This document shows positions 1 to 64,000 of a stretch of DNA of 64,000 bases, piece by piece. The DNA comes from a virus. The stretch spans positions 25,690 to 89,689 of IMG/VR virus record IMGVR_UViG_3300042449_001328. The stretch is one strand, 5' to 3'. Position 1 is the first letter of the stretch; the number at the start of each line of letters is the position of its first letter. The position numbers were made by a program, and so were the translations under genes. The notes beneath the pieces are model-generated. The model searched no databases. It was not told where the DNA came from and saw only the letters and a list, made by a program, of their open reading frames with translations.

Positions 1-964
1 AATATTCTGCTGAAAAGAAAGAGTTATCTTCAATCAAGGGTTTTATCAAATCCCTGCCTGACACATTTATTCTCACTGAATTTTCATCAGTAACTATACT
101 AGTGGTGTCGACCAATCCAATTAAGTCATATACCAATCCTGGCACATCTTGTGCAGACAATTGATTGGCTTGAATCAACTGTGCTTTAGTCTCATTGTTA
201 AGCCTCTCAAATCTGATGTACACTACATCGTTCTGTTGAATGCAGTCTTTGAAGAAAAAAACTGGACGTTTAAATGCTGACTTATCAGGGTCTTTGTCTT
301 CTTTATACTTAGTTACGTGAGAAGTAATCAATATATCTTGATCCACCCCATTGCTAGAATAACTTTTACTTGACTTAGGTTGCCAACCGTTTTCAGGGGT
401 ATATGCTGCTTCAACTGGTAAGAATGAGATATTAAAAGACCCTCCTTGCTTTGTTACGTTTGTGGTACAAGATTCTATAAAAGGCGAAACATCAAGCCAT
501 CCTCCTTCACTCGTTCCTTGTGGCGATGAAGATCTGATCCACATAAAGACACTAAGTTCATTGTTGACCAACTCTACCGTAGTTTCTTTTTTCTTTAGAA
601 CACTTATATAATTAGGGTCTTCGAATAATTGTTGAAGCTGTAATGCTATAAAGGCTTTGTAGTTAGATGTATCAAAAATGTCAGGCTGATCGGTAGTGCC
701 TATAACCTCTCTCATGATCTGATCGTCAGGCACAAGTATATTAGTACCGTGTTTCAGTAAAATATCCTGATACTTACCTGAGTCGTATTTTTCTTGTTGC
801 TCTTTTAGTTCTTGAGCGGTATATCTACGTTTTGCCCTTTGATAATTGGTTATAACAGTATCTCCCTTATAGTCAAGCAAATCTTTGCTTAACAGCAAAG
901 TACGGAAGTTTGTGAGAAACTTTTCTACTGTTTGGTCTTCTAAAGAAGGGATGGTATTGTACAT
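1..964 (-). CDS. Baseplate or tail-hub type structural protein (partial)
   Basis: The reading frame starts with ATG at 962-964 and stays open to base 1, so at least 321 residues are visible and the C-terminus is missing. No domain is certain. The segment near the visible end has a 'VSGRDLIKPLIED' pattern that I associate with tail-hub or baseplate proteins of contractile-tailed phages. It follows the tape-measure-position gene by six bases, which is where baseplate genes normally begin. The baseplate assignment is inference from position and this weak motif. Confidence 0.6.
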   Translation of the reverse strand, partial: MYNTIPSLEDQTVEKFLTNFRTLLLSKDLLDYKGDTVITNYQRAKRRYTAQELKEQQEKYDSGKYQDILLKHGTNILVPDDQIMREVIGTTDQPDIFDTSNYKAFIALQLQQLFEDPNYISVLKKKETTVELVNNELSVFMWIRSSSPQGTSEGGWLDVSPFIESCTTNVTKQGGSFNISFLPVEAAYTPENGWQPKSSKSYSSNGVDQDILITSHVTKYKEDKDPDKSAFKRPVFFFKDCIQQNDVVYIRFERLNNETKAQLIQANQLSAQDVPGLVYDLIGLVDTTSIVTDENSVRINVSGRDLIKPLIEDNSFFSAEY

Positions 965-970
965 TTACCT

Positions 971-2686
971 TTAATTGCTTTTCTTATCTCTTGCTTGCAA
1001 AGATTTCCACTCTTTTTCAAATTCACTTCTACTCAATCCAGCAACCTTATCATTGCCAGATATTCTATTCAATATATCATCATATATTGCTTTATTGGCT
1101 TCAATCATTCTATCCTTCCATTGGGAAGCCACTGTATCTATACCTACCTTAAAACTAACAGTAAAAGCATTAGTGGCTTCAGCGGTTTCTCTCTCCTGTC
1201 TTGTAGTCAAAGCACTTGCTTGTGACATTGATGAGTTCTGTAAGGTATAGCTCCTTAAAGTTTCATCAGAAACATCCATGTTGCCAGACATGAAGCCTTT
1301 ATATAATTCATTTGAACCAGTTGCACTTATACCAAAAGGTTTTAAAGCAGTTTGGAACATTAACTTATCAATAGAACTACTGGCTCCTCCAGTGATGGCT
1401 AAACTAGATAGGAATTGCCTTAATACTTTAGGATCACTGCCAGCCGTTTCCTGTAAGGCTTGCAGATCGGCAAAGTCAGCATCAGGATTCATCTTCCTTA
1501 AAATCTGATACATTGAGGCTTGTCCGTAAGGAGTGGATGGGTTTTGCATGGCACTCTCCAGTGCCGTCTGATAGCTAGCACCAGTGGCCGAACCTATTGC
1601 AAACATACCACCTACTTGGTTTAGACCTAGCATGGTCTCCATGATGTTTGAAGTATTGGCAAAACCTCCTGACATTAAATGCCCTTGTGTTATAGATGCT
1701 TGTTGAGCCAACGCTTCTGATCTAAGGCCTGGCCTTATGTTCAAAGATTCCATAGCACCAAACAAGTTTGATATAACAGAACCTGAATGCCTTTTGGTTT
1801 GCCTTGCCTGTCTCTCTAACGTCATTATAATGCTGTCATCAAGGTCAGCTATCTTTTTGAATACAATGGTGCTTAATAGATTATCCCTAGTGACAGAACC
1901 AGTGCCTGATTTAGCCATACTTCCAGCTAGTTCTGCTACCTGAATATTATCATATCCATAAGATGTGGCTGGTACACCTACATTATATTCACCGCCTGAG
2001 ATTGCCCTGTAACGCCTTGTGGCTCTTTCAAGATCATCTTTTGCCTGAATACTTCTGGTCAAAGCTGAACCATAAAAACCTGCCGCTTCCCTACCAACAT
2101 AAGCACCTGTGGTACTAGCCCCAAAGCCGTAACCTATTGCGCCTCCTAGCGCAGAACCTTCTATCTGAAGACCCGATGTTAATAAATCCAATCCAGATCT
2201 GGCTGAAGGTATTCTGGATACTACATTGATCGTATCGCGAACTATACCAGCCCTCATGATTGAAGTAAAAGTGCTCTCTCTGTTTTTGCTGCTATCTTCT
2301 GCATCAGAACCTTCGCCTTTAGATGGCATTCTATCTTTTACAATAGAGAGAATATTTTTTAATATAGAGTTGGTCTCATTTAAACTGCCTACAGTAAAGT
2401 TAGTACCACTTCCCGTATTGACACCGTAATTTCTTGCAGTAGAAGAACTAGTCCTAGAGGCATATTCTCTATCTCTAGCCGTACTTTCAGAACGCCTATC
2501 GTTGTATTGTTCGTGTTTTTTTGCAAAGGCTTCTCTTCTAGCTTCATCTTTGGCTTTTGCTTCTTGAGCTCTTTCCCACTCAAGCTCTGCCTTATATTGT
2601 GCTGAAGTCCTATAACTGGTTCTAGGGTCACCTCCACCAGTGACACCGTTGCCTCTACCTGAAAATGTTTGACCTGCGTCTGGCAT
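971..2686 (-). CDS. Putative tape measure or internal tail protein
   Basis: A 571-residue protein in the place of the tape measure, directly after two small chaperone-like genes and before a baseplate-type gene. The N-terminal 80 residues are very charged (Arg, Glu, Lys) and low in complexity. Residues about 165-215 form a Gly/Ala-rich hydrophobic stretch, as in the membrane-active part of tape measure proteins. It is short for a tape measure of a contractile tail, so either the tail is short or this is another internal tail protein. No enzymatic motif is visible. Confidence 0.5.
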   Translation of the reverse strand: MPDAGQTFSGRGNGVTGGGDPRTSYRTSAQYKAELEWERAQEAKAKDEARREAFAKKHEQYNDRRSESTARDREYASRTSSSTARNYGVNTGSGTNFTVGSLNETNSILKNILSIVKDRMPSKGEGSDAEDSSKNRESTFTSIMRAGIVRDTINVVSRIPSARSGLDLLTSGLQIEGSALGGAIGYGFGASTTGAYVGREAAGFYGSALTRSIQAKDDLERATRRYRAISGGEYNVGVPATSYGYDNIQVAELAGSMAKSGTGSVTRDNLLSTIVFKKIADLDDSIIMTLERQARQTKRHSGSVISNLFGAMESLNIRPGLRSEALAQQASITQGHLMSGGFANTSNIMETMLGLNQVGGMFAIGSATGASYQTALESAMQNPSTPYGQASMYQILRKMNPDADFADLQALQETAGSDPKVLRQFLSSLAITGGASSSIDKLMFQTALKPFGISATGSNELYKGFMSGNMDVSDETLRSYTLQNSSMSQASALTTRQERETAEATNAFTVSFKVGIDTVASQWKDRMIEANKAIYDDILNRISGNDKVAGLSRSEFEKEWKSLQARDKKSN

Positions 2687-2688
2687 AT

Positions 2689-2985
2689 TTATTTTAATTG
2701 GCTAAAGTCTAAATCCTCAAAGCCTTTTTCTATCTCTTTATCGTTTTCCACTGGTCTGATCCAAACATCAGGATTGCCTTTTCTAAACTTTTGATCTTCT
2801 TCTATTTTCTCCCATCTTTTCTTTTCCTGTTCCTCTAGCTTGTATTCTATATATTCAAAAGCTATGTCTATTTGGTTACTATCTCTGTGTTGTTTGCTGT
2901 TGAACATGATAGAGTACTTTCGTCTAAACCAAAGATCATATCTCCATTGATCGTTCCAACGTAAGACTAGTTTTTTTAGGCTCAC
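2689..2985 (-). CDS. Putative tail assembly chaperone, second gene
   Basis: A 98-residue charged protein. The best start is a GTG at 2983-2985 that overlaps the stop of the preceding gene (GTGA), which implies translational coupling. The pair sits just before the tape-measure-position gene, as gpG and gpGT-type chaperones do. In many phages the second frame is reached by a -1 ribosomal frameshift. The frame here is -1 relative to the first gene, but I see no good slippery heptamer, so simple coupling is more likely. Confidence 0.5.
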   Translation of the reverse strand: MSLKKLVLRWNDQWRYDLWFRRKYSIMFNSKQHRDSNQIDIAFEYIEYKLEEQEKKRWEKIEEDQKFRKGNPDVWIRPVENDKEIEKGFEDLDFSQLK

Positions 2986-3365
2986 AACTGTTCATCATCT
3001 TTATCTAAATCGTTGATTACTTTTCTCCATTGAGAAATCCAAGGGTAGTAGACTTTATTGTAAGCCTTAATGATTGTTTTTGATTGCAATGGGTCTAGTT
3101 CTAATAGCGAGGATACCGCTAAGTCTTTCTTTAACTGTGGAATAAGTACATTGAACGTAGAGATGGCCTCAATAAGTGTCCATGAGATTTGGCCTGACTC
3201 TGTATAAACCATGTCCCTGTGAGTGCCATTGCTCATTGAGATTTTCATTGCCTCGATGTCGATTAAGGCACCATTTGATGGGAACTTAATCTCGTAGTCA
3301 TTTTCTCCAATTGTAACTGTAATCGCCTTTGAAGGCAATGATGCTTTTTCTTTCTGTTCGCTCAT
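2982..3365 (-). CDS. Putative tail assembly chaperone, first gene
   Basis: A 127-residue protein with a short beta-type N-terminus ('ITVTIGENDYEIKFPS') followed by a helical, acidic C-terminus. This layout is common in chaperones that coat the tape measure. It lies between the tail tube gene and the tape-measure-position gene. A hairpin with a T-run lies between its start codon and an upstream promoter-like motif, so its expression may be attenuated. Confidence 0.5.
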   Translation of the reverse strand: MSEQKEKASLPSKAITVTIGENDYEIKFPSNGALIDIEAMKISMSNGTHRDMVYTESGQISWTLIEAISTFNVLIPQLKKDLAVSSLLELDPLQSKTIIKAYNKVYYPWISQWRKVINDLDKDDEQL

Positions 3366-3376
3366 ATTTTTAAATT

Positions 3377-3397
3377 AAAAAGGTCTCTATTGAGACC
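3377..3397 (-). terminator. Hairpin with T-run in the leader of the tail chaperone gene
   Basis: On the minus strand GGTCTC-AATA-GAGACC forms a perfect 6-bp stem followed by TTTTTAATTT, the look of an intrinsic terminator. It lies downstream of the promoter-like motif at 3399-3411 and only about 12 bases before the ATG at 3363-3365. It could end the transcript of the 3481-3690 gene or attenuate the chaperone and tail genes. Confidence 0.6.
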
Positions 3398-3398
3398 A

Positions 3399-3411
3399 TA
3401 AAAATACTAAA
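3399..3411 (-). promoter_or_regulatory. Promoter-like motif (TTAGTATTTTTA type)
   Basis: On the minus strand the site reads TTAGTATTTTTA, resembling the Bacteroidota -7 element TAnnTTTG. It lies about 33 bases upstream of the tail chaperone start and upstream of a terminator-like hairpin. Confidence 0.45.
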
Positions 3412-3480
3412 TATGTAGTGAATGAAAAAATTAAAGATTGTGGTTAACTAAAGTCAATCTTTGTTATAATTTTTATTTAA

Positions 3481-3690
3481 TCATTTTTTTGCAACCACCT
3501 TAGCAACAATATTGCCATTGCTATCAAGATTAAAATTTTCGTCACTTAATTTCCAACAAAGGTTATCTGCTAACTTGCTTTTAGTTTGACGCTTTATAAT
3601 ATTTTGCGCTTCTTTCAAAGAAAATTCAGTTTGTTCGCCAGTTTCTGGATTGGTCATTTTTACTGACATTGGCATTCTTGTTCTCAACAT
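3481..3690 (-). CDS. Small protein of the tail module, unknown
   Basis: A 69-residue basic protein of unknown function between the tail tube gene and the tail chaperones. It starts with ATG and has an A/T-rich leader. The middle part ('NPETGEQTEFSLKEAQNII') looks like a small folded domain, but I recognise no family. Confidence 0.6.
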   Translation of the reverse strand: MLRTRMPMSVKMTNPETGEQTEFSLKEAQNIIKRQTKSKLADNLCWKLSDENFNLDSNGNIVAKVVAKK

Positions 3691-3717
3691 ATTTTATATT
3701 GATTAAATAGTTTTAAA

Positions 3718-4200
3718 TTACTGGGGGAACAACACTGGGTCTAAATACCTTCCTGACTGAGAGTGACCAGAAATAGCTCCTTCAGCTAAGTCCATTCCAT
3801 CTGATTCAATAAAGAATCTTTTTATACTAGCATAAGGGGTAGCTTTTGGCTTAATTAACCTTGTATTAGGATCAACTAAATCAGATACTTTCTTAAATAA
3901 ATCCACTTGAACTCCGTCCGTATTCAACAGCAATTGGTCTTCGAATTCTTGATTTGTCTGAACATCTCTACGGATAGCTCCTGGAATTCCTGTGTCTTTA
4001 AAGTTGATCTCATAGAAATCACAACTAAGAGAGCCAGTCCAAGCTGTAGCTGGAGTTTCGCTGGTGAGCAATGTACCTAACCCCATTACCTCAACTCGCC
4101 TGATTGATTCAGTCATTCTCCAGTTGCGCATCTTACCAATAGGCGTACCGTTCACTCTGATAATTGCCAATGCGCCTGTTAACGTTTTAGTATCTGCCAT
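3718..4200 (-). CDS. Tail tube protein
   Basis: A 160-residue protein directly after the sheath gene, the usual place of the tube protein in contractile tails. It begins with a beta-rich segment ('TGALAIIRVNGTPIGKMRNW') and contains conserved-looking strands around residues 50-60 and 110-130 that fit the XkdM/T4 gp19-like tube fold. It would polymerise into the inner tube through which DNA passes. The call rests on size, position and overall pattern rather than on a catalytic motif. Confidence 0.75.
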   Translation of the reverse strand: MADTKTLTGALAIIRVNGTPIGKMRNWRMTESIRRVEVMGLGTLLTSETPATAWTGSLSCDFYEINFKDTGIPGAIRRDVQTNQEFEDQLLLNTDGVQVDLFKKVSDLVDPNTRLIKPKATPYASIKRFFIESDGMDLAEGAISGHSQSGRYLDPVLFPQ

Positions 4201-4224
4201 TTTATTGAATTCTTTTTATTGTAT

Positions 4225-4237
4225 TAAAAATACTAAA
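4225..4237 (-). promoter_or_regulatory. Promoter-like motif upstream of the tail tube gene
   Basis: TTTAGTATTTTTA on the minus strand, about 24 bases before the tube start. It is an exact match to the form seen before several virion genes. Confidence 0.45.
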
Positions 4238-4245
4238 TTATCAAA

Positions 4246-6213
4246 TTAAGAAATTGGGTCCAAGAGCAAGCCCGAAAACAGAAGAAAACTAACTTCATAG
4301 TTGGGTATCACACCGTAATTTATAAAGTAAGCATCTCCCTGCACTGTTACTGTAACATTCTGGAAACTGATAATAAGATTATCTAACTGATCTGTCGCTA
4401 CTTTGCTTGTCAAGTATGCTTCAACCCATGTTTTTACATCTTCAGCAGAAAGAGTGTTTCTGTTTGCACCGTTTGGTTTTTTAAGCAAAGTCCTCTTACC
4501 ATTAATTATCAATTCTTTGTTCAACTGTCTAACGATACGAGCAAGTTGTTTACTTGAAGTGCTTCCGTCTGGATTGACTAGATATGAATTGATCTGTAAG
4601 GTGTTTACTCCTTTCACTACTTCAAATGCTGAACCGTCCGCTCTTGTCATCAAAACTCCAGCGTCTAGTCCCGCAATAGCCTCATTGTCTCTCAACTGAT
4701 GTACAACTCCATCTACGCCTATGTTCTTAAATGTCAAAGGTACTTGAGGTGCAAGTCCCGCCTCTCTGCCCATCATTACAGCTGCGTGGTAGATTGATTG
4801 ATAGTTCTTTAACAGTCTACCGTTGAAATCGGTTCTTTTTACCCCTGAATGAACTAAGGTAACAAATTGGCTATTGAACGCTTGTGCCATATTCACAGAA
4901 CTTGTAACACCTGAATTCCACTTAGAACTATCATTGCCTCCACCAATATATACATCTGGTTTGATTTTAGCTGCGGTAGCATAAGCCTGAATTGCTAAGT
5001 TGTTTGCTGACCTTGCGTTATCCCCCCAATTGTCTGCTAAGATAAAATCATAAGTGCTTCCAGCAATTGCGTCAAGGGCTTGTGTCAAATACTGAGATCC
5101 ATAAGTATCTGTACCGCCTGTAAACATTCTAAGAGCAGAGTTGGAACTCAAATCTCCTGCATTCACCAATCCTGTACCTGCTATTGAACTTGATTGTCTT
5201 TCAAAGTAAGACTGGAAGGTAGGGTCAGAATCCATCCACGCAATCAAAGTAGAAATGTTTGAGAACTCAGGCGACTGCGCAACTACTTCTGCGGTTGTGC
5301 TTAACTCGCTCACTCCATCATAAGGAGTGCCGTCACTAATGTCTGTACTTAGCCCTCTGAAAGTTCCCCTTGAGAACTGCATAATAAACCTTGTTGGGTC
5401 TATCACACCAGCAATCATTCTTGCAGCATATCCTCTGGTCAATCTTGTTCCTGTTACACCGCCTGTATATGCTCCAGATATTGATCCTGCACCTGTGGCT
5501 GTTGCGACCAATACTGGTGTGATTGTGTTGGCTGCTATTCCAAGCCCCCTTGGAGCTGAAAATGTTACAGTAGTACTTGTGCTGGACACTACTGCCGATA
5601 TACCTAATGAATTGATTGAATTAACAAGACCTGCTACAACGGATGCTATATTGTCCCCTACTTGGGTAGCGTATGTGGCAATTGTTTCACCGCTAGATGT
5701 GATAGTGAAAGTACTTGTTCCTACAGTACCTGCGTTTGAAATGGTTACAGTAGCTGCACCTCTAGTTTCATCGCCCATAACACCATTCCCTACCCTGCCT
5801 TCTGCTCTATTTCTTAAAGTAAAAGTTCCTCCGTTACCACCTCCACCAGTGAACGTATAAGATACTGAACTTGGTGTAGTCAATGCTGCTTTGATGAATG
5901 TCAAAGATGAAGCACCTTGAGTAGCTCCTCCTCCTGGAAAGAATATTGGACTAGATAAAAACCAAAAAATACCTCCGTGTTGATGTGCTTGTGCCGAACC
6001 TACGTCTGTGAATGTGTATATTGAATCTAGGTTTTGTTTTAACGTTCCAGCTATACCAGAACCTCCGCCAAAAAAGCGGGAGCTGCCCGTGTCGATAATT
6101 AAACAATTCCCGAACTCTAATGCTACGGCTGGATTTTTTATACCGGATTTTACTGTTGAGTAAGCTCCGGGAAGAGAAATTTTACGTCCATCGAAAAAAA
6201 CTGATGTAGCCAT
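4246..6213 (-). CDS. Tail sheath protein
   Basis: A 655-residue protein that starts 'MATSVFFDGRKISLPGAYS', typical of sheath proteins. Residues about 105-250 hold a Gly/Thr/Ser-rich beta domain of the 'GDNIASVVAGLVNSINS' type, inserted before the core sheath region. The C-terminal 250 residues contain the usual sheath elements: a region with 'AGLAPQVPLTFKNIGVDG', then 'LNKELIINGKRTLL', then a final strand that joins neighbouring subunits. It forms the contractile outer layer of the tail and is followed by the tube gene. A homing endonuclease gene lies immediately upstream. Confidence 0.9.
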   Translation of the reverse strand: MATSVFFDGRKISLPGAYSTVKSGIKNPAVALEFGNCLIIDTGSSRFFGGGSGIAGTLKQNLDSIYTFTDVGSAQAHQHGGIFWFLSSPIFFPGGGATQGASSLTFIKAALTTPSSVSYTFTGGGGNGGTFTLRNRAEGRVGNGVMGDETRGAATVTISNAGTVGTSTFTITSSGETIATYATQVGDNIASVVAGLVNSINSLGISAVVSSTSTTVTFSAPRGLGIAANTITPVLVATATGAGSISGAYTGGVTGTRLTRGYAARMIAGVIDPTRFIMQFSRGTFRGLSTDISDGTPYDGVSELSTTAEVVAQSPEFSNISTLIAWMDSDPTFQSYFERQSSSIAGTGLVNAGDLSSNSALRMFTGGTDTYGSQYLTQALDAIAGSTYDFILADNWGDNARSANNLAIQAYATAAKIKPDVYIGGGNDSSKWNSGVTSSVNMAQAFNSQFVTLVHSGVKRTDFNGRLLKNYQSIYHAAVMMGREAGLAPQVPLTFKNIGVDGVVHQLRDNEAIAGLDAGVLMTRADGSAFEVVKGVNTLQINSYLVNPDGSTSSKQLARIVRQLNKELIINGKRTLLKKPNGANRNTLSAEDVKTWVEAYLTSKVATDQLDNLIISFQNVTVTVQGDAYFINYGVIPNYEVSFLLFSGLLLDPIS

Positions 6214-6223
6214 CTGTGTATTT

Positions 6224-7129
6224 TTAATTTTGTTTTAATTTATTGTAATCTTCTAAGTACATCCATTTAAATCCACAAGCAGTTATGGCTTTTGAATGAA
6301 TTACTCGTGAGACAGATCTATTTTTAAAAAATCTAACAGCATCACTTATGCAATCCCATTGCTTAACAAAAGAATCATCCATATTTAACTGGACAATTGA
6401 TTTAGCCACTGGACTATTCTTACCAAATTGTTTTAATTTTTGTAATTCTGTTTTCTTTGTTCCAATCCAACCTCCATTTTTTATCCTTGATAAAACCATT
6501 TTATCAATTACATCTTTTGACCTTTCTCTTCCTTTTAATGGAGTCACCCAACCTTCTGGTCTAATAGGTTTTTTACCTAAATGAGATTCACTTAATTTTC
6601 TTCTATGTTCATCTGAAAATTTTCTACCTTTAGTTGCCCCAACTCTTCCAGTTAAAGTTTTAGATATTTTCTTTTTAGTCTCTTCTGAAATAGAGAAATC
6701 ATAAGTATGTTTTCTAATCTCTTTAGTTCTTTTCATCTTAGCGATACTTTCTTCAGTAGGCTTTCTACCTTTCTTCAAAAGGGACATCTTTAAACACGAC
6801 TCTTCGGTATGCTGTATTCCTTTATTAAAAGCCACTCCCCCTGGAGCTACATTGTAAAACAAGTCTGACTTAACTGCTCCAAAATAGTCGATCCAGTAAA
6901 TTTCTGATTCATTTAAATCTTCTTTGTCTACACAATACTGAAGAATCTCTTTTTGAAAATTTTCAATGCCGTATTTATTAACTGATTTTTGAAAAAACTT
7001 ACCTGACCCTATATAGTTTTTATTACGAGCAGAATTCTTATGCTGCCCAATATACTTCTTCCCATTGACCAAATTTGTGGTACAATAGATTGTTCCAAAA
7101 CAATTATCTTGATTAGGCAGTAAGCTCAT
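6224..7129 (-). CDS. GIY-YIG homing endonuclease with NUMOD-type repeats
   Basis: A 301-residue free-standing homing endonuclease. Residues about 12-95 carry the GIY-YIG nuclease fold ('GTIYCTTNLVNGKKYIGQH', with the later catalytic Glu in 'LNESEIYWIDYF'). Residues 110-200 contain NUMOD3-like DNA-binding repeats ('HTEESCLKMSLLKKGRKPTEES'), and the C-terminus resembles NUMOD1 ('IVQLNMDDSFVKQWDCISDA'). Such genes spread by cutting alleles that lack them and usually sit beside their target. Here the sheath gene and the modular-tag gene are the neighbours. It makes no contribution to the virion. Confidence 0.9.
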   Translation of the reverse strand: MSLLPNQDNCFGTIYCTTNLVNGKKYIGQHKNSARNKNYIGSGKFFQKSVNKYGIENFQKEILQYCVDKEDLNESEIYWIDYFGAVKSDLFYNVAPGGVAFNKGIQHTEESCLKMSLLKKGRKPTEESIAKMKRTKEIRKHTYDFSISEETKKKISKTLTGRVGATKGRKFSDEHRRKLSESHLGKKPIRPEGWVTPLKGRERSKDVIDKMVLSRIKNGGWIGTKKTELQKLKQFGKNSPVAKSIVQLNMDDSFVKQWDCISDAVRFFKNRSVSRVIHSKAITACGFKWMYLEDYNKLKQN

Positions 7130-7134
7130 TAAAT

Positions 7135-7147
7135 TAAAAATACTAAA
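7135..7147 (-). promoter_or_regulatory. Promoter-like motif before the homing endonuclease
   Basis: TTTTAGTATTTTTA on the minus strand, ending about five bases before the ATG. Transcription starting from it would give an almost leaderless mRNA. Confidence 0.45.
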
Positions 7148-7177
7148 AAAAGGTGTAGATTTTAATTTAAAGATTTT

Positions 7178-8578
7178 TCACTTTTTAGGAAATTTTAGTG
7201 AAATTTTAAAATCTTCTTTTTCTTGATCGGTTTTTAAAGAATCGAATTTATCTAAATTATTGTTTCTTTCTTCTGTGGTTTTACCCCAATCCAGATTGTT
7301 CATAAATACTTTTTTATTTGACTGGTCTAGATGGGATTCAAAAGACTTCTTGCCATGCAATACCGTTGAACCGTCTGCGTCTTTTTTGTGATAATAGGTA
7401 TAGTGTGCGTCTGCTGCGTCTTTATGATCTTGTTTTGAAAAGTCTTTGTAAGAATCGTGGTCTGCTGTTCTGTTTTCGTAAATAGGCTTCCCACTTTTTG
7501 TATGTCCAATAATTTTCCCGCCCCTTGACCCCTCACCGCCTTTCATGAGATCGTAATTTGAGTTAGATTTTTTTAAATTAGATTTTTCTTCACGATCCGC
7601 TGCTGCATGAGTTAAATGACGATGAACTTCATGATCTTCAAGATACGCATTGTGTTTAATAGCAGTGCTTTTATCTTTATTGGGAGCCATCATGTATCTT
7701 GAATAAGAACCTTTATCTTTGCCTTTATTAGGCTGTATATGTTCTATTTGTTTATGACCTTGGTAATCAACTAAGGTTTGATGATTTTCACCAGATTTTA
7801 ATTTTTCCAAAGCCTGATCTGCATAATCTTGATGCCTTTTATAAATTGGAGACCCGCTTGAGGTATGCCCTAAAACCTCTCCACCTCTACTGCCTTCACC
7901 GCCCTTCATGAAGTCGGGGTCTGAGTCGGATTTTTTGATTGAATTACCTATTTTTGCAATTCTATCATAAGTTTCTTTTTTCTTTGCTTCAGAATCAGCT
8001 ATTATTCCAGCAACTTTTTTATGAACTTCCGCATTCTTTTTATTTCCTGCTTTCTCATGATGAGCGGCGGCGTCTCTATGATCTTGTTCACTCCAATCTA
8101 ACATAGATGGATGATTTTTTTCATAAATAGGTTTGCCACTCTTTGTATGCCCAATGATATGGCCTCCACGAGAGCCTTCGCCTGATTTGGCTTTGATGAG
8201 GTCGAGGTCTGAGTCGGATTTTTTAACATTTTCTGTATGCTTTTCTAACTCATGATCGTCATATACTCCATCTCCTCCACCATCATAGTATACACGAAAA
8301 CGTTTTCCGCCAATTAGTTCTCTATGTATCTTGCCAATAAATGTAGAACCATTAGGCGTTTTACCAGTAACAATATCACCAACCTTATGTCTTCCTGAAC
8401 CAACTCCACCTTTAACTAGCAAGTTCTCAAGCTGCTCTTTTGCGCTCTCAAAAGTTTGTTCATCAATCAAACCTTTGTTGAAGTTATCTGTAATGATTTG
8501 AAGTGGAGTTCTGTCTTCTTTAAAAGAACCTAAGATATTGTGGCCTTGATAGTCAGCTTTTGAAATTATGTTATCCAT
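7178..8578 (-). CDS. Modular protein with four KGGxGS tag repeats
   Basis: A 466-residue protein built from repeats. Residues 29-58 form a prelude ending in 'QLENLLVKGG', shared with the 13635-14615 product. Tags of the form GEGSRGGxxIGHTxSGKPIY start near residues 132, 228 and 348, with a divergent copy near 57 (GGVGSGRHKVGD). Tags are often followed by an acidic-His segment such as 'DFSKQDHKDAADAH', and linkers 'KKSDSDLDLIK' precede them. The protein is charged and lacks membrane segments. Its place among neck and tail genes suggests a virion or assembly role. I do not know its function; the tags could be processing sites or binding modules. Confidence 0.7.
   Translation of the reverse strand: MDNIISKADYQGHNILGSFKEDRTPLQIITDNFNKGLIDEQTFESAKEQLENLLVKGGVGSGRHKVGDIVTGKTPNGSTFIGKIHRELIGGKRFRVYYDGGGDGVYDDHELEKHTENVKKSDSDLDLIKAKSGEGSRGGHIIGHTKSGKPIYEKNHPSMLDWSEQDHRDAAAHHEKAGNKKNAEVHKKVAGIIADSEAKKKETYDRIAKIGNSIKKSDSDPDFMKGGEGSRGGEVLGHTSSGSPIYKRHQDYADQALEKLKSGENHQTLVDYQGHKQIEHIQPNKGKDKGSYSRYMMAPNKDKSTAIKHNAYLEDHEVHRHLTHAAADREEKSNLKKSNSNYDLMKGGEGSRGGKIIGHTKSGKPIYENRTADHDSYKDFSKQDHKDAADAHYTYYHKKDADGSTVLHGKKSFESHLDQSNKKVFMNNLDWGKTTEERNNNLDKFDSLKTDQEKEDFKISLKFPKK
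8163..8223. repeat. 61-bp exact direct repeat, copy 1
   Basis: Sixty-one bases here are identical to 14122-14182. Both copies encode the linker and start of a GEGSRGG tag in two different genes, which points to duplication or gene conversion between them. Confidence 0.9.
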
Positions 8579-8581
8579 ATT

Positions 8582-8595
8582 GTAAAATTACTAAA
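8582..8595 (-). promoter_or_regulatory. Promoter-like motif before the 466-residue modular gene
   Basis: TTTAGTAATTTTAC on the minus strand, ending about three bases before the ATG at 8576-8578. Confidence 0.45.
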
Positions 8596-8602
8596 ATTAT
8601 TT

Positions 8603-9301
8603 TTAAAAAGAACTATCGTCAACCAAATATAATGAGTAGTTTAATTGATTTATTATGGTGTTCACTAGCAATTCTGGGGCTACTGTTTCGTATTCAAAAC
8701 TGATTGTGATAGGCCTTATAAACCTTCTTTCTGGGGCTGATTCGTTCAATCTTACATCTCCGCCACCTAGTTTTATGTTCAATAATCCTGATAGCTCTAA
8801 GTGATTGATACAAGATATAAGGATCATCTTTATGATTGAATAGATGGCTATTACCTCATTCTTATTGTCTGCCATGATAACTATATGATAGGTAGCAGAA
8901 AACCTTCTTCCAAACTGAGCTCTCCAAGTGTCACCAAAACCGTCATTGTTTGTGTCTGTAACAAATTCAGGATAGTCACCTTCCCCTATCTGAAGTGAAT
9001 TAGTTCTATCACTTTCACTAGGTAGGCTTATATGGATTGATATAGGTCTTTTGCTGTCGTGATCGTAGCTCAGTTTTACTTCAATGTAGTTTGGGTCTTC
9101 TGGGGTATTGCATATCAGCTTCTTTAGATTATCGTACATGATGTACTTACCTAAAGCAAGTCCGTTGTACATGGTGTACAATAGGCTTTTCTGCTCATTA
9201 CCTGCTATCACTGCGTTCTTGAAATCTTTTCGGAAAGCATCTAGGCCGTTCTTCAGCGTGTCCGCTAGTATTGAATCTGGTATGATTAAGTTTGTTGCCA
9301 T
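8603..9301 (-). CDS. Putative tail terminator or neck protein
   Basis: A 232-residue protein between the gp10-like gene and the sheath region. The sequence alternates strands and helices without catalytic motifs and ends in a segment with 'RPITISFEYETVAPELLVN'. Tail-terminator proteins often occupy this place between connector and sheath genes. The assignment is by position only. Confidence 0.45.
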   Translation of the reverse strand: MATNLIIPDSILADTLKNGLDAFRKDFKNAVIAGNEQKSLLYTMYNGLALGKYIMYDNLKKLICNTPEDPNYIEVKLSYDHDSKRPISIHISLPSESDRTNSLQIGEGDYPEFVTDTNNDGFGDTWRAQFGRRFSATYHIVIMADNKNEVIAIYSIIKMILISCINHLELSGLLNIKLGGGDVRLNESAPERRFIRPITISFEYETVAPELLVNTIINQLNYSLYLVDDSSF

Positions 9302-9302
9302 T

Positions 9303-10058
9303 TTATGCTAAACCTGAATTAACTAACCAAGCATCTATTGCCTGACCTACTTCTACTTCTTTGTTCAATTCACTTAACGCTCTTTGAGAAAAGTTTCTAG
9401 CTACAAGTCCGGGGTGCAACCACGATGCAGGATCTGAATTTTCACTCACCCTTCTAAAAGACATGAATGTGTTTTGCTTGGTAACGCTATCCTGTTTCTT
9501 TGTCAACCCTTCGTATATTGAATTCTTATGCTCATACATTTCAAATTGCTTTGGCTTCATCTCTACTTTATGCGTCTTTTTTTCTTCAAAAGGTTTTGGG
9601 ATTTCAGATAAGGTAAGGGGTTTATCTACTTCTCTATCTTTCATTTCTTGATAAATCTCCTTTGGCATTAGCCCGCCATTGAAGTTTTCTTCAAGTGAAG
9701 TTGGTGTACCAACATAGAAAGGTACTGTATTGTATTTTTTGCCGTCTTTTGAAGTTTTTGCTTTAGGCCCATTTAAAATACCTTCCTTAATATCAAAAGC
9801 AGGTGATCCGCTCTCAATCATGTTAGGGAATTGTCCTACCAGCATAACTGATGCTGTGCCTTTGCCATTGTCTTTTACCACTAGGGATCTGACGTATTGC
9901 TGCCTACTGGCATGTAGCTCTCTTACAGCCAACTCTTCCCAATTTGCCGCATAAGATGCTGCTATTGTCTTAACCACATAGTTCACCAAGTCATCAGCTT
10001 GTGCCTGAGTCATTGGGTATTGCTCTGACAGGGATTTGGTATCAATGAATATATCCAT
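9303..10058 (-). CDS. Putative HK97 gp10-like neck protein
   Basis: A 251-residue protein. The C-terminal region 'SFRRVSENSDPASWLHPGL' followed by 'ARNFSQRAL' resembles the end of HK97 gp10-like neck proteins, where an HPG motif precedes a final helix. The N-terminal helix region (residues 12-60) fits the same family. It probably belongs to the connector between head and tail, which agrees with its neighbours. Confidence 0.6.
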   Translation of the reverse strand: MDIFIDTKSLSEQYPMTQAQADDLVNYVVKTIAASYAANWEELAVRELHASRQQYVRSLVVKDNGKGTASVMLVGQFPNMIESGSPAFDIKEGILNGPKAKTSKDGKKYNTVPFYVGTPTSLEENFNGGLMPKEIYQEMKDREVDKPLTLSEIPKPFEEKKTHKVEMKPKQFEMYEHKNSIYEGLTKKQDSVTKQNTFMSFRRVSENSDPASWLHPGLVARNFSQRALSELNKEVEVGQAIDAWLVNSGLA

Positions 10059-10061
10059 TTT

Positions 10062-12692
10062 TTATTTTGCCCTTATCTCTACTGTATTTATAGTTATGCC
10101 TGTTCCCGCTGTAAGAACTATCAATCTTACAAACCGCCAAATTTCATTTGCTACTTTATAGTGAACAATGCCAACTACTGAGGTCATATTACCACCACCA
10201 TGATTGTGCCAAATTGAACCGTCTGTCGAAAATTGCAATCCTAATGTCACTGCTGTTGTTTGTGCTGAAACAGATAGGACAAAATTAAAATTAGTGCAAC
10301 CTTCAATATAATACACTGGAGTTGTTGAATTGAGTGTGCTCAGATTTATAGACCTGTCTATAAATTGTAAAAACCTACTTGTTGAATCACTGGTCTGCAA
10401 TCTATTGATAGACCTAGTAAAAGAAGGTGACGTTCCTCCTATTGTTTGCACATATCGAACCCTATTGCCGCTCAATGATAATTTTGGAGTCCTGTAAACA
10501 CCAGTGGTTGTTATCCTAGGTAGATCATAAACCCTATACCAACTGGTACCGCTATCATCGCTTTCCTCTATGGATATATCGTAGGTAGGGTTTGTGCCGC
10601 TAACAGCGGTTACTGGTATTACCAATTCGTAACTTAACCCAAATGAAGGCGTTATAGCTGCTACTGTATTACTAGATGTAATGGCTGCACTTGCTACGTC
10701 TGCAACTATTGTTGGGATAGGGGATGGAGTTAACCCAATTAAATTTGTTCCAGCCGCTAAAGCTGGAAGTGTTGTAATTGCATTGATATTCCAAGTACCC
10801 GCTTGGCTAATACCCGCTGGAACTGTCACTGCCAATGAGCGAGACAAATCGCTAGAACCGTGCTGATTGGCTATCTCAACTATGTGCCTAGTGTATTCCA
10901 TCTCGTGTATGAAGTGTACACGCACATCCGTGCGCCTAATAACAGCACCGCCGCAATTGACAGAAACAAAATCAGGGCCTATTGATTCTAATTCGAGAGT
11001 AGTAGTGTTTAGTCTCAGTACTTTGTATGCCCCATCATATAATCCCATTGAAATTGCATCACAACCGTATAATTGGAATGTTTCACCTGGTAAAGGAGTA
11101 GTCCAGTTAGCATTCCCGATTAGCGTCAATACGTTATTTATTCGCGATATGCTTTGCACGTTTTGATTTAATAAACCTGGGGGAATTACCGATCCTTCTA
11201 CTTTCCAAACACCGCCTCCAGCCGAACTGGCTGTGACCGCTCCGCCTATCACAATAGTAAATTCAGTAGGCGAAACAATTGAAGCAACAGCAGTTTGGGC
11301 CGTTAAGTTTGGGAAGTTAACTATGTCGCGAACACCATAAATCTGTACTTGCTGACCTACGATTAGATTATGATCTACGTCTGTAACCACGTTTGCCGTG
11401 GTTGTTCCTGTTTTTGATATAGAAACAATTTTGGCAATCGGAGTAGTTAAGTTAGAAAGGTTTTTTGCCCTCACTCTAATCTTATAATATTTTTCTTCGT
11501 CTGGTATTCCTTGAGTGTATTTCAAAGGAGTGCTGGAAGCCGCAATTGAATCTGACAGTCTTGGTATCAACAACATTTCTTGCATCGTAGCTTGCAACTC
11601 CAAATGTGAAGCTGCATTAAAAGCATCTGAATACGGTGAAGTGTTTGATTGGGTCGCTGTTGTTGTATTTACTGTTGAGTTTATACTCCTGATGCTTGCA
11701 CCATTCCTTCTTGCAAACCAAGAGGCATTTGTAGCGGTAGTGTTTTCAAACAATACGCCTACTGCGTTATCAGCTCTTTTTACATGATCTGCCCATTCAA
11801 CAAATCCGCCAGCGTTGTAAGTTCCGTTTGCCAACGTACATGGGACTGTGATTGAAAGAGAAGAAACAATGGTGACCACAACAGGACCAACGTTAAGTCT
11901 TTTTTCTTCATTACCTTTTATAACAACACGATCTCCACCGTGCAAGTTATGTGGGGACGCAAAGTTTATAGTTGCTACGTTGCTGGTTATTGTAATTGTT
12001 CCTAAAATAGATAAATCAGCAATTGGTGAACCTACTTCAATAAGCCCTGCATTATCACATCCTACTAAAGAGACTTCAACCTCTTGACCTATAATTCTTT
12101 GCGACATTGAAAGAGCCGCAATAAACCTAGATGGCAGTTTAAACTTATCTTTTGATATTAACTCGTATTCTGAATTTGGCGTCAAAGGCGAGAGTGAAAT
12201 CTTTAAGTAAGAAGACCCAGCCGTATCCCCTCCTCTGGCAACAAACGAATCGGATTGGTTTGTCCATATCTGATCCCATACGGTCAGATCGGGAGATCCA
12301 GTGATAAAACCATCTCTGAATTTTCTCATTGCGTTGCCTGTTGCAACAGCATCGTTTTCAGTCAGTTTACCATATTGAGAATTGCCGTCTGTGTCTTTAA
12401 AACCAGCCATTTGAACTTTTGCTGGAACTGCTGAATTTACTAAAGAGGTAGCGTCACTTTCTTCAACAAATATTTGAAGCACGTCTGTACTGGACATACT
12501 AGAAGTGTTGTAAGCCAAAGTCAACACGTTGCCTGTCAATGAAGCACCTAACAGATTGTCGGCAAAATTATATACAACAATGTTTCTGGTAACGTTAGTG
12601 ATCAACAGCAATTGATCTAATGTTATAGCGTTACTAAAAGTTATTGTTCTATTAGTGGCGTTAAATATATAATCTGTTCTTTTTACTTTCAT
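10062..12692 (-). CDS. Large beta-rich structural protein, possible neck appendage or fibre
   Basis: An 876-residue protein rich in Thr, Ser, Val and Ile, with low charge. Two related beta modules can be seen, each with the pattern 'xVxTxxxHNLxxGxxVxIxG' (around residues 230-290 and 425-490). The second half contains Ig-like strands with 'YDISIEESDDSGTSWYRVYD'. These features fit an extended fibre, whisker or decoration protein. Its position between connector genes suggests attachment near the neck. No depolymerase signature is evident. Confidence 0.5.
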   Translation of the reverse strand: MKVKRTDYIFNATNRTITFSNAITLDQLLLITNVTRNIVVYNFADNLLGASLTGNVLTLAYNTSSMSSTDVLQIFVEESDATSLVNSAVPAKVQMAGFKDTDGNSQYGKLTENDAVATGNAMRKFRDGFITGSPDLTVWDQIWTNQSDSFVARGGDTAGSSYLKISLSPLTPNSEYELISKDKFKLPSRFIAALSMSQRIIGQEVEVSLVGCDNAGLIEVGSPIADLSILGTITITSNVATINFASPHNLHGGDRVVIKGNEEKRLNVGPVVVTIVSSLSITVPCTLANGTYNAGGFVEWADHVKRADNAVGVLFENTTATNASWFARRNGASIRSINSTVNTTTATQSNTSPYSDAFNAASHLELQATMQEMLLIPRLSDSIAASSTPLKYTQGIPDEEKYYKIRVRAKNLSNLTTPIAKIVSISKTGTTTANVVTDVDHNLIVGQQVQIYGVRDIVNFPNLTAQTAVASIVSPTEFTIVIGGAVTASSAGGGVWKVEGSVIPPGLLNQNVQSISRINNVLTLIGNANWTTPLPGETFQLYGCDAISMGLYDGAYKVLRLNTTTLELESIGPDFVSVNCGGAVIRRTDVRVHFIHEMEYTRHIVEIANQHGSSDLSRSLAVTVPAGISQAGTWNINAITTLPALAAGTNLIGLTPSPIPTIVADVASAAITSSNTVAAITPSFGLSYELVIPVTAVSGTNPTYDISIEESDDSGTSWYRVYDLPRITTTGVYRTPKLSLSGNRVRYVQTIGGTSPSFTRSINRLQTSDSTSRFLQFIDRSINLSTLNSTTPVYYIEGCTNFNFVLSVSAQTTAVTLGLQFSTDGSIWHNHGGGNMTSVVGIVHYKVANEIWRFVRLIVLTAGTGITINTVEIRAK

Positions 12693-12695
12693 GGC

Positions 12696-13631
12696 TTATT
12701 GTAAGGCTATTGCGTATAATATTTGTTTTTTGAAATAGATTGAATCTAATTCATTTTTTTGCTTTGAGGTCAATGTATCGTACAGTGTTTGAGTGTTTGT
12801 GTTTTTAACTTGACGTTCAAATGCTGTAAGGTCTTCTGTTTGACAGATATTAGGTAGCCAACTGTTATCCAGCAATTTATCTCCATCAAAGTTTTCTGCA
12901 TCTTTTATGTGATGTGCTTTCTTAGCGATTGCATGAACTGGAAGGATAATTGGCGTAGGGACTCCATTGCTCACCACAGTAGACCTCATTGAATCCCTAC
13001 TTATGTCCCAAATATAGTAAGTGGGGGCGTGAACGTATCTAATGCTGACACAAGGATCGACTAATCCATTATAACTAGTATTGAAAGTGATTTTATTGTC
13101 TTGAAATGTATAATCGGTAATCTCTATTAATTTTGTTACCTTAGTAGACTCGTTTGCATATAACCCAATAAAGTCAATGCTTTTGATGTCGTATTTTGTC
13201 ATTGAAAACAAAGTAGTGCCAGCATCATCTAGGACTGGATATAAAATCTCACTCATTTCTGAAGTGCCGTCAACTATCACTAGTTGATCCATTCTCGATA
13301 ACTTGTTTTCTTCAAACGCAGTTACCCTGACCATCCCTAGATCATCTCTCCCCCACTCCTCAAACTTTTTATCGTTTGAGATACCTGAGATGATCATTTT
13401 GGTCTTTGTGGGGTTTGCCCAGAATTGACCTACTCCCCCACAGTTCTTGCAAGTTGTTCTGTGATCGCTTTCTTTTGATTTGCAAGGGCAAAGATAGGCT
13501 TTGCTGTAAATTACATTGTACCCCTTATCTCGAATAGTAGCATATACCTCTGATTTTACAAAGTCGGCATTTAATGTTGGACTTGTATCAAAGATTTGTT
13601 GTACTAATGTTTTTGAGGATAAGCGAGACAT
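12696..13631 (-). CDS. Putative head completion protein with a Cys-rich knuckle
   Basis: A 311-residue protein of the connector region. Residues about 47-70 contain a zinc-binding pattern, 'LCPCKSKESDHRTTCKNCGG', with four Cys in two pairs and a nearby His. The rest is mixed alpha/beta with no enzyme motif. It lies among head-tail joining genes with four-base spacing on both sides, so a structural role in head closure is likely but unproven. Confidence 0.5.
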   Translation of the reverse strand: MSRLSSKTLVQQIFDTSPTLNADFVKSEVYATIRDKGYNVIYSKAYLCPCKSKESDHRTTCKNCGGVGQFWANPTKTKMIISGISNDKKFEEWGRDDLGMVRVTAFEENKLSRMDQLVIVDGTSEMSEILYPVLDDAGTTLFSMTKYDIKSIDFIGLYANESTKVTKLIEITDYTFQDNKITFNTSYNGLVDPCVSIRYVHAPTYYIWDISRDSMRSTVVSNGVPTPIILPVHAIAKKAHHIKDAENFDGDKLLDNSWLPNICQTEDLTAFERQVKNTNTQTLYDTLTSKQKNELDSIYFKKQILYAIALQ

Positions 13632-13634
13632 TCG

Positions 13635-14615
13635 TTATTTTTGCCCAAGTTCTTTTTGTTTTTGAAAATGATGTTGAGCTTGAGATTGATGATATTTGAA
13701 AGCCTCTTGAGCAGCATTGCTTTGCTCTTTATCAAATCCTACTCCAAAAGCTTCTTTAGTAGCATGTCCAGCCATCCTTGTGTGGAAAGCCTCCATCTTA
13801 CTGTGATGCTCAATCTGCTTTTTCTTTTGATCGGCTAGGATTTTCTTTTCGTCTTTTGATAGGCTCGATTCGTGTTCGGATTGAGCATACTTTTGTGACT
13901 GCGTATCGTGATACTTTGCTTCGTCAGCATGATGCTTGTGAAGTTTCATTTCTAAATCTCTTGCAGCATACCCAACTTTACCTGCTGTATCAAAATGACG
14001 AGCAGCTTTATCTCTATGGGCAGTGGCTGCATCTGAATAATCTTTTGAAGATAAATTACCTCCACCTATTTTACCATCAGCATAGATTGGCTTTCCACTA
14101 GAAGTATGTCCGATCACATGACCTCCACGAGAGCCTTCGCCTGATTTGGCTTTGATGAGGTCGAGGTCTGAGTCGGATTTTTGCAATAATCCGTTTTTAA
14201 CTCCTATATGATGTTTTTGTTGTTCAAAAGCATAATCATTATCTTCCTTGTCTTTGGCAGTCGATCTAGTGTTATAATGATAATTTTCTCTAACCTTACC
14301 ATGAGCGTCAATAGCATCATTATGATCTTCAACTGTAAAGTCTTTATGGGAACTATGGTCTGCATTACTGTAGATAGGTTTACCAGATTTTGTGTGTCCT
14401 ATTATGTGACCTCCTCTACTTCCCTCACCGCCTTTAACTAGCAAGTTCTCCAACTGATCAATTGCCTTATTATATACATCTTGATCGATCAATCCTTTTG
14501 ATAGATTGTCAGATAGTTGTTTTCTGATCTGAACCTCAGTGGGAATATTTTCTACAAATCCCTTAACTAGATGAGGATTGGTTGATTGGTTTTTGTAGTC
14601 GTCAATAGTGATCAT
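13635..14615 (-). CDS. Modular protein with two KGGEGSRGG tag repeats
   Basis: A 326-residue paralogue of the 7178-8578 product. Residues about 34-61 match the prelude 'NxxKGLIDxxxxxxAxxQLENLLVKGG'. Tags start near residues 63 and 159, each followed by a His-containing acidic segment ('DFTVEDHNDAIDAH' and 'SSKDYSDAATAH'). The C-terminal 120 residues are rich in Lys, His, Gln and Ala and are probably helical. The gene shares a 61-bp exact repeat with its paralogue. Its function is unknown. It sits between connector genes in the head module. Confidence 0.7.
   Translation of the reverse strand: MITIDDYKNQSTNPHLVKGFVENIPTEVQIRKQLSDNLSKGLIDQDVYNKAIDQLENLLVKGGEGSRGGHIIGHTKSGKPIYSNADHSSHKDFTVEDHNDAIDAHGKVRENYHYNTRSTAKDKEDNDYAFEQQKHHIGVKNGLLQKSDSDLDLIKAKSGEGSRGGHVIGHTSSGKPIYADGKIGGGNLSSKDYSDAATAHRDKAARHFDTAGKVGYAARDLEMKLHKHHADEAKYHDTQSQKYAQSEHESSLSKDEKKILADQKKKQIEHHSKMEAFHTRMAGHATKEAFGVGFDKEQSNAAQEAFKYHQSQAQHHFQKQKELGQK
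14122..14182. repeat. 61-bp exact direct repeat, copy 2
   Basis: Identical to 8163-8223, inside the second tag of the 326-residue modular protein. The identity stops at the same point of the linker in both genes. Confidence 0.9.
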
Positions 14616-14633
14616 ATCTTTTTAATTTTAAAT

Positions 14634-15458
14634 TTATAGCATAGGTAAAAATAATCCAAAAATAAGAGCGAGGCTGCCAATAGTCACTCCCACATAATTC
14701 GCTTTCAACGCTTCCATAATCTTGTCAAACTGATCTCCATCAATCTTAGCTAATGCGCCAAATGCTACACTTGAGGAACTAGCGGTTGTGCTTACTGATT
14801 GAGAAAGCCCATCGATACCTATTGACTTGTTTGTTACTCCAGGAACCCCTACGTTTTGTGAAATGACTGGAAGTAAGTCTATTTTAGCCCTTAATGCAAT
14901 TGCCTTCAAGAAATTTTGAGGCACTCGATTGAACCCCGTTACGTAAGTCAATTGCCAGTAGTTAGGGATAGTCTTATTGCCAAAGTAACCTACGTATGGG
15001 GTTAATCCTACAAATATAGATTGCCCTGATAATGTGGTTACAGAACCTTGCAAGGGTACTAGGTTGATATTCCTATGCCCACTTTCATCCCCTATCTGTT
15101 TTTTTACAGATAGCCATTCTTTAGGGTAATCTATTTGCAAAGTGGTATTGTAAAAGCCCAATACTTTGTGTGCATCTACTACAGGATATGTGGTAGGGAA
15201 GTATCCCCAATTCCACCAATCTTCTATGTAAAAAGTCCTATCTTCTTGAATAGCCTGTCTGTTGAGCTTTATGTTCAGAATATCCTCTACATAATCTTGT
15301 GCGCCCCTAATGTAAGCATCAATCATATCGTCTGTGATAGACTGGCAGTTAACGTTGGTCAACGGCAACCCAAATAAGTACAGTGATTTTAACTCAGAAG
15401 CTGAATATACTAACCCTGTGTTTTTTTGGTATGATATGGTGAATGTGATGCTGGGCAT
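14634..15458 (-). CDS. Putative head-tail connector (adaptor) protein
   Basis: A 274-residue protein. Residues about 40-60 form a helix with 'DAYIRGAQDYVEDILNIKL', a pattern common in gp6-like head-tail adaptors. It is followed by beta-rich segments and a Tyr/Trp-rich region around 70-90. The last 20 residues are hydrophobic ('VTIGSLALIFGLFLP') and could be a membrane segment or a buried helix. It is located soon after the capsid gene, as adaptors usually are. Confidence 0.6.
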   Translation of the reverse strand: MPSITFTISYQKNTGLVYSASELKSLYLFGLPLTNVNCQSITDDMIDAYIRGAQDYVEDILNIKLNRQAIQEDRTFYIEDWWNWGYFPTTYPVVDAHKVLGFYNTTLQIDYPKEWLSVKKQIGDESGHRNINLVPLQGSVTTLSGQSIFVGLTPYVGYFGNKTIPNYWQLTYVTGFNRVPQNFLKAIALRAKIDLLPVISQNVGVPGVTNKSIGIDGLSQSVSTTASSSSVAFGALAKIDGDQFDKIMEALKANYVGVTIGSLALIFGLFLPML

Positions 15459-15461
15459 TCG

Positions 15462-15749
15462 TTAATCTTCGCCATAAGCTTCTTGTCCATCATGTACAAT
15501 AATGATACTTCCAGCAGATGAAGCGGTTATAGCCGTAACTGGAAAGGGATAAACCGTATATGCTGGATAAGATGTTAACGTTATGGTATTGCCAGCATAC
15601 GTTCTTATTGTAATATTAGATACAGCGGTGCAAAAAAACAAAGCGGCCTCTAGCTTTTGCCCTAGTGAAGGTGAAACTATCCTATTGGCAGATGGTGTAT
15701 ATACTTCTTGCCAAGATCCGTCAATGTTGAAAGGTTTTAAATATGCCAT
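15462..15749 (-). CDS. Small beta-rich virion protein, possible head decoration
   Basis: A 95-residue protein with almost no charge in its middle part and repeated Thr/Val/Ile strands. It follows the capsid by one gene. Size and composition would fit a head decoration or small connector protein, but I recognise no family. Its promoter-like motif lies only a few bases before the ATG. Confidence 0.5.
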   Translation of the reverse strand: MAYLKPFNIDGSWQEVYTPSANRIVSPSLGQKLEAALFFCTAVSNITIRTYAGNTITLTSYPAYTVYPFPVTAITASSAGSIIIVHDGQEAYGED

Positions 15750-15752
15750 GCT

Positions 15753-15766
15753 GTAAAAATACTAAA
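15753..15766 (-). promoter_or_regulatory. Promoter-like motif before the small virion gene
   Basis: TTTAGTATTTTTAC on the minus strand, ending about three bases before the ATG at 15747-15749. Confidence 0.45.
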
Positions 15767-15774
15767 AATATTGC

Positions 15775-16188
15775 TTAACTTATTTTATCCAACAAGAACT
15801 TTCTTAGCTGAGTTTCATTCTTTCCTTCTATGTCTTTTTTGCTGATGCCTTCCACTAAAGGGATCAATTCGTTCAATTCATCAAAAGATGCAGACTCGAT
15901 TGCTTCTATCAAAGCATCGTCTTTTTCAGGTTTTGATGGTTCTTGCTTTTGCTCTTTTAGTTTTTGTTGTTTGGCCTGTTTCTGTTCTTTGGCTTCTGTT
16001 TGTTTTTTCTTTATCTCCTCTTTTGTGTTGAATTCTAAAGATCCTTTTGATGCTTCGATCAATTGATCTGCCAATTCAGATTCTACTTCTATGCTGCCGT
16101 CTGAATCTAAAGTCACTTCACCTACTACAGGTAAAATAAGGGTTTGACTTGCATACCTAGGATCTGTGAATAATTTTTTTGTTGCCAT
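15775..16188 (-). CDS. Small capsid-adjacent protein with a Lys/Gln coiled coil
   Basis: A 137-residue protein. Residues 1-50 are beta-rich, 55-90 form a highly charged Lys/Gln/Glu helix, and the last 40 residues ('DELNELIPLVEGISKKDIEG') resemble a small helical SAP- or HeH-like module. Directly downstream of the capsid gene and its terminator, it has its own promoter-like motif. It may bind capsid or DNA, but the role is not known. Confidence 0.55.
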   Translation of the reverse strand: MATKKLFTDPRYASQTLILPVVGEVTLDSDGSIEVESELADQLIEASKGSLEFNTKEEIKKKQTEAKEQKQAKQQKLKEQKQEPSKPEKDDALIEAIESASFDELNELIPLVEGISKKDIEGKNETQLRKFLLDKIS

Positions 16189-16211
16189 TTTTAATTAGGT
16201 TAATTTAGGAA

Positions 16212-16222
16212 GTAAAATTAAA
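16212..16222 (-). promoter_or_regulatory. Promoter-like motif after the capsid terminator
   Basis: TTAATTTTAC on the minus strand, just downstream of the capsid terminator and about 23 bases before the next ATG. This suggests a new transcript for the connector genes. Confidence 0.45.
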
Positions 16223-16249
16223 TAAAAAAGTCCATATTTCTATGGACTT
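16223..16249 (-). terminator. Intrinsic terminator after the major capsid gene
   Basis: On the minus strand AAGTCCATA-GAAA-TATGGACTT forms a 9-bp stem closed by a GAAA tetraloop and followed by TTTTATTT. It lies 26 bases after the capsid stop codon. Confidence 0.85.
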
Positions 16250-16275
16250 CTTTAAAATTATTTACTACAGACCTA

Positions 16276-17781
16276 CTATGTAGATGCTACAGTATAAGGG
16301 CCTACGTTTAAAAATCTCACTATTTTGCGCTGTGCAAAAACTACGGGTGTCCCAAAGAGGAACGCGATAAAACGCTTGCTCATTCCAAGTGTAGCTAAAT
16401 CCAGCTTACCTAGAGGTGCCAATTGTTTGAAGCTCAATACGTCTTCTGACATTTCAGTACAGAATGCTTCTTCTGTATCAGGCAAGAACCTGTTGCGATC
16501 TCTAACTACGTTAGCTGCCGCTCCGTCAAATCCAGCAGTTCTTTGTGCTACCGATACTTTGAAGATAGGGAAGAAAACAATATTATCTGTAGTAGCGTTC
16601 ACAGAAGGTGTAATCTTAGAACGGTAGATTTGATAACCAGTTGCTGGGTTTGCACCACCTGCGTCTGCAAAAGTCAAATCAACTGACTGACCTGCTGTCA
16701 AAGTGGTCTTAGTGGTGTTGTTTAACACTCGCAAAGAGCTTTCACCAAAACGGTTCAAAGCTGATACTGCGTAGAAAACTGCACCCAAAGCACCTGTATG
16801 AGTTTCTCCAGCCACAAACCTTGATTGACCTGCGTCTGCTACTAGGGCTGCGCCTGTAGCAGTTGGTGTGTTAGGGGCTTTTGCTGAAGTGGCTGTTGCA
16901 GATAAAGTTTTGGCTGCATCTTTCTTCATGCCTTTATCGTGCTTCAAAGCTACAGTACCGAATGTTGTGTCAATACCTTTGATTGGTGAACCTGGAGAAA
17001 TTGCTTGTGGAGAAGCATTAACCAAGATACGTTGACGTTGGAAGTAGTCTTTGGCAAGACCTGCAATTACAGAAGGAGGTGCAAACAAAGCATCTACGTT
17101 ACCGAAAGCATCGTCTACTTGGATAGAAGCGTCCTCTACTGTTTTTTGGTTCAAAGAAGCACCACGCAAGTCAATGACCGCAGGTGATGTCAAGTAGTCA
17201 TTCAATGAAGTGAATGCTGCGCCTGTACCTGTTGCACCGTGCTGTGCGTAAATTCCATTGAATTCTTGACCGATAATAGAAGCGTTCGCTTTGGTCAAGC
17301 TGCTGTTGGCTTTGCGAACAACCCACATTGTCTTGTTCTCAACTTCTTTGCGCATTGCGTCTACGTAAGAGCGAACAAGTTGGGCTTGGTAAGTTACCTC
17401 TCCAGTTACCTGAATATACTTTACCAATTCTGCTTTACGGATGTAAGTAGAATCTTCTACGTCTGAAAGTTCACCCTCAGAATAGAAACCTCCACGATCT
17501 GAACCGTAAGAAGATAATTGCAAATATTCCTCAACAGTGTTGTAAGCTGTTTGCTTAGGAATGGAATTCCAAAGCACGATGTCCTTCATGCGGAAATCGA
17601 GTAATTTTAAAGTAGTCTCTAAGCTCTCAGCTTTAAGAGGCTCTTGACCAAGTAGTTGGTTTGTAGTGTCACGACCAGTTACCGTTCCAGCTTGCATAGC
17701 TTTTAATAGGCTATCTACCTCCTGTTCGCTTCCGAAACCTCCGAAACCACTATCTTGATATGATGATAGATTTACGTCCAT
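16276..17781 (-). CDS. Major capsid protein
   Basis: A 501-residue protein right after protease and scaffold genes and followed by a strong terminator, as expected for the most abundant virion protein. The N-terminal 60 residues are flexible. The region 'LLDFRMKDIVLWNSIPKQ' followed by 'YNTVEEYLQLS' and the later 'ELVKYIQVTGEVTYQAQL' are typical of HK97-fold capsids of large phages. Residues about 300-400 look like an inserted Ig/Fn3-like domain ('VFYAVSALNRFGESSLRV' and 'GYQIYRS'), which could be exposed on the head surface. Confidence 0.85.
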   Translation of the reverse strand: MDVNLSSYQDSGFGGFGSEQEVDSLLKAMQAGTVTGRDTTNQLLGQEPLKAESLETTLKLLDFRMKDIVLWNSIPKQTAYNTVEEYLQLSSYGSDRGGFYSEGELSDVEDSTYIRKAELVKYIQVTGEVTYQAQLVRSYVDAMRKEVENKTMWVVRKANSSLTKANASIIGQEFNGIYAQHGATGTGAAFTSLNDYLTSPAVIDLRGASLNQKTVEDASIQVDDAFGNVDALFAPPSVIAGLAKDYFQRQRILVNASPQAISPGSPIKGIDTTFGTVALKHDKGMKKDAAKTLSATATSAKAPNTPTATGAALVADAGQSRFVAGETHTGALGAVFYAVSALNRFGESSLRVLNNTTKTTLTAGQSVDLTFADAGGANPATGYQIYRSKITPSVNATTDNIVFFPIFKVSVAQRTAGFDGAAANVVRDRNRFLPDTEEAFCTEMSEDVLSFKQLAPLGKLDLATLGMSKRFIAFLFGTPVVFAQRKIVRFLNVGPYTVAST

Positions 17782-17819
17782 TTTTATTTATTTATTTAGT
17801 TTAATTGTTACGATTTAAT

Positions 17820-18548
17820 TTACCCTGTTATTACGATATTATGAAGTCTCCTTAATTCCCTTGCCACTACACCAGCTTCTCTTTGGTCTACACCCAAAGC
17901 ACCTGCTATCTCAACTGTTGAAGCGGCTTTTGCAAACATATTGTTCTCGTTGAAGTCATTGCCAGCTGCTTTTACCAAGGCTTCTACTACTTGTTTTTTG
18001 TTTCTTGAGATTGATAATTCTAGTTCCCCTTCTTGTTTAGAAGCAAAGCGATCCACAAAATTTTGTGTAGTGATCGACTTAGGGCCTGGGTTAGCTTTTG
18101 ATAAAGCGTTGATTGTTTCTTTGATCTCATCCAAAGATTTCTTTAGATCGTTGTTTTCTTGTTCTTTGCTTGACAATAAAGTTGTCATGGCTTCAAACTT
18201 TGAATCGTATGATTTAACGATTTCAGAAAGTTCTGCTTTAACAAGTTCTTGGGTTTCTGCTTTGTCGAATTTTTGAACAACCGTTCCCACGTTAGGCATT
18301 TCCTTTCCAGAAACTATTTCGCCTTCTTCAGGACCCATTGTAACAGAAGCTATTTTAGCTTTGATTTCTTCAGCCTTTTTCATGTACTCGTTGCCTTTTT
18401 TAAGGCACTCACTCATTTCGGCTTTCATTTTTTCAATCTCGTCTTTCGACATGCCTTTTACAATTTCTTGTTCAGGTTCAGCTTTAATTAAGCCTAGGGC
18501 TTGCTTTGCTATTAATATAGACTCTTCTGAAATTTTAGTAACTTCCAT
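17820..18548 (-). CDS. Putative capsid scaffold protein
   Basis: A 242-residue, strongly helical, charged protein. Residues 30-70 and 100-150 are coiled-coil-like (repeated KAE, EIK and KSLDEIK patterns). It lies between the prohead protease and the major capsid gene, the classic scaffold position. The C-terminus ('LGVDQREAGVVARELRRL') may bind the capsid. The scaffold would be removed by the protease after assembly. Confidence 0.65.
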   Translation of the reverse strand: MEVTKISEESILIAKQALGLIKAEPEQEIVKGMSKDEIEKMKAEMSECLKKGNEYMKKAEEIKAKIASVTMGPEEGEIVSGKEMPNVGTVVQKFDKAETQELVKAELSEIVKSYDSKFEAMTTLLSSKEQENNDLKKSLDEIKETINALSKANPGPKSITTQNFVDRFASKQEGELELSISRNKKQVVEALVKAAGNDFNENNMFAKAASTVEIAGALGVDQREAGVVARELRRLHNIVITG

Positions 18549-18583
18549 ATTTAGATTTTTGAAATCTTTTTATTCGTTGAAAT

Positions 18584-18595
18584 TAAAAATACTTA
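18584..18595 (-). promoter_or_regulatory. Promoter-like motif before the scaffold gene
   Basis: TAAGTATTTTTA on the minus strand, about 35 bases before the ATG. It is a variant of the recurrent motif with A for T at the second position. Confidence 0.4.
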
Positions 18596-18610
18596 AAAAA
18601 AATATATGTT

Positions 18611-19477
18611 TTAAACTTTGGATTTCTGATCAATAATATTCACAAGCTCCCAGAATTTATCACAACTGTCTTTATCCATGTTGTGTTCTTGTACTAGGTT
18701 GGAGTATAGTTCCCCTTTTGAAAACATATAACCTTGTTTCTTTTTCTTTCTTGGATCAATTCCGTTTACGCTTTCAGTTTGAGTTACTCCACTTGAAGCC
18801 GCTGCTGTTGATGCTGTTTGAATTCCTTCTGCTTTCCAGATTTTGATATTGAAGTCTTTGTCGATTGTCCTTCTTACTCCTTTGTCATCTGTTACGTCAA
18901 CTAAATAAGGTGTGAATTCACCTCCGTTATTTACATTCATGTCGGCTTTTTCAAAGTCATAATGAATATCTTCAAAACCGCCTTTCATGATTTCCATTTT
19001 TGTCCCCTTGCATTTTGGACTTGGTGTGATGGCTACGGCACTCAATTTTGACTTTAGGATTCTATTTTTATTTTTAGGGTCTCTCTGGAGTGCTTTCCCT
19101 TCAATGCTGAAGCCAAGACGTCTTGTGTCACTATCTCTTTCCAATATCTCACCCAAATCATATACGCTACGTGCTGTTTGACTAGATGGGTACAGTTTTC
19201 CTTCAATATATAAATCACCATCTTTTACTTCAGCTTTTGTAGGTTCGCCTATAATAGCTAGTGGATCTTTGGTCCAGAGATGATGGAAATTTAAGGTGCC
19301 TCTTGCAAGCAAATCTGATAAATCCATTCCTTCTGGTTCAAGAGTTTCACCATCGCTATCAACGCCTTGTTTAGTAGTACTGGCAATTCCCTTTATGCGC
19401 ATGTTTTGATATTTATCAGTGCCTTCGCCGCCTTTTTCTATTTCAAAAGGAATGAATATTGAAAATTTATCTTCCAT
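18611..19477 (-). CDS. Prohead protease (HK97-like serine protease)
   Basis: A 288-residue protein. The segment 'LNFHHLWTKDPLAIIG' (His65/His66) and 'RRLGFSIEG' (Ser124) match the catalytic His and Ser regions of HK97-family prohead proteases, and 'SKLSAVAITPSP' follows as the next conserved strand. It would cleave scaffold and capsid N-termini in the prohead. Near the N-terminus it carries 'EIEKGGEGTD', a relative of the KGGEGS tags in the modular proteins, which could be a self-processing site. The order protease, scaffold, capsid supports the call. Confidence 0.85.
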   Translation of the reverse strand: MEDKFSIFIPFEIEKGGEGTDKYQNMRIKGIASTTKQGVDSDGETLEPEGMDLSDLLARGTLNFHHLWTKDPLAIIGEPTKAEVKDGDLYIEGKLYPSSQTARSVYDLGEILERDSDTRRLGFSIEGKALQRDPKNKNRILKSKLSAVAITPSPKCKGTKMEIMKGGFEDIHYDFEKADMNVNNGGEFTPYLVDVTDDKGVRRTIDKDFNIKIWKAEGIQTASTAAASSGVTQTESVNGIDPRKKKKQGYMFSKGELYSNLVQEHNMDKDSCDKFWELVNIIDQKSKV

Positions 19478-19503
19478 CTCTATTTTATTTTTATTTTAAA
19501 TTA

Positions 19504-20997
19504 TCAAACAACTGCTATTTCATAATACGTTCCTTGATTTCTTTCTAGTAAGAAAGCATCCGCATTAGAGATTGAACTATTAAATAGAATTGCCTCTCCG
19601 ATAACTCCAGCACCAGCTCCATTGCCTAAAGGACTTCTTGCTCCTATCGTCAAGTTGCCCGCAGTGCTACTCTCTCCCCCAGAACCAGTCGCTCGTACAA
19701 CCCCGTTTGTTCTTATATCATTCGCGCCAGCTGCGTATCTTCCAGTTGCAATAGAGTATGCGTTATTAGTAATATCTCCGTTGGATATATCCGCACCTGT
19801 TGTGTAACGCCAGTTAGTCGAACCAGATGGGCCGCCTAATGACCTTAGATTTGTGACTGTTGCTGTACTGCCCAATAGTGAAAAAAAATCCCTATCTGAT
19901 GTTACTTCTGAACGAGCCAAAACGTTCATTGTTTGTGGATTAGCTCCCCATAAGCTTGCATCTGCCGAGGTAGCCGTGTTGAATAACCATGTTGTAGCAC
20001 TGAAGCGTATAACAGGTTTGGTATTTTCAATATTTACTACACCACTCGTTACTATTTGTGGCTGGTTCCCTGCTGTTGTTTGGGTTGCGTTAAATCCATT
20101 TATTGATTGGTCGTACCAAGTCCTTACAAATCCGTTACCTTGGTTGGCTGTGGCTACTGTTTGTCGATATGTTTGAGCGGTTGCCCCTAGAGTTACTTGA
20201 GCACCCCATACGTATTTATTATGCCCAACCGTTCGAGTGGCATCATTATCTGCTGCGGCACTTGCAATAAGTGCTGCGTAGTCGGTTACCAAGGGAATAC
20301 TACCTGTAATAGACACCCTATACCATCCACCCCCCACATTGGTTATTGATGAGCTAGTATAAATTGCAACGCCTATAGCGTCCGCAGTTCCTATTGTCCC
20401 AGTGTCTAAGTTTACCCAACACCTAAATTGATTGCTTGGGCTTGTTATATGATACACACCAACTCTAACCCAAGTTCCTACAGTCGCTTTTTTAAGATAT
20501 ACCGAATGTGTAACCGTTAGCCCTAATGATAATCCAGCTATTGCTTGAGTTCTTGCACTATTTGTTGATGTACACGTTGTTAAATCAGCAGTCATCTGAC
20601 CATTTGGGGCTAAAGCGGCGTTTGTTGTAACTGTTTCACCTGCTCCTGATAATAAATCCCACGCGACATTTTCGAACTGTTCTGAATAGGTCAATAAGTT
20701 CTGATACCCCACGTGATTCATTAAATCCACTTGGTCTAAATCACCACTGGACGTAAACCCAATATTTGCCTCAGCATTATCTATATCCCTGCGTACTCTA
20801 ATAGCATTACCTGTATAAGCATTTCTTAGTCTCCTTAATGAGTAAGCAGCAGAAGATTGAATACTTATTAAATCTAATGGGGTTAGTGGTATTGTTAAAC
20901 TTTTATATAAAGTATATGGGGTAAAAATATTTACCGAAGTTGGTTTTTTCTTATCCTTAAAAGCAATTGTCATTGCTGACATTCTGTTTATTCTCAT
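19504..20997 (-). CDS. Lectin-like virion protein with an arabinofuranosidase-B-type motif
   Basis: A 497-residue protein. Residues about 48-85 ('SAAYSLRRLRNAYTGNAIRV' followed by RRD and NIGF) match a segment of the alpha-L-arabinofuranosidase B domain often found in phage adhesins. Residues 100-280 look like a beta-sandwich carbohydrate-binding module ('WVRVGVYHI', 'RCWVNLDTG', 'GWYRVSITG'), and the last 220 residues look like a laminin-G/concanavalin-like domain. No complete glycosidase active site is visible, so a binding role is more likely than hydrolysis. It sits between the polyvalent region and the protease, an unusual place for a receptor-binding protein. Confidence 0.6.
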   Translation of the reverse strand: MRINRMSAMTIAFKDKKKPTSVNIFTPYTLYKSLTIPLTPLDLISIQSSAAYSLRRLRNAYTGNAIRVRRDIDNAEANIGFTSSGDLDQVDLMNHVGYQNLLTYSEQFENVAWDLLSGAGETVTTNAALAPNGQMTADLTTCTSTNSARTQAIAGLSLGLTVTHSVYLKKATVGTWVRVGVYHITSPSNQFRCWVNLDTGTIGTADAIGVAIYTSSSITNVGGGWYRVSITGSIPLVTDYAALIASAAADNDATRTVGHNKYVWGAQVTLGATAQTYRQTVATANQGNGFVRTWYDQSINGFNATQTTAGNQPQIVTSGVVNIENTKPVIRFSATTWLFNTATSADASLWGANPQTMNVLARSEVTSDRDFFSLLGSTATVTNLRSLGGPSGSTNWRYTTGADISNGDITNNAYSIATGRYAAGANDIRTNGVVRATGSGGESSTAGNLTIGARSPLGNGAGAGVIGEAILFNSSISNADAFLLERNQGTYYEIAVV

Positions 20998-21023
20998 AAA
21001 CTTTTATATATTCCCACAGTTAT

Positions 21024-21035
21024 TAAAAATACTAA
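21024..21035 (-). promoter_or_regulatory. Promoter-like motif before the lectin-like gene
   Basis: TTAGTATTTTTA on the minus strand, about 26 bases before the ATG at 20995-20997. Confidence 0.45.
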
Positions 21036-21041
21036 TTTTAA

Positions 21042-23180
21042 CTACACTATGTTTAAATCGCTCACAAACGACTTTAAAAGCTCATTGTTCTCTTTGAAGA
21101 ATTGATCTATCAATGGCTTTATTTTGCTGTTAAATACCTCTTTAGATACATGATTATCATCTTTGTGGTATGGAACACCAACGCTTTTATATTTTACAAC
21201 ATCTTCGCCTTCAACATTGACCGCATGATACTGCTCCAAAGCTCTGGCAAAACATTCACAAGTTCTGTTCACATAATCGCTATCTGTCTTTTTGTTCAAA
21301 TTATTTCTGAATGTATTGGCTATTTTCCCAGCAAGTGAATTAAAATCATCTGACGCATAATGTCTGTTTTTTGAATTACCCAATTGATTGTCTAAGAAGT
21401 GAGCAAATTCATGAGCTAAAGTGAACCCAAACTTGCCATTTTCTTTATTGTCGCTTACACCGATTGCTTTCATTGATGGGTAATATAAACCTAAAGCATT
21501 TCTGGCGTGCATCATTTTATCCCCACTGTGGCTTATCTTTAGGCCAAACTTTTTCGATATTGATGACCTGTCCCCAAATGATTTGTAAACTTCGTTCAAT
21601 GAATTTTTTATCTGCTCAATTTGCTGCTCTTTTATTTCTTTTCCGTTTTGCAATTTCACTTTCACTCCATGACTGTCAAGTAAAGTGTTTTTTGTCCCAG
21701 AGTCACCGTAACTGGTCTCCCTGCCTTTATCAAAACTAGTGTTGTTCTCTTCTCTCTGTATACGTAAATCTTTTTTCCTCCACTGCAATTGATCTCTAAC
21801 CTCTTTATACTCAATGACACAAGGATCATCGTAACTGTACGATCTTTTGCCCATATCAAAAGGGGTTTTGTAATCCTTGTTTACAAATTTTTTATACATG
21901 TCAAAATTAGATTTCAACATACTGTTTTCATCTAATTGGCTTATCCTTTTGCCAGTAGGCAATTGGACAGGGGAATTTTTCATGTCTGGTATCTCTGCTA
22001 TCTTTGCCTCTTTTGGCAAACCCTCCCATTGTTCCTTAGTGTATTTTTTCTTCTGTTTTTCAGAAAGCCTTTTATCATAATCAAATGGATAATACATTTT
22101 TATTTTTTCATCACTCCATTCTGCTACTCTGGCCAGTATTTTCTTTGTTTCGTTTTCTTTCTTTTTGGCAATGATCGCTTTTGCAGTTTTTTGATAATAG
22201 TCTTGCATTGCTACCATTTGGTCTATCTGAACAACTGCATATTCTGATATATGGTTGTTCAATAATGCTCTATTATCTTCTTCCCATTTATTTTTATCAG
22301 AGTATTCATATTTTTTGCCAGATATTTCTATTGCGTATCCATCTTTTTCATTGCCCCACACATTTGTTGGTGAATCTAACTCCAAGTAGCTGTACTTGCC
22401 ATCAAGTATATCCCTTTTCAACTGTTCGTTGTTCAGCTTATAAGAAGATGCTGTTTTATTATATCCATTTGTGGCCAACAAATAGGTATCATCACTTAAT
22501 TTCACATAATCAAAAACAAAATTGTCCAACTTCCTTCCTGCAAAAACTGCAAGGTTTATATCTGGACACCAATTTGGTTTAGGCTTATCCAAAATACCTT
22601 CTTGTTCCACAAGCTGTATGTCCATTTGACTAATCAAGGTATAATCCAAGGCTTGTATTTTTTCACCCGATCTGGTTGTAAATTCCTTTACCTCAATATT
22701 GCTTTTTTGCTCTCCCTGTTTCTCTATGGTGTTGCTTACTGGAAGTTCACCGCTCTCTTTGCCAAACAGTTCTTTAACTGCCTTAAACCTGTTGCTTTCA
22801 GTAACATTGTTAATTATTTCAGAAGAATTTTCAACTGGAGGTATGCTTATCTCGCTTTCTGGCACTAGGGTATTGTTAACTTCATAACCTGCTTTATTAT
22901 CAATAATTGATACACCACTTACCTCAAGTTCTTTTCCGTCAACCGTGACGTTAGTACTAACATCAACTAAATTCTTTAATTCTTTTGCTTGTTCTTTCTG
23001 TACAGTCTCTTGATATGTTTCTTCTGGCATTTTTGAAATCAAATTGGACATGATTTCTTCTTTTGCATTTAACGGGAAAATCCAACCCCCAAGGGTCTTG
23101 TTCCAACTACCTATACCAACATCTGATTTTATTTTTCTCAGCAATTCTAAATTAGCATAAGTGTTGCCTGTTATAAGCAA
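21042..23180 (-). CDS. Polyvalent protein C-terminal part with a zincin metallopeptidase domain
   Basis: A 712-residue reading frame counted from a TTG, the only usual start codon near its beginning. Codons upstream stay open to about 23399 and read as sensible protein ('KGKRYEYIKVQRGG'), so the true product probably begins in the previous gene through a frameshift. Residues 1-40 form a domain with 'ITGNTY' and 'GGWIFP', of a type seen in phage polyvalent proteins. Residues 586-600 hold the zinc-binding helix 'TLAHEFAHFLDNQL' (HExxH), and 'CECFARALEQY' could supply the third ligand. It may be packaged and injected to act on host proteins. Confidence 0.75.
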   Translation of the reverse strand: MLITGNTYANLELLRKIKSDVGIGSWNKTLGGWIFPLNAKEEIMSNLISKMPEETYQETVQKEQAKELKNLVDVSTNVTVDGKELEVSGVSIIDNKAGYEVNNTLVPESEISIPPVENSSEIINNVTESNRFKAVKELFGKESGELPVSNTIEKQGEQKSNIEVKEFTTRSGEKIQALDYTLISQMDIQLVEQEGILDKPKPNWCPDINLAVFAGRKLDNFVFDYVKLSDDTYLLATNGYNKTASSYKLNNEQLKRDILDGKYSYLELDSPTNVWGNEKDGYAIEISGKKYEYSDKNKWEEDNRALLNNHISEYAVVQIDQMVAMQDYYQKTAKAIIAKKKENETKKILARVAEWSDEKIKMYYPFDYDKRLSEKQKKKYTKEQWEGLPKEAKIAEIPDMKNSPVQLPTGKRISQLDENSMLKSNFDMYKKFVNKDYKTPFDMGKRSYSYDDPCVIEYKEVRDQLQWRKKDLRIQREENNTSFDKGRETSYGDSGTKNTLLDSHGVKVKLQNGKEIKEQQIEQIKNSLNEVYKSFGDRSSISKKFGLKISHSGDKMMHARNALGLYYPSMKAIGVSDNKENGKFGFTLAHEFAHFLDNQLGNSKNRHYASDDFNSLAGKIANTFRNNLNKKTDSDYVNRTCECFARALEQYHAVNVEGEDVVKYKSVGVPYHKDDNHVSKEVFNSKIKPLIDQFFKENNELLKSFVSDLNIV

Positions 23181-23350
23181 AGATTTATCTGAATATCTTG
23201 TAATTTTTAAATCTAGTTTTGTATCCAGGGATTCGCCTAGTGGTAAATTTTCTTCTATCTTATCAGTACCTACCTCTCGGTACTGATAAAATGTTTTACC
23301 GCCCCTCTGTACTTTTATGTATTCGTACCTTTTGCCTTTTTGGATAGTGT

Positions 23351-25747
23351 CTAAAACAGACTGTTCAAAAAAAAACCGTCTTCTGACTTTTTTATTTTAG
23401 TCTTTGCTTGTTCTGCTTTCCTAATCTCTATTTCCCTTTTTGCTGCATTACTTAATGTAGGATCTGAATGTGATTTCATTTTCATCAAAATATCATTTGA
23501 CGTCCTACCAGCGTGTTCAGCTAGTTTTTCAGGTGAATGTTGGAATTTTCCCTTGCTGTTAGCTTTTTGTTGATCGTTATTTTCAGATTTAGAGATTAAA
23601 GTTTTTTTCTTTAACCTACTCTCCCACAAAATTTTACCGTCAGGGGTTAAGACATTATCATTTTTTACAAACTCTAGGCCATGTTGTTTTTCTGCTAATT
23701 CATAAAGCAATGAACCTATTCCTTGACCCCTATGATTTGGATCTACTTGTACAGTTGTAGCTATTAAATTCGGTTTGAATTTGTTTTTTATATAAGTCAT
23801 GTCTCCCACATGATTGTTACCTTTTTTAGCAATAATTTTATATTCATTGTCATCCAAATGCTTTATATGAAATGAAGCATTTTCTCCATTTTTAAGTTTT
23901 TTTTCATAAATAGGGTAACCTAAGTTTGTGTGACCTACAACAATTCCACCCCTATCCCCCTCAGCTTTTTCGAGATCGTTACTCTCACCCTTCTCAATTC
24001 CAAAATACTCTTTTAAGTGTTCTTTAGTGTCTTTAAATAAATCCGCTGCCATCCACTCGTTTACTGACATAAACTTTAATTGAGTAGCTTCGTTTTCTAA
24101 ATCAATGTTAGCTAGAGGTGAAGTGCCTAAGTCTTGATAGAAATTTATGCAGTAACCGTTTAATGTTTGACCTGTTGGCAATTGCTTAGTGTAGCATGGA
24201 ACTAGATAAGAGGATTTGTCAATGTCTAGATTTGTTTCTTCTTTGAATTCCCTGAATGCTGCTTCGTCTGGTCTTTCATCTCCGTCCACATGACCTCCAG
24301 GCAGCATCCATTGTCCGTTATCTTCTCTTTTCATTAAAAGCAACTTTCCTTCGTGGTCTGTGTAGATAATTGCTACATAGTCTCCTTCGGCTTTTTTTAG
24401 CTCGTTGCTTAATTCTTTCTTTTGCTTTTTAGCCTCTTTCTTTTGCTTTTCATCGTCATCCTCTTCTAGTATTTTTACTAGGTTCTTATGCTCTTCGATG
24501 AATTCATCTTTTGGGATTTCAACTTTTTCAGACTTTTTTATTTCACCTGAGATATGTTTTTTTACCGTATCTACTATTTGTTGTATAGAATCTCCTTCTT
24601 TAACATCTATATTTATAAACTCAACATTTGGGTGTTCTTTTTTTATTTCTTCAAACGAAGTCTTATTTCTCCTATAATCTGAATTATTAAAATCGCCTAC
24701 AGTAACATTGATTATCTTTTTCAACCCATCATCTTCAATGTCTGAATTAAAGTTGCTCCAATCAGGTGTATGGTCTTTCACCCTTATTCCTATATCTCCA
24801 AACCTAGCATAGCCTTGATTCCCTAACGGGAAACCTAATGAGGCTTGTATGTCAAATTCAGCTTTAACTTGATTTTTTTCATCTAAATCGTAATCTTTGA
24901 ATTTATGACCCGATAAAGCTGATTTAAAAGTAGTATGCCCTCTTACTCCACTTCCAATCCCTCCCTTACTCAACTCTATCTCCACAGCTAGTTGATATAC
25001 TCTTTCGGCTGATTCTAGGTCTAGGTTGTGAGATTTTTGGAGGTCGATTAGGATGTCGGCTTTAGAAACTTCCTCTTTTTCAACTTGAGTTTTATGGTAA
25101 TTTTCACTCATTCTATGAGCAGATTCATTAATGCTTGAATCTTTTATTTTACCATCACTGCGAGTACCATGTTTTTTATAAGAATCTGTTAATATTTTAT
25201 TATGAGCATTTTGAGCATCTATATGGTCTTGTTTTGAAAAACTCGCATAATGATCCAAAACTTTTGATTTTGTTCCAGGTTTTAAATGAGATTCATAAAT
25301 CGGTTTATTTGATTGCGTAGTCCCTATAACTTTTCCGCCTTTAGAACCAACGCCGCCTTTCTCAATTAGCTCCTCTAACTCCTTCTCAGCTTTTTCTATC
25401 CCTTCGTGAAACTTAGCTACCTTATTGATAAACTTATCTTCGTTCTTAGATCTCTTTTCTTGAAGGATTTGTTTTGTGGCTTGGATTTCTTCGTTGCCTT
25501 CTGATTTAACTAGGGCTTGATCGCAGGCTTGAATTTTAGATTCAAATTCCTGATCTATTTCATCGAAGTTTTCGATTGCTTTTTGCAAGTCCTCTTTGCC
25601 TAACTCAATTACCTCCTCCAATGCCTCTGCTTTGCGTAGTTCTATTTGATCGGCAGTAAGATTGTTGCCTTGTTCATCTTGGATAACAACTCCGGGGATT
25701 TCTTTGATAGTGCCAAAAGCATTACGGATAGTTGAAAATAAATTCAT
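23351..25747 (-). CDS. Polyvalent protein N-terminal part: tags, Nudix and GNAT domains
   Basis: A 798-residue multidomain protein. Residues 35-130 are coiled-coil. Tag-like segments start near 131 (GGVGSKGG), 262 (GGIGSGVRG) and 597 (GDRGG, then GHTNLGYPIYE). Residues 456-585 form a Nudix hydrolase with the box GHVDGDE-x7-REFKEET at about 485-506, which would hydrolyse nucleoside-diphosphate-linked compounds. Residues 625-715 form a GNAT acetyltransferase with 'VDPNHRGQGIGSLLYELA'. The frame ends just after a run of nine T, and the next open frame continues in -1. It probably makes one large fused protein with the downstream zincin part. Confidence 0.8.
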   Translation of the reverse strand: MNLFSTIRNAFGTIKEIPGVVIQDEQGNNLTADQIELRKAEALEEVIELGKEDLQKAIENFDEIDQEFESKIQACDQALVKSEGNEEIQATKQILQEKRSKNEDKFINKVAKFHEGIEKAEKELEELIEKGGVGSKGGKVIGTTQSNKPIYESHLKPGTKSKVLDHYASFSKQDHIDAQNAHNKILTDSYKKHGTRSDGKIKDSSINESAHRMSENYHKTQVEKEEVSKADILIDLQKSHNLDLESAERVYQLAVEIELSKGGIGSGVRGHTTFKSALSGHKFKDYDLDEKNQVKAEFDIQASLGFPLGNQGYARFGDIGIRVKDHTPDWSNFNSDIEDDGLKKIINVTVGDFNNSDYRRNKTSFEEIKKEHPNVEFINIDVKEGDSIQQIVDTVKKHISGEIKKSEKVEIPKDEFIEEHKNLVKILEEDDDEKQKKEAKKQKKELSNELKKAEGDYVAIIYTDHEGKLLLMKREDNGQWMLPGGHVDGDERPDEAAFREFKEETNLDIDKSSYLVPCYTKQLPTGQTLNGYCINFYQDLGTSPLANIDLENEATQLKFMSVNEWMAADLFKDTKEHLKEYFGIEKGESNDLEKAEGDRGGIVVGHTNLGYPIYEKKLKNGENASFHIKHLDDNEYKIIAKKGNNHVGDMTYIKNKFKPNLIATTVQVDPNHRGQGIGSLLYELAEKQHGLEFVKNDNVLTPDGKILWESRLKKKTLISKSENNDQQKANSKGKFQHSPEKLAEHAGRTSNDILMKMKSHSDPTLSNAAKREIEIRKAEQAKTKIKKSEDGFFLNSLF
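23367..23375 (-). other. T9 slippery run at the junction of the two polyvalent frames
   Basis: On the minus strand the junction reads GGT TTT TTT TTG in the upstream frame, a run of nine T. A -1 slip here would bypass the TAG at 23351-23353 and enter the downstream frame as TTT GAA CAG. Only a weak hairpin follows. Programmed frameshifting, length variation of the run, or a sequencing error are all possible. Confidence 0.65.
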
Positions 25748-25779
25748 CTTTGTTTTGTTGAAAGTATAATGATTGTATT

Positions 25780-25792
25780 TAAAAATACTAAA
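25780..25792 (-). promoter_or_regulatory. Promoter-like motif before the polyvalent gene
   Basis: TTTAGTATTTTTA on the minus strand, about 32 bases before the ATG at 25745-25747. Confidence 0.45.
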
Positions 25793-25794
25793 AA

Positions 25795-26517
25795 TCAGCG
25801 TTCGTATTTACACTTGTCAGGATACAAGTGTTGTAGCAATATTTGAATCTGTCCGCCCTCAAGGCCAGTGTCGCCTATTGAGAATACTGGAGAATCGGAT
25901 ACTGATTGTTTTAATTCGTTCAGCGACCTGTGGTCATTGATCTTTATGTCGTTGAACTGGACTTTATCTAAGTTCATCAGGTTTCCATATAACGACTTTA
26001 TTGTAAAACCATTACGTTCTTCTTCCCAAGGGATGGCTGAATTTATGTCTAGGAATGATTGCCTGTTGTACCTGATAGGGGTGTGGCAATCGAAGTTGTG
26101 GGTTGTGCTGTTTCTTGAAAGCAGGTGGTCGATGGTGTTCTTTACCGAAATCCTGTAACTAGATTGAGGGTTTGTCCTTGACAATAACCCTTCCAGTGAT
26201 TTGTTGTAGTAATTAGGGAAAGTGTCCGCTGAATGGTCTTGGTTTAAAAAGTGATCGTCATTGAAAAACAAGAAGGTATCACTGATGCTATGTGTGCTAC
26301 ATGCTTCTTTTATCTTGCTGAGTATGTTTTTCTCTTTGCATGGCGACCAATCGTCCATTGGTATGTGGATGCAGTTGTGTTCAAACCAAGGTGGTTCTCC
26401 CACTATATAGACATTGCCTACGTCTTTTAAATGTTTTTCTATTGACCTAAGTGAATATTTAAGTTCTAGGTCGTAGAATCGACTGCCTATTCCAAGGACA
26501 TATACAACGTCTGTCAT
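25795..26517 (-). CDS. Stealth-like glycosyl- or sugar-phosphate transferase
   Basis: A 240-residue enzyme at the end of the glycan cassette. It begins 'DVVYVLGIGSRFYDLELKYS' followed by 'LRSIEKHL', has the acidic motif 'FLFFNDDHFL' near residue 86, and later 'DCHTPIRYNRQSF'. This order (N-terminal strand, NDD, HTP) resembles the conserved regions of Stealth proteins, which transfer sugar phosphates in capsule synthesis. The substrate cannot be read from the sequence. A hairpin lies just upstream of its start. Confidence 0.6.
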   Translation of the reverse strand: MTDVVYVLGIGSRFYDLELKYSLRSIEKHLKDVGNVYIVGEPPWFEHNCIHIPMDDWSPCKEKNILSKIKEACSTHSISDTFLFFNDDHFLNQDHSADTFPNYYNKSLEGLLSRTNPQSSYRISVKNTIDHLLSRNSTTHNFDCHTPIRYNRQSFLDINSAIPWEEERNGFTIKSLYGNLMNLDKVQFNDIKINDHRSLNELKQSVSDSPVFSIGDTGLEGGQIQILLQHLYPDKCKYER

Positions 26518-26532
26518 GAACGCATTATCGTA

Positions 26533-26565
26533 ACCCTATAACTTGATAAAATCAGAGGTTATAGG
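26533..26565. promoter_or_regulatory. 9-bp hairpin between the cassette end genes
   Basis: CCCTATAAC and GTTATAGGG form a perfect 9-bp stem with a 15-base loop, 16 bases before the start of the Stealth-like gene. No T-run follows on either strand, so it is not a standard terminator; it may be a leader structure or protein-binding site. Confidence 0.4.
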
Positions 26566-26577
26566 GAATAAGAAATT

Positions 26578-26889
26578 TTAGAAGCTAGAAGGGCCAGGGT
26601 TTTCAACCACTAAGGTCAGTATATTGGCTTCGTCTGTTTCTGAAACAAGAAGCCCTAATCCTCTCAATTGAGCTATGGCTACCAGTTCCTGAACAGTTGT
26701 TTCCTTCAATTGGATGTTTGACAAAATCTTTTGGTGAAAACTGTTTGTTATATTTTGAGGGTGTAAACCTTTTATTTCTAAAACGGTAAGGTTGCCCATA
26801 GCATCAGACAAACCAGTGATATTAGGCATGAAGTCTGTATATAATCGAACTCTTACTTGTTGGTCTGTAAAGGTGAATAGTTTTGCCAT
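26578..26889 (-). CDS. Small protein of unknown function in the glycan cassette
   Basis: A 103-residue protein that I do not recognise. It contains a helical middle part with 'TTVQELVAIAQLRGLGLLV'. Unlike its neighbours it has its own promoter-like motif, and its strand-rich ends would fit a small virion or binding protein rather than an enzyme. Confidence 0.5.
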   Translation of the reverse strand: MAKLFTFTDQQVRVRLYTDFMPNITGLSDAMGNLTVLEIKGLHPQNITNSFHQKILSNIQLKETTVQELVAIAQLRGLGLLVSETDEANILTLVVENPGPSSF

Positions 26890-26910
26890 CGGTCTTTTTA
26901 GTATTGAAAT

Positions 26911-26923
26911 TAAAAATACTAAA
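26911..26923 (-). promoter_or_regulatory. Promoter-like motif inside the glycan cassette
   Basis: TTTAGTATTTTTA on the minus strand, about 21 bases before the ATG at 26887-26889. It would let the last two cassette genes be expressed separately. Confidence 0.45.
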
Positions 26924-26960
26924 TTTTTCTTTTACTTTTTAATCTCAACAATTAGTAAAA

Positions 26961-27596
26961 TCAAAATGGCAAAGAAGATGCTTGGACATAAAAAGCATCC
27001 CCCCAAGACTTATTGAGTGCCCATTGGGTCTGTACCCTTGTGAAACCAAATGCACCTAAATAGAAATCAACATCTTCGATCAAAGCGCAGCCAGCATATA
27101 GTTCTGCTTTGTTGACCTCAATATATACTGCCTGAAATTGTTTTAACAAATCCCCCATGCCCCTTAATGCCAATAGATCTGCGCCCTGCAAGTCTATGTT
27201 CAATAGATCGCAGTTTTTTAAATCCAATCCCAACTTATCTACCCTTCTCATTACTGTCTTGAATTCACTGATATAAGTCACGTCAGGATGTTCTACGCTA
27301 TGTAATTTTAAGTCCAATATTGAACTAGATTGACCTTTGTTGCTCGATACATGGAAGGTCACTTCTTTGCCCTCTTCATCTCCTATGCAATAATTGAATC
27401 CAGTTGCATCAGGGTACTTGCTCAAATTCTCTTTGAGTTTTAAAAATATCTCTGGATTGGCTTCAATCCAAATTTGTTTCTTTATACCCAATTGATCGTA
27501 TATAGGAGCTTCTTCACCTACATTTCCTCCTATATGTAGGACGCCTGTGAATTTCAAATCATAGTATGGGAAAAGTTTTCTAAAATCTATTAGCAT
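26961..27596 (-). CDS. FkbM-family methyltransferase
   Basis: A 211-residue enzyme. 'VLHIGGNVGEEAPIYDQL' is the SAM-binding glycine motif, 'IWIEANPEIFLKLKENL' the following acidic strand, and 'LLNIDLQGADLLALRGMGDLL' the typical FkbM motif with Asp. FkbM enzymes O-methylate sugars or related metabolites. It overlaps the preceding small gene by seven bases and belongs to the cassette. The sugar position methylated cannot be predicted. Confidence 0.8.
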   Translation of the reverse strand: MLIDFRKLFPYYDLKFTGVLHIGGNVGEEAPIYDQLGIKKQIWIEANPEIFLKLKENLSKYPDATGFNYCIGDEEGKEVTFHVSSNKGQSSSILDLKLHSVEHPDVTYISEFKTVMRRVDKLGLDLKNCDLLNIDLQGADLLALRGMGDLLKQFQAVYIEVNKAELYAGCALIEDVDFYLGAFGFTRVQTQWALNKSWGDAFYVQASSLPF

Positions 27597-27784
27597 TTTT
27601 GTATAATCATTAAGTGGATAATATCGTTAATATTTGAAGTAGGTTTGTCTTTATAAGCAAACGAATAAACTGCTGATGTGGTCTCATAAATCCTATCCAT
27701 ACCCCAATCAACAAACTGTTTCCCATCTTCTTGTGGGACTATACCTTGTAGTTTAATAGATTTTAGTATGCTTAAATAATCCAT
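27590..27784 (-). CDS. Small cassette protein, unknown
   Basis: A 64-residue protein with no recognised motif. It lies between two methyltransferase genes and overlaps the FkbM gene by seven bases, so it is probably co-translated with it. Confidence 0.45.
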   Translation of the reverse strand: MDYLSILKSIKLQGIVPQEDGKQFVDWGMDRIYETTSAVYSFAYKDKPTSNINDIIHLMIIQKC

Positions 27785-27789
27785 AATTT

Positions 27790-28365
27790 TTATTTTTTTA
27801 TAAACCAGAATGAAACCATACTATCATCTCCATTTTCAAATGTTGTGTGAATATCAGACATAGTATATTTATTGTTACTTTCAGATACAAAACATTTAAC
27901 TGCCTCATTAACGCCATATTGAGGACTTAAATAATCATGCCCTGAAATTACCCCTCCACTCCTTACTTTAGGATATATAGCTTTCAAATCAGCTAAACAC
28001 CCCTTGTAGCTGTGATCTCCATCTAAGTAGGCAAAGATAAGTGAATTGTCAGTTATTAATGGGATAGTGTCACTCGATTTGCCTTGATATATATATCTTT
28101 TGTTTTCAAAAGCGTTTGTTCTATACAATGCTTCTTTTAAATTATCGTCATGCCAGTTTTGTTCAAAGCCTCCGTCTCCTTTTTGATTGAGGGTTTGCCA
28201 AGCGTCAATCATGTAATGTTTGGTAACATTAGGCCAAGAGATAATGTGTTCACTAAATCGTCCTTCAGCTACTCCTATTTCAACAGAGTGACCTACTAGG
28301 TTATTGTGTATTAATAAGTTACAAAACTCTGTTCGGTAATTAAGTTGGTTTGATTTTAAGCCCAT
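27790..28365 (-). CDS. Class I SAM-dependent methyltransferase
   Basis: A 191-residue enzyme. 'SVEIGVAEGRFSEHII' is motif I for SAM binding, and 'LIFAYLDGDHSYKGCLADLK' with 'VRSGGVISGHDYL' are the Methyltransf_24-type motifs that carry a metal-binding Asp and His. Such enzymes methylate hydroxyls on sugars or small molecules. It overlaps the previous methyltransferase by ten bases. Confidence 0.8.
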   Translation of the reverse strand: MGLKSNQLNYRTEFCNLLIHNNLVGHSVEIGVAEGRFSEHIISWPNVTKHYMIDAWQTLNQKGDGGFEQNWHDDNLKEALYRTNAFENKRYIYQGKSSDTIPLITDNSLIFAYLDGDHSYKGCLADLKAIYPKVRSGGVISGHDYLSPQYGVNEAVKCFVSESNNKYTMSDIHTTFENGDDSMVSFWFIKK

Positions 28366-29039
28366 CTTTTCTTTGCAAATAAATATATGTGTTCATATTC
28401 CACGTCATGGGTCTTTTTCAAGAACTCAATAGCGTTCATCAAATTTTGTTTTGCCTTCTCTTTCTCTATTCCCGTGAATGCGTGTGGATGGATTTCTGCT
28501 ACTAGGTAATCTACTCGGTCGGCTATTTCTTCCAATGATTCTTTATGTTCCCATATTGTATTTTCGTTGCCCTCTATGTCGATCTTCATTACCACATTAT
28601 CATCAGGGTAGCAATAATCGGTTAATAATTTATCTGGCATGATAAGCTCTACATTGGACACCTCTGCTCTGGGGTTGTTCTCCATATCTTGCTCATTGAT
28701 ATGATCACTGATCGATAAGTATTCTTCGTTTGATCCATTTGTAGCATCTGTCTTGTGCCAAGTTTTACCTCTTCCTATTGCTTTTCTAATTAAATGGCTT
28801 TTTTCAATTTTAGTATGTTCTAACCATACTTTTTGATTCTCAGGATTAGGTTCTACTGCTATTATCCAAGCATTAGGGAAAAGCTCGTGAGCAAATCTAG
28901 TAAAGCAGCCTACATTTGCCCCAAGGTCGAATATAATATTTGGGGTAAAGTCAAGTTGCCTAAGTCTATAACTATCATTGGTAACAACTTCTGCATACAA
29001 ACCCCTAAATCCTCCGTTTAAACTGTCTTCTAGTTTCAT
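28356..29039 (-). CDS. FkbM-family methyltransferase
   Basis: A 227-residue enzyme with 'IIFDLGANVGCFTRFA' (SAM motif I), 'WIIAVEPNPENQKVW' and 'VVMKIDIEGNENTIWEHKE', the hallmark of FkbM proteins. It is one of several methyltransferases in the cassette and is overlapped at its start by a tiny membrane-protein gene. Confidence 0.85.
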   Translation of the reverse strand: MKLEDSLNGGFRGLYAEVVTNDSYRLRQLDFTPNIIFDLGANVGCFTRFAHELFPNAWIIAVEPNPENQKVWLEHTKIEKSHLIRKAIGRGKTWHKTDATNGSNEEYLSISDHINEQDMENNPRAEVSNVELIMPDKLLTDYCYPDDNVVMKIDIEGNENTIWEHKESLEEIADRVDYLVAEIHPHAFTGIEKEKAKQNLMNAIEFLKKTHDVEYEHIYLFAKKRWA

Positions 29040-29140
29040 TTGTCTTTATTGTTTCTTTTAAAATCAACTACATCTTGCAATATCATAAATACCAAAATTG
29101 CCAACACAATAAAAAATTGAACAGTCAATGTATTTTTCAT
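29036..29140 (-). CDS. Tiny single-pass membrane protein
   Basis: A 34-residue reading frame: ATG at 29138-29140 overlaps the stop of the GT25 gene (ATGA), and its stop overlaps the start of the next methyltransferase in the same way. Residues 8-25 ('QFFIVLAILVFMILQDVV') form one membrane helix. The double ATGA overlap strongly suggests it is translated. It could anchor cassette enzymes to the membrane. Confidence 0.6.
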   Translation of the reverse strand: MKNTLTVQFFIVLAILVFMILQDVVDFKRNNKDK

Positions 29141-29970
29141 AATCTTGCTTCTTTCCAATCAAATTTTTCTGGATCAAAATTTTCCATCCTGTCTTGATAC
29201 CAGTAGGCACTATTTTCTTCCGTACCGTTAAGTTTGCTGAATCGGCTAAATTCAGTTATATGCCCTGAACCTGGAATTTGATCGCTCAAATTATCCATTT
29301 GCTTTACACAACCTGGAACAAATGCAAAAGTATGCAATTTCTGTGAAATATTTATCATTGAATGATCAATGCCAATTGATTGAGGTAAAAATTCGTCCAG
29401 TAAAGATAATACTTTTTGAATCGAATTCCTATTTACAATGTAAGCGTAAGTACAAAAAGATCCGTAAGTACGAATCATTCTAGGATCATCTGTGAGTTCA
29501 GCGTCCCTGCCTAACTGTTCTTCTGGTTTTCTTTTCTCATCCCACCAAGGTTTCCCTATATGAAATGTTGCGCCAAGCCATACTGCATCCCACTTTCTTT
29601 CGATCTCTATTTTTTCTCCTAGATTGCAACATCTCCAATTATCAATATATTCTAATCTTTTTTCTAGGTCACTGCAAAATATTAAATCATCTTCCATTAC
29701 AAAAGCATGTTTATTTTGCTGTAATGCTTGCTTCATGATTTTTTCTTGGCTAAGATAGCAACCAATAGCACCCTTCTGAGGTCTAGCTAGCATAGCTTTC
29801 ATTTGATACGCTTTATAAGGCCACTCTTCTGGAGTCATTCCTTTTACTCTTACTGAATAACTAAATATATCAGGGAATCTATCAAACTGATTAAGCATGT
29901 GTTGCCTACGATCATTTCTATGATCAAGATTTACATAAGCAACTAAACTGTCTTTTATCAATTGCATCAT
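29137..29970 (-). CDS. GT25-family glycosyltransferase
   Basis: A 277-residue enzyme. 'AYVNLDHRNDRRQHM' near the start, 'GAIGCYLSQEKIMKQAL' and 'HAFVMEDDLIF' (acidic residues 93-95) are the ordered motifs of the GT25/LPS glycosyltransferase family. It would transfer a sugar from a nucleotide donor to a glycan or protein acceptor in the cytoplasm. It is in the middle of the cassette with ATGA-type coupling on both sides. Confidence 0.85.
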   Translation of the reverse strand: MMQLIKDSLVAYVNLDHRNDRRQHMLNQFDRFPDIFSYSVRVKGMTPEEWPYKAYQMKAMLARPQKGAIGCYLSQEKIMKQALQQNKHAFVMEDDLIFCSDLEKRLEYIDNWRCCNLGEKIEIERKWDAVWLGATFHIGKPWWDEKRKPEEQLGRDAELTDDPRMIRTYGSFCTYAYIVNRNSIQKVLSLLDEFLPQSIGIDHSMINISQKLHTFAFVPGCVKQMDNLSDQIPGSGHITEFSRFSKLNGTEENSAYWYQDRMENFDPEKFDWKEARL

Positions 29971-31199
29971 ATTGTCTTTTTTATTAATACTTGGTAGTCT
30001 CTTACTAGGATTTCTAGGTTTCCTTTGTTTTTATCTAAGAATTTATCGATGCCTGTTTTTGTTTCTTTGCTCTGACCATAGTCATCGAATAGCATGTATC
30101 CATTTAACCGCAAAACATTGAATGAAAATTCTGCGTCCATAAATACACCCTCCTCAGTGTGGTCGCCATCTACATAAACAAAGTCAAACAAGTATTGTGA
30201 TAAGTAATTATAAGCCTCTGAACTTTTTTTTCTTACAAGCTCTATTGGTTGCCCTTTTGTGTTTTTTATAAAACGCTCATATTGGCCTTTAAACATCTCA
30301 TTATCTTTATGATCTGGCAGATATATATCTGTCAAAGGGTCTACGCAAATGAGCCTACTGCCGTCAACATCTTTGTTCAGCAAACAATCACAAATGTGGT
30401 TTGAACTTAATCCTTCAAAACAACCTATTTCTAAAGCCAGGTGTACTTTACCTTTTAGGAATTCAGTATTTTTCTTAAATTCACTGTTCCAAAGCTGAGT
30501 GTACTCATACCTACCTATCTCTAGGTAACTTATGATGTAATTCTCTGCATGATAATCTTCCACAAACTCCCCTGCTTTTACTTCATTAAAGTATTTACCG
30601 TCCCAACCCCACACCTTGTAACCAAAATCATTTACTAGCTCAATGATTGGTTTGAAAGTAAATCCACCTACTTTATAGTGTTCACTGTATTCGATCTGGA
30701 TGAACTTGACTTGTTTTTCTTTTAAAATTCTTTTAGCACCATCTATGACTAGTTTTTCAGCACCCTCTACATCTATCTTGATTATATCTATTTCAAGTAC
30801 TTCAAAAATATTATCAAGTGTTGAACTATGTATTGTCTTTCTTTTTCTATCCAAAATTTCCTTTTCCCATTTTTTATTATTTAGAATAGAAGACAGACCT
30901 GAATGTTTATTGTCCCAATGATAAAAATCAACTAATTCTTCTTTATCAGAAATAGCATTTGACCTAAATATGATATTGGGATTATAGCTATATTTTACTT
31001 CCTGATAGCTTCTTAACTTATCATTGGGCTCTACTGAAATAACATTATATTTCAACGCTTCAGTGGACGTATCTCTATAATCTATTAAAGCATCAAACCA
31101 TTCGCCTTTATGGCTGCCTACATCAACAATTAGCCAAAATGGATTAAAGTATTGTGTTAAACTGAGTACCATCTCAGCTTCTTGTTTAGCTATTGCCAT
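29967..31199 (-). CDS. Bifunctional methyltransferase: FkbM plus class I domain
   Basis: A 410-residue fusion. Residues 15-200 form an FkbM domain ('WLIVDVGSHKGEWF' and 'DIIKIDVEGAEKLVIDGA'). Residues 235-405 form a second class I methyltransferase with 'HLALEIGCFEGLSSNHI' and 'DFVYVDGDHTEEGV', close to the type at 27790-28365. Two different methyl transfers on one glycan could be coupled in one polypeptide. It overlaps the epimerase gene by ten bases. Confidence 0.8.
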   Translation of the reverse strand: MAIAKQEAEMVLSLTQYFNPFWLIVDVGSHKGEWFDALIDYRDTSTEALKYNVISVEPNDKLRSYQEVKYSYNPNIIFRSNAISDKEELVDFYHWDNKHSGLSSILNNKKWEKEILDRKRKTIHSSTLDNIFEVLEIDIIKIDVEGAEKLVIDGAKRILKEKQVKFIQIEYSEHYKVGGFTFKPIIELVNDFGYKVWGWDGKYFNEVKAGEFVEDYHAENYIISYLEIGRYEYTQLWNSEFKKNTEFLKGKVHLALEIGCFEGLSSNHICDCLLNKDVDGSRLICVDPLTDIYLPDHKDNEMFKGQYERFIKNTKGQPIELVRKKSSEAYNYLSQYLFDFVYVDGDHTEEGVFMDAEFSFNVLRLNGYMLFDDYGQSKETKTGIDKFLDKNKGNLEILVRDYQVLIKKTI

Positions 31200-32167
31200 T
31201 TATTTGCTTGAGATTTAATCCAATCGTAAGTCAACTTAATTCCTTCTTCAAGTGAGTATTTAGGTTTCCATCCTAACTCTTTTTCTATCAACGTGTTATC
31301 TGAGTTTCTGCCTCTAACACCTTGAGGTTTAGTTAAATCATTTGCTATTGAAAGATTTTTGCCGCTTATTTTGATAATAAGTTTAGCTAAATCGTTAATG
31401 GAGATAACTTCATCGCTGCCTATGTTTATAGGTTCAGTAAAATTACTATTCATCAATCTTTCTACTCCCTCTAAGCACTCGCTAATAAAAAGAAAACTTC
31501 TCACTTGAGAACCATCCCCCCATATTTCTATAGCATCCCCATTTTTTGCTTGTGCAACTTTACGTGCAATTGCAGCAGGAGCTTTTTCTTTTCCACCATC
31601 CCAAATCCCTTCATGTCCAAAAATATTATGAAAACGAGCAATTCTAACATCTAAATTATGTGATTGAGTTGCCGCTTTATACATTAATTCACTCATTAAC
31701 TTCTGCCACCCATAGATCAAGTCAGGCATTGCAGGGAACACATCGGATTCTTTTAAAGAAATGTTTTGCACCCCTTCTTGTAAATACATATTGTACACAC
31801 AAGCGGAACTGCTATAAAATGATTTCTTTACTTTATGGGCAATACTGCAATCAATTACATTAGCAACAATCTGTGTTGATCCAGTCATAATATCATGACT
31901 GTGTTTAGTGTCACCTATATAACCCATTCCGCCCATCAAACAAGCTAGGTTGTAAACTTCATCTATCCCATTTTTTAAATGAAATGAATTAAACACTTCC
32001 CTACACTGTAGTTGGTTTCTCAAATCCCTATTGAAGAATAAATGAGGCTTTTCGTATTTAGGTTCAACTATATCAACGCCAACAACAAAGTGGCCTTGTT
32101 GCTTTAATTTCCTGACTAAGTGGCTGCCAATGAATCCAGAAGATCCTGTGACAATAATATTTTTCAT
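31190..32167 (-). CDS. NDP-sugar epimerase, GDP-mannose 3,5-epimerase-like
   Basis: A 325-residue extended SDR enzyme. 'NIIVTGSSGFIGSHLVRKL' is the NAD-binding motif. 'YNLACLMGGMGYIG', 'SSACVYN' and 'YGWQK' (Tyr152, Lys156) followed by 'IWGDGSQVRSFLFI' and 'GVRGRNSDN' closely follow the pattern of GDP-mannose 3,5-epimerases. That enzyme makes GDP-L-galactose from GDP-mannose. A GDP-fucose synthase is the main alternative. The product would feed the two GT11 enzymes. Confidence 0.8.
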   Translation of the reverse strand: MKNIIVTGSSGFIGSHLVRKLKQQGHFVVGVDIVEPKYEKPHLFFNRDLRNQLQCREVFNSFHLKNGIDEVYNLACLMGGMGYIGDTKHSHDIMTGSTQIVANVIDCSIAHKVKKSFYSSSACVYNMYLQEGVQNISLKESDVFPAMPDLIYGWQKLMSELMYKAATQSHNLDVRIARFHNIFGHEGIWDGGKEKAPAAIARKVAQAKNGDAIEIWGDGSQVRSFLFISECLEGVERLMNSNFTEPINIGSDEVISINDLAKLIIKISGKNLSIANDLTKPQGVRGRNSDNTLIEKELGWKPKYSLEEGIKLTYDWIKSQANKWQ

Positions 32168-32187
32168 ATCTGAACTTTTAATATTCG

Positions 32188-32928
32188 TTAAATTCTAATC
32201 CACTCTTTAGGGACAATCTCTTCCGTCCATTCATTACTGTGCGATTCTGTCAACCATCGTTTCGGCACTATCACTTTTTTATTTGGGTTTTGATTTAACC
32301 AAGCTCCCCACCACGAGAATGTACTGGCACTGTTTATGTGATGCTCGCATTGGCTAATTTGCTGTAAGTCCGTTAACTCATTTTGCCTTACTGAAAAAGA
32401 GCAATCTTTTCTTCCTCCAAACTCTCTTTGACACCATTCTATGTCGTCACTAAAGAAGTAAAATTCTTTTCCTTTAAATAAATCCATTGCATTTTCATAC
32501 CACTCTTTGGTGACTAGGGGATGTTTGTGTTGTAAAGTCAAATAATCGCCCCTCCTTACGTGAACTGATACAGTATCTTCTTGATGTTTGTTGTATTGAA
32601 ATCCCAGTGTTTCAATTATTTCTTTCCTGTAATCTTGGAAGTATTTTGGGTTCTGGAAGTAGCCTCTCAATAAGATATTTTGACTTCTATATGATTGATC
32701 AAATGGTAACTTGTCGTATCTGTAATATTGCTGTTCAACGATTATTCGATCTATATCACTAAAGTTTGTTGTAGGCAATCCTCCCATACTGTAAATTGGA
32801 TCGTGATATTGATCATTTGTTACTCCAGGCAGATATACTGAAAAACCATGTTCTAATCCGTAAGCTATTGCTGTGGCTACACAAAACAACCAGTTTCCCA
32901 ATCTGCCTTGCGGCTTAAATGTTACCAT
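32188..32928 (-). CDS. GT11 alpha-1,2-fucosyltransferase-like enzyme
   Basis: A 246-residue enzyme with the GT11 signatures 'GRLGNWLFCVATAIAYGL', 'SVHVRRGDYL' (donor binding, Arg125/126) and 'STFSWWGAWLN'. GT11 enzymes transfer L-fucose, or in some cases L-galactose, from a GDP sugar. It follows the epimerase gene in position and is one of two GT11 genes here. Confidence 0.85.
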   Translation of the reverse strand: MVTFKPQGRLGNWLFCVATAIAYGLEHGFSVYLPGVTNDQYHDPIYSMGGLPTTNFSDIDRIIVEQQYYRYDKLPFDQSYRSQNILLRGYFQNPKYFQDYRKEIIETLGFQYNKHQEDTVSVHVRRGDYLTLQHKHPLVTKEWYENAMDLFKGKEFYFFSDDIEWCQREFGGRKDCSFSVRQNELTDLQQISQCEHHINSASTFSWWGAWLNQNPNKKVIVPKRWLTESHSNEWTEEIVPKEWIRI

Positions 32929-33155
32929 TACAATTCTACGTTAAATACTTTAAGATTTGTAAATTGTCCGCCAGAAGCTACCCAATATCCTTGTACCATA
33001 ATTGGGGTTGACCAATTGTTGATTATAGTATTTGTTAACAAGGTGTATTCCTTCCACTCAGGTATCAATTTGCTGATCTTTTCAATAAACTCTCCAAGAT
33101 TAACTTCTCCTTCTATCTTGATTGTTTTAGCTGTGTCGTTAATTTGTAGTTTCAC
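32928..33155 (-). CDS. Small protein of unknown function
   Basis: A 75-residue beta-rich protein overlapping the start of the GT11 gene by one base. I recognise no family. 'IKIEGEVNLGEFIEKISKLI' followed by strands could be a small ferredoxin-like fold. Confidence 0.5.
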   Translation of the reverse strand: MKLQINDTAKTIKIEGEVNLGEFIEKISKLIPEWKEYTLLTNTIINNWSTPIMVQGYWVASGGQFTNLKVFNVEL

Positions 33156-33158
33156 GTC

Positions 33159-33857
33159 TTATTTCATTTCTCTAATTTTGCCCATCAATACTTCAAATAA
33201 ATTACCTGTCTTATGTACATTGTTCTTATAGTGAGACCCTGAATGAACAAGGTGGTCATATCTCATGTTTGGCACAACGTATATTGAATTTCCTGCTTTT
33301 AGCCAATTATAATTTTGGAGTATCGTATCACTGGTATGAGGATCAATTGATCCATCCCACACGCGCAAATATTCGTCACGGTTGACAAAATAGTTCATGG
33401 CATTGATCATCCACAAGAAAGGTTTTATATCAGTGTAATTGGCCACGTTGTATTTTGAAATCACTTGACCTGACATTTGCCTGAAATCAAACAATGGTCT
33501 AGCAAATTCAGGTTGTAAGATTACTGATTTGTCCCATACTGGAGTCCTGTATATTGCATCTAAGTAATCAGTACCTATTTTATTGTCACTGTCCAAAATA
33601 ATTACCCATTTGTTTTCTGCTTTTGAAATTGCTTCTCTCTTGTTCTTGTAGCAATCTAGGTTTTTATCGTTGCGATATAACTTGATCTTGTTTAGGTTTA
33701 TAGCTTCCAACTTAGCTTGTAAGCTGTAAAAATTTTCTAAAGCACTGTGGTCATCAACTATTACTATTTCTGAAATCCTTTCATCGTACATTACGTCTTC
33801 AATGGCATTTATAACCATATCGGTACGATTCCATACAGTTAGGCAAAGTGAAATCAT
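33159..33857 (-). CDS. GT2-family glycosyltransferase
   Basis: A 232-residue enzyme with a GT-A fold. 'MISLCLTVWNRTDMVINAI' and 'IVIVDDHSALENF' are the nucleotide-binding strands, and 'WVIILDSDNKIGTDYL' holds the DxD metal site. It lacks membrane segments. It is coupled by ATGA overlap with the receiver-like gene upstream. Confidence 0.85.
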   Translation of the reverse strand: MISLCLTVWNRTDMVINAIEDVMYDERISEIVIVDDHSALENFYSLQAKLEAINLNKIKLYRNDKNLDCYKNKREAISKAENKWVIILDSDNKIGTDYLDAIYRTPVWDKSVILQPEFARPLFDFRQMSGQVISKYNVANYTDIKPFLWMINAMNYFVNRDEYLRVWDGSIDPHTSDTILQNYNWLKAGNSIYVVPNMRYDHLVHSGSHYKNNVHKTGNLFEVLMGKIREMK

Positions 33858-34255
33858 TTCTTAAATAGATTAACAATATTTTCTGTTCCTACTGGATTCA
33901 TAGAATGTACAAATAACACAGGGTATTCCAGCTTTTCTTGGTCATAAACTTGTTTAAAGTATTTAGCAGCATGAAAACCTGTTTTATTAAAATCATCAGA
34001 ATTGAAGTCTTCTGAGTTGTAATTAATTACTCCTTTCTGCATATTTTTATGATAGTGTCCATCTGCTAAGTCATGATCAAAAGATATATGAGTTATTTTA
34101 CCTTTGAACTTATCAATCACTTTAACAAATTCTGGATAGTTTCTTACTACATTCCAATCATAATCAAGGTAAGTATAAGTAAGTTTTCCTATTCTTTTTC
34201 CCATATATTCAATACAATCAGTAGGAATGCGTATATCATCTAAGAAAATTTTCAT
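33854..34255 (-). CDS. Cyclic-phosphate-processing receiver-like domain protein
   Basis: A 133-residue protein. 'MKIFLDDIRIPTDCIEY' at the start, 'THISFDHDLADGHYHKN' in the middle and 'VLFVHSMNPVGTENIVNLF' at the end match the small receiver-like family annotated as cyclic-phosphate processing (cPP-Rec). These proteins are thought to act on cyclic phosphates or RNA ends. Here the gene is tightly placed between a GT11 and a GT2 gene, so a role on sugar cyclic phosphates or in regulation is possible. Confidence 0.75.
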   Translation of the reverse strand: MKIFLDDIRIPTDCIEYMGKRIGKLTYTYLDYDWNVVRNYPEFVKVIDKFKGKITHISFDHDLADGHYHKNMQKGVINYNSEDFNSDDFNKTGFHAAKYFKQVYDQEKLEYPVLFVHSMNPVGTENIVNLFKK

Positions 34256-35019
34256 ATATCTATTTGTATCCAGTTATCTTCAACTATATCTTCTGCTGTC
34301 AAATGTTCTTTATATTTGTCACTGAACCAAGTGTGCTTACTGGGGCATATTACTGTACCTCCGTATCTTGAATGTGTGTTAAGGTCTAGGTAAGCACCCC
34401 ACCAACTAAAAGTGCTGTTAGTTATGATGTGGTGAATACACGAAGTCATTTCTGTTAACGCTGATTTGGGGTCTTGTTTGTCACTTATTGTAAACCTATC
34501 TCCTTTGAAGTTTTCTTTTGCCCAAACAATATCGTCTGTAAAAATCAATACTTTATATCTATCTGGGAAATGCTCAATAGCATCATGAAAATACTTTAAT
34601 GAAGGTTGATTTAATCTCTCATTGGAAAGTGAATCGCCACGCCTAATGTGCATTGATATTGTCTCATTCAATCTTTGTTCGTACTTAGGTAGTTGAAATG
34701 CTTCAATTACTTTAACCAGATAATCTTCAAAATATTTTGAAGACTGAAAGTATCCAACTAGGTAATTTGCAGATTGAGGTATCTCAAAATACCTGCCAAA
34801 TTTTTCTTCTCTATAAAAGCCGTTTATTGGCAAAGGGTATTCATGCAAGGTAGATAAGTGAGGGAACATCATTGGGAATTGATCTCTCTTACCACTTCTT
34901 TGAGGAAACACATATTGCTTTTTATGTCTCAACGAATGAGCTATCACTGCTGCGATCTGGAACATTTGGTTGCCCATTTGCCCCATCAACTTGCAGTAAA
35001 TCGTGTTTTCTTTAATCAC
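34252..35019 (-). CDS. GT11 alpha-1,2-fucosyltransferase-like enzyme, second copy
   Basis: A 255-residue enzyme starting with GTG at 35017-35019, directly after a promoter-like motif. 'GQMGNQMFQIAAVIAHSL', 'ISMHIRRGDS' and 'STFSWWGAYL' are the GT11 motifs. It is clearly divergent from the other GT11 gene, so the two probably act on different acceptors. It is the first gene of the cassette. Confidence 0.85.
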   Translation of the reverse strand: MIKENTIYCKLMGQMGNQMFQIAAVIAHSLRHKKQYVFPQRSGKRDQFPMMFPHLSTLHEYPLPINGFYREEKFGRYFEIPQSANYLVGYFQSSKYFEDYLVKVIEAFQLPKYEQRLNETISMHIRRGDSLSNERLNQPSLKYFHDAIEHFPDRYKVLIFTDDIVWAKENFKGDRFTISDKQDPKSALTEMTSCIHHIITNSTFSWWGAYLDLNTHSRYGGTVICPSKHTWFSDKYKEHLTAEDIVEDNWIQIDI

Positions 35020-35022
35020 GCA

Positions 35023-35036
35023 GTAAAATTAATAAA
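35023..35036 (-). promoter_or_regulatory. Promoter-like motif at the head of the glycan cassette
   Basis: TTTATTAATTTTAC on the minus strand, ending three bases before the GTG start of the first cassette gene. It probably drives the operon as a nearly leaderless mRNA. Confidence 0.5.
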
Positions 35037-35062
35037 ATTTTTTATAATTGAAAATTTTATTT

Positions 35063-35189
35063 TTGTTGACCAGATAGGAGTCGAACCTATAATGAGGCGG
35101 TTGTTAGGCAATAAGCCGAGCAGTGCTATTTTAAAACGCTTACTCTATTACTAACTTACCACTGTGTTTGCCAGTTTCACCACTAGTCA
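35063..35189 (-). tRNA. tRNA-like element with an extended anticodon arm
   Basis: On the minus strand TGACTAG pairs with CTGGTCA as an acceptor stem (one G-U pair) with discriminator A. The D-arm (GTG-CAC, loop with TGG) looks like that of tRNA-Leu, and the T-arm ATAGG-TTCGACT-CCTAT is perfect. The anticodon stem would be GTGGT/ACCGC, but 56 bases lie between its strands instead of 7. These form a longer hairpin (GTTAG/CTAAC, then AGTAAGC/GCTTATT). No loop with U33 can be restored by simple removal. It may be an interrupted tRNA, a tRNA mimic or a decayed gene. It lies seven bases after the tmRNA. Confidence 0.5.
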
Positions 35190-35196
35190 ATTTTTG

Positions 35197-35611
35197 TGGA
35201 CCTGAGCGGATTCGAACCGCTGTCCAGATAGCATACAATACCACGATTACTTACAGCTTGTTTGGTTTAAGTCCAACAACTCACTTTTAGGGCTACCAGC
35301 AGTTTTTCAACTACCTACAACCTCCACCATTCGATTGCCATTACTTCTTTTGTGTCATATCGAAAATCCCCTTTGTTTTACTCATTAAGCAGCAAGCTCT
35401 AATTCTTGCTCTGCTTCAACTCTATTAAAGTTAAAGGCTGAGAAATCAAAACCTACTTTTGCATCTTGACGATTGCCAATAGTACCACCTAGGATACTGT
35501 TAGCGATTAATTGATTGTCAATTGTTTGTGTATGCATATTTTCAGTAGGTACAGCATACTTCCCTACGCTGATTGTGTTACCAATTACTACTGTCAATTC
35601 CTGTCAGGCCC
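35197..35611 (-). ncRNA. ssrA: tmRNA (transfer-messenger RNA)
   Basis: A one-piece tmRNA of about 415 bases. The 5' end GGGCCTG pairs with CAGGTCC at the 3' end (one G-U), followed by discriminator A. The 5' D-like part reads ACAGGAATTGACAG, and the 3' part has GGAC followed by the T-arm AGCGG-TTCGAAT-CCGCT. A tag frame ends ...AEQELELAA with a TAA TGA double stop at about 35382-35387. The exact resume codon (GAA or GCA after TAGAGTT) is uncertain. Downstream, TTGG[ACTTA]AACCAA...[TAAGT] forms an H-type pseudoknot at 35244-35277, as in tmRNAs. It would rescue stalled ribosomes and mark proteins with an LAA tail. Confidence 0.9.
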
Positions 35612-35657
35612 ATTTATTTTAAAGAACGTTTTTCTATTTTAGTCGTTTATTGAGGAC

Positions 35658-35670
35658 ATAAAATTACTAC
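35658..35670 (-). promoter_or_regulatory. Promoter-like motif upstream of tmRNA
   Basis: GTAGTAATTTTAT on the minus strand, about 47 bases before the predicted tmRNA 5' end. That distance would allow a short leader to be trimmed. Confidence 0.4.
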
Positions 35671-35693
35671 TTATCGATCAAATAAAAAAATTT

Positions 35694-36317
35694 TTAACTA
35701 TTTATTTTTACACTGTTTGCTCTATTCAGCCAGCCTTCCAAAAACCTTGATTGAGTACTGTCTTTCTTGACCAATTGTTGATAGAATTCATATCTGTCTT
35801 TTTTTAACCTATCTAACAATGTTTTGCTAGGGATTTTGTTTATTGTCTCAATATCCTCAACTGTTATCTTATTGTCCAATTTAAGCCCCTTCAATTCAAA
35901 CAATGCTTTCTCCAACATCTTGACAAATAATGTTGGTCCGTTGACCCTAAAGTCAAAAAGATAATCTGCTACTTGTTGATTGTCTAGTTCATACCACCCT
36001 TCTTTCACCCAAATGTCAAGATAATAATCAAGTACCCAAAATTCAGCCTCTGGAACTAGGTCATGCCTTTCTCTTTTGCTTTTGTCTATGTGTCTCCAGC
36101 CGTACCAATCTTTGTTCCATTTCTTTGTTATGCCAGCATAGGTCTCACCCCCTCTATCAAGTGGGTCGTTTACGTAGTTGCCTTCATAAGACCTTATGTA
36201 AGAGTATGTCAATCTAAAATCTGCCTTATATCTCTTTAATTCATTTTTTGAAACTAAAACATTGTTTGCTTTAATAGCGACTATTAAAAACAGTATAGTT
36301 AGTATTAGTTTTTTCAT
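35694..36317 (-). CDS. GH108-like lysozyme (N-acetylmuramidase) with signal segment
   Basis: A 207-residue enzyme. Residues 1-22 ('MKKLILTILFLIVAIKANNV') form a signal peptide or signal-arrest-release segment. 'RSYEGNYVNDPLDRGGETYA' (Glu45 as the likely catalytic acid) is the glycoside hydrolase 108 motif, and 'VADYLFDFRVNGPTLFVKML' is the conserved C-terminal helix. It cleaves the glycan strands of peptidoglycan. An export signal suggests holin-independent export followed by activation. It lies between tRNA-Thr and tmRNA, far from the M15 endolysin gene. Confidence 0.85.
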   Translation of the reverse strand: MKKLILTILFLIVAIKANNVLVSKNELKRYKADFRLTYSYIRSYEGNYVNDPLDRGGETYAGITKKWNKDWYGWRHIDKSKRERHDLVPEAEFWVLDYYLDIWVKEGWYELDNQQVADYLFDFRVNGPTLFVKMLEKALFELKGLKLDNKITVEDIETINKIPSKTLLDRLKKDRYEFYQQLVKKDSTQSRFLEGWLNRANSVKINS

Positions 36318-36330
36318 TTAATGTTTTTAG

Positions 36331-36403
36331 ATCCGATGGACGGGTTCGAACCGACAACCTTCTGCTTACAAGGCAGTAGCTCTTCCACATGAGCTTCATC
36401 GGA
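36331..36403 (-). tRNA. tRNA-Thr (UGU)
   Basis: A complete cloverleaf on the minus strand: acceptor TCCGATG/CATCGGA with discriminator T, D-arm GCTC-ATGTGGAA-GAGC, anticodon arm with core stem CTGC/GCAG and loop CTTGTAA (anticodon TGT, read as Thr), and T-arm GTCGG-TTCGAAC-CCGTC with one mismatch. CCA is not encoded. It lies between the terminator and the lysozyme gene. Confidence 0.9.
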
Positions 36404-36410
36404 TTGTGGC

Positions 36411-36447
36411 TAAAAAATAAGAGGCTTAAACTTTCGTTTAAACCTCT
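36411..36447 (-). terminator. Intrinsic terminator after the small-gene operon
   Basis: On the minus strand AGAGGTTTAAAC-GAAA-GTTTAAGCCTCT forms a 12-position stem (one mismatch) with a GAAA tetraloop, followed by TATTTTTTA. It ends the operon transcribed from the region near 38000 and lies eight bases before tRNA-Thr. Confidence 0.85.
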
Positions 36448-36473
36448 CAAAACACAACACACATTTGTCTTGC

Positions 36474-36674
36474 TTATCGAGATAAGACGCTAAGTCTACC
36501 TGTAAAATTACCTCCTATGTTCCTAATGTCCCGCTTCACTTCAAAATCATTTCCTTTCTTCTCCACTTCCCAGCTCTCTAAAGATGTTTCTACATTTAAT
36601 GAATCCAGCTTCTCCTCAAATAAGGAGTTTGGTTTACTAAGGTTTTCATTTGTTTCTTTTTCAACGCTGTTCAT
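36474..36674 (-). CDS. Small acidic protein, unknown
   Basis: A 66-residue Glu/Asn/Ser-rich protein with no recognised domain. It has its own promoter-like motif about eight bases upstream and is the last gene before the terminator. Confidence 0.5.
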   Translation of the reverse strand: MNSVEKETNENLSKPNSLFEEKLDSLNVETSLESWEVEKKGNDFEVKRDIRNIGGNFTGRLSVLSR

Positions 36675-36681
36675 AACAGCA

Positions 36682-36694
36682 GTAAAATTACTAA
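36682..36694 (-). promoter_or_regulatory. Promoter-like motif before the small acidic protein
   Basis: TTAGTAATTTTAC on the minus strand, ending seven bases before the ATG at 36672-36674. Confidence 0.45.
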
Positions 36695-36715
36695 TTTTTT
36701 ATAAATTGTCAAAAT

Positions 36716-36940
36716 TTAATTTCTTTGCCATCCGTTTATAAATCCTCCTAAATGTTTCCTGACTACCCCTATTTCGTCTGATAGACAATACTTGTTGCTT
36801 CTATTGAATACAGATATAAATTTTTTAGGGTCAGGATGATTTTCCAATATCTCCCTTATGGTTTTATCTTTGAACTTATTTATGTTTGCGTTGTTCAACA
36901 AGTCCTCTGGATATATATCGTCTTCGTAAATAATTGTCAT
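36716..36940 (-). CDS. Small protein of unknown function
   Basis: A 74-residue protein. I chose the ATG at 36938-36940 because it overlaps the stop of the upstream membrane-protein gene (ATGA). Longer versions of this frame run through that gene and look like an artefact. The protein is charged and soluble, with 'IYEDDIYPEDLLNNANINKF'. Function unknown. Confidence 0.55.
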   Translation of the reverse strand: MTIIYEDDIYPEDLLNNANINKFKDKTIREILENHPDPKKFISVFNRSNKYCLSDEIGVVRKHLGGFINGWQRN

Positions 36941-37110
36941 CCCACTATTATAAAGTAAATACACCAGCCGATTATTTCTATTACAGTTGAAACAAATATA
37001 CCTGACACGACAGGATAATGCCATTTGTATTTTAATGTGAGATCGTCTCTCCAGAGCCAAATTATTAAAAAAATTGTAATTGCCAAAACATACAATGCTA
37101 TGTGTCTCAT
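36937..37110 (-). CDS. Small two-helix membrane protein
   Basis: A 57-residue frame starting at ATG 37108-37110 and ending in an ATGA overlap with the next gene. Two hydrophobic segments (residues 3-19 'HIALYVLAITIFLIIWL' and 35-56 with 'VSGIFVSTVIEIIGW') predict two membrane helices separated by a charged loop. Such proteins in phages are often holin- or exclusion-like, but nothing proves this. Confidence 0.6.
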   Translation of the reverse strand: MRHIALYVLAITIFLIIWLWRDDLTLKYKWHYPVVSGIFVSTVIEIIGWCIYFIIVG

Positions 37111-37116
37111 GTTTTT

Positions 37117-37320
37117 TTAATTTTGGGTTAACTTTTCATCTGAAAACGATACCACGCACTTAAATTCCCCATCAAGTTCTTCGTACAGTGTTTTGATTTG
37201 CTGACGTGTAAACATCCTGTCCTCTGGCTGTTCAATGCTAGCTTGGGGTATCTCCATCTCGTACCAATATGATTGAATTCCTACGCTAAGGTCCCCTGAA
37301 AAATAGATGTATGCTTTCAT
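37117..37320 (-). CDS. Small protein of unknown function
   Basis: A 67-residue protein overlapping the upstream gene by four bases (ATGA). It begins with strands ('MKAYIYFSGDLSVGIQSYWY') followed by an acidic helix. No family is recognised. Confidence 0.5.
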   Translation of the reverse strand: MKAYIYFSGDLSVGIQSYWYEMEIPQASIEQPEDRMFTRQQIKTLYEELDGEFKCVVSFSDEKLTQN

Positions 37321-37511
37321 CTTGTTGGCATTTTAAAATCCTTCAAACTTAATCCTTTTGTGATACTCCACAAAGTAAATCTTGATTTATTACTTCTGAA
37401 CAATGCAATGGATTCATTTGCATCTTGCAATGTCTCTTTTTCAAATGAAATGAAATCCTTGTATTCCCCTTGTGGGGAATTAGGATTGTGGTAGGTGTAT
37501 ATTTTGGTCAT
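37317..37511 (-). CDS. Small protein of unknown function
   Basis: A 64-residue protein whose leader reads AAAACACACA just before the ATG, a sequence shared by several genes of the small-gene operons. It overlaps the 37480-37734 gene by 32 bases. No motif is recognised. Confidence 0.5.
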   Translation of the reverse strand: MTKIYTYHNPNSPQGEYKDFISFEKETLQDANESIALFRSNKSRFTLWSITKGLSLKDFKMPTR

Positions 37512-37734
37512 TGTGTGTTTTAGTTTTCTTGTTCTTAAATAAATTACTGTACTGTAGTTCTCCGTTCTTGACTACCTTAAATCTAGTGTGCAGACTAATC
37601 GGTCTTAGGAATTCTATTTTTCTTTTCTCAGCATAGCACATGGCTTTTGGTTTATTGGTCATGTGTGTCTGATGCTTTATGAAAGTTCTGGCTCGGTGAT
37701 CAAACCAGAACTCTACTAGGTCATGGAGTTGCAT
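37480..37734 (-). CDS. Small basic protein, unknown
   Basis: An 84-residue basic protein with Arg, Lys and His throughout, compatible with nucleic-acid binding. It starts one base after the preceding stop and overlaps the next gene at its C-terminus. Confidence 0.45.
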   Translation of the reverse strand: MQLHDLVEFWFDHRARTFIKHQTHMTNKPKAMCYAEKRKIEFLRPISLHTRFKVVKNGELQYSNLFKNKKTKTHNDQNIHLPQS

Positions 37735-37735
37735 T

Positions 37736-37975
37736 TTATTCCACTCTTTTTATTTGGCCTAGGCTATCTGCATTATCACGATTAAAATGCAATTGGATTC
37801 TTTCTCCAACTTTGAGGTCAAGAACTCTATCAAGATGTTCTTGCAAAGCATACTTCCATTCATCATTTGAATCTTCCAATATCTCAGACAAGGAGGGGAA
37901 TTGTGTAACGGCAGCAGTGCCTTCAATAAAGGCTACTACATACTTTCTTTTAGATGGCAAATGTGTGTTTTTCAT
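37736..37975 (-). CDS. First gene of the small-gene operon, unknown
   Basis: A 79-residue protein behind the duplicated promoter region. Its leader contains TTAAACACACAC. The sequence has 'KRKYVVAFIEGTAAVTQFPS' followed by a helix and ends in a strand. No known family; likely expressed early because of its promoter. Confidence 0.55.
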   Translation of the reverse strand: MKNTHLPSKRKYVVAFIEGTAAVTQFPSLSEILEDSNDEWKYALQEHLDRVLDLKVGERIQLHFNRDNADSLGQIKRVE

Positions 37976-37999
37976 TTTTGTGTGTGTTTAATTATGGTA

Positions 38000-38110
38000 T
38001 AAATATATAATCTATTTCCTGTATCAGAAAACATTTTACTGTATTTATTTTCATTAAATACGTAACTACTTGATAATCAATTCAATTGATTTTACTAAGG
38101 TTTTTAGTAA
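38000..38110 (-). promoter_or_regulatory. Duplicated promoter-operator region, copy A
   Basis: On the minus strand, from upstream to downstream: the inverted repeat TTACTAA-N5-TTAGTAA (38092-38110), then TGATTATCAAGTAGTTAC (38062-38079), then a -7-like TTATATATTTA (38000-38010), 25 bases before the ATG of the first small gene. All three elements recur with the same spacing at 60648-60758. The repeat probably binds a regulator. Confidence 0.65.
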
Positions 38111-38112
38111 TT

Positions 38113-38562
38113 CTAAGTGATCTGCAATGGCTGCGAGAATCTAGCTACTTGACCGTGGGCAAACCAGTTAGCGTTGCATTCAGTGTTCTTTATGAATTTA
38201 CCATCCCTATCAACCAATTGTTTAGTCCAAGACAAATAGTGGAAAAGCTCGTGCGACAATATGTAGACAGACGCTTCCTCTACGCTATCGTACTTCCAAG
38301 ATACCTTCAAAGCCTTTCCGTTTATTTTGAACCAATGTTTGTCTAGCAAAGGGTATTTGTCGTGGTCGGCTTTTACATAGGCAGAAATCTTGTAAAGTTT
38401 GTCTTTTGTCTGTTCTGGAGGCCAACAAGTGCCGTGTGTGTTTTTGCCTTTCTTGGTATTTTGGAGTGTGATAGTTGAAACCTTGGACATATCGTAGTCT
38501 GAAGTCAAGTCCAGAAAGAATCTCTTCACTGGCGGCAACTTGATTCTGTCCCTGAATTTCAT
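38113..38562 (-). CDS. Zincin-like metallopeptidase
   Basis: A 149-residue protein. 'EEASVYILSHELFHYLSWTK' carries HExxH (104-108), and the following 'NTECNANWFAHGQV' offers a further Glu or His ligand, as in small SprT- or WSS1-like zincins. It begins a few bases after a promoter-like motif and directly follows the MuF-like gene. The substrate is unknown; cleavage of a virion or host protein is possible. Confidence 0.7.
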   Translation of the reverse strand: MKFRDRIKLPPVKRFFLDLTSDYDMSKVSTITLQNTKKGKNTHGTCWPPEQTKDKLYKISAYVKADHDKYPLLDKHWFKINGKALKVSWKYDSVEEASVYILSHELFHYLSWTKQLVDRDGKFIKNTECNANWFAHGQVARFSQPLQIT

Positions 38563-38565
38563 ACA

Positions 38566-38575
38566 GTAAATTTAC
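38566..38575 (-). promoter_or_regulatory. Promoter-like motif before the zincin gene
   Basis: GTAAATTTAC on the minus strand, three bases upstream of the ATG at 38560-38562 and overlapping the stop codon of the MuF-like gene. Confidence 0.4.
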
Positions 38576-39495
38576 ACAAAAAATTCTTCCCCGTTGAACA
38601 CTACTCTTACTTTTCTTCTTTCTATTGGGCTAACGTAAGGTTGACCTTTTGGTATTGTAAACCTAGTCCCGTTCCATCTTGTCCCTTCTTTGTATTCGGT
38701 TAATAGGCAGCGGCAATTCACGTGAAGGGCGGATATTGTCGCTTTCCATTCACTTGTTTTCTTGCCTATATTGTCACCGTTTTCTAGCAATTGCTTTGCA
38801 GTAAATATTCTAGGTTCGTTTCCGTCTTTTAAATACAACTCTTTACATTTGTCACAGGCGTCTTTTTGAACTACAAAGTATATCTGCCCCCCCTCTCCTC
38901 TTCTTTGAATTAAAGCCAGCCTACCTTCGTTTAAAGCTGTATGCGAGATGTACTGTACTGATTTACTGAAGTTCCTTGACCAATCGCCAGTAAGCTCTGC
39001 AAGGGTGTTTGAGATTTGTTTAACAGACTCTCTGTTTTGCAACCCTTCGCTTATCCTATCCTTTATGTATTGTTCTTGAGAAGCCCTCACACTCATCCCT
39101 TCTTTTCTGGCTACATTGTTTATGTCTTTAAATATGTTTTGCTGGTTAGACCTTATGTCTGTTACTGACTGGTTCTTGATGCTCTGTATTGAGGCCTTTT
39201 CCCTATCTGTCAATGGAATTGATTGGCCTGACAGGACATATTTTTTGAATTGATCGTATGTAATGTCTTTTGCTGATTGACCTATTGCTTGTGATAATAA
39301 GCCTAATTGAAAGTTGAGTTTGACTATATCGTCTGTTTGACTGTACAGGGATTTTACATCAATCCCTGCTTTTTTCAAAGCCTCTTGTTCACTAGGCTGT
39401 AGGAATTGACCCCCTGCTGTTCTCGATATGAATATCAAGGTCTGCAAGTTCAACTGATGTAGTATCTCGTTGATCTGTTGAGGTGATAGTGTCAT
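38572..39495 (-). CDS. MuF-like minor head protein
   Basis: A 307-residue protein. Residues 110-200 form the helical MuF region, and the C-terminal part holds 'KDACDKCKEL' (Cys214, Cys217) and 'ISALHVNCRCLL' (258-263), the HxNCRC signature of phage Mu gpF homologues. MuF proteins sit near the portal on the inside of the head and assist assembly. The gene lies after the portal, separated from it by small membrane-protein genes. Confidence 0.85.
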   Translation of the reverse strand: MTLSPQQINEILHQLNLQTLIFISRTAGGQFLQPSEQEALKKAGIDVKSLYSQTDDIVKLNFQLGLLSQAIGQSAKDITYDQFKKYVLSGQSIPLTDREKASIQSIKNQSVTDIRSNQQNIFKDINNVARKEGMSVRASQEQYIKDRISEGLQNRESVKQISNTLAELTGDWSRNFSKSVQYISHTALNEGRLALIQRRGEGGQIYFVVQKDACDKCKELYLKDGNEPRIFTAKQLLENGDNIGKKTSEWKATISALHVNCRCLLTEYKEGTRWNGTRFTIPKGQPYVSPIERRKVRVVFNGEEFFV

Positions 39496-39604
39496 TTAAC
39501 AAATTCTTTGTTGCCTTTATTAGCCCTTGATAAATAGATTTGTCAAATAGGTCTTGGTAGTTTTGTTCAATCTGTTCTATTGCCTTATTGAGGGGTTTGT
39601 CCAT
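39392..39604 (-). CDS. Short frame overlapping the MuF start, unknown
   Basis: A 70-residue frame. The first 40 residues ('MDKPLNKAIEQIEQNYQDLF') are helical and look genuine, while the last 30 overlap the MuF gene by 104 bases. It could be a separate small protein or the real N-terminus of MuF joined by a frameshift. I favour a separate short protein. Confidence 0.4.
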   Translation of the reverse strand: MDKPLNKAIEQIEQNYQDLFDKSIYQGLIKATKNLLNDTITSTDQRDTTSVELADLDIHIENSRGSIPTA

Positions 39605-39854
39605 CTTTCTTCTCGTTCTTGAATTTAATTATATGCTCCATCGTTACTATGCCTAAACACAACAATGAGAACAGTAACCAAACCGTTATAACTTCAACAA
39701 CTACTTTTGAATCCACAAATCGATGGGTGGAGTAGACAGCGGTCATGACCCCTACAAATGCTGTCAGTTTTCTTGATGAAAAACCTTTTTCATTTGTGAA
39801 AAAGCTGTTGTATATATCTTGTACTAAAAGTGAAATCAATTTAGCGATCGTCAT
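39585..39854 (-). CDS. Small membrane protein, holin candidate
   Basis: An 89-residue protein from the ATG at 39852-39854; a TTG four codons upstream is less likely. Two hydrophobic segments ('LTAFVGVMTAVYSTH' and 'VVEVITVWLLFSLLCLGIV') and a charged C-terminus fit a holin. It overlaps both neighbours. Confidence 0.6.
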   Translation of the reverse strand: MTIAKLISLLVQDIYNSFFTNEKGFSSRKLTAFVGVMTAVYSTHRFVDSKVVVEVITVWLLFSLLCLGIVTMEHIIKFKNEKKDGQTPQ

Positions 39855-40080
39855 ATTTTTTGGCAATTTCTTTTAGCTCATCAAGTTCGTTTTTCAAGAA
39901 TTGATTTAATTGTGCTCTCAATTGGTCAATCGAACTTTGTAAGGTATCTATCTTATCGTAGGTCTTCAAAAGGCCATTTATCTTTATCGTATTTTGAACG
40001 ACAGTTAGGCTTATCCAGCCTACCCATCCAAGTGCAATGGTTACCAATATCCCCATTAAGACAGTTTCGTGTGATTCCAT
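39841..40080 (-). CDS. Membrane-anchored coiled-coil protein
   Basis: A 79-residue protein with an N-terminal membrane helix ('MGILVTIALGWVGWISLTVV') and a C-terminal coiled coil ('DTLQSSIDQLRAQLNQFLKN'). The layout resembles inner-membrane spanins or XhlA-type lysis helpers. It lies in the membrane-protein cluster between portal and MuF genes. Confidence 0.55.
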   Translation of the reverse strand: MESHETVLMGILVTIALGWVGWISLTVVQNTIKINGLLKTYDKIDTLQSSIDQLRAQLNQFLKNELDELKEIAKKYDDR

Positions 40081-40199
40081 TTGTTATAACGTTTTTCCAA
40101 TTCTTTAATTTTCTTTTTTTGATGGTTGACTACAAAGGTTAACAAAAATAACAAAGTTAACAGCATCAACAATAGTAAACATGCGACAAATTCATTCAT
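40056..40199 (-). CDS. Tiny single-pass membrane protein
   Basis: A 47-residue protein. I use the ATG at 40197-40199, which overlaps the stop of the upstream gene (ATGA). Residues 5-25 ('VACLLLLMLLTLLFLLTFVV') form one strong membrane helix and the rest is basic. It overlaps the next gene by 25 bases. Confidence 0.6.
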   Translation of the reverse strand: MNEFVACLLLLMLLTLLFLLTFVVNHQKKKIKELEKRYNKWNHTKLS

Positions 40200-40564
40200 T
40201 TTGACTTTAAAAACGCATAACCCATGAGTAATATTTGCAAAGTGTTCCATGAAATCGGAAATTTTCCTAAATAAACCCAAACTGAATTATACGTCAACAA
40301 ATAATCTATAAAATCAACAACCAAAATCAAAAGTATTATCTCTAACTCTTTTATGTGCTGACAGTGCCATCTGTAGATGAAATAAAATAAGCACATAAAA
40401 GACAAATGTTCAAACAGGTAATAAAAATATTCCTGTCTGGTGCATTCTGAATCAGAGAACGGAAACCAATCAACCAATCCATTCTTAATCGGTAAATACA
40501 GAAAGAATGTTTGTGAAAGTATAACCACAGAGAAAAACAATATCGTTTGACGCGCCTGATTCAT
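40196..40564 (-). CDS. Multi-pass membrane protein
   Basis: A 122-residue protein with about four predicted membrane helices (near residues 7-25, 48-65, 75-90 and 105-118). No family is recognised. It is coupled to the genes on both sides by ATGA overlaps. A role in lysis or membrane remodelling is plausible from its context. Confidence 0.55.
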   Translation of the reverse strand: MNQARQTILFFSVVILSQTFFLYLPIKNGLVDWFPFSDSECTRQEYFYYLFEHLSFMCLFYFIYRWHCQHIKELEIILLILVVDFIDYLLTYNSVWVYLGKFPISWNTLQILLMGYAFLKSK

Positions 40565-40767
40565 TTACATCCTCCAGGAGGGCATCCACCGCCTTGTGGT
40601 TTTCCGATTTGGATATTTGTGTAAACCCTTATACCCATCTCGTGCATCTCATACGTAAAATGCTTTAGCAATTTAAACAATTTGTCACTTGGTTCGTCTG
40701 GTGAACCTGACTGAAAGTTTAAAAATGTTACGCCTTTGTAGTAATCTTCTTCTTCGTGATGTGCCAT
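40561..40767 (-). CDS. Small soluble protein with a Cys/Gly tail
   Basis: A 68-residue protein. The start is the ATG at 40765-40767, preceded by an A-rich stretch; a longer frame would run into the portal gene. It begins 'MAHHEEEDYY' and ends 'GKPQGGGCPPGGCK', which could bind a metal. It follows the portal gene. Function unknown. Confidence 0.55.
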   Translation of the reverse strand: MAHHEEEDYYKGVTFLNFQSGSPDEPSDKLFKLLKHFTYEMHEMGIRVYTNIQIGKPQGGGCPPGGCK

Positions 40768-40778
40768 AGTTTTTATTT

Positions 40779-42437
40779 TTAAATTGATATTTTTTCTACA
40801 CCAAACTCTTTGTCTATCCACCTGCTGAACTCTTTTGCAAATGGATTTGATTTGTTAAAAGTACTATCTTCTGCTTTTTGTGCTTCTTGTTCTAAAAAGG
40901 GGTTTTGATCCCCTTGTTGCTGCTGGTATTGTTGGTATTGCATTTGTTGTTGTTGCATTCGCATCTGGTCTTGCTGCATCATAAAAGTATTAAGGATAAT
41001 GTCCCCCTTTCCATCTGGCAGTGGTTCTAAGTCTCTTATAGCCCTGACCTCGTTTACGGTCATGTAGGTTGAAGCTGCCCTGACCAATCTCTCCTCTTCG
41101 TCTTTACTGTCTTCAGTGTCAATTCCAGCAAAAATAAATTCATATTGACCTTGGCTCTTAGGGCCTATGATCATTTTATTGATCCAAGTCTGGATTGATT
41201 TGAGCAATGGCCTTAGTCCCTTACTGATGCTATATTCTTTCTCTTCATTTCCTCCATTAGCCGAACCAAACGCACCATGACCTGTTCCTTGCAACGGGAA
41301 GCCTATCTCTTCAGGGCTTATCTTGTAAACCGCGCAACCTAATTTTATCAAGTATTCTTGGTACTTGGAGAACTCCATGTCCCTGTTTGACTTTTGTAGG
41401 TCAAGCCACTCTATTTTCTCTGCATCTAATACAGGTGTCTTGTGGAAATTATTGACACCTGTCATTGTAGCGTTCCAATCCCTTCTTAATTCTGCTATTT
41501 TATCTTTATTAACCCCACCAGCTGATTTAACTAGAAGGGCTCCTTTTGGAGCTGTACCGTTCTGGAAGAACTTGTTGTTGTAACTGTCGCTATTGAACAT
41601 AGCTGTAACAGTAGAGATCAATATCTCTAGTTCTGACTTTCCGTATCCGTTTGAATTTAATGCTGTTTGTGGATTCCTTACACCAAAGCAAAGTTCCCAA
41701 GGGTAATATTCTTGATATATGTTGTTTTGATATATCTGAACATAACTAGGATAAAAGCCGTCTTTCTTCTCTCCTTGTTTTAGATTGTTTTTGTTATCGT
41801 AACTGTCTGCAAGCCTTATTGTAGCACCATCCACAGCAACTATTTGGGTAGGCTGTTTTAGTTTATTGTTGACTACCTCAAAACACGCTTGGTCGAGCGT
41901 AAGCGAGTCATCTACCACTTTTCTGATAAGTGAATCAAAATCGTCCATGTCCCATACCTCTTCTTCTTCAGAACAGTTCAAAAGGAACTGGGTCAATCTA
42001 TCTATTTCTCTTTTATCTCTGTCGCTTACTTGCTGATCTTTTGAATTTTTTTTGCGTATAACGAACCCTTTGGAATACTTATCTACTTGAGGTGTACAGT
42101 ATTCTGTGACCTGATCTTTTCTGGTCGAAATGATTGCGTTGATAATAGGGTTCTTTGCCATTTGTCGCAATAGCTCAAATGACACTTGAGCGTTCTTTTG
42201 AAAGTAACCTTGAGAGGTGTTTGTTTCAAAAGGGTCAAAAGTCAGGGACTTGTGGCCTATTGCGTTGGCAATAGTTTGCTTAGGCTGAAAGTTACTGATG
42301 TACTGTTGGGCTTTATAGATCTCATCTATATCGCCTGACTGCAACGCTTTCTGTACTAAAAGGGATTTCTCAATAGAAAGTTTTTGCTCTCTTTCGTCTA
42401 ATTGAGATAGTTGTTGGTATACAGGTAGGTTGCTCAC
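40779..42437 (-). CDS. Portal protein
   Basis: A 552-residue protein. Segments 'RQMAKNPIINAIISTRKDQV', 'GYGKSELEILISTVTAMFNS' and 'NNKFFQNGTAPKGALLV' are the typical core of SPP1/HK97-type portals. The C-terminus has a Gln/Met-rich run (residues about 495-520) and then a basic tail. It forms the ring at the head vertex through which DNA enters. The order terminase, portal, MuF agrees with the call, although about 6 kb of other genes intervene. Confidence 0.9.
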   Translation of the reverse strand: MSNLPVYQQLSQLDEREQKLSIEKSLLVQKALQSGDIDEIYKAQQYISNFQPKQTIANAIGHKSLTFDPFETNTSQGYFQKNAQVSFELLRQMAKNPIINAIISTRKDQVTEYCTPQVDKYSKGFVIRKKNSKDQQVSDRDKREIDRLTQFLLNCSEEEEVWDMDDFDSLIRKVVDDSLTLDQACFEVVNNKLKQPTQIVAVDGATIRLADSYDNKNNLKQGEKKDGFYPSYVQIYQNNIYQEYYPWELCFGVRNPQTALNSNGYGKSELEILISTVTAMFNSDSYNNKFFQNGTAPKGALLVKSAGGVNKDKIAELRRDWNATMTGVNNFHKTPVLDAEKIEWLDLQKSNRDMEFSKYQEYLIKLGCAVYKISPEEIGFPLQGTGHGAFGSANGGNEEKEYSISKGLRPLLKSIQTWINKMIIGPKSQGQYEFIFAGIDTEDSKDEEERLVRAASTYMTVNEVRAIRDLEPLPDGKGDIILNTFMMQQDQMRMQQQQMQYQQYQQQQGDQNPFLEQEAQKAEDSTFNKSNPFAKEFSRWIDKEFGVEKISI

Positions 42438-42443
42438 TCACCT

Positions 42444-42782
42444 CTATGCTTTTTGTCTTACAAAGACGATTTTCTTCAAACCTCCAGCTTGTTCTACCAC
42501 TACCTGCGAAAGTCCATTGGTAGCTGATTCGATTTCGGTTTCTGCCTTAACCAAGTCATCTTCATTGGCTTTCTTTAGGTCGGCTTTAAATTTCTCGATA
42601 GCTTGAAAAGAGAAAGTTTCGTAAGAGCTAGATGGGTACTTGGTGTTAAATTCGTCTTGAGACAAACCTTTAATCAATGAAGCCTGATAGGCTTTATCTT
42701 CACTTTTGAATGATCCAAGCATTTTGGCTTGTTGTACTTCTCTGTGAGACTTTATGGTTTCGTTATTATGGAAATCGAACAT
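42444..42782 (-). CDS. Small protein before the portal, unknown
   Basis: A 112-residue, mostly helical protein ('YETFSFQAIEKFKADLKKAN') ending in a short basic strand. It has a promoter-like motif and precedes the portal gene by six bases. Function unknown. Confidence 0.55.
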   Translation of the reverse strand: MFDFHNNETIKSHREVQQAKMLGSFKSEDKAYQASLIKGLSQDEFNTKYPSSSYETFSFQAIEKFKADLKKANEDDLVKAETEIESATNGLSQVVVEQAGGLKKIVFVRQKA

Positions 42783-42800
42783 AGTTTTGTAAGTTTAAAA

Positions 42801-42813
42801 TAAAAATACTAAA
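42801..42813 (-). promoter_or_regulatory. Promoter-like motif before the portal operon
   Basis: TTTAGTATTTTTA on the minus strand, 18 bases before the ATG of the gene preceding the portal. Confidence 0.45.
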
Positions 42814-42834
42814 ATTTAGTTATTGTTTTTAACC

Positions 42835-43362
42835 TTACTTTGAACTTACAGCTTGTGGGTTTGGCACAATCTTGGCCTCAATGATTTTGATTTTTAGTTC
42901 TAAATCTTTTATGTCCTGTTTGTGGGTATCAATGACCCTCTGAATGGCGGCTATTTTATCACGTGGGTCTAGGGTAATGTTGAACACCCACATGCCCCTT
43001 TCTTTGCTCAACGCTTCACCTTTATCAATAACACAATAATCGAACAACTCTAGGAGCTTTAGTTTTTGAAACAAAACCTCTGGTTTGTCCCCAGTCTTTT
43101 TAACTAACTTAGGCAAGGTAAACCACTTAGTACCCATCAATCCTTCAATTGAGACTGCTAAATCAAATGCTTTCTTTTTGTTTTCAGGGTCTTCCTTAAA
43201 TTTTTCTACTTCTAACCTGTTCTGTTCTTGGATTTCTTCCATTGATTGAAGTACTGGTACAGTGTTTGACTTTTGCGATTCTTCCCAATCTTTCTTAAAC
43301 TGTTCTTTCTCTACTTCAGTTAGATTATCAGTGACTGTGCCAATATTTGCTTCTTGTAACAT
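42835..43362 (-). CDS. Protein of unknown function, possible winged-helix
   Basis: A 175-residue acidic protein. Residues about 70-125 ('WFTLPKLVKKTGDKPEVLFQ' then 'DYCVIDKGEALSKERG') have the helix-helix-strand pattern of a winged helix, and the C-terminus is a coiled coil. It might be a regulator, but there is no family match I can name. Confidence 0.5.
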   Translation of the reverse strand: MLQEANIGTVTDNLTEVEKEQFKKDWEESQKSNTVPVLQSMEEIQEQNRLEVEKFKEDPENKKKAFDLAVSIEGLMGTKWFTLPKLVKKTGDKPEVLFQKLKLLELFDYCVIDKGEALSKERGMWVFNITLDPRDKIAAIQRVIDTHKQDIKDLELKIKIIEAKIVPNPQAVSSK

Positions 43363-43369
43363 ATCTTTC

Positions 43370-43582
43370 TTATTTTATTTTTCCTAGTTTTCTCAATGCC
43401 CTTTCTATCTCTGGTAGATTTTTCTCGTAATGTATGGTGTCAAAAGTTTTTTTCCTTCTTTCTGGAAACTTGAAGTGTTTCATGGTGTCGTGATAATATT
43501 TCATGTGTTCCACACCTGCCTCGTACTGGGCTTGCAAAGAATAGATTTGTTCTGGCGATAAGTTTTCTGGCTCTATGGTCAT
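43370..43582 (-). CDS. Small helical protein, unknown
   Basis: A 70-residue charged helical protein rich in Glu, Lys and Tyr, between two other small genes. No motif is recognised. Confidence 0.5.
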   Translation of the reverse strand: MTIEPENLSPEQIYSLQAQYEAGVEHMKYYHDTMKHFKFPERRKKTFDTIHYEKNLPEIERALRKLGKIK

Positions 43583-43585
43583 ATT

Positions 43586-43840
43586 TTAATCTAAAGAGAT
43601 TTTTGGTAAAGAAGTATCGATTGTATTAATCTTTGCTTTAATTGTAACATATTTATGTTTATGATTCATTTCTAAATTCTCTTCAAATTCGTTTTCAAGG
43701 CACTTTAAATAACCTGCTTTATAGGCTTCAATTATAGCCTGTTTAAAGTTATCTCCTTCGTATTCATCTTCCAGTAATGCCTCTATCCCGTAGGAATTCT
43801 TAATCAACCAATTCTCTGCCTGTAAATCTATACCTGTCAT
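43586..43840 (-). CDS. Small acidic protein, unknown
   Basis: An 84-residue acidic protein coupled to the exonuclease gene by a four-base overlap. 'FKQAIIEAYKAGYLKCLENE' resembles small proteins I recall from Bacteroidota phages. Function unknown. Confidence 0.5.
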   Translation of the reverse strand: MTGIDLQAENWLIKNSYGIEALLEDEYEGDNFKQAIIEAYKAGYLKCLENEFEENLEMNHKHKYVTIKAKINTIDTSLPKISLD

Positions 43841-44517
43841 ATTTTGAATTTTTTTCTTACCAATCCACTACCGTCTGAAGCTGCTTGTAGACCGCTACCT
43901 TGTGACCTCAACTTTGACATAAAATGTCTGAACAATGAAGCTGTGGCTATCACATCATTCAAAGCCCTGTGCGCATCCGCAATGTCGCCAGAATGCCTTC
44001 TGACGCTTTCTATTAAACTAAACTTTACTGTCTTCTCATCTTTGTGTCCGTCTGCTCCTTTGGTAAGGAACATGGTGTCTATGTGATGTGGGATAAATAC
44101 ACCATTGTCTTCATAACCGCTAACGTATTCCTTTAAAGGTATATTGGCTCTTTTAAATATATTTGTCAAAAATGGAATATCAAAAGTTATATTGTGTCCT
44201 ACTAAAATAGGTTTACATATCTTGCTTTGGTAGACATTGGTTTCTTGAAATACTAGGGTCAGGTCTTCCACTACCTGTCTTAAATTTTCTCCATCTTTTT
44301 CGCATACATCCTTTGTTAACCCGTGAACTTTTATTGCACCTTCTTCGTATAACAATGTTTTGTCGTATGGCTTAACTACATTGTCATATCTCAACACTTC
44401 TTCAAGTGTAACACCATTTATGCCTAAACAAGCAACCTCACATATTGGGTTTTTGACTGGAGATAAGCCTCCTGTCTCAAAGTCTAGTACTACGTATGAG
44501 TTTATTTTTTTGCTCAT
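43837..44517 (-). CDS. DnaQ-like 3'-5' exonuclease
   Basis: A 226-residue enzyme of the DEDDh type. Exo I is 'VLDFETGG' (Asp12, Glu14), Exo II is 'GHNITFDIPFL' (Asp113), and Exo III is 'DAHRALNDV' (His183, Asp188). It degrades single-stranded DNA or RNA ends and may act in proofreading, repair or host DNA breakdown. It has ATGA coupling at both ends. Confidence 0.9.
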   Translation of the reverse strand: MSKKINSYVVLDFETGGLSPVKNPICEVACLGINGVTLEEVLRYDNVVKPYDKTLLYEEGAIKVHGLTKDVCEKDGENLRQVVEDLTLVFQETNVYQSKICKPILVGHNITFDIPFLTNIFKRANIPLKEYVSGYEDNGVFIPHHIDTMFLTKGADGHKDEKTVKFSLIESVRRHSGDIADAHRALNDVIATASLFRHFMSKLRSQGSGLQAASDGSGLVRKKFKI

Positions 44518-44825
44518 TTCTTGTTCTTATCGTAGTTTGCCTTTAACTGCATATATTCGGCAAATCCTATTGGCAATTTTTTCTTAAACTCTTTTAGGTT
44601 GTTGATCATGATTTCAATCTTATTTAGAAGATTTTCTAAATCGTCTGTATCCTCTAAACTGCAATTCATTGACACTACATCGTTACAGTCTCTTATCCTA
44701 AGCTCTGCGTTCCAATAAGGATAGTCACTTTCTTGTTCAACTGAAATGCATGTCAATATACTGGCATCACTATGGAATCCAGGTTTGTTTAAAAATTCTG
44801 CTTTGTGGTGTATTACTTTTTTCAC
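44514..44825 (-). CDS. Small protein of unknown function
   Basis: A 103-residue protein. The GTG at 44823-44825 overlaps the stop of the endolysin gene (GTGA), which I prefer over a TTG farther upstream. The sequence has a strand-rich first half and 'NLLNKIEIMINNLKEFKKKL' as a helix. Confidence 0.5.
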   Translation of the reverse strand: MKKVIHHKAEFLNKPGFHSDASILTCISVEQESDYPYWNAELRIRDCNDVVSMNCSLEDTDDLENLLNKIEIMINNLKEFKKKLPIGFAEYMQLKANYDKNKK

Positions 44826-45337
44826 TTCAACAATATTGTGTCTGCTAAACCATCCCAACTTAAATCATTTTTTTTCACAAATGTGAAAGGGGTTTTTTGA
44901 TTTGGCCTATATTCCCAGTGCCATCTTTCTGATGGAACTGTGCGAACAAAACCGTTTTTAAAACCATTCTCTACAAGCCAAGCGTATACCTTTGGCTGTC
45001 CAGTTACTTTAAAATCAAACGCGGAACCATCATGGTGATTGCTCCACCCAGGCTTGCCAACAAACGGACTGAAGTCAGAAGCTGGAGCGTTTGTTAAATA
45101 TTCTATATCATCAACTTTGGTTTTGTCTTTCACATTTCTTTTGCGTAAAGACATTTGATCATCCCAAGTCCTAAGACCTGCTGCAAGCACTAAGTTGATC
45201 CCATCTTTTGCTGCTTGTTCTTTTAAATTATTTATTATAGAAAACATTGATGTTACCACTTTCACGCCATCGATTAATTTTACCGTTGACTTGCCTATGA
45301 TTTCACCATTGTCGTAAAGCAAATATTCTATATCCAT
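44822..45337 (-). CDS. M15-family peptidase (endolysin)
   Basis: A 171-residue enzyme. 'GLRTWDDQMSLRK', 'SNHHDGSAFDF' (SxHxxGxAxD, His101 and Asp108) and 'SERWHWEYRP' (His140) are the zinc-binding and catalytic motifs of VanY/L-alanyl-D-glutamate peptidases. It would cut peptide stems in peptidoglycan. No signal peptide is seen, so it needs a holin. The GH108 lysozyme gene about 9 kb away gives the phage a second lytic activity. Confidence 0.9.
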   Translation of the reverse strand: MDIEYLLYDNGEIIGKSTVKLIDGVKVVTSMFSIINNLKEQAAKDGINLVLAAGLRTWDDQMSLRKRNVKDKTKVDDIEYLTNAPASDFSPFVGKPGWSNHHDGSAFDFKVTGQPKVYAWLVENGFKNGFVRTVPSERWHWEYRPNQKTPFTFVKKNDLSWDGLADTILLK

Positions 45338-45552
45338 GCTGATTGATTTTGTAAAGCTAATGTGTAAGCTATGTATAGCAAGTTGAGATCTTTGCTTTCA
45401 TGCTCAGTACCTGTTCTTATTTTTGGATTGATAACTACTTTTTTTGTTTTGTAAATATACATTCTAACTACGTTGAGCATTTCGTCAAGAGAATGTGATT
45501 CATCCCCTAAGTTAACTAAATTGTGTGTACCGTAAGTAAAAGTGTAACTCAT
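45328..45552 (-). CDS. Small protein of unknown function
   Basis: A 74-residue protein overlapping the endolysin gene by ten bases, with its own promoter-like motif 11 bases upstream. It may belong to the lysis module, but no motif supports this. Confidence 0.5.
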   Translation of the reverse strand: MSYTFTYGTHNLVNLGDESHSLDEMLNVVRMYIYKTKKVVINPKIRTGTEHESKDLNLLYIAYTLALQNQSAWI

Positions 45553-45562
45553 TTACAAGAAT

Positions 45563-45573
45563 GTAAAATTAAC
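45563..45573 (-). promoter_or_regulatory. Promoter-like motif before the endolysin group
   Basis: GTTAATTTTAC on the minus strand, 10 bases before the ATG at 45550-45552. Confidence 0.45.
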
Positions 45574-45574
45574 A

Positions 45575-46201
45575 TTAATCCTTTAAAGATTCTAACTTTA
45601 TCATTATTTTTTTTAATCCTTCTGGATCGTGTTTTTCTAAGTACAAAATGTTTTCTTCTAAGTCCAGCATCTTTATCAGTTCAACTGGGTTGCCTGTCTC
45701 CCACTTTAAATGACAGCTGGATGAGTCATCGAAACAGTGATAGCGGATATTGTCTTTGTCCCATATCAATTCAGTCTTGCCTAGCACTTTGCACCTAGCT
45801 TGTGGTATAATGTGTGAATGGCTCAAGGGGACATCCCACCTTCCACATCCTTGACAAAACTTAGCCCTATCTTGACCTATTTTATCGTAAGTCTCCGCTG
45901 TCTTTCTTTTTATTTCTACTTGACTGACCATCGAGCCGTCACTACACCTACATTTTGGTTTACTGGAGACTTTGGTTATTGAGTATTGCTTTTTGAGGTC
46001 AGGTAGTCCAGCTATTGTTTTTTGTTCTTTTATAACAACTTTGCCTTTTGCTCTTTCCATGTAGACTTGTTGTTTGGTCTTGCCCCCATTTTGCTGTTGG
46101 TATCTGTGGTCAGCGCAAAGTTTGTGGAACTTGTTTGCCACAGGTTGACCACAACCGTCTACCTTACAAGTTGTTGTACCTAGACCAAGCATGTACCACA
46201 A
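45575..46201 (-). CDS. HNH endonuclease-like protein
   Basis: A 208-residue protein with two metal-binding parts. The N-terminus has 'CKVDGCGQPV' and 'LCADHRY', a small zinc knuckle. The C-terminal half has 'CQGCGRWDVPLSHSHIIPQA' followed by 'DNIRYHCF' and 'CHLKWE', the HNH core with zinc Cys pairs. It may be a homing-type nuclease or act in DNA packaging. The first in-frame ATG overlaps the previous gene by 38 bases; the ATG three codons later is an alternative. Confidence 0.75.
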   Translation of the reverse strand: MWYMLGLGTTTCKVDGCGQPVANKFHKLCADHRYQQQNGGKTKQQVYMERAKGKVVIKEQKTIAGLPDLKKQYSITKVSSKPKCRCSDGSMVSQVEIKRKTAETYDKIGQDRAKFCQGCGRWDVPLSHSHIIPQARCKVLGKTELIWDKDNIRYHCFDDSSSCHLKWETGNPVELIKMLDLEENILYLEKHDPEGLKKIMIKLESLKD

Positions 46202-46364
46202 TGGTTAAACTCAATGCAGACAATATAGCTAGCATTGGCAATATTTCTCTCAAGGTCATGTTATCCAGATAATAACCCGCCACAAAGAATACTGCTATAA
46301 GGGACAAAAACCCTGCAAAGATTTTGACACCATTGTCTGCCCATAAGAATTTTAAGAAATCCAT
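46164..46364 (-). CDS. Small two-helix membrane protein, holin candidate
   Basis: A 66-residue protein with two membrane helices ('IFAGFLSLIAVFFVAGYYL' and 'ILPMLAILSALSLTIVVHAW') and a basic C-terminus. Near the endolysin gene, this would fit a class II holin. Confidence 0.6.
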   Translation of the reverse strand: MDFLKFLWADNGVKIFAGFLSLIAVFFVAGYYLDNMTLREILPMLAILSALSLTIVVHAWSRYNNL

Positions 46365-46378
46365 ACGTATTTTGTTTT

Positions 46379-46807
46379 TTAATTTAAACTTGATTTGGTT
46401 TTTTCTATTTGACGGTATTGATGAGGGGTCATATGGAAAGTCCTATAAAAATATTCTTCCATCTCGTTTATCTTGGAATTTATGCCCACCATTTCAACAA
46501 ATGTTTTATCTGGATCGTGATTTCGGCTCAACACGTCGTTGAGTATCTTGCTCACCTTTTTGTAGTCTTTTATGGTATTGATTGTATTTTGCTTAATGGC
46601 AAACAAAAACGTCTCATTGTCTTTTACTATTTTATCATTGATCTTTATTAAAGAATTTAAGTGGTTGATCTGTTGGTCTACCTGTTCTCTTTCTAATTGG
46701 TTTTGATAAGCCTGTTCTGCAAGTTGCAAACCTATTTGCTCTAATTGAGCTTTGTGCATTGCCACTTCGTTCTTGTTCCTGACTGTAAAGTTGATCTCTC
46801 TTTTCAT
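46379..46807 (-). CDS. Coiled-coil protein, unknown
   Basis: A 142-residue protein, almost wholly helical and charged (residues 8-60 and 95-125). It has ATGA coupling with the upstream membrane-anchored protein, so the two may interact. No family is recognised. Confidence 0.55.
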   Translation of the reverse strand: MKREINFTVRNKNEVAMHKAQLEQIGLQLAEQAYQNQLEREQVDQQINHLNSLIKINDKIVKDNETFLFAIKQNTINTIKDYKKVSKILNDVLSRNHDPDKTFVEMVGINSKINEMEEYFYRTFHMTPHQYRQIEKTKSSLN

Positions 46808-47514
46808 CTTGACATCAAGTAGCTTCCAGTTAAAAATCCTACCCCGTACTTAAATAAGTTTGTTTGATACCATTTTTTAGGCGGAGGCTTTATCACTACG
46901 GACTTTACATCTGTCATCTTTGCGTTTGGGTCACTCAACCTTACATCAGCTATCAATTCTCTTTTGCCTAAGAACAAGAATTTTCTTCCAGATCTGTAGT
47001 TCAATAGTTCAAAATCTACTTTATAGTCATAATTTGTTGACAATGAATCTGTTAAGGGGTTATATATTTGATTTAACTTTAAGTAACCATTGTTGAACGA
47101 AAACTTCTTTGCATTTATTTTTCTTGAGGTATCACTGGACGTTGTTATGTAAATTGTAGTATCCTTGCCTTTAGATGTACCTTTGCCTGATGTTTCTATT
47201 GCACCTTTGTAATAAGCTATCAATACCCCTTGTGAACCTATTTTTTTCTTCAACTCTTTGTTGCTTATACCCAACAGCTCACCTTGTTCTTTTAATGATT
47301 TGTTATCTAGTTCTACTGAAAGTACTCTGTTTACCAATTCCCCATTCTTCCCTCTTAAATATTTAACACTGTCTTTTGATATAGATAAGTTGGATTTTAG
47401 CCCATTCATTTCAGCGTTATGGTCAGAACAGTTTTTGAACATAATCAGGCAAAGTATGATTATTGCCAAGTAAGGCAAGTACTTCAAAATGAACTGTTTT
47501 ACTGATTGAAACAT
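46804..47514 (-). CDS. Membrane-anchored coiled-coil protein, spanin-like candidate
   Basis: A 236-residue protein. Residues 13-28 form a membrane helix ('YLAIIILCLIMFKNCS'), 35-110 a coiled coil, 115-215 a beta-rich domain, and the C-terminus has 'KKWYQTNLFKYGVGFLTGSY'. This plan recurs in Bacteroidota phages near lysis genes, as far as I recall. It may connect the inner membrane with the cell wall. A promoter-like motif lies directly before its ATG. Confidence 0.55.
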   Translation of the reverse strand: MFQSVKQFILKYLPYLAIIILCLIMFKNCSDHNAEMNGLKSNLSISKDSVKYLRGKNGELVNRVLSVELDNKSLKEQGELLGISNKELKKKIGSQGVLIAYYKGAIETSGKGTSKGKDTTIYITTSSDTSRKINAKKFSFNNGYLKLNQIYNPLTDSLSTNYDYKVDFELLNYRSGRKFLFLGKRELIADVRLSDPNAKMTDVKSVVIKPPPKKWYQTNLFKYGVGFLTGSYLMSR

Positions 47515-47516
47515 GA

Positions 47517-47530
47517 TGTAAAAATACTAA
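47517..47530 (-). promoter_or_regulatory. Promoter-like motif before the membrane-anchored gene
   Basis: TTTAGTATTTTTAC on the minus strand, two or three bases upstream of the ATG at 47512-47514. Confidence 0.45.
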
Positions 47531-47551
47531 ATAACATTCTCATTTTGGAAA

Positions 47552-47791
47552 TCAACTTTCTCTCCCTTGTTGCATTATCTCAATATCCATTTTCCACTCG
47601 TTGGCTTCAGATTTGTCTTGGGTAACATCGTCTTCAATCCATTCAGTATCGCAGCCACGATACACATATTTTTCTTTTAACCAGTATCTTTCTAGCCAAA
47701 CCAAATCGCTGCCAATCTGCACTGGAAGTAGAGCAAATCTTCTGGACACCCTTGTGTCCATGTGTCTGGGTATAGGTGAATGCCATTTCAT
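47552..47791 (-). CDS. Small protein of unknown function
   Basis: A 79-residue protein three bases after the terminase-like gene. It begins 'MKWHSPIPRHMDTRVSRRFA' and is rich in Trp, Arg and Asp. No family is recognised. Confidence 0.5.
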   Translation of the reverse strand: MKWHSPIPRHMDTRVSRRFALLPVQIGSDLVWLERYWLKEKYVYRGCDTEWIEDDVTQDKSEANEWKMDIEIMQQGRES

Positions 47792-47794
47792 AAT

Positions 47795-48667
47795 TTATTT
47801 TTGTTTTAGCCTGTTTTTAAATTCGTCTATTAAACTAGAATTGATTTTCTTTGTTACTTGTTCTTTAGTGGAAGCAGTTGCGTCTTTTGCTTCTTGCGAT
47901 CGAGCGTCAACTATATACCTGTTGCTTTCATCTTCCATCTCTTGCTGAACCACTACTTGCAGTTTATCAACCACTTTCTCTGGCATTTCTTCGTAAATGG
48001 TATCTATTGTTTCTCCAGGCTTTGGAGGTTCTGGTATTTTGTCTATTACCGCCAAAGGTGCTTTTTTTACTATCAGTTTCCTTACACCGTCATCTTCGCT
48101 CACTTTTGCTTGTTTCAGCAAATGTAGCAATTCTATCTGTTCTTCCAAACTAAGTGCATCAGTATCAAATGGAGGCCTTCCCCTTGTTTCTGCCTTCTTG
48201 TTCATAAAGGCAGTATGCTCGGTAATATCTATCACTACGTCTTTATTGTGCAACCCTAGCAAGTCTTCTTTTGACTTCAAGGCTTTCATTGCCGTACCGT
48301 ATTTGGCTACCCTTATTGCCCAATCGTTCCCCTTTGTATCCAATGGTCGCATCCAAGAATCCAACATCTCCATTGCTTTCTTATAGATGGTTTCGTACCT
48401 ATCCATATGGAGCTTAAATATGTACTCTTTGTTCCTATGGATGGTTAACTTAGCCTGTTCGTAGGCTTTCTTGACCATATTGGCAAAGGTGACCTCAGTC
48501 AGTTCTGGAATATCTGAAAGGATCTCGGCATATATTTCATTTATCAACCATCCTTCCCTTAAATACTTTTCAATGTCCTCTTGTGCCTTTTGGTAAATAG
48601 GGGTATCGAGCTTGGACTTTGGCCCGGACTTTAACTTTTCTTCTTTCTTTTTAAGTTTATAAGGCAT
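47795..48667 (-). CDS. Small terminase subunit-like protein 1
   Basis: A 290-residue protein directly downstream of the large terminase. Residues about 35-125 contain an N-terminal helical DNA-binding-like region and the block 'LHMDRYETIYKKAMEML' with 'AMKALKSKEDLLGLHNKD'. The same block occurs in the 50514-51017 product. The C-terminal 150 residues are extra and acidic. Position and helical plan suggest a small terminase or packaging cofactor. Confidence 0.6.
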   Translation of the reverse strand: MPYKLKKKEEKLKSGPKSKLDTPIYQKAQEDIEKYLREGWLINEIYAEILSDIPELTEVTFANMVKKAYEQAKLTIHRNKEYIFKLHMDRYETIYKKAMEMLDSWMRPLDTKGNDWAIRVAKYGTAMKALKSKEDLLGLHNKDVVIDITEHTAFMNKKAETRGRPPFDTDALSLEEQIELLHLLKQAKVSEDDGVRKLIVKKAPLAVIDKIPEPPKPGETIDTIYEEMPEKVVDKLQVVVQQEMEDESNRYIVDARSQEAKDATASTKEQVTKKINSSLIDEFKNRLKQK

Positions 48668-48673
48668 TACAAT

Positions 48674-48687
48674 GTAAAATTAATAAA
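48674..48687 (-). promoter_or_regulatory. Promoter-like motif before the terminase-like gene
   Basis: TTTATTAATTTTAC on the minus strand, six bases before the ATG at 48665-48667. Confidence 0.45.
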
Positions 48688-48727
48688 AATCCTACATAGT
48701 GGCTATAAAATCGTCCTTTATTTTTTT

Positions 48728-50242
48728 TTACATTGTACCCATCAGATCCCCTTGTCCATTCACAAGTAGTTGATCTACAGCGTAACAAAGTAAGTCCACA
48801 AACTCATCGTGTGCCGCATTAGGGAAAGAACATACCTGCGTGAGGAACATTTCGTTCCATGTTCCTTCTATGAGAACCACTCTGCCTGATTGGATGTGAG
48901 GGGATATAGCTGATAACCTCCCTAACTTATCCCTACCGTTGACCAGTTCGCTTTCAATCTCACCAATGTTCAAAGCACTGACCTCTCTAAGGGTCTGGAC
49001 TAGGGACTTACCTGAAGCCTTTGGTTCAACCCAGATCATTGAACCTAGTGAGGTGTAGTCGTTTATGCTTACGTAAGATTGAACAAACCTGATGAGCTCA
49101 GGGAACTCCATGTACACTTCTGCCACGTTCATGACGTACACTTTGTTTTCGTATTGATAGCAAGCCAGTACAGCCGATGGGTCGTTTTCTTGTTTTTCTG
49201 TATAAGCTGTATCCAAGAAAAACATAATAGGGCATCTCTGCGGGTCTCTTATAGCAAGTGCTGCTGGCATTATTTCAAACCAGTGACGCTTTACTATGTT
49301 CCCTTCTTTTGGTGCAGGACGTTGGCCTACTTGACCAGCGTATTGAATATCTCCTAATGTTTTTCTAAATGCCGCCAAAGCCTGTCTACTGAACCTAGTA
49401 GGCCAAAACAAACCATCTTTGTAATATTGCTCTAACTCAGGAGGGCTCAATACTTCTTTGTCAAGTTCTCCTGGAATGCAAATATGCAAATGGTCTTCTG
49501 GCCTTCCTTTCTTTTTGTTCAACAGCATTCCAGAAGTATCCTCTTCATGAAGCCTTTGCATAACTATTATCCTTATGCCTACTTCAGGATCATTCAAACG
49601 AGAGTATAAAGTGTGGTTATAGAAATTCTTTGCATTTTCTCTTTCTACCTCCGATGAGGCCATTTGTGGATCCATTGGATCGTCCAATATGATTATGTCA
49701 GCACCAGATCCAGTGATTTGCCCACCTGTTCCAACGGCCTTTCTCATTCCAGTTTGCGTGGTCTCATAATGCCCTTTAGCTTGCTGGCCAGGCTTCAATT
49801 GAACTTTGCCTGTTGAATATCCTACGCCTCCAGAATACAATCTTTGAAACCATTGGGTTTGAATCAAATCCATTGACCTACTGCTATGCTCAATAGCCAG
49901 TGAGCCTGAGTAACTTACCGATATGAATTTTAAACTAGGGTCTACCGTCCAAGCCCACACAGGGAATATCACGGTGCATATCATTGACTTACTAGACCTG
50001 AACGGTACGTTGATAATTATATCTTTCTTTCTTGGCTCTTTCTTGATTATCCTTTCTACCTCTGCTTGCAATAGATCGCAAATGTACTTTGCGTGCCAAT
50101 TGTCATCATACTCAGTACCTGGATGCAATTGACAAAATGCTACCTTGTAGAATTCGTAATAGCTTTTCCTATATACTTTCTTCTCAAGTTCTTTTTCCAG
50201 CTTTTCGATTATATGTGGGCTATCTACTAGAAGGTGTTGCAT
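48728..50242 (-). CDS. Terminase large subunit
   Basis: A 504-residue protein from the ATG at 50240-50242; a TTG six codons upstream is less likely. The ATPase has a Walker A-like 'NVPFRSSKSM' (about 78-87) and Walker B 'ADIIILDDPM' (181-190). The nuclease domain starts with 'MFFLDTAYTEK' (Asp344) and has a later acidic site in 'NAAHDEFVDLLCYA'. It pumps DNA into the prohead and cuts it. The variant Walker A (RSSKS) is common in phage terminases. Confidence 0.92.
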   Translation of the reverse strand: MQHLLVDSPHIIEKLEKELEKKVYRKSYYEFYKVAFCQLHPGTEYDDNWHAKYICDLLQAEVERIIKKEPRKKDIIINVPFRSSKSMICTVIFPVWAWTVDPSLKFISVSYSGSLAIEHSSRSMDLIQTQWFQRLYSGGVGYSTGKVQLKPGQQAKGHYETTQTGMRKAVGTGGQITGSGADIIILDDPMDPQMASSEVERENAKNFYNHTLYSRLNDPEVGIRIIVMQRLHEEDTSGMLLNKKKGRPEDHLHICIPGELDKEVLSPPELEQYYKDGLFWPTRFSRQALAAFRKTLGDIQYAGQVGQRPAPKEGNIVKRHWFEIMPAALAIRDPQRCPIMFFLDTAYTEKQENDPSAVLACYQYENKVYVMNVAEVYMEFPELIRFVQSYVSINDYTSLGSMIWVEPKASGKSLVQTLREVSALNIGEIESELVNGRDKLGRLSAISPHIQSGRVVLIEGTWNEMFLTQVCSFPNAAHDEFVDLLCYAVDQLLVNGQGDLMGTM

Positions 50243-50517
50243 AGCATAAAATCCAAACAATCTCTGTACTCAACATCTTGTTTTAGCTCTACATCATATT
50301 CAAGCTCATAACAATAATCAACACTAAAATAGGGCGAACTTAAACCCTCAGCTTGTTTTGTGATTTTCCCATTTGTGATAACCACACTCTCTTTATCTTC
50401 ACAAGATTTTAAATGTTCTTTGAATTTATTTTCAATAGTGTCGCGAACAGGTGTTCTTTTCAGTAAATCCATTTGCGATAACTGTATCACTACTCTTTGT
50501 CCAGCCCTTGCTTTCAT
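50227..50517 (-). CDS. Small protein between terminase genes, unknown
   Basis: A 96-residue protein overlapping the large terminase start by 16 bases and the upstream gene by four bases. It contains two acidic strand regions and no known motif. Confidence 0.5.
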   Translation of the reverse strand: MKARAGQRVVIQLSQMDLLKRTPVRDTIENKFKEHLKSCEDKESVVITNGKITKQAEGLSSPYFSVDYCYELEYDVELKQDVEYRDCLDFMLCNTF

Positions 50518-51017
50518 AAATCTATCTTCTTTAACAATTGCTCTAATCTTTCTCTTTGCCCTTCATCTAACCTGTTTTGATCGTAGAAAGTCCTTTGGCC
50601 TAAGTATTCCACTACCCCTACCTGACCTCCAACTACTCTCATGTGCGTATCGTTCTTGTGCAGTTGTATCAATTTTTCTTTTGCCTTTAAAGCGTTCATT
50701 GCCATACTGTGCGCCCTTAATTTCATTAGATCGCTGTATATCAGTTCATATCTTTCTACATGGGAGTTTATTACGTCATCTAACTCATAAGCCTTTCTAT
50801 CCCTTATTTCTTTGTTGGCTTGGACTAGGAATACCCTGTTTGAAGGCAATGTCCCTCCATATTTCTTTATGCAGTAATCCATGATTTCAGATGTTGGCTT
50901 GCCTTCCAAAATCATTGAGATCATGTCATTGGTTCTTTGGGCTACCATTAAACCCGTAATCCTAGACTGATCTATTCCGTTTTTTATTTTAGGTATATAC
51001 CTACCTTTTGCTGCCAT
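50514..51017 (-). CDS. Small terminase subunit-like protein 2
   Basis: A 167-residue protein from the ATG at 51015-51017. Residues 20-60 form a helix-turn-helix-like region ('LMVAQRTNDMISMILEGKPT'), and the block 'SHVERYELIYSDLMKL' with 'AMNALKAKEKLIQLHKND' matches the 47795-48667 product. Size and location before the large terminase fit a canonical small terminase. The two related genes may recognise different sites or form a mixed ring. Confidence 0.65.
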   Translation of the reverse strand: MAAKGRYIPKIKNGIDQSRITGLMVAQRTNDMISMILEGKPTSEIMDYCIKKYGGTLPSNRVFLVQANKEIRDRKAYELDDVINSHVERYELIYSDLMKLRAHSMAMNALKAKEKLIQLHKNDTHMRVVGGQVGVVEYLGQRTFYDQNRLDEGQRERLEQLLKKIDL

Positions 51018-51226
51018 CTTTTGTTTTGAATTTTTATCCAAATAAAGAAATCGTTTTTAAGTTTGCCTATAAAGTATCTCCATTTAGGAAGTATCTTTAC
51101 TTTGCAATTAGACGTTACAATCACTATATAGTCCTCTTTTAATCTAGGATGTAAGTTTTTTACAATCTCTTCTTCTTTTGCCTTAGTTGTATATGGAGGC
51201 AATTCAATGTGCAGTATATATTTCAT
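50984..51226 (-). CDS. Small basic protein, unknown
   Basis: An 80-residue basic protein with 'RWRYFIG'-like aromatic-basic patches near its middle ('KWRYFIGKLKNDFFIW'). It has four-base coupling at its start and overlaps the next gene by 34 bases. Confidence 0.45.
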   Translation of the reverse strand: MKYILHIELPPYTTKAKEEEIVKNLHPRLKEDYIVIVTSNCKVKILPKWRYFIGKLKNDFFIWIKIQNKRWQQKVGIYLK

Positions 51227-51576
51227 ATTTCAACCGTAAAAGTAGTTGGTATGTTGATGTTGATCTTTGCTTTGCTCACATCTACTGTCATCGATGCGTT
51301 TGACTTGTTTATGTTCTTGACGTTTGCGCTCATAAAACCTGTACTGGCTTTCCTGAGTGTATAGCCTGAATTCCAAGGGAACAAGCCATTGTCTTTATTG
51401 ACAGTGCTTATGGTAACTATTGGGTATGTTGGCTTCAAACCTACATCAGTTTTTATCAGGTAGTTCTCCCATTCATCGTTAGGGAATATAGTGTCAAGTA
51501 CTTCTCTTAGCTTGTCTCCTCTAAGCTCTTGGCCTAACGTGATTATTTTTGTTGATGTATCTATCAGAACTATCAT
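51223..51576 (-). CDS. Beta-rich small protein, unknown
   Basis: A 117-residue protein rich in Thr, Val and Ile with alternating strands in its second half. It might be a small structural protein. No family is recognised. Confidence 0.5.
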   Translation of the reverse strand: MIVLIDTSTKIITLGQELRGDKLREVLDTIFPNDEWENYLIKTDVGLKPTYPIVTISTVNKDNGLFPWNSGYTLRKASTGFMSANVKNINKSNASMTVDVSKAKININIPTTFTVEI

Positions 51577-51601
51577 TATTGGTTTATTTTTTTATTTTGG
51601 T

Positions 51602-52777
51602 TTATTCACAAAATATCGGCATCCTAGTTGTGAAACCTTTCTTTGCATCCAACAAGTGGAATACCTGCATAGGTGGTTCAAATGCGGCACCTATTGACTG
51701 GGCATAACTATTCCATCCACAAAGTGAACCGTTTAAACTACAGGTACTTGTAGGCAACCAAACTCGATGGTAATGATGGCACAGATTCCAATCAGCTTTT
51801 ACAGTCCTATCCCACTTCTGGATCAACTTGTTCATCGGTACGGTCAAATCCCCTATGCCGCCTTGATAGCTAACTTGATGGCCATGAAAAGCTCTTATCT
51901 TTTTGCCCAGTACATCAAAGTATGCAAGTTCTGACTCTGGTATGTAAAATTCAAAAGGTTCACTTAATTCTTGCTTTAAGCTGTGATAAATGATTGCCTC
52001 CAGATTCATTCGGTAGTCAATGGAAGAACTCATCTTTTTGGTCTGCCTTCCATGGTTGCCTCTCACGCAAACGACCAATATTTTTTTGACGTTTGCATTA
52101 TTTGCAAGTGTCAATAAACTTTTCTTTAATATTTCTTTGGCAAACATTGACGCTTGGATAGGTGACATAAAGTTCATTTGAACATCATGCTCATGCAGGT
52201 AGTTGTTTATAAAGTCACCGCCTAAACAAACCACTAGTTCGTTTATTGTAACATCTTGCCTTTCTTTCTTTATAAGTTTAAGGGTATTGACTACTAATTT
52301 CTCCGCTCTTGCTTTGGCTATGTCTGGATTATATTCGTTCATGCCTCCAGTTGTGCTTTTCTCTATCCTTTCTTCCACGTGCCAATCTGAATACTGGATA
52401 ATAGGTACCGCTTGGTCTTTTGTCCCTTTTACAACTGGTATCTTAGGGGCTTTTACTTCAGTGAATTCTGTGATTTGTAAGGCCTCGTCCAGCTTATCGC
52501 TTATTTGGTTGTACCTATACAGCAATTCTTGGTTTCTTCTTTGCAGGTCTACAATGATTGCCTGTCTTTTTCTCTCTACCAAGTCTTGATCTATTGTCTT
52601 TGGTGCGACACCGTGGTGTATGTTTGGTAGACTAAGTTCGCCTTTGCTCAATTCATGCCTACATTCCCTTACATAAGCATTATTGGTCTTAAACTTTTCA
52701 GCTATCTCTCTGGTGGGTGCTTTAGGATGCGATAGAATGTATTGCTTTATTTGGTAGGTCTTGCTTGTGATAGCCAT
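51602..52777 (-). CDS. Metallophosphoesterase with N-terminal HTH
   Basis: A 391-residue protein. Residues 1-45 resemble a helix-turn-helix ('APTREIAEKFKTNNAYVREC'), and 60-105 are a coiled coil. The catalytic domain has 'QYSDWHVEE' (Asp131, His133), 'LGGDFINN' (Asp188), 'VRGNHGR' (Asn241, His242), 'FHGHQ' and 'CHHYHRV', the ordered motifs of calcineurin-like phosphoesterases. It could cleave DNA ends or nucleotides. The combination with an HTH suggests a DNA-targeted activity. Confidence 0.8.
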   Translation of the reverse strand: MAITSKTYQIKQYILSHPKAPTREIAEKFKTNNAYVRECRHELSKGELSLPNIHHGVAPKTIDQDLVERKRQAIIVDLQRRNQELLYRYNQISDKLDEALQITEFTEVKAPKIPVVKGTKDQAVPIIQYSDWHVEERIEKSTTGGMNEYNPDIAKARAEKLVVNTLKLIKKERQDVTINELVVCLGGDFINNYLHEHDVQMNFMSPIQASMFAKEILKKSLLTLANNANVKKILVVCVRGNHGRQTKKMSSSIDYRMNLEAIIYHSLKQELSEPFEFYIPESELAYFDVLGKKIRAFHGHQVSYQGGIGDLTVPMNKLIQKWDRTVKADWNLCHHYHRVWLPTSTCSLNGSLCGWNSYAQSIGAAFEPPMQVFHLLDAKKGFTTRMPIFCE

Positions 52778-52783
52778 TCTTTT

Positions 52784-53197
52784 TTAGTTTGGTTGATTAA
52801 GGATGCTGTTTATAGGCTGGCAAAAGTTTGCCTTTGACAGTACAAACAATTGGTCGTTGTGCATGAACATGGCTTGTTCAGAGAATATTTTGACTATGGG
52901 TACTTCAGTGTCTTTAATGTAAACGTTATCTTTTTCTATTTTTTCAATAGGTAGATTTAGGCTCATTTCTTGGGTTTGAAAGACAAGTGTTGAGTCGGTC
53001 AACGTTAAAGTGACTTGTTTAAGGTCACAACCTATCAACCTAAAGTGTCCATCAACCATTACAGACTTAGATACAGAATTATATTTATAGGTTTGTGTTT
53101 TGCTTTTAGTGTAATGCCTGGATATGTTCTCCAACAATAGAAGCAATGCTGAGATTATGATGAGACCTGATATGAAAAACTTGGTGATCGGTTTCAT
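52784..53197 (-). CDS. Membrane-anchored small protein, unknown
   Basis: A 137-residue protein with an N-terminal membrane helix (residues 6-24, 'KFFISGLIIISALLLLLEN') followed by a beta-rich domain outside or inside the membrane. No family is recognised. It has a tandem promoter-like motif directly upstream. Confidence 0.5.
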   Translation of the reverse strand: MKPITKFFISGLIIISALLLLLENISRHYTKSKTQTYKYNSVSKSVMVDGHFRLIGCDLKQVTLTLTDSTLVFQTQEMSLNLPIEKIEKDNVYIKDTEVPIVKIFSEQAMFMHNDQLFVLSKANFCQPINSILNQPN

Positions 53198-53200
53198 GAT

Positions 53201-53222
53201 GTAAATTTAAGTAAAATTACTC
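53201..53222 (-). promoter_or_regulatory. Tandem promoter-like motifs
   Basis: GTAATTTTAC followed by TTAAATTTAC on the minus strand; the second ends three bases before the ATG at 53195-53197. Two start sites may be used. Confidence 0.45.
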
Positions 53223-53251
53223 AAAGTGTTGATTTTATTTTTTTCAATGTA

Positions 53252-53533
53252 TTACAGAACTGGAGCAAAGTCTCTTTCAAACTTGTAAACTACCCATTCA
53301 CGTTCCTTTCTGCTTAATTTGGATTTCTTCTGTTGAATCAATCCGTATTCTTCAACAATGTTGATACCTGAATGGTTTTCTTTTTTGGATTGACTCACTC
53401 CCATATAAGGAAAATATGTCGTTTCTGCCATAAGCATAATGCTCATCATCATTGGGGACATTGGCCTTATTGGTTTTTGTGGTTTCTTTTTGTATCTTAT
53501 ACCATTGATTTCAATTATTTCACAAGTATCCAT
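53252..53533 (-). CDS. Small protein of unknown function
   Basis: A 93-residue protein. I choose the ATG at 53531-53533 over a TTG nine codons upstream, because the ATG follows an A-rich stretch. It contains a Met/Pro-rich middle ('PIRPMSPMMMSIMLMAETTY') and a basic C-terminus. Confidence 0.5.
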   Translation of the reverse strand: MDTCEIIEINGIRYKKKPQKPIRPMSPMMMSIMLMAETTYFPYMGVSQSKKENHSGINIVEEYGLIQQKKSKLSRKEREWVVYKFERDFAPVL

Positions 53534-53566
53534 ATTAAAAATTTCTTTAAAATTAAACAATTATTT

Positions 53567-55042
53567 TTACAAATGCACTAGTACCAATCTTTTCTTTGCC
53601 CTAGTGTAAGCAACAAACCTCAAGTTCTCTTCTTGCGTCAATTGATCTTTGGTAACAGCGTACTTACTGGGTATGAGTGCTTTGTTCTCATATTCATCTA
53701 TCAAAAATACGTTATCCGATTCCATCCCTTTTGCCTTATGTATGGTCATCAATTTGATGGGAGCTTGATCAATGTCATCGCTAAATATGCTTTCTAATTT
53801 AGCTATCACTTCACCCACATTGTTGCAACTGCTTGATAATAAGTTGATTACATTTATCTTCTCTTCAAGTAAAAGTACTTTGGGATTCAAAGTGAAATTA
53901 GTTACATTTTTTTGCTTTAATTGTTGCTTTAATAGCTCCATTTGCCTATCCAACTCTTCTTTTATCTCGTTAACTCCTTGAGAATCATCTAGTTGTGAGA
54001 TCAAATTCACTAATCCTTTCTCCAGGTCTTTGCCCACTATCACTGACCTTTTGCCCACCTCTATCAATTGTAGGAAAGCATCTGCCAATGGCCTTAGGTT
54101 TCTGCAAAGCACCATATCCCCGTCCCTTACTTCATCTAAGTTATCTGTCTCTATCACTTCTCCTTGTATTGCTTTGTCCCAAGGTTCTATGTCCTTATAT
54201 ACTTCCCTTGCCTTGTTCACTATTTCTTTTCCGCACCTGTAACTTACGGTCAATGGCAGTTCTACAGTGTTTGGCCTGTTCTTGAAGTAATCAAAACTGT
54301 TTATATCTGAACCTCTAAATTGATAAATTGCTTGTTTATCGTCCCCAAATGCTATCAACCTTCCTTTTATTGGTTTTATTATTCTTTCTATCAGTTTTTG
54401 ATCCAATGCGCTACAGTCTTGTGCTTCGTCCACAAATACATAATCGTATTGCGGTACCCTTATGTCTTTTCTCAATGCTGGCAATGAGATCATGTCCTGA
54501 AAGTCTATCTCTATCCCATTCCTTTCTGTGTCTTGGTTGTAATTATATAGGTTTCTGGTAGCTGTTATGGTGGATAGTATTATCTCGTCCTCTTGGTATA
54601 AGTTATGTTTTTCTCCTAATTCCTTTACTTTTTCTATTGTTAGTTCAGTTAAGGTAGCTCTGACCAGTGACATTAGTTTATCTACCTCGTATATCTTTTT
54701 CCACTTCTTCTTGTGATCTTTTTCTCTTTCAAACAATGGTTTAATATAGTTTAATTGTTTGTCCACATTTACCCTTACTTCATTGTAGCAAGCGTGTATT
54801 GACCTGGCTCCTATTGAGTGTATGGTGAAGCAATCTATCCTTTCATCCAATCTTTCTTTTAATTCTTTTACCGTGTGTTTGTTGAATGCTATAAATACAG
54901 CTCTCCTATCAAAAGGGACAAGAGTGGTTGCCTTTATGCCTGTAGTAGTCTTGCCTGAACCTGCGGTGCTTTTTACAACTAGGTTGGACTTGGTGAACTG
55001 TACGGCTTGGTATATGGCTTGTTGATAAGGGCTATCTTGCAT
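53567..55042 (-). CDS. UvrD/Rep-like superfamily 1 DNA helicase
   Basis: A 491-residue helicase. Motif I 'KSTAGSGKTTT' (25-33), motif II 'YVFVDEAQDC', motif III 'FGDDKQAIYQFRG', motif V 'LMTIHKAKGMESDNVFLI' and motif VI 'RFVAYTRAKKRLVLV' are all present. It translocates along single-stranded DNA and unwinds duplexes in replication or repair. It is shorter than UvrD, lacking large accessory domains. Confidence 0.92.
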   Translation of the reverse strand: MQDSPYQQAIYQAVQFTKSNLVVKSTAGSGKTTTGIKATTLVPFDRRAVFIAFNKHTVKELKERLDERIDCFTIHSIGARSIHACYNEVRVNVDKQLNYIKPLFEREKDHKKKWKKIYEVDKLMSLVRATLTELTIEKVKELGEKHNLYQEDEIILSTITATRNLYNYNQDTERNGIEIDFQDMISLPALRKDIRVPQYDYVFVDEAQDCSALDQKLIERIIKPIKGRLIAFGDDKQAIYQFRGSDINSFDYFKNRPNTVELPLTVSYRCGKEIVNKAREVYKDIEPWDKAIQGEVIETDNLDEVRDGDMVLCRNLRPLADAFLQLIEVGKRSVIVGKDLEKGLVNLISQLDDSQGVNEIKEELDRQMELLKQQLKQKNVTNFTLNPKVLLLEEKINVINLLSSSCNNVGEVIAKLESIFSDDIDQAPIKLMTIHKAKGMESDNVFLIDEYENKALIPSKYAVTKDQLTQEENLRFVAYTRAKKRLVLVHL

Positions 55043-55055
55043 TCTTTTTTTTGAT

Positions 55056-55394
55056 TTAATCTAATCCTAGGTTTTTGATTATATACAAGCTGTCCCGTTT
55101 GACTATTGGTTCTATCAACTTCTTTACTTTTTGCTTTTGTTCTTTTGTCATTTTTGGTTCTATTGGATTGAAAATTTGCCCATTAGAAATCATTATTTGA
55201 ATGTTTCTATCTGAACTCCTAACAGATTGATCTAAATAATTTTTACCATTAAACCATCTGGCACTAAAATCGTCTGGACTGTCTTCTAGCTTCTTTATGA
55301 TTTTATTTATCACTAATTGCTCATGTTCTTTATATTGGTCTTTTTCTTTTGGCTGGCTAAAGTAGTTTATTGCTTTGTAAAGAGCAGATAGCAT
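55056..55394 (-). CDS. Small helical protein, unknown
   Basis: A 112-residue charged helical protein. The end 'KRDSLYIIKNLGL' and the Lys-rich segment 'KEQKQKVKKLIEPIVKRDSL' suggest protein or nucleic-acid binding. No family is recognised. Confidence 0.5.
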   Translation of the reverse strand: MLSALYKAINYFSQPKEKDQYKEHEQLVINKIIKKLEDSPDDFSARWFNGKNYLDQSVRSSDRNIQIMISNGQIFNPIEPKMTKEQKQKVKKLIEPIVKRDSLYIIKNLGLD

Positions 55395-55403
55395 GTTGAA
55401 ATA

Positions 55404-55616
55404 TTATTTTTCATCTTTGTTTTCTTTTATTGCTTGCTTATAGTTTGTCCAATAAGTACAGTCTGCCTTTATTGTCCATTTATCTTTCCTACCCCCTGAC
55501 TCAAATTCTCTTCTCATTTTACCTGACTTTATTTGGTTCAATACTTCTTGAAAGTCTTTTTGCTCAAAGGTTTCCCTATCTGTCTTTAACTTTATTGTGA
55601 TAACTGTTTCTATCAT
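55404..55616 (-). CDS. Small basic protein, unknown
   Basis: A 70-residue basic protein starting 'MIETVITIKLKTDRETFE', with two strands and a helix. It follows the structured gene-free block at 55669-55769. Confidence 0.45.
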   Translation of the reverse strand: MIETVITIKLKTDRETFEQKDFQEVLNQIKSGKMRREFESGGRKDKWTIKADCTYWTNYKQAIKENKDEK

Positions 55617-55668
55617 AAATTTTTAAGGTTTTTTAAAATTATGTGTCTTTCCACATTGTCAGTCTTTA

Positions 55669-55769
55669 GATTGGATTCGGTTTATGAAAATTACAGGGGC
55701 TTCCGTTTATCAACCGTCTATTGGTCTTGCACAATTTTAAAAGGGTCCAATTAGAGTTATGATCCAATC
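55669..55769. ncRNA. Candidate structured RNA with a three-way junction
   Basis: Within a gene-free stretch of 212 bases, GATTGGAT (55669-55676) pairs with ATCCAATC (55762-55769). Inside, CGGTT/AACCG (55678-55716) and ATTGG/CCAAT (55720-55751) form two arms. The strand cannot be decided from pairing alone, but neighbouring genes are on the minus strand. It matches no RNA family that I recognise. Confidence 0.45.
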
Positions 55770-55828
55770 CCTCAATGCCTATGACAACAGGAACTTTTTA
55801 TAGCCCCTAACCTTTTCTGCTTTTTAAC

Positions 55829-56431
55829 TCAAAGTTCTTTTATCAATATTTTAATGTCGTTTGGTGCTTTCTGGTCTCCTCCAAAGTAAGTGAACAGTCT
55901 GTAGTATATTGGCAACAAAGGTTTGTCAGACAATGGTATGGATGCTTTTCTGTAATTATTTTTGTCCCATGTCAGTTCAGCTCTATCTTTGAAAGATAAC
56001 GTAAAGGTAACTTGTTCCCCTAACCTTACTCCTCCCATGTATTCAGTAAATATTCTGCCTTTATCACGAACATATAGGAACAATTGGATATGTTGATCAA
56101 ACTCGCTCCATCTCCACCCTACCCTTACTGAGTTATGTTTAGGGCCTTTTAAACTTGTACCTATGCCGTACAGTTTGTTTATGTCAAACTTATTGTCCCC
56201 AACTATACTGTAATCGCTTCCCCTGCCAAATATCACGCTAAAGGTGAGGGTGTTTTTTGTATAAGGCAACAATCTGGCTAAGAAATTGGTTTGTGTGTAA
56301 TGATCTCCCCTTTTTATGATGTAAGGAGTCCAATTTTTTAGACTAGGTATGGTTTGATCTAAGAGTATGGCCAAAACCAAGGCTATTATGATAATAGTTG
56401 GCACTAAGATTAGTCCTGTGAGTGGGTTCAT
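55829..56431 (-). CDS. Membrane-anchored protein of unknown function
   Basis: A 200-residue protein with an N-terminal membrane helix (residues 6-26, 'GLILVPTIIIIALVLAILL') and a beta-rich domain with 'NSVRVGWRWSEFDQHIQL', suggesting a jelly-roll-like fold. No known family. Confidence 0.5.
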   Translation of the reverse strand: MNPLTGLILVPTIIIIALVLAILLDQTIPSLKNWTPYIIKRGDHYTQTNFLARLLPYTKNTLTFSVIFGRGSDYSIVGDNKFDINKLYGIGTSLKGPKHNSVRVGWRWSEFDQHIQLFLYVRDKGRIFTEYMGGVRLGEQVTFTLSFKDRAELTWDKNNYRKASIPLSDKPLLPIYYRLFTYFGGDQKAPNDIKILIKEL

Positions 56432-56466
56432 GTTTTTAATTTATTTAGTTAAAGGTAGGAGAATAT

Positions 56467-56703
56467 TTATTTTAGTTGCTTGCACTCAATTGCAAAATAA
56501 ATAAATTCTAAGTCTTCTATTGATTTTAATTCCCTAAAAGTTACAAATTTTGCATTACTTATATCTTTACAAGCTAAATAAAAGATAAGTTTTTTATTTG
56601 AACCTTCCATAATTTGTATACCAATATTACCTTTCCACATAAAATCATCTCTTCCAACAAAACCAAGTTCTACTAATTTTCTAACAGTTATTCCTGTTTT
56701 CAT
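56467..56703 (-). CDS. Small protein of unknown function
   Basis: A 78-residue protein starting 'MKTGITVRKLVELGFV' with short strands and a helix. I recall similar small proteins in flavobacterial phages ('VRKLxELGFV'), but no function is known. Confidence 0.55.
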   Translation of the reverse strand: MKTGITVRKLVELGFVGRDDFMWKGNIGIQIMEGSNKKLIFYLACKDISNAKFVTFRELKSIEDLEFIYFAIECKQLK

Positions 56704-56714
56704 ACTATTTTTGG

Positions 56715-57341
56715 TTAAAGGTTTTGTTCAATCCATTTATCAGCATTAAAAAAATTAGTATCTGCTCCACCATAAACAGCATATTCAGCAAATAAGTTTA
56801 GCAACTCTTTTACCTCTTCCTTACTCCAACTTTCTTTTATTGGTTTAACGGTAATAGTGTTGTCTTTGTTAAGAAGTAATCTTTCACTTATTACATCAGA
56901 ACTTAATGAAGGATGGTAATATATATATTCAACCAACACTTCTTTGATTTGTTTCCCTGCATTGTATTCTTTTGCGTACAATTCAAGAAATGAGTCTGGT
57001 GGTTGAGGTAATGGGAAGAAAGAAGTTTGTTCTCCTCTTCCATACTGTTTAACAGTTAATGAAATATCTGTTGTAGCTACAATTTTCTTTTCATAAGAAA
57101 CTAAGTTCTGTTTGAATTGATAGATTTCCTTTGAAATCTCATTGTAAACCCAATCACCTTCTTTTATTTCTTCATTTGAAAGAACGTACAGGTGAAATGA
57201 TTTTGCATTAAGAGCGTTGTTTAAATAATCTTGTGTCAAGTACCCTCTGTAGTAATTAAGTTTTATATTGTTTTGTAAATAGAAACAATTCTCTGCTCTA
57301 TTAGTTGGTAACATTACTACTTGTAGTTTCTTGTATGTCAT
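56715..57341 (-). CDS. Conserved Bacteroidota phage protein of unknown function
   Basis: A 208-residue protein. 'EEIKEGDWVYNEISKEIYQF', 'KIVATTDISLTV' and 'PLPQPPDSFLELYAKEYNAG' match a family that I recall as frequent in flavobacterial phages and prophages. Its function is not known. It supports the host inference. Confidence 0.65.
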   Translation of the reverse strand: MTYKKLQVVMLPTNRAENCFYLQNNIKLNYYRGYLTQDYLNNALNAKSFHLYVLSNEEIKEGDWVYNEISKEIYQFKQNLVSYEKKIVATTDISLTVKQYGRGEQTSFFPLPQPPDSFLELYAKEYNAGKQIKEVLVEYIYYHPSLSSDVISERLLLNKDNTITVKPIKESWSKEEVKELLNLFAEYAVYGGADTNFFNADKWIEQNL

Positions 57342-57351
57342 AATAAATTGT

Positions 57352-57423
57352 TTAATATGTAATCAAATGATGCTGAATAGGCTTTTTGTGGTGAAGAGTA
57401 TATATGGTTGGTTGTATGTTCAT
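57352..57423 (-). CDS. Possible microprotein
   Basis: A 23-residue frame whose ATG at 57421-57423 overlaps the stop of the preceding gene (ATGA). It begins 'MNIQPTIYTLHHKK'. The overlap is the only support; it could easily be chance. Confidence 0.2.
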   Translation of the reverse strand: MNIQPTIYTLHHKKPIQHHLITY

Positions 57424-57713
57424 GGTTGTTCAGGATTATAATCACCTCTTTGTATTACTTTCTTTAATCTATCTATTTGAAATTGCGCATCTTTAATTTC
57501 AATGGCTAATTCATCAATTGTAAGATGTCTATTTAATAATCCAGTACAATAAGCTATTTCTAATTCTCTTTCACTATACATCCTTTCAGCTTGCCATTTA
57601 GCACCTTTAATGAAGCTATCTCTTTTCATTGAGTTTCCTATGTCCATACCTAAAACATAAGGAGTTGGAGTTGGATATAATCTTTCAGCAGCTTCTTCTA
57701 ATTCGCTTTTCAT
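57420..57713 (-). CDS. Conserved Bacteroidota phage small protein
   Basis: A 97-residue protein. 'SFIKGAKWQAERMYSERELE' is the hallmark of a small protein family widely present, as I recall, in flavobacterial phages. Function unknown. It is coupled by four bases to the preceding gene. Confidence 0.65.
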   Translation of the reverse strand: MKSELEEAAERLYPTPTPYVLGMDIGNSMKRDSFIKGAKWQAERMYSERELEIAYCTGLLNRHLTIDELAIEIKDAQFQIDRLKKVIQRGDYNPEQP

Positions 57714-57973
57714 TTTAAAAATATTTTTAAAGTTTTCCCTTTATCTTGATATTGTAATTCAACATTTTTAGCATTATAATTAGTATATGCTCTACCATTA
57801 TAAGGTTCTGAATGTTGTATTACTTCAATTCTAGTTATATTTGATGTATTATTTTGCTCAAGTTGCTGCTGCTTTTCTATTTCTTTGGCTTGTTCAATTA
57901 TTCTTGGTGGTAATTGAGATTCAAGTATTGGCCATTGTTCAATCAACCAATCAATTGCTGTCTGTTGTTTCAT
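57710..57973 (-). CDS. Conserved Bacteroidota phage small protein
   Basis: An 87-residue protein starting 'MKQQTAIDWLIEQWPILESQ' followed by 'IIEQAKEIEKQQ', a pattern I recall from many flavobacterial phages and prophages. Function unknown. Overlaps both neighbours by four bases. Confidence 0.65.
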   Translation of the reverse strand: MKQQTAIDWLIEQWPILESQLPPRIIEQAKEIEKQQQLEQNNTSNITRIEVIQHSEPYNGRAYTNYNAKNVELQYQDKGKTLKIFLK

Positions 57974-58530
57974 TTTGATTGATTTTTAAGTTTAACTTTT
58001 AATTGCTCCAACTCTAACAATTTAGATTGTAAGGTTTTAATAGCATCGTAAGAGCCTTTCACAAACAATTGACCTGCTCCATCTCCCAATTCAACAATAT
58101 CAGTATAATCTCTTTGTTGTGTAACAAGTTTGGCGAATACATCTCTTGAACCATGTCCTTTGCCAGTTATTGTTACTATTTTAACATCAACTTCTTTACC
58201 ACTATCAACTAAACCTAGATCAATTGCTTGTTGCCAGTCTTGATTTTTTAATGGGATTTGTTTAGTAATCGGTGGAGGCTTTTTACCAAATCCTATAAAT
58301 AAGTGAGGTTGCTCTTCTTCATACTCAACAACAATAGTTTTGAGTTCTGATATTTTAGCTGACTGTGATCTTATTGGATTTAATTTTTGATATATAGGAC
58401 AACATTCAACCCAATCACTCTTTACTTCTAAGATATACCACACTTTAACTTTAGATGGGCATCCTGACCAATAAACCTGCATACCTTCATTCACTTTTGT
58501 GATTGGTATGGATTTTATTGTTGATTTCAT
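57970..58530 (-). CDS. Protein of unknown function
   Basis: A 186-residue protein. It has a beta-rich N-terminal half ('VNEGMQVYWSGCPSKVKVWY') and a helical C-terminus. It is first in the group of four coupled genes and follows the tRNA-like element. Confidence 0.5.
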   Translation of the reverse strand: MKSTIKSIPITKVNEGMQVYWSGCPSKVKVWYILEVKSDWVECCPIYQKLNPIRSQSAKISELKTIVVEYEEEQPHLFIGFGKKPPPITKQIPLKNQDWQQAIDLGLVDSGKEVDVKIVTITGKGHGSRDVFAKLVTQQRDYTDIVELGDGAGQLFVKGSYDAIKTLQSKLLELEQLKVKLKNQSK

Positions 58531-58564
58531 GTTTTAATTTGTTTAAGTTAAACTTTAATTTTTG

Positions 58565-58676
58565 TAGTCAGGACAGGATTCGAACCTGTATTCATACATT
58601 GCTCTTGCGTCTGGATGCCTCCTGACAAGAGAGAATCAGAGTGCCTTCTGTGCGTCTACCGTTGCGCCACCTGACT
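58565..58676 (-). tRNA. tRNA-like element with non-canonical anticodon region
   Basis: On the minus strand AGTCAGG pairs perfectly with CCTGACT, discriminator A. The D-arm is GCG-CAACGGTAGA-CGC (Leu-like) and the T-arm ACAGG-TTCGAAT-CCTGT is perfect. After the D-arm comes CAGA-AGGCAC-TCTG, only 4 bp with a 6-base loop, and then a long arm CTCTTG/CAAGAG with an 18-base loop that could be a variable arm. Total length is 112 bases, too long for a normal tRNA. The anticodon cannot be assigned. Confidence 0.5.
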
Positions 58677-58681
58677 ATGTC

Positions 58682-59094
58682 CCAAACTTCACCTAGTACG
58701 TCTACTAGGGATAGGTTTGGTAATCCACCGTAACTTATGCCTTGGGCTATTCGTTTGCGTGGATAAAAGACCACAGAAGTGTGCTGTTCTTATGGGAAGC
58801 ATCGTGGTACTTAACGTTTAAAACAAGATTGGTAGCTTCTGACTTGATAATATTCTCGAAAGCTAATTATCTCTCACCAGAATGTAACCTGACGTATCGT
58901 TAGCACTACCAATCTATTTTTTAGTTTTTACAGTTGGTAGTCCTGTAACTTTAGCCTTGCTGCCTGTTAATTCAGAACAGCTACCAACGTGTAAAAACCT
59001 TTTTCAAAATCAATACTTATTAAAACGTATTCTTCATCCCACTAGGATACGTGTTGCACTATCTATCTAATAAGTATTTTGCTGATTAAACAGC
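58682..59094. ncRNA. Gene-free block of strong inverted repeats, candidate large structured RNA
   Basis: About 410 bases without a gene. It contains five perfect or near-perfect stems in series: CCAAAC/GTTTGG around CCTAGTA/TACTAGG (58682-58720); ATCCAC/GTGGAT (58723-58764); GATTGGTAG/CTACCAATC (58827-58914); GTTTTTACA+TTGGTAG with CTACCAA+TGTAAAAAC (58924-58998); AATACTTATT/AATAAGTATT (59012-59078). A small GCTG/CAGC hairpin (59081-59094) closes the block. It abuts the tRNA-like element. It could be one large ornate RNA of the kind found near phage tRNAs (for example GOLLD or ROOL), but I cannot confirm a family. Confidence 0.55.
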
Positions 59095-59135
59095 AGATTT
59101 TGATAATCTTTAAATAAGTTTTTTACATTCAATTC

Positions 59136-59270
59136 TTAGTTTTCAATTTCTTCTTTTAAACCAACATTAAATGTTTTGTTATTAATAGCATATTGGTCTA
59201 CCTTACATCTTAAAAGGTCAAATAGATCAAGCCATTTTAACATTTCTTTTGCTTTCTTCTTTTCAGTCAT
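59136..59270 (-). CDS. Small helical protein, unknown
   Basis: A 44-residue frame with ATG at 59268-59270, starting 'MTEKKKAKEMLKWLDLFDLL'. It has Lys-rich helical character and a promoter-like motif about 40 bases upstream. No family is recognised. Confidence 0.5.
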   Translation of the reverse strand: MTEKKKAKEMLKWLDLFDLLRCKVDQYAINNKTFNVGLKEEIEN

Positions 59271-59310
59271 AATATTTAATGGTTAAAAGTTTTCAAAGAA
59301 CGTTAATGAG

Positions 59311-59320
59311 GTAAAATTAA
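59311..59320 (-). promoter_or_regulatory. Promoter-like motif before the 44-residue gene
   Basis: TTAATTTTAC on the minus strand, about 40 bases before the ATG at 59268-59270. Confidence 0.4.
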
Positions 59321-59356
59321 CCATTTATCCAAATAAATACAACACATTTGTTGAAC

Positions 59357-59686
59357 TTATTTTTGAACTAATTTCAGTTGTTCGTTTACATGGTACACTA
59401 CGTACTTTTCTTCAGGCCTAAAGGTTTCTATCTCAAACCCAAGCAAGGCAGACTGTAAAGCGTCTATAGTGAAGGCTAAGGGGATTGTGTCAATGTCTTC
59501 ATCTTTGACCTTTACAAGGATTTTGTCTTTAATGCTGGATACTAGAGTACCTTCTACTTTTAGTTCACCGTCATCTACTTCCACATCACCTTCTAGGTGG
59601 AGAAGTGTGTTGATGTGACGGTTAAGTTTTTGCATGGGTGTCTCGTTTGAGTAAATGATGTTGGGTTGTGTGTTCATGTAGTTCAT
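59357..59686 (-). CDS. Small protein of unknown function
   Basis: A 109-residue protein. The ATG at 59684-59686 lies just after the upstream gene's stop; a longer frame would overlap that gene. It has a helical first half ('ETPMQKLNRHINTLLHLEG') and an acidic strand-rich middle. Function unknown. Confidence 0.5.
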   Translation of the reverse strand: MNYMNTQPNIIYSNETPMQKLNRHINTLLHLEGDVEVDDGELKVEGTLVSSIKDKILVKVKDEDIDTIPLAFTIDALQSALLGFEIETFRPEEKYVVYHVNEQLKLVQK

Positions 59687-59699
59687 AAATTTATTGGTT

Positions 59700-59912
59700 T
59701 TAAATGTTTTTGAATTTAAGTTCATAAGTGTACAGATAGCCCCTGTCATCGTCCCACTCCCAGCTTTCTTCAAGTGGCAGTACTTCTCTTAGAACGTCAG
59801 GCACTTGCCGCCATCCACCGAAAGAGTATATTCCCAAATCTTTTTCTTGTACAAAGTCGTCTGGGCAGTTGAACCACCACATACGGACTATGTTGATCAG
59901 GTGCTGTTTCAT
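59700..59912 (-). CDS. Small protein of unknown function
   Basis: A 70-residue acidic protein with several Trp residues ('RMWWFNCPDDFVQEKDLGIY'), coupled by ATGA to the gene upstream. Function unknown. Confidence 0.5.
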   Translation of the reverse strand: MKQHLINIVRMWWFNCPDDFVQEKDLGIYSFGGWRQVPDVLREVLPLEESWEWDDDRGYLYTYELKFKNI

Positions 59913-60100
59913 GCTTGCAGATATTTAAGAGCATTAATAAATCTTTCTATTTGTTCAATTTGTTTATCTACTTGCAAATATCCTCTAGCTATGTCTTTTA
60001 CTTCAGGAGTAGAGTTAAATGAATCTTCATGCAAAGACTTTAACATTTCAATGGCGTTGATTGCTTGCTTAATAACTTGGTTTGTTGTTCTTGGTTTCAT
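59909..60100 (-). CDS. Small helical protein, unknown
   Basis: A 63-residue helical protein starting 'MKPRTTNQVIKQAINAIEML'. Its leader TTAAACACAC lies directly before the ATG, as in other genes of these operons. Confidence 0.5.
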   Translation of the reverse strand: MKPRTTNQVIKQAINAIEMLKSLHEDSFNSTPEVKDIARGYLQVDKQIEQIERFINALKYLQA

Positions 60101-60114
60101 GTGTGTTTAAGTTT

Positions 60115-60237
60115 TTAGTGAACAATTATCCTTACTAGGAAGTACAACACTATAAGGCCTATAACTACATATAGTAGTTTATCCTCTTTTGGCGTCTTAG
60201 GTTTGTTGAATGTTGGGGATTTGTAGGAGATGTGCAT
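60115..60237 (-). CDS. Tiny single-pass membrane protein
   Basis: A 40-residue frame with ATG at 60235-60237, three bases after the stop of the upstream gene. Residues 22-39 ('LYVVIGLIVLYFLVRIIV') form a membrane helix after a basic N-terminus. Function unknown. Confidence 0.55.
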   Translation of the reverse strand: MHISYKSPTFNKPKTPKEDKLLYVVIGLIVLYFLVRIIVH

Positions 60238-60240
60238 GGG

Positions 60241-60615
60241 TTATTGGTTTTCAATGATTTTCTTTATTTCATTCAATTGAGCTAGTGAAAGTTTGTGATC
60301 AACCTTTGCTGCGATAAAGGTTACAAGTTCTTTCTTTTCTTTTTTTTCTTTCCATTGAGTCCTGTATTGATCAGCTTGCTCATCAGTAATCAAAGTACAT
60401 TGATTTATTTGACCTATGTTATATCTAGAGTATGTTTGTTTTACATTGCCATTTATCAATGAATAAAGTTTTTCCGAATCCTCAACCCTGAAACCAGTAG
60501 CGGTCACTTTAGTGATTTTCTTTATAGACCTTGAAACTCCCCCATAAGTCCCATTTTCATGTAAAACAATTTTGCCTACTAAATCTTGTTTGTTTTCAAA
60601 ATCTGAGAATTTCAT
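60241..60615 (-). CDS. First gene of an early-type operon, unknown
   Basis: A 124-residue protein behind copy B of the duplicated promoter region. Its leader carries AAACACACA. It starts 'MKFSDFENKQDLVGKIVLHE' with an SH3-like strand series followed by a helical C-terminus. No family is recognised. Confidence 0.55.
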   Translation of the reverse strand: MKFSDFENKQDLVGKIVLHENGTYGGVSRSIKKITKVTATGFRVEDSEKLYSLINGNVKQTYSRYNIGQINQCTLITDEQADQYRTQWKEKKEKKELVTFIAAKVDHKLSLAQLNEIKKIIENQ

Positions 60616-60647
60616 AAAAATGTGTTTTGTTTGTGTGTTTATGAGTG

Positions 60648-60758
60648 TAAATATATAGGCTTGACTTGAAATAGCAACTATGTTTGGTTAAATATTTTTG
60701 CTTAAATCTGTAACTAGTTGATAATCAGACAGATTGTTTTTACTAAGTATTTTAGTAA
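60648..60758 (-). promoter_or_regulatory. Duplicated promoter-operator region, copy B
   Basis: On the minus strand: TTACTAA-N5-TTAGTAA (60740-60758), TGATTATCAACTAGTTAC (60710-60727), and TATATATTTA (60648-60657), 33 bases before the ATG. The offsets between elements (62 and 92 bases) equal those of the region at 38000-38110. A TTG about 18 bases upstream of the -7-like element fits the Bacteroidota -33 box. Confidence 0.65.
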
Positions 60759-60897
60759 ATACCCTGTGTTTTAGCCCTAATTTCTTTAGTATTTTGTAAT
60801 ATATTTAGAATTAAGTAGTTATATATCGATATATAATATTATATTTCTTTTATACTTATCCATTCTTCTAGTTATTAATATATTTAGAAGAATTAAA

Positions 60898-61196
60898 AGG
60901 AGACAAAGCGACCTACCCCAATCTCGCTAGAGAAAGGTAGGTCTGACCTCATCCTAGATTTTGAACTAGAAGGAGTACCTTGCGTGGTGCGCAGATTCTG
61001 AACTGCACGTTTTCGTTACACGGTCGTTTCCAACCTGCCCGCAAGCCTGATGACTACTTTTCGAAGTTAATGTAACTCTCCGCTGATTTTCCCTCTCTCA
61101 TCATTCTAGCCAAGGGCTTACCTTTAATATCAGACCCCGTAGTAGGTAAGTTTTAATTAAGATCAAAGTGCTACTGGTTTGCATTCTCCACTTTGA
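60898..61196 (-). ncRNA. Candidate structured RNA with T-loop-like hairpins and alternative pairing
   Basis: About 300 bases without a gene and more GC-rich than the surroundings. Stems include TCAAAGTG/CACTTTGA (61163-61196), CTTACCT/AGGTAAG (61117-61150), CTTGCG/CGCAAG (60979-61045) enclosing GGTTG-GAAA-CGACC, and GACCTACC/GGTAGGTC (60910-60943). A long-range pair GGTCTGA (minus strand 61130-61136) with TCAGACC (60940-60946) excludes the last hairpin, so the RNA may switch. Two hairpin loops share GTTCARAATCT, resembling a tRNA T-loop. It is placed on the minus strand because its neighbours are. I cannot assign a family. Confidence 0.6.
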
Positions 61197-61292
61197 AATA
61201 TGCTATTTAAGCGATTATTATTTTAGATGTGTATTGGTATGTATTTTAAAAGATAATTGATTCTAGGCTATATAGAACAAAGAAAATTTAAG

Positions 61293-61709
61293 CTATTTGG
61301 CTTTCATCTTCTCGTGATCCCCCTTAATGTTCTTATATTTACCTGACCTGTCAAACATCCTTTTATCCTCTTTTGCCAGTTTAGGCAATATTTCGTTCTT
61401 AAAGTGAACCCTAGACCTGGCTTTTCTTGAATCCTGCTTTTGTTTGAGCAAGTCGCCTTCAGTAACAGTGACACCACCTATCACGTTTGCAATGTGAGGA
61501 GCGTAAGGTACTCTAGGCCAGTAAGAACCACCGTACCTGAAGCTCATTTTACCTTTACCTTCTAATTTGCTTTTACAAGTTTTAGGGTTGCAACTGATTT
61601 GTTGTTTTATTTCTTTAGGCAGATTTGCTTCATCCCCCACATATTTCATTTCATATTGAATCTCGCAATTAGCACCGCAGTGGGCGCATGAATGGTTGTA
61701 AACAGGCAT
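61293..61709 (-). CDS. Zinc-ribbon protein
   Basis: A 138-residue protein. The N-terminal 60 residues contain 'SCAHCGANCEIQYEM' and later 'ISCNPKTCKSKL', two Cys pairs that form an FmdB-like zinc ribbon. The C-terminus is Lys-rich and helical. It could be a DNA-binding or transcription-related cofactor. It follows the sigma factor gene with two bases between. Confidence 0.65.
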   Translation of the reverse strand: MPVYNHSCAHCGANCEIQYEMKYVGDEANLPKEIKQQISCNPKTCKSKLEGKGKMSFRYGGSYWPRVPYAPHIANVIGGVTVTEGDLLKQKQDSRKARSRVHFKNEILPKLAKEDKRMFDRSGKYKNIKGDHEKMKAK

Positions 61710-61711
61710 AA

Positions 61712-62602
61712 TTACAAATATTGGTTTAAATTGGTTTGGTCTTTATATTTCTTCATTAGTTTAACAGCTTTAGCCCTGAGTTTGGCCACTTCCTTCATGT
61801 CAATCTCAAAAAGGTAAGCTATCTTATCTGGTTTGCATATCTCTTCACCGTTGAGCCCAGAAACTAGAACTAGTACATCGTAACTGCGTTGTGGCAATTG
61901 ATATAGAAGTTGGTTTAATTCATGTTCAAGGGAACTGTTCCTATCTATATCATCTATCTCAAGATAGTTATCTGTTCTAAGCACTTCGCTTAAATGGGTT
62001 TCATTATCTTGATAAACTTCAGACTGGAGTGAAAGAGGGAGTGTGGTAAAAGCAACCGCTTCGTGCAAATCGCTTTCTGACTGGTCAGGGAAGTATTTCA
62101 TCAGTTCGGTCACAGTTGGTGTTCTTTGCAGTTGGTCTTCAAGCTGCTGGACTTTGCGCTTTAATTTTAAAATCAACAGAGACCTGTTTGCTGGTAACTG
62201 TATGAGGCGTCTGTGGTTATCAAAGTTTGTGATTATCTTTATCTTTATCCACCACACTGCGTAGGAAAAAAACTTTAAGTCCCTAGTCCTATCGAACCTA
62301 CTGGCAGCCTCTATAAGACCCAATGTACCGTCCTGAACTAAGTCCATGAGTGCTACGCCTTGGTTTTGATAACGTTTGGCTACCGTGACCACAAATTTTA
62401 GGTTAGACTTGATTAACTTACTTAAAGCAGATTGGTCGTTATTGTCTTGTATAAGGATAATGAGTTCAAGTTCTTCTTGCTTTGACAGGGGAGTGTAGGA
62501 CTTGATGTCATTAAAGTATCTTGCTATGTTCTCGCTTTCTTGAGTGGTAATTGATTTGTGGAACTTATATTCGTTGATGTGATGCTTTACAGTTCTGCCC
62601 AT
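61712..62602 (-). CDS. Phage sigma-70 family RNA polymerase sigma factor
   Basis: A 296-residue protein with the layout of a group 1/2 sigma factor. Region 1.2 is 'ARYFNDIKSYTPLSKQEELE'. Region 2 is 'NLKFVVTVAKRYQNQGVALM', 'DLVQDGTLGLIEAASRFD' and 'FFSYAVWWIKIKI' (core binding and -10 recognition). Region 3 follows, and region 4 is 'LPQRSYDVLVLVSGLNGEEI' with a helix-turn-helix near 262-285. It would redirect host RNA polymerase to phage promoters, possibly the recurrent TAnnTTTAC motif. It has its own motif upstream, so it may amplify its own expression. Confidence 0.92.
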   Translation of the reverse strand: MGRTVKHHINEYKFHKSITTQESENIARYFNDIKSYTPLSKQEELELIILIQDNNDQSALSKLIKSNLKFVVTVAKRYQNQGVALMDLVQDGTLGLIEAASRFDRTRDLKFFSYAVWWIKIKIITNFDNHRRLIQLPANRSLLILKLKRKVQQLEDQLQRTPTVTELMKYFPDQSESDLHEAVAFTTLPLSLQSEVYQDNETHLSEVLRTDNYLEIDDIDRNSSLEHELNQLLYQLPQRSYDVLVLVSGLNGEEICKPDKIAYLFEIDMKEVAKLRAKAVKLMKKYKDQTNLNQYL

Positions 62603-62621
62603 AGAGTAATTAATTATCTGT

Positions 62622-62633
62622 GTAAAATTAAAC
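62622..62633 (-). promoter_or_regulatory. Promoter-like motif before the sigma factor gene
   Basis: GTTTAATTTTAC on the minus strand, about 19 bases before the ATG at 62600-62602. Confidence 0.45.
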
Positions 62634-62667
62634 AGAATTTTTCAATGGTGATGAAAATTTGTTTTAC

Positions 62668-63228
62668 TTAGGAGAAATGTCGCCTACAGTACTCGCAAAT
62701 CAAGATAGCATCTACAATCCCATCATGAGGAACTTTTGATCTTTCTGTGGCTAGAAAGGTTTGATCAGGGAAAAGTCTTTTTGCAGCTAGGAGCGATGTG
62801 GCTTTGGTATCTATTTTATATTTAGGTGAACCGTCTTTGCTCTTCTTGCCTTTTGCCAATATTTCAACAGGCCTTATTCCTTCCCACAAACTCTTCTGCC
62901 ATTTTTTTGCCTGAACTTTTGTGTATGGTATATTCAATGATGTTAGGATAGCTTCTGTTGCACCATTGATCCATCCAAATTGGAAGTTTGATTTAGCACC
63001 TGTACCAAAAATGGAATGCAAATCTTCTATGGCACAATGGATAGGAGAACCAATGTTCCCTATGGTATATTTGCCGAATGTTTGCTTAACTTCTAACAAT
63101 ATATCGCAAAATTTTTTTAAATCTGGTCTACCTTCTAATTGTGGGAAAGCACAAGTTTTTACTATTTTTTTGTCTTCCATTACGCAAATAGCTCCTTTAG
63201 AGCCAATGTCAATCCCTATTGAAACCAT
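62668..63228 (-). CDS. RuvC-like Holliday junction resolvase
   Basis: A 186-residue RNase H-fold nuclease. 'SIGIDIGSKGAICVM' (Asp7), 'HCAIEDLHSIFG' (Glu68) and 'VPHDGIVDAILICEY' (Asp169, Asp173) are the acidic active-site positions of RuvC-type resolvases. It resolves branched DNA during recombination and before packaging. It lies with the SbcC-type ATPase in a recombination module. Confidence 0.8.
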   Translation of the reverse strand: MVSIGIDIGSKGAICVMEDKKIVKTCAFPQLEGRPDLKKFCDILLEVKQTFGKYTIGNIGSPIHCAIEDLHSIFGTGAKSNFQFGWINGATEAILTSLNIPYTKVQAKKWQKSLWEGIRPVEILAKGKKSKDGSPKYKIDTKATSLLAAKRLFPDQTFLATERSKVPHDGIVDAILICEYCRRHFS

Positions 63229-63231
63229 AAA

Positions 63232-63423
63232 CTATTTAATTAATACTTTTAACAACTTTCTTGTTTTCCCAAAGTCCCTAGGTTCTGTAACCGTTTGTAT
63301 TGTATTGCAGATCCCGCAAACACCTTTATGTACAGTGTACGCATGGCCACTGGGAATTTTAGCTCCTCGCTTATCTGCACAACCAAAACAAACCCAGCCT
63401 GGTTCTACATGATTTTTAATCAT
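63232..63423 (-). CDS. Small zinc-ribbon protein
   Basis: A 63-residue protein with 'VCFGCADKRGAK' and 'GVCGICNT', two CxxC knuckles that bind zinc. Its stop lies just before the resolvase gene, and its ATG overlaps the stop of the SbcC-type gene (ATGA). It may assist the nucleases on either side. Confidence 0.7.
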   Translation of the reverse strand: MIKNHVEPGWVCFGCADKRGAKIPSGHAYTVHKGVCGICNTIQTVTEPRDFGKTRKLLKVLIK

Positions 63424-64000
63424 GCCAATGTTGTTTTGCCGTTTTGTTTGCTTACAGTTATCTGATTGTCGTAATTAAGGTCACTGCCGCTGTGACTTAT
63501 CAACAAGATTGTTTGATTCAATGTATTGAACGCTTTGGCTGCTTGCAGAAGCCCTTGAGAGTCTATGCTGTTTACAAGTTCATCGTTCAAATAAAACAAT
63601 AACCCTTTGCCGCTATTTTCATTTACAAGCCTTTGCAAGGCTAGGTCGGCTGCTATGTTGAGCCTTACTTTTTCCCCTTCTGAAAATGAATTATATGACC
63701 TAGGGTTGATACCGTTGCGATATACGACAGGTGTTAACTCGGCCCTAAGTTCTCCGCTCTTCAATGTTTTGAAGCCTTCTATTTCAATAGTGAATTCCGA
63801 GCCTATTTGTTTTAAGAACTGATTGGCATAGTGGCAAATCACTTCTACTGGCTTGTTGGCTAGGTAGAATTTGAATTGTTTGAAACGGTCGATCCACAAC
63901 AATTTTAAATCCCTGTTTTCTTTAACATTGCTTAATTGCTTTTCAGTGTCTTTCTTTTTGTCCTCAACTTCTAGTATCTTTTTCTTTATTCCTAAATCTT
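63420..64000 (-). CDS. SbcC/Rad50-type nuclease ATPase, C-terminal part (partial)
   Basis: The frame is open from base 64000 to the stop at 63420, at least 192 residues, and the N-terminus is outside the window. The first residues visible ('KKKILEVEDKKKDTEKQL') belong to the coiled-coil arm. Then come the ABC signature 'SFSEGEKVRLNIAADLALQR' and the Walker B-like 'GLLFYLNDELVNSID', with a switch His in 'ILLISHSG'. The protein would partner an SbcD/gp47-type nuclease in DNA end processing. Confidence 0.88.
   Translation of the reverse strand, partial: DLGIKKKILEVEDKKKDTEKQLSNVKENRDLKLLWIDRFKQFKFYLANKPVEVICHYANQFLKQIGSEFTIEIEGFKTLKSGELRAELTPVVYRNGINPRSYNSFSEGEKVRLNIAADLALQRLVNENSGKGLLFYLNDELVNSIDSQGLLQAAKAFNTLNQTILLISHSGSDLNYDNQITVSKQNGKTTLA

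Follow-up and report, generated by a model that had tools for sequence, protein, structure and literature searches.

Does the tmRNA (ssrA) gene of this Bacteroidota phage encode an ordinary short tag, or is the reading frame that runs unusually far upstream of its tag part of the tag itself? The locus lies in a 64,000-nt stretch (the window) of an 89,689-base virus record. A first-pass annotation had described a phage tmRNA with matching ends, a T-arm, an H-type pseudoknot and a tag ending in ELELAA followed by a double stop, and had remarked that the tag frame was oddly open almost to the 5′ end. Tail sheath, major head protein, portal, large terminase and helicase genes of the window match PHROG families, showing that it belongs to a tailed phage. 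Because its major head protein is 54% identical to that of Chryseobacterium phage MA9V-3, and the best terminase matches include several phages of Flavobacteriia, a Bacteroidota host is likely.

The tmRNA gene and its reading frame

The absence of a covariance hit, or of pairing between the two ends, had been named in advance as grounds for rejecting the tmRNA. Neither was the case. ARAGORN called a tmRNA on the minus strand, and Rfam RF00023 matched 35194-35611(-) over the full model (1-374) with 48.5 bits, against a gathering score of 47, and an E-value of 4.2e-16. It is the only tmRNA in the whole record, and every feature named in the first-pass annotation is present (Table 1), so that its observation is confirmed. 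The permuted (two-piece) model RF04321 gave only an overlapping hit of 26 bits against its threshold of 47, and thus did not match. The RF00023 score is nevertheless barely above the cut-off and well below that of host tmRNAs (mostly 112-164 bits). The first pseudoknot, PK1, was reached by 0 of 300 shuffled sequences in a tight search and by 5 of 200 in a looser one. By contrast, a simple scan for pseudoknots downstream of the tag did not exceed chance (179 of 200 shuffles), an outcome that leaves the presence of PK2-PK4 undecided.

Table 1. Features of the tmRNA locus and its surroundings in window coordinates
Feature	Position	Strand	Basis
tmRNA (ssrA) gene, one-piece standard form	35196-35611	-	ARAGORN; RF00023
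5′ acceptor strand GGGCCTG, pairing with CAGGTCC; G3:U70 alanine identity pair	35605-35611	-	Sequence; RF00023 alignment
PK1, H-type pseudoknot; S1 GTAGG/CCTAC, S2 GTATGC/GCATAC	35530-35567	-	11 of 11 Watson-Crick pairs; shuffles
Inferred resume codon GAC, preceded by CAAACAAUU; 10 nt after PK1	35517-35519	-	Aligned to model GCa in RF00023 alignment; equivalent site in relatives
44-codon tag reading frame, DNQLIANSILGGTIGNRQDAKVGFDFSAFNFNRVEAEQELELAA	35388-35519	-	Open frame; coding score of first 34 codons
Double stop TAA TGA	35382-35387	-	Sequence; ARAGORN
T-arm AGCGG-TTCGAAT-CCGCT	35205-35221	-	Sequence; RF00023 alignment
3′ acceptor strand CAGGTCC; discriminator A at 35197; CCA not encoded (ACAA follows)	35198-35204	-	Sequence
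tRNA-like element directly downstream of the tmRNA	35065-35189	-	ARAGORN with introns allowed
Cluster of glycosyltransferases (GT11, GT2), an epimerase and FkbM-type methyltransferases directly downstream of the tmRNA	27790-35019	-	
GH108-type endolysin gene	35694-36317		
tRNA-Thr (tgt) upstream of the tmRNA, next to the endolysin gene	36330-36403	-	
Terminator-like hairpin	36412-36472		Rfam BjrC68, below its cut-off

The tag called by ARAGORN, EAEQELELAA, starts at GAA (35417) and has 10 residues. In the RF00023 alignment, however, the resume codon of the model falls on GAC, which lies at the canonical distance after PK1, is in frame with ELELAA and gives a tag of 44 aa. The ELELAA ending is therefore right, but the 10-residue tag is probably a truncation, and the odd open frame, which extends for 70 codons up to 35597, is most likely the tag itself. 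To test whether the 34 codons between GAC and GAA resemble coding sequence, we scored them in the codon model of the phage. They scored 0.27, compared with 0.175 ± 0.08 for window genes and −0.03 ± 0.09 for shuffles, a level reached by about 1 in 3000 shuffles, whereas the other two frames scored −0.24 and −0.51. Openness by itself is weak evidence, since the 34 codons would be open by chance with a probability of 0.069. A single-sequence structure prediction of the tag was uninformative (pLDDT 61).

The standard ARAGORN run missed the tRNA-like element downstream of the tmRNA. With introns allowed, it is read as tRNA-Val(aac) with a 51-nt insertion in the anticodon loop, and whether it represents a degenerate tRNA or an intron-like insertion is undecided. 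The BjrC68 hit looks like an ordinary hairpin with a U-run.

Long tags in related phages and short tags in hosts

To determine whether other phages carry similar frames, we first searched for relatives of the tmRNA. A degenerate pattern for AEQELELAA plus stop found one contig with an identical tmRNA (L002, 0 mismatches) and two divergent tmRNAs, and a gapped tmRNA pattern added five more. All show a long in-frame sequence from the canonical resume site to the end. A 70-aa query from the window found only the near-identical contig, a nucleotide search of phage records with the window region found only tRNA matches, and tblastn of the window tag and of the NEVG-type tag against phage records gave no match. 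Because the only relative of the window's own tag is identical, no substitution test could be made on it directly; for this tag a coding score is the sole indication, and whether its extension is conserved as protein is left undecided.

Two families of tag became visible, one with ANMxVVHNILNG and one with ITNEVGGIADVLAVV. Searching IMG/VR with these peptides gave 39 and 7 loci, respectively, that is, 46 viral loci with the same layout. ARAGORN called a tmRNA at the motif in 20 of the 39 and in four of the 7, and Rfam added others, some below its cut-off. Most of the loci tested lie in ARAGORN or Rfam tmRNAs, but a few (for example L033, L028, L029 and L052) reached no Rfam threshold in the runs made, and not every locus was examined. 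We obtained 36 distinct tags of 30-50 aa (median 39), which begin at a conserved resume site, mostly UAAA[UC] followed by G[GA]N, with little open frame upstream of it in most. With its 44 codons, the window frame falls within the extended-tag group that we define here by a frame of 30 or more codons from the canonical resume site to the -AA end. In viral contigs L028 and L045, arrays of 18-24 tRNA genes start right after the long-tag tmRNA frame, and L052 carries a hatchet ribozyme (161-311, plus strand; 75.1 bits) about 5.7 kb away from such a frame.

Long tags also occur in cultured phages. In a tblastn search of one tag against phage records, the best hit (E 0.05) fell in Cellulophaga phage phi14:2, inside a tmRNA not annotated there, whose predicted tag is GNDTDNTQLKANMTVVHNILNGSDALIGSSVQKLAMVA, with the stretch ANMTVVHNILNG. 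This phage is crAss-like; only phi14:2 carries that taxonomy here, and whether most of the viral contigs are crAss-like was not examined. Cultured Cellulophaga phage Calle_1, reached separately and reported with one tmRNA (PMC8776804), has a homologous 30-aa frame, GNNTNAVNAQIEANMEAVNAILNLEVAVGV, from the same resume site.

We next asked whether the tags are constrained as protein. In 27 distinct core sequences, pN/pS is 0.29 in the tag frame and 2.15 and 1.79 in the other two frames. The core value is biased because loci were chosen by an amino-acid motif, but outside the motif the ratio is 0.54, with third-position changes most frequent. The tags also share N- and C-terminal pieces in different combinations, as if recombined. 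AlphaFold of the tag family led by phi14:2 predicted a helix over residues 3-24 (pLDDT 74-85 in the first 20 residues, 67 overall), that is, at moderate confidence. PHROGs gave no family for five tags, a PDB profile search gave only insignificant GFP-like matches, and a search for the motif ANM[QT]VVHN in 84,980 bacterial and archaeal genomes gave 2 pattern matches, neither confirmed as a relative.

In the lineage of the window phage itself, we examined 26 related records (25 by major head protein, one by the endolysin-like protein). Six had an RF00023 match at E ≤ 0.01, four of them over the cut-off. Records L090 and L092/L093 carry tags of 26 aa, DNKI[QN]RMIDEVLVINFAQRV..AA, and L091 one of about 24 aa. 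Permuted-form tmRNAs were found in MA9V-3 (L014; 22766-23124, minus strand), with a 17-aa tag, and in record G012; RF04321 scored 64.7 bits in MA9V-3 and 63 in a related viral contig (L217), although the permuted form is described mainly from alphaproteobacterial, betaproteobacterial and cyanobacterial lineages.

A comparison with host ssrA had been suggested at the outset, and we carried it out on genomes of the class of Flavobacterium croceum (Bacteroidia). Of 149 genomes, 138 had a tmRNA over the cut-off, and 110 of these were retrieved. ARAGORN read 102, and its 8 misses and 5 odd calls were re-read from the sequence by looking for the [YF]x[LMV]AA stop frame. Every one of the 110 has a tag of 8-10 aa, such as GENNYALAA, counting the re-read ones from the usual G/D start, and none has an acidic residue at −4. 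A tmRNA annotation in a Stenotrophomonas phage overlaps tRNA genes and was not used as a control.

Interpretation of the proposed extended tag

We consider it likely that the phage encodes a tmRNA that would be charged with alanine, use host SmpB and enter host ribosomes stalled on broken mRNAs. Translation would then resume at GAC and add a 44-residue tag ending in ELELAA before the double stop. Rescue by tmRNA with SmpB is established, and the C-terminal -AA resembles ClpXP degrons, consistent with delivery to a host ClpXP-like protease. Host factors would be needed, since no SmpB or ClpP was found in 20 phage records. There was no AAA_2 match in the window's own record; the MA9V-3 gene annotated as ClpX (L014, 26938-27777, minus strand) encodes a 279-aa AAA protein (PF00004, PF07724). 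In this view the tag is an extended version of a host-like tag, starting with D/G plus N/K, much as host tags start with G or D, and carrying between its two ends a phage-specific module of 20-40 residues, under protein-level constraint in relatives and predicted as a helix in the largest family. The module most likely binds a partner or changes how tagged proteins are handled, so that in infected cells rescue products would carry the phage's tag rather than the host's. We thus propose a two-part tag, a conserved module plus a degron-like -AA end; what the module does is unknown. The sequence data establish the tmRNA, the open frame, its coding signature and the conservation in relatives, whereas the resume codon, the use of SmpB, proteolysis and any function of the module are inferences; charging, SmpB binding, tagging, expression and degradation were not measured. 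The first-pass interpretation is thus partly supported: a phage-encoded tmRNA whose tag differs from host tags is right, the short tag is most likely only the end of a longer one, and the suggestion that the phage redirects tagging or protects its ribosome supply while host rescue declines was not put to a test.

An ordinary tmRNA with the 10-aa tag and an upstream region open by chance is the main alternative. It agrees with the ARAGORN call and with the probability of chance openness, and an A at −4 before GAA also fits a resume site. However, PK1 would then end about 112 nt upstream, no pseudoknot above chance lies just before GAA (104 of 200 shuffles do as well), the upstream codons score as coding, and the 36 distinct tags in relatives show the same long frame with protein conservation, so that we regard this reading as unlikely. 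It is still less likely that the long frame is a separate small protein gene overlapping the tmRNA. In-frame TTG and ATG codons do occur upstream in the window, and the largest tag family has a conserved Met (ANM), but the NEVG family and the window tag lack this Met, and in most relatives the frame begins only a few codons before the resume site, often with no start codon upstream of it. Moreover, the frame ends in the ssrA-like -AA and sits exactly between PK1 and the 3′ domain.

The low RF00023 score, the lack of evident downstream pseudoknots and the absence of an encoded CCA could also point to a decaying, non-functional tmRNA acquired from a host and kept passively. This is improbable too, because acceptor, T-arm, PK1, frame and double stop are all intact, tags in relatives are under purifying selection, the layout recurs in several phage groups, and no host tag resembles it. 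A more far-reaching possibility, which we hold only tentatively and consider less likely than not, is that phages of Bacteroidota have turned tmRNA into a delivery device for a viral peptide. The conserved module would then be a functional domain, binding for example a host chaperone, an adaptor or a phage factor, and every rescue event by the phage tmRNA in an infected cell would make a protein fused to it.

Relation to other tmRNAs and significance

Compared with the standard one-piece tmRNA of Bacteroidia hosts, the phage RNA shares the acceptor with G3:U70, the T-arm, PK1, a resume codon after an A/U-rich spacer and a tag that starts with G/D and ends in -AA before a stop, but differs in the length of its tag, the acidic residue at −4, the weak model score and the lack of evident downstream pseudoknots. 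Phage-borne tmRNAs are already known: 79 unique phage sequences (PMC11915505), 402 phages and OM43 phage Melnitz (PMC9004378), Cellulophaga phage Calle (PMC8776804) and MA9V-3 (PMC13120357). The roles proposed for them are upkeep of the hijacked machinery or tagging of host proteins for recycling (PMC9004378). We found no description of long conserved tags in these accounts, although one elsewhere cannot be excluded because only open-licence papers were searched. The tmRNA-like RNA of mycobacteriophage DS6A, which inhibits host tmRNA in E. coli (cited in PMC11915505), is likewise a phage variant that alters host trans-translation, but shows the opposite change, as it lacks the tag frame. Some bacteria, such as mycoplasmas, also have tags longer than the usual 10 aa (about 26-27 aa), which are shorter than the tag proposed here, cellular and without known shared sequence; they were not included in our comparisons.

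Phage tmRNAs have mostly been treated as spare copies of a host quality-control RNA. A standard gene finder probably truncates tags such as this one, so existing catalogues may hide more of them, and the mass signature of the long tag offers a direct test of what phage tmRNAs are for. A tag four to five times longer than the host's, conserved as protein in relatives and found in several phage groups, including cultured isolates, suggests that phages rewrite what happens to rescued proteins.
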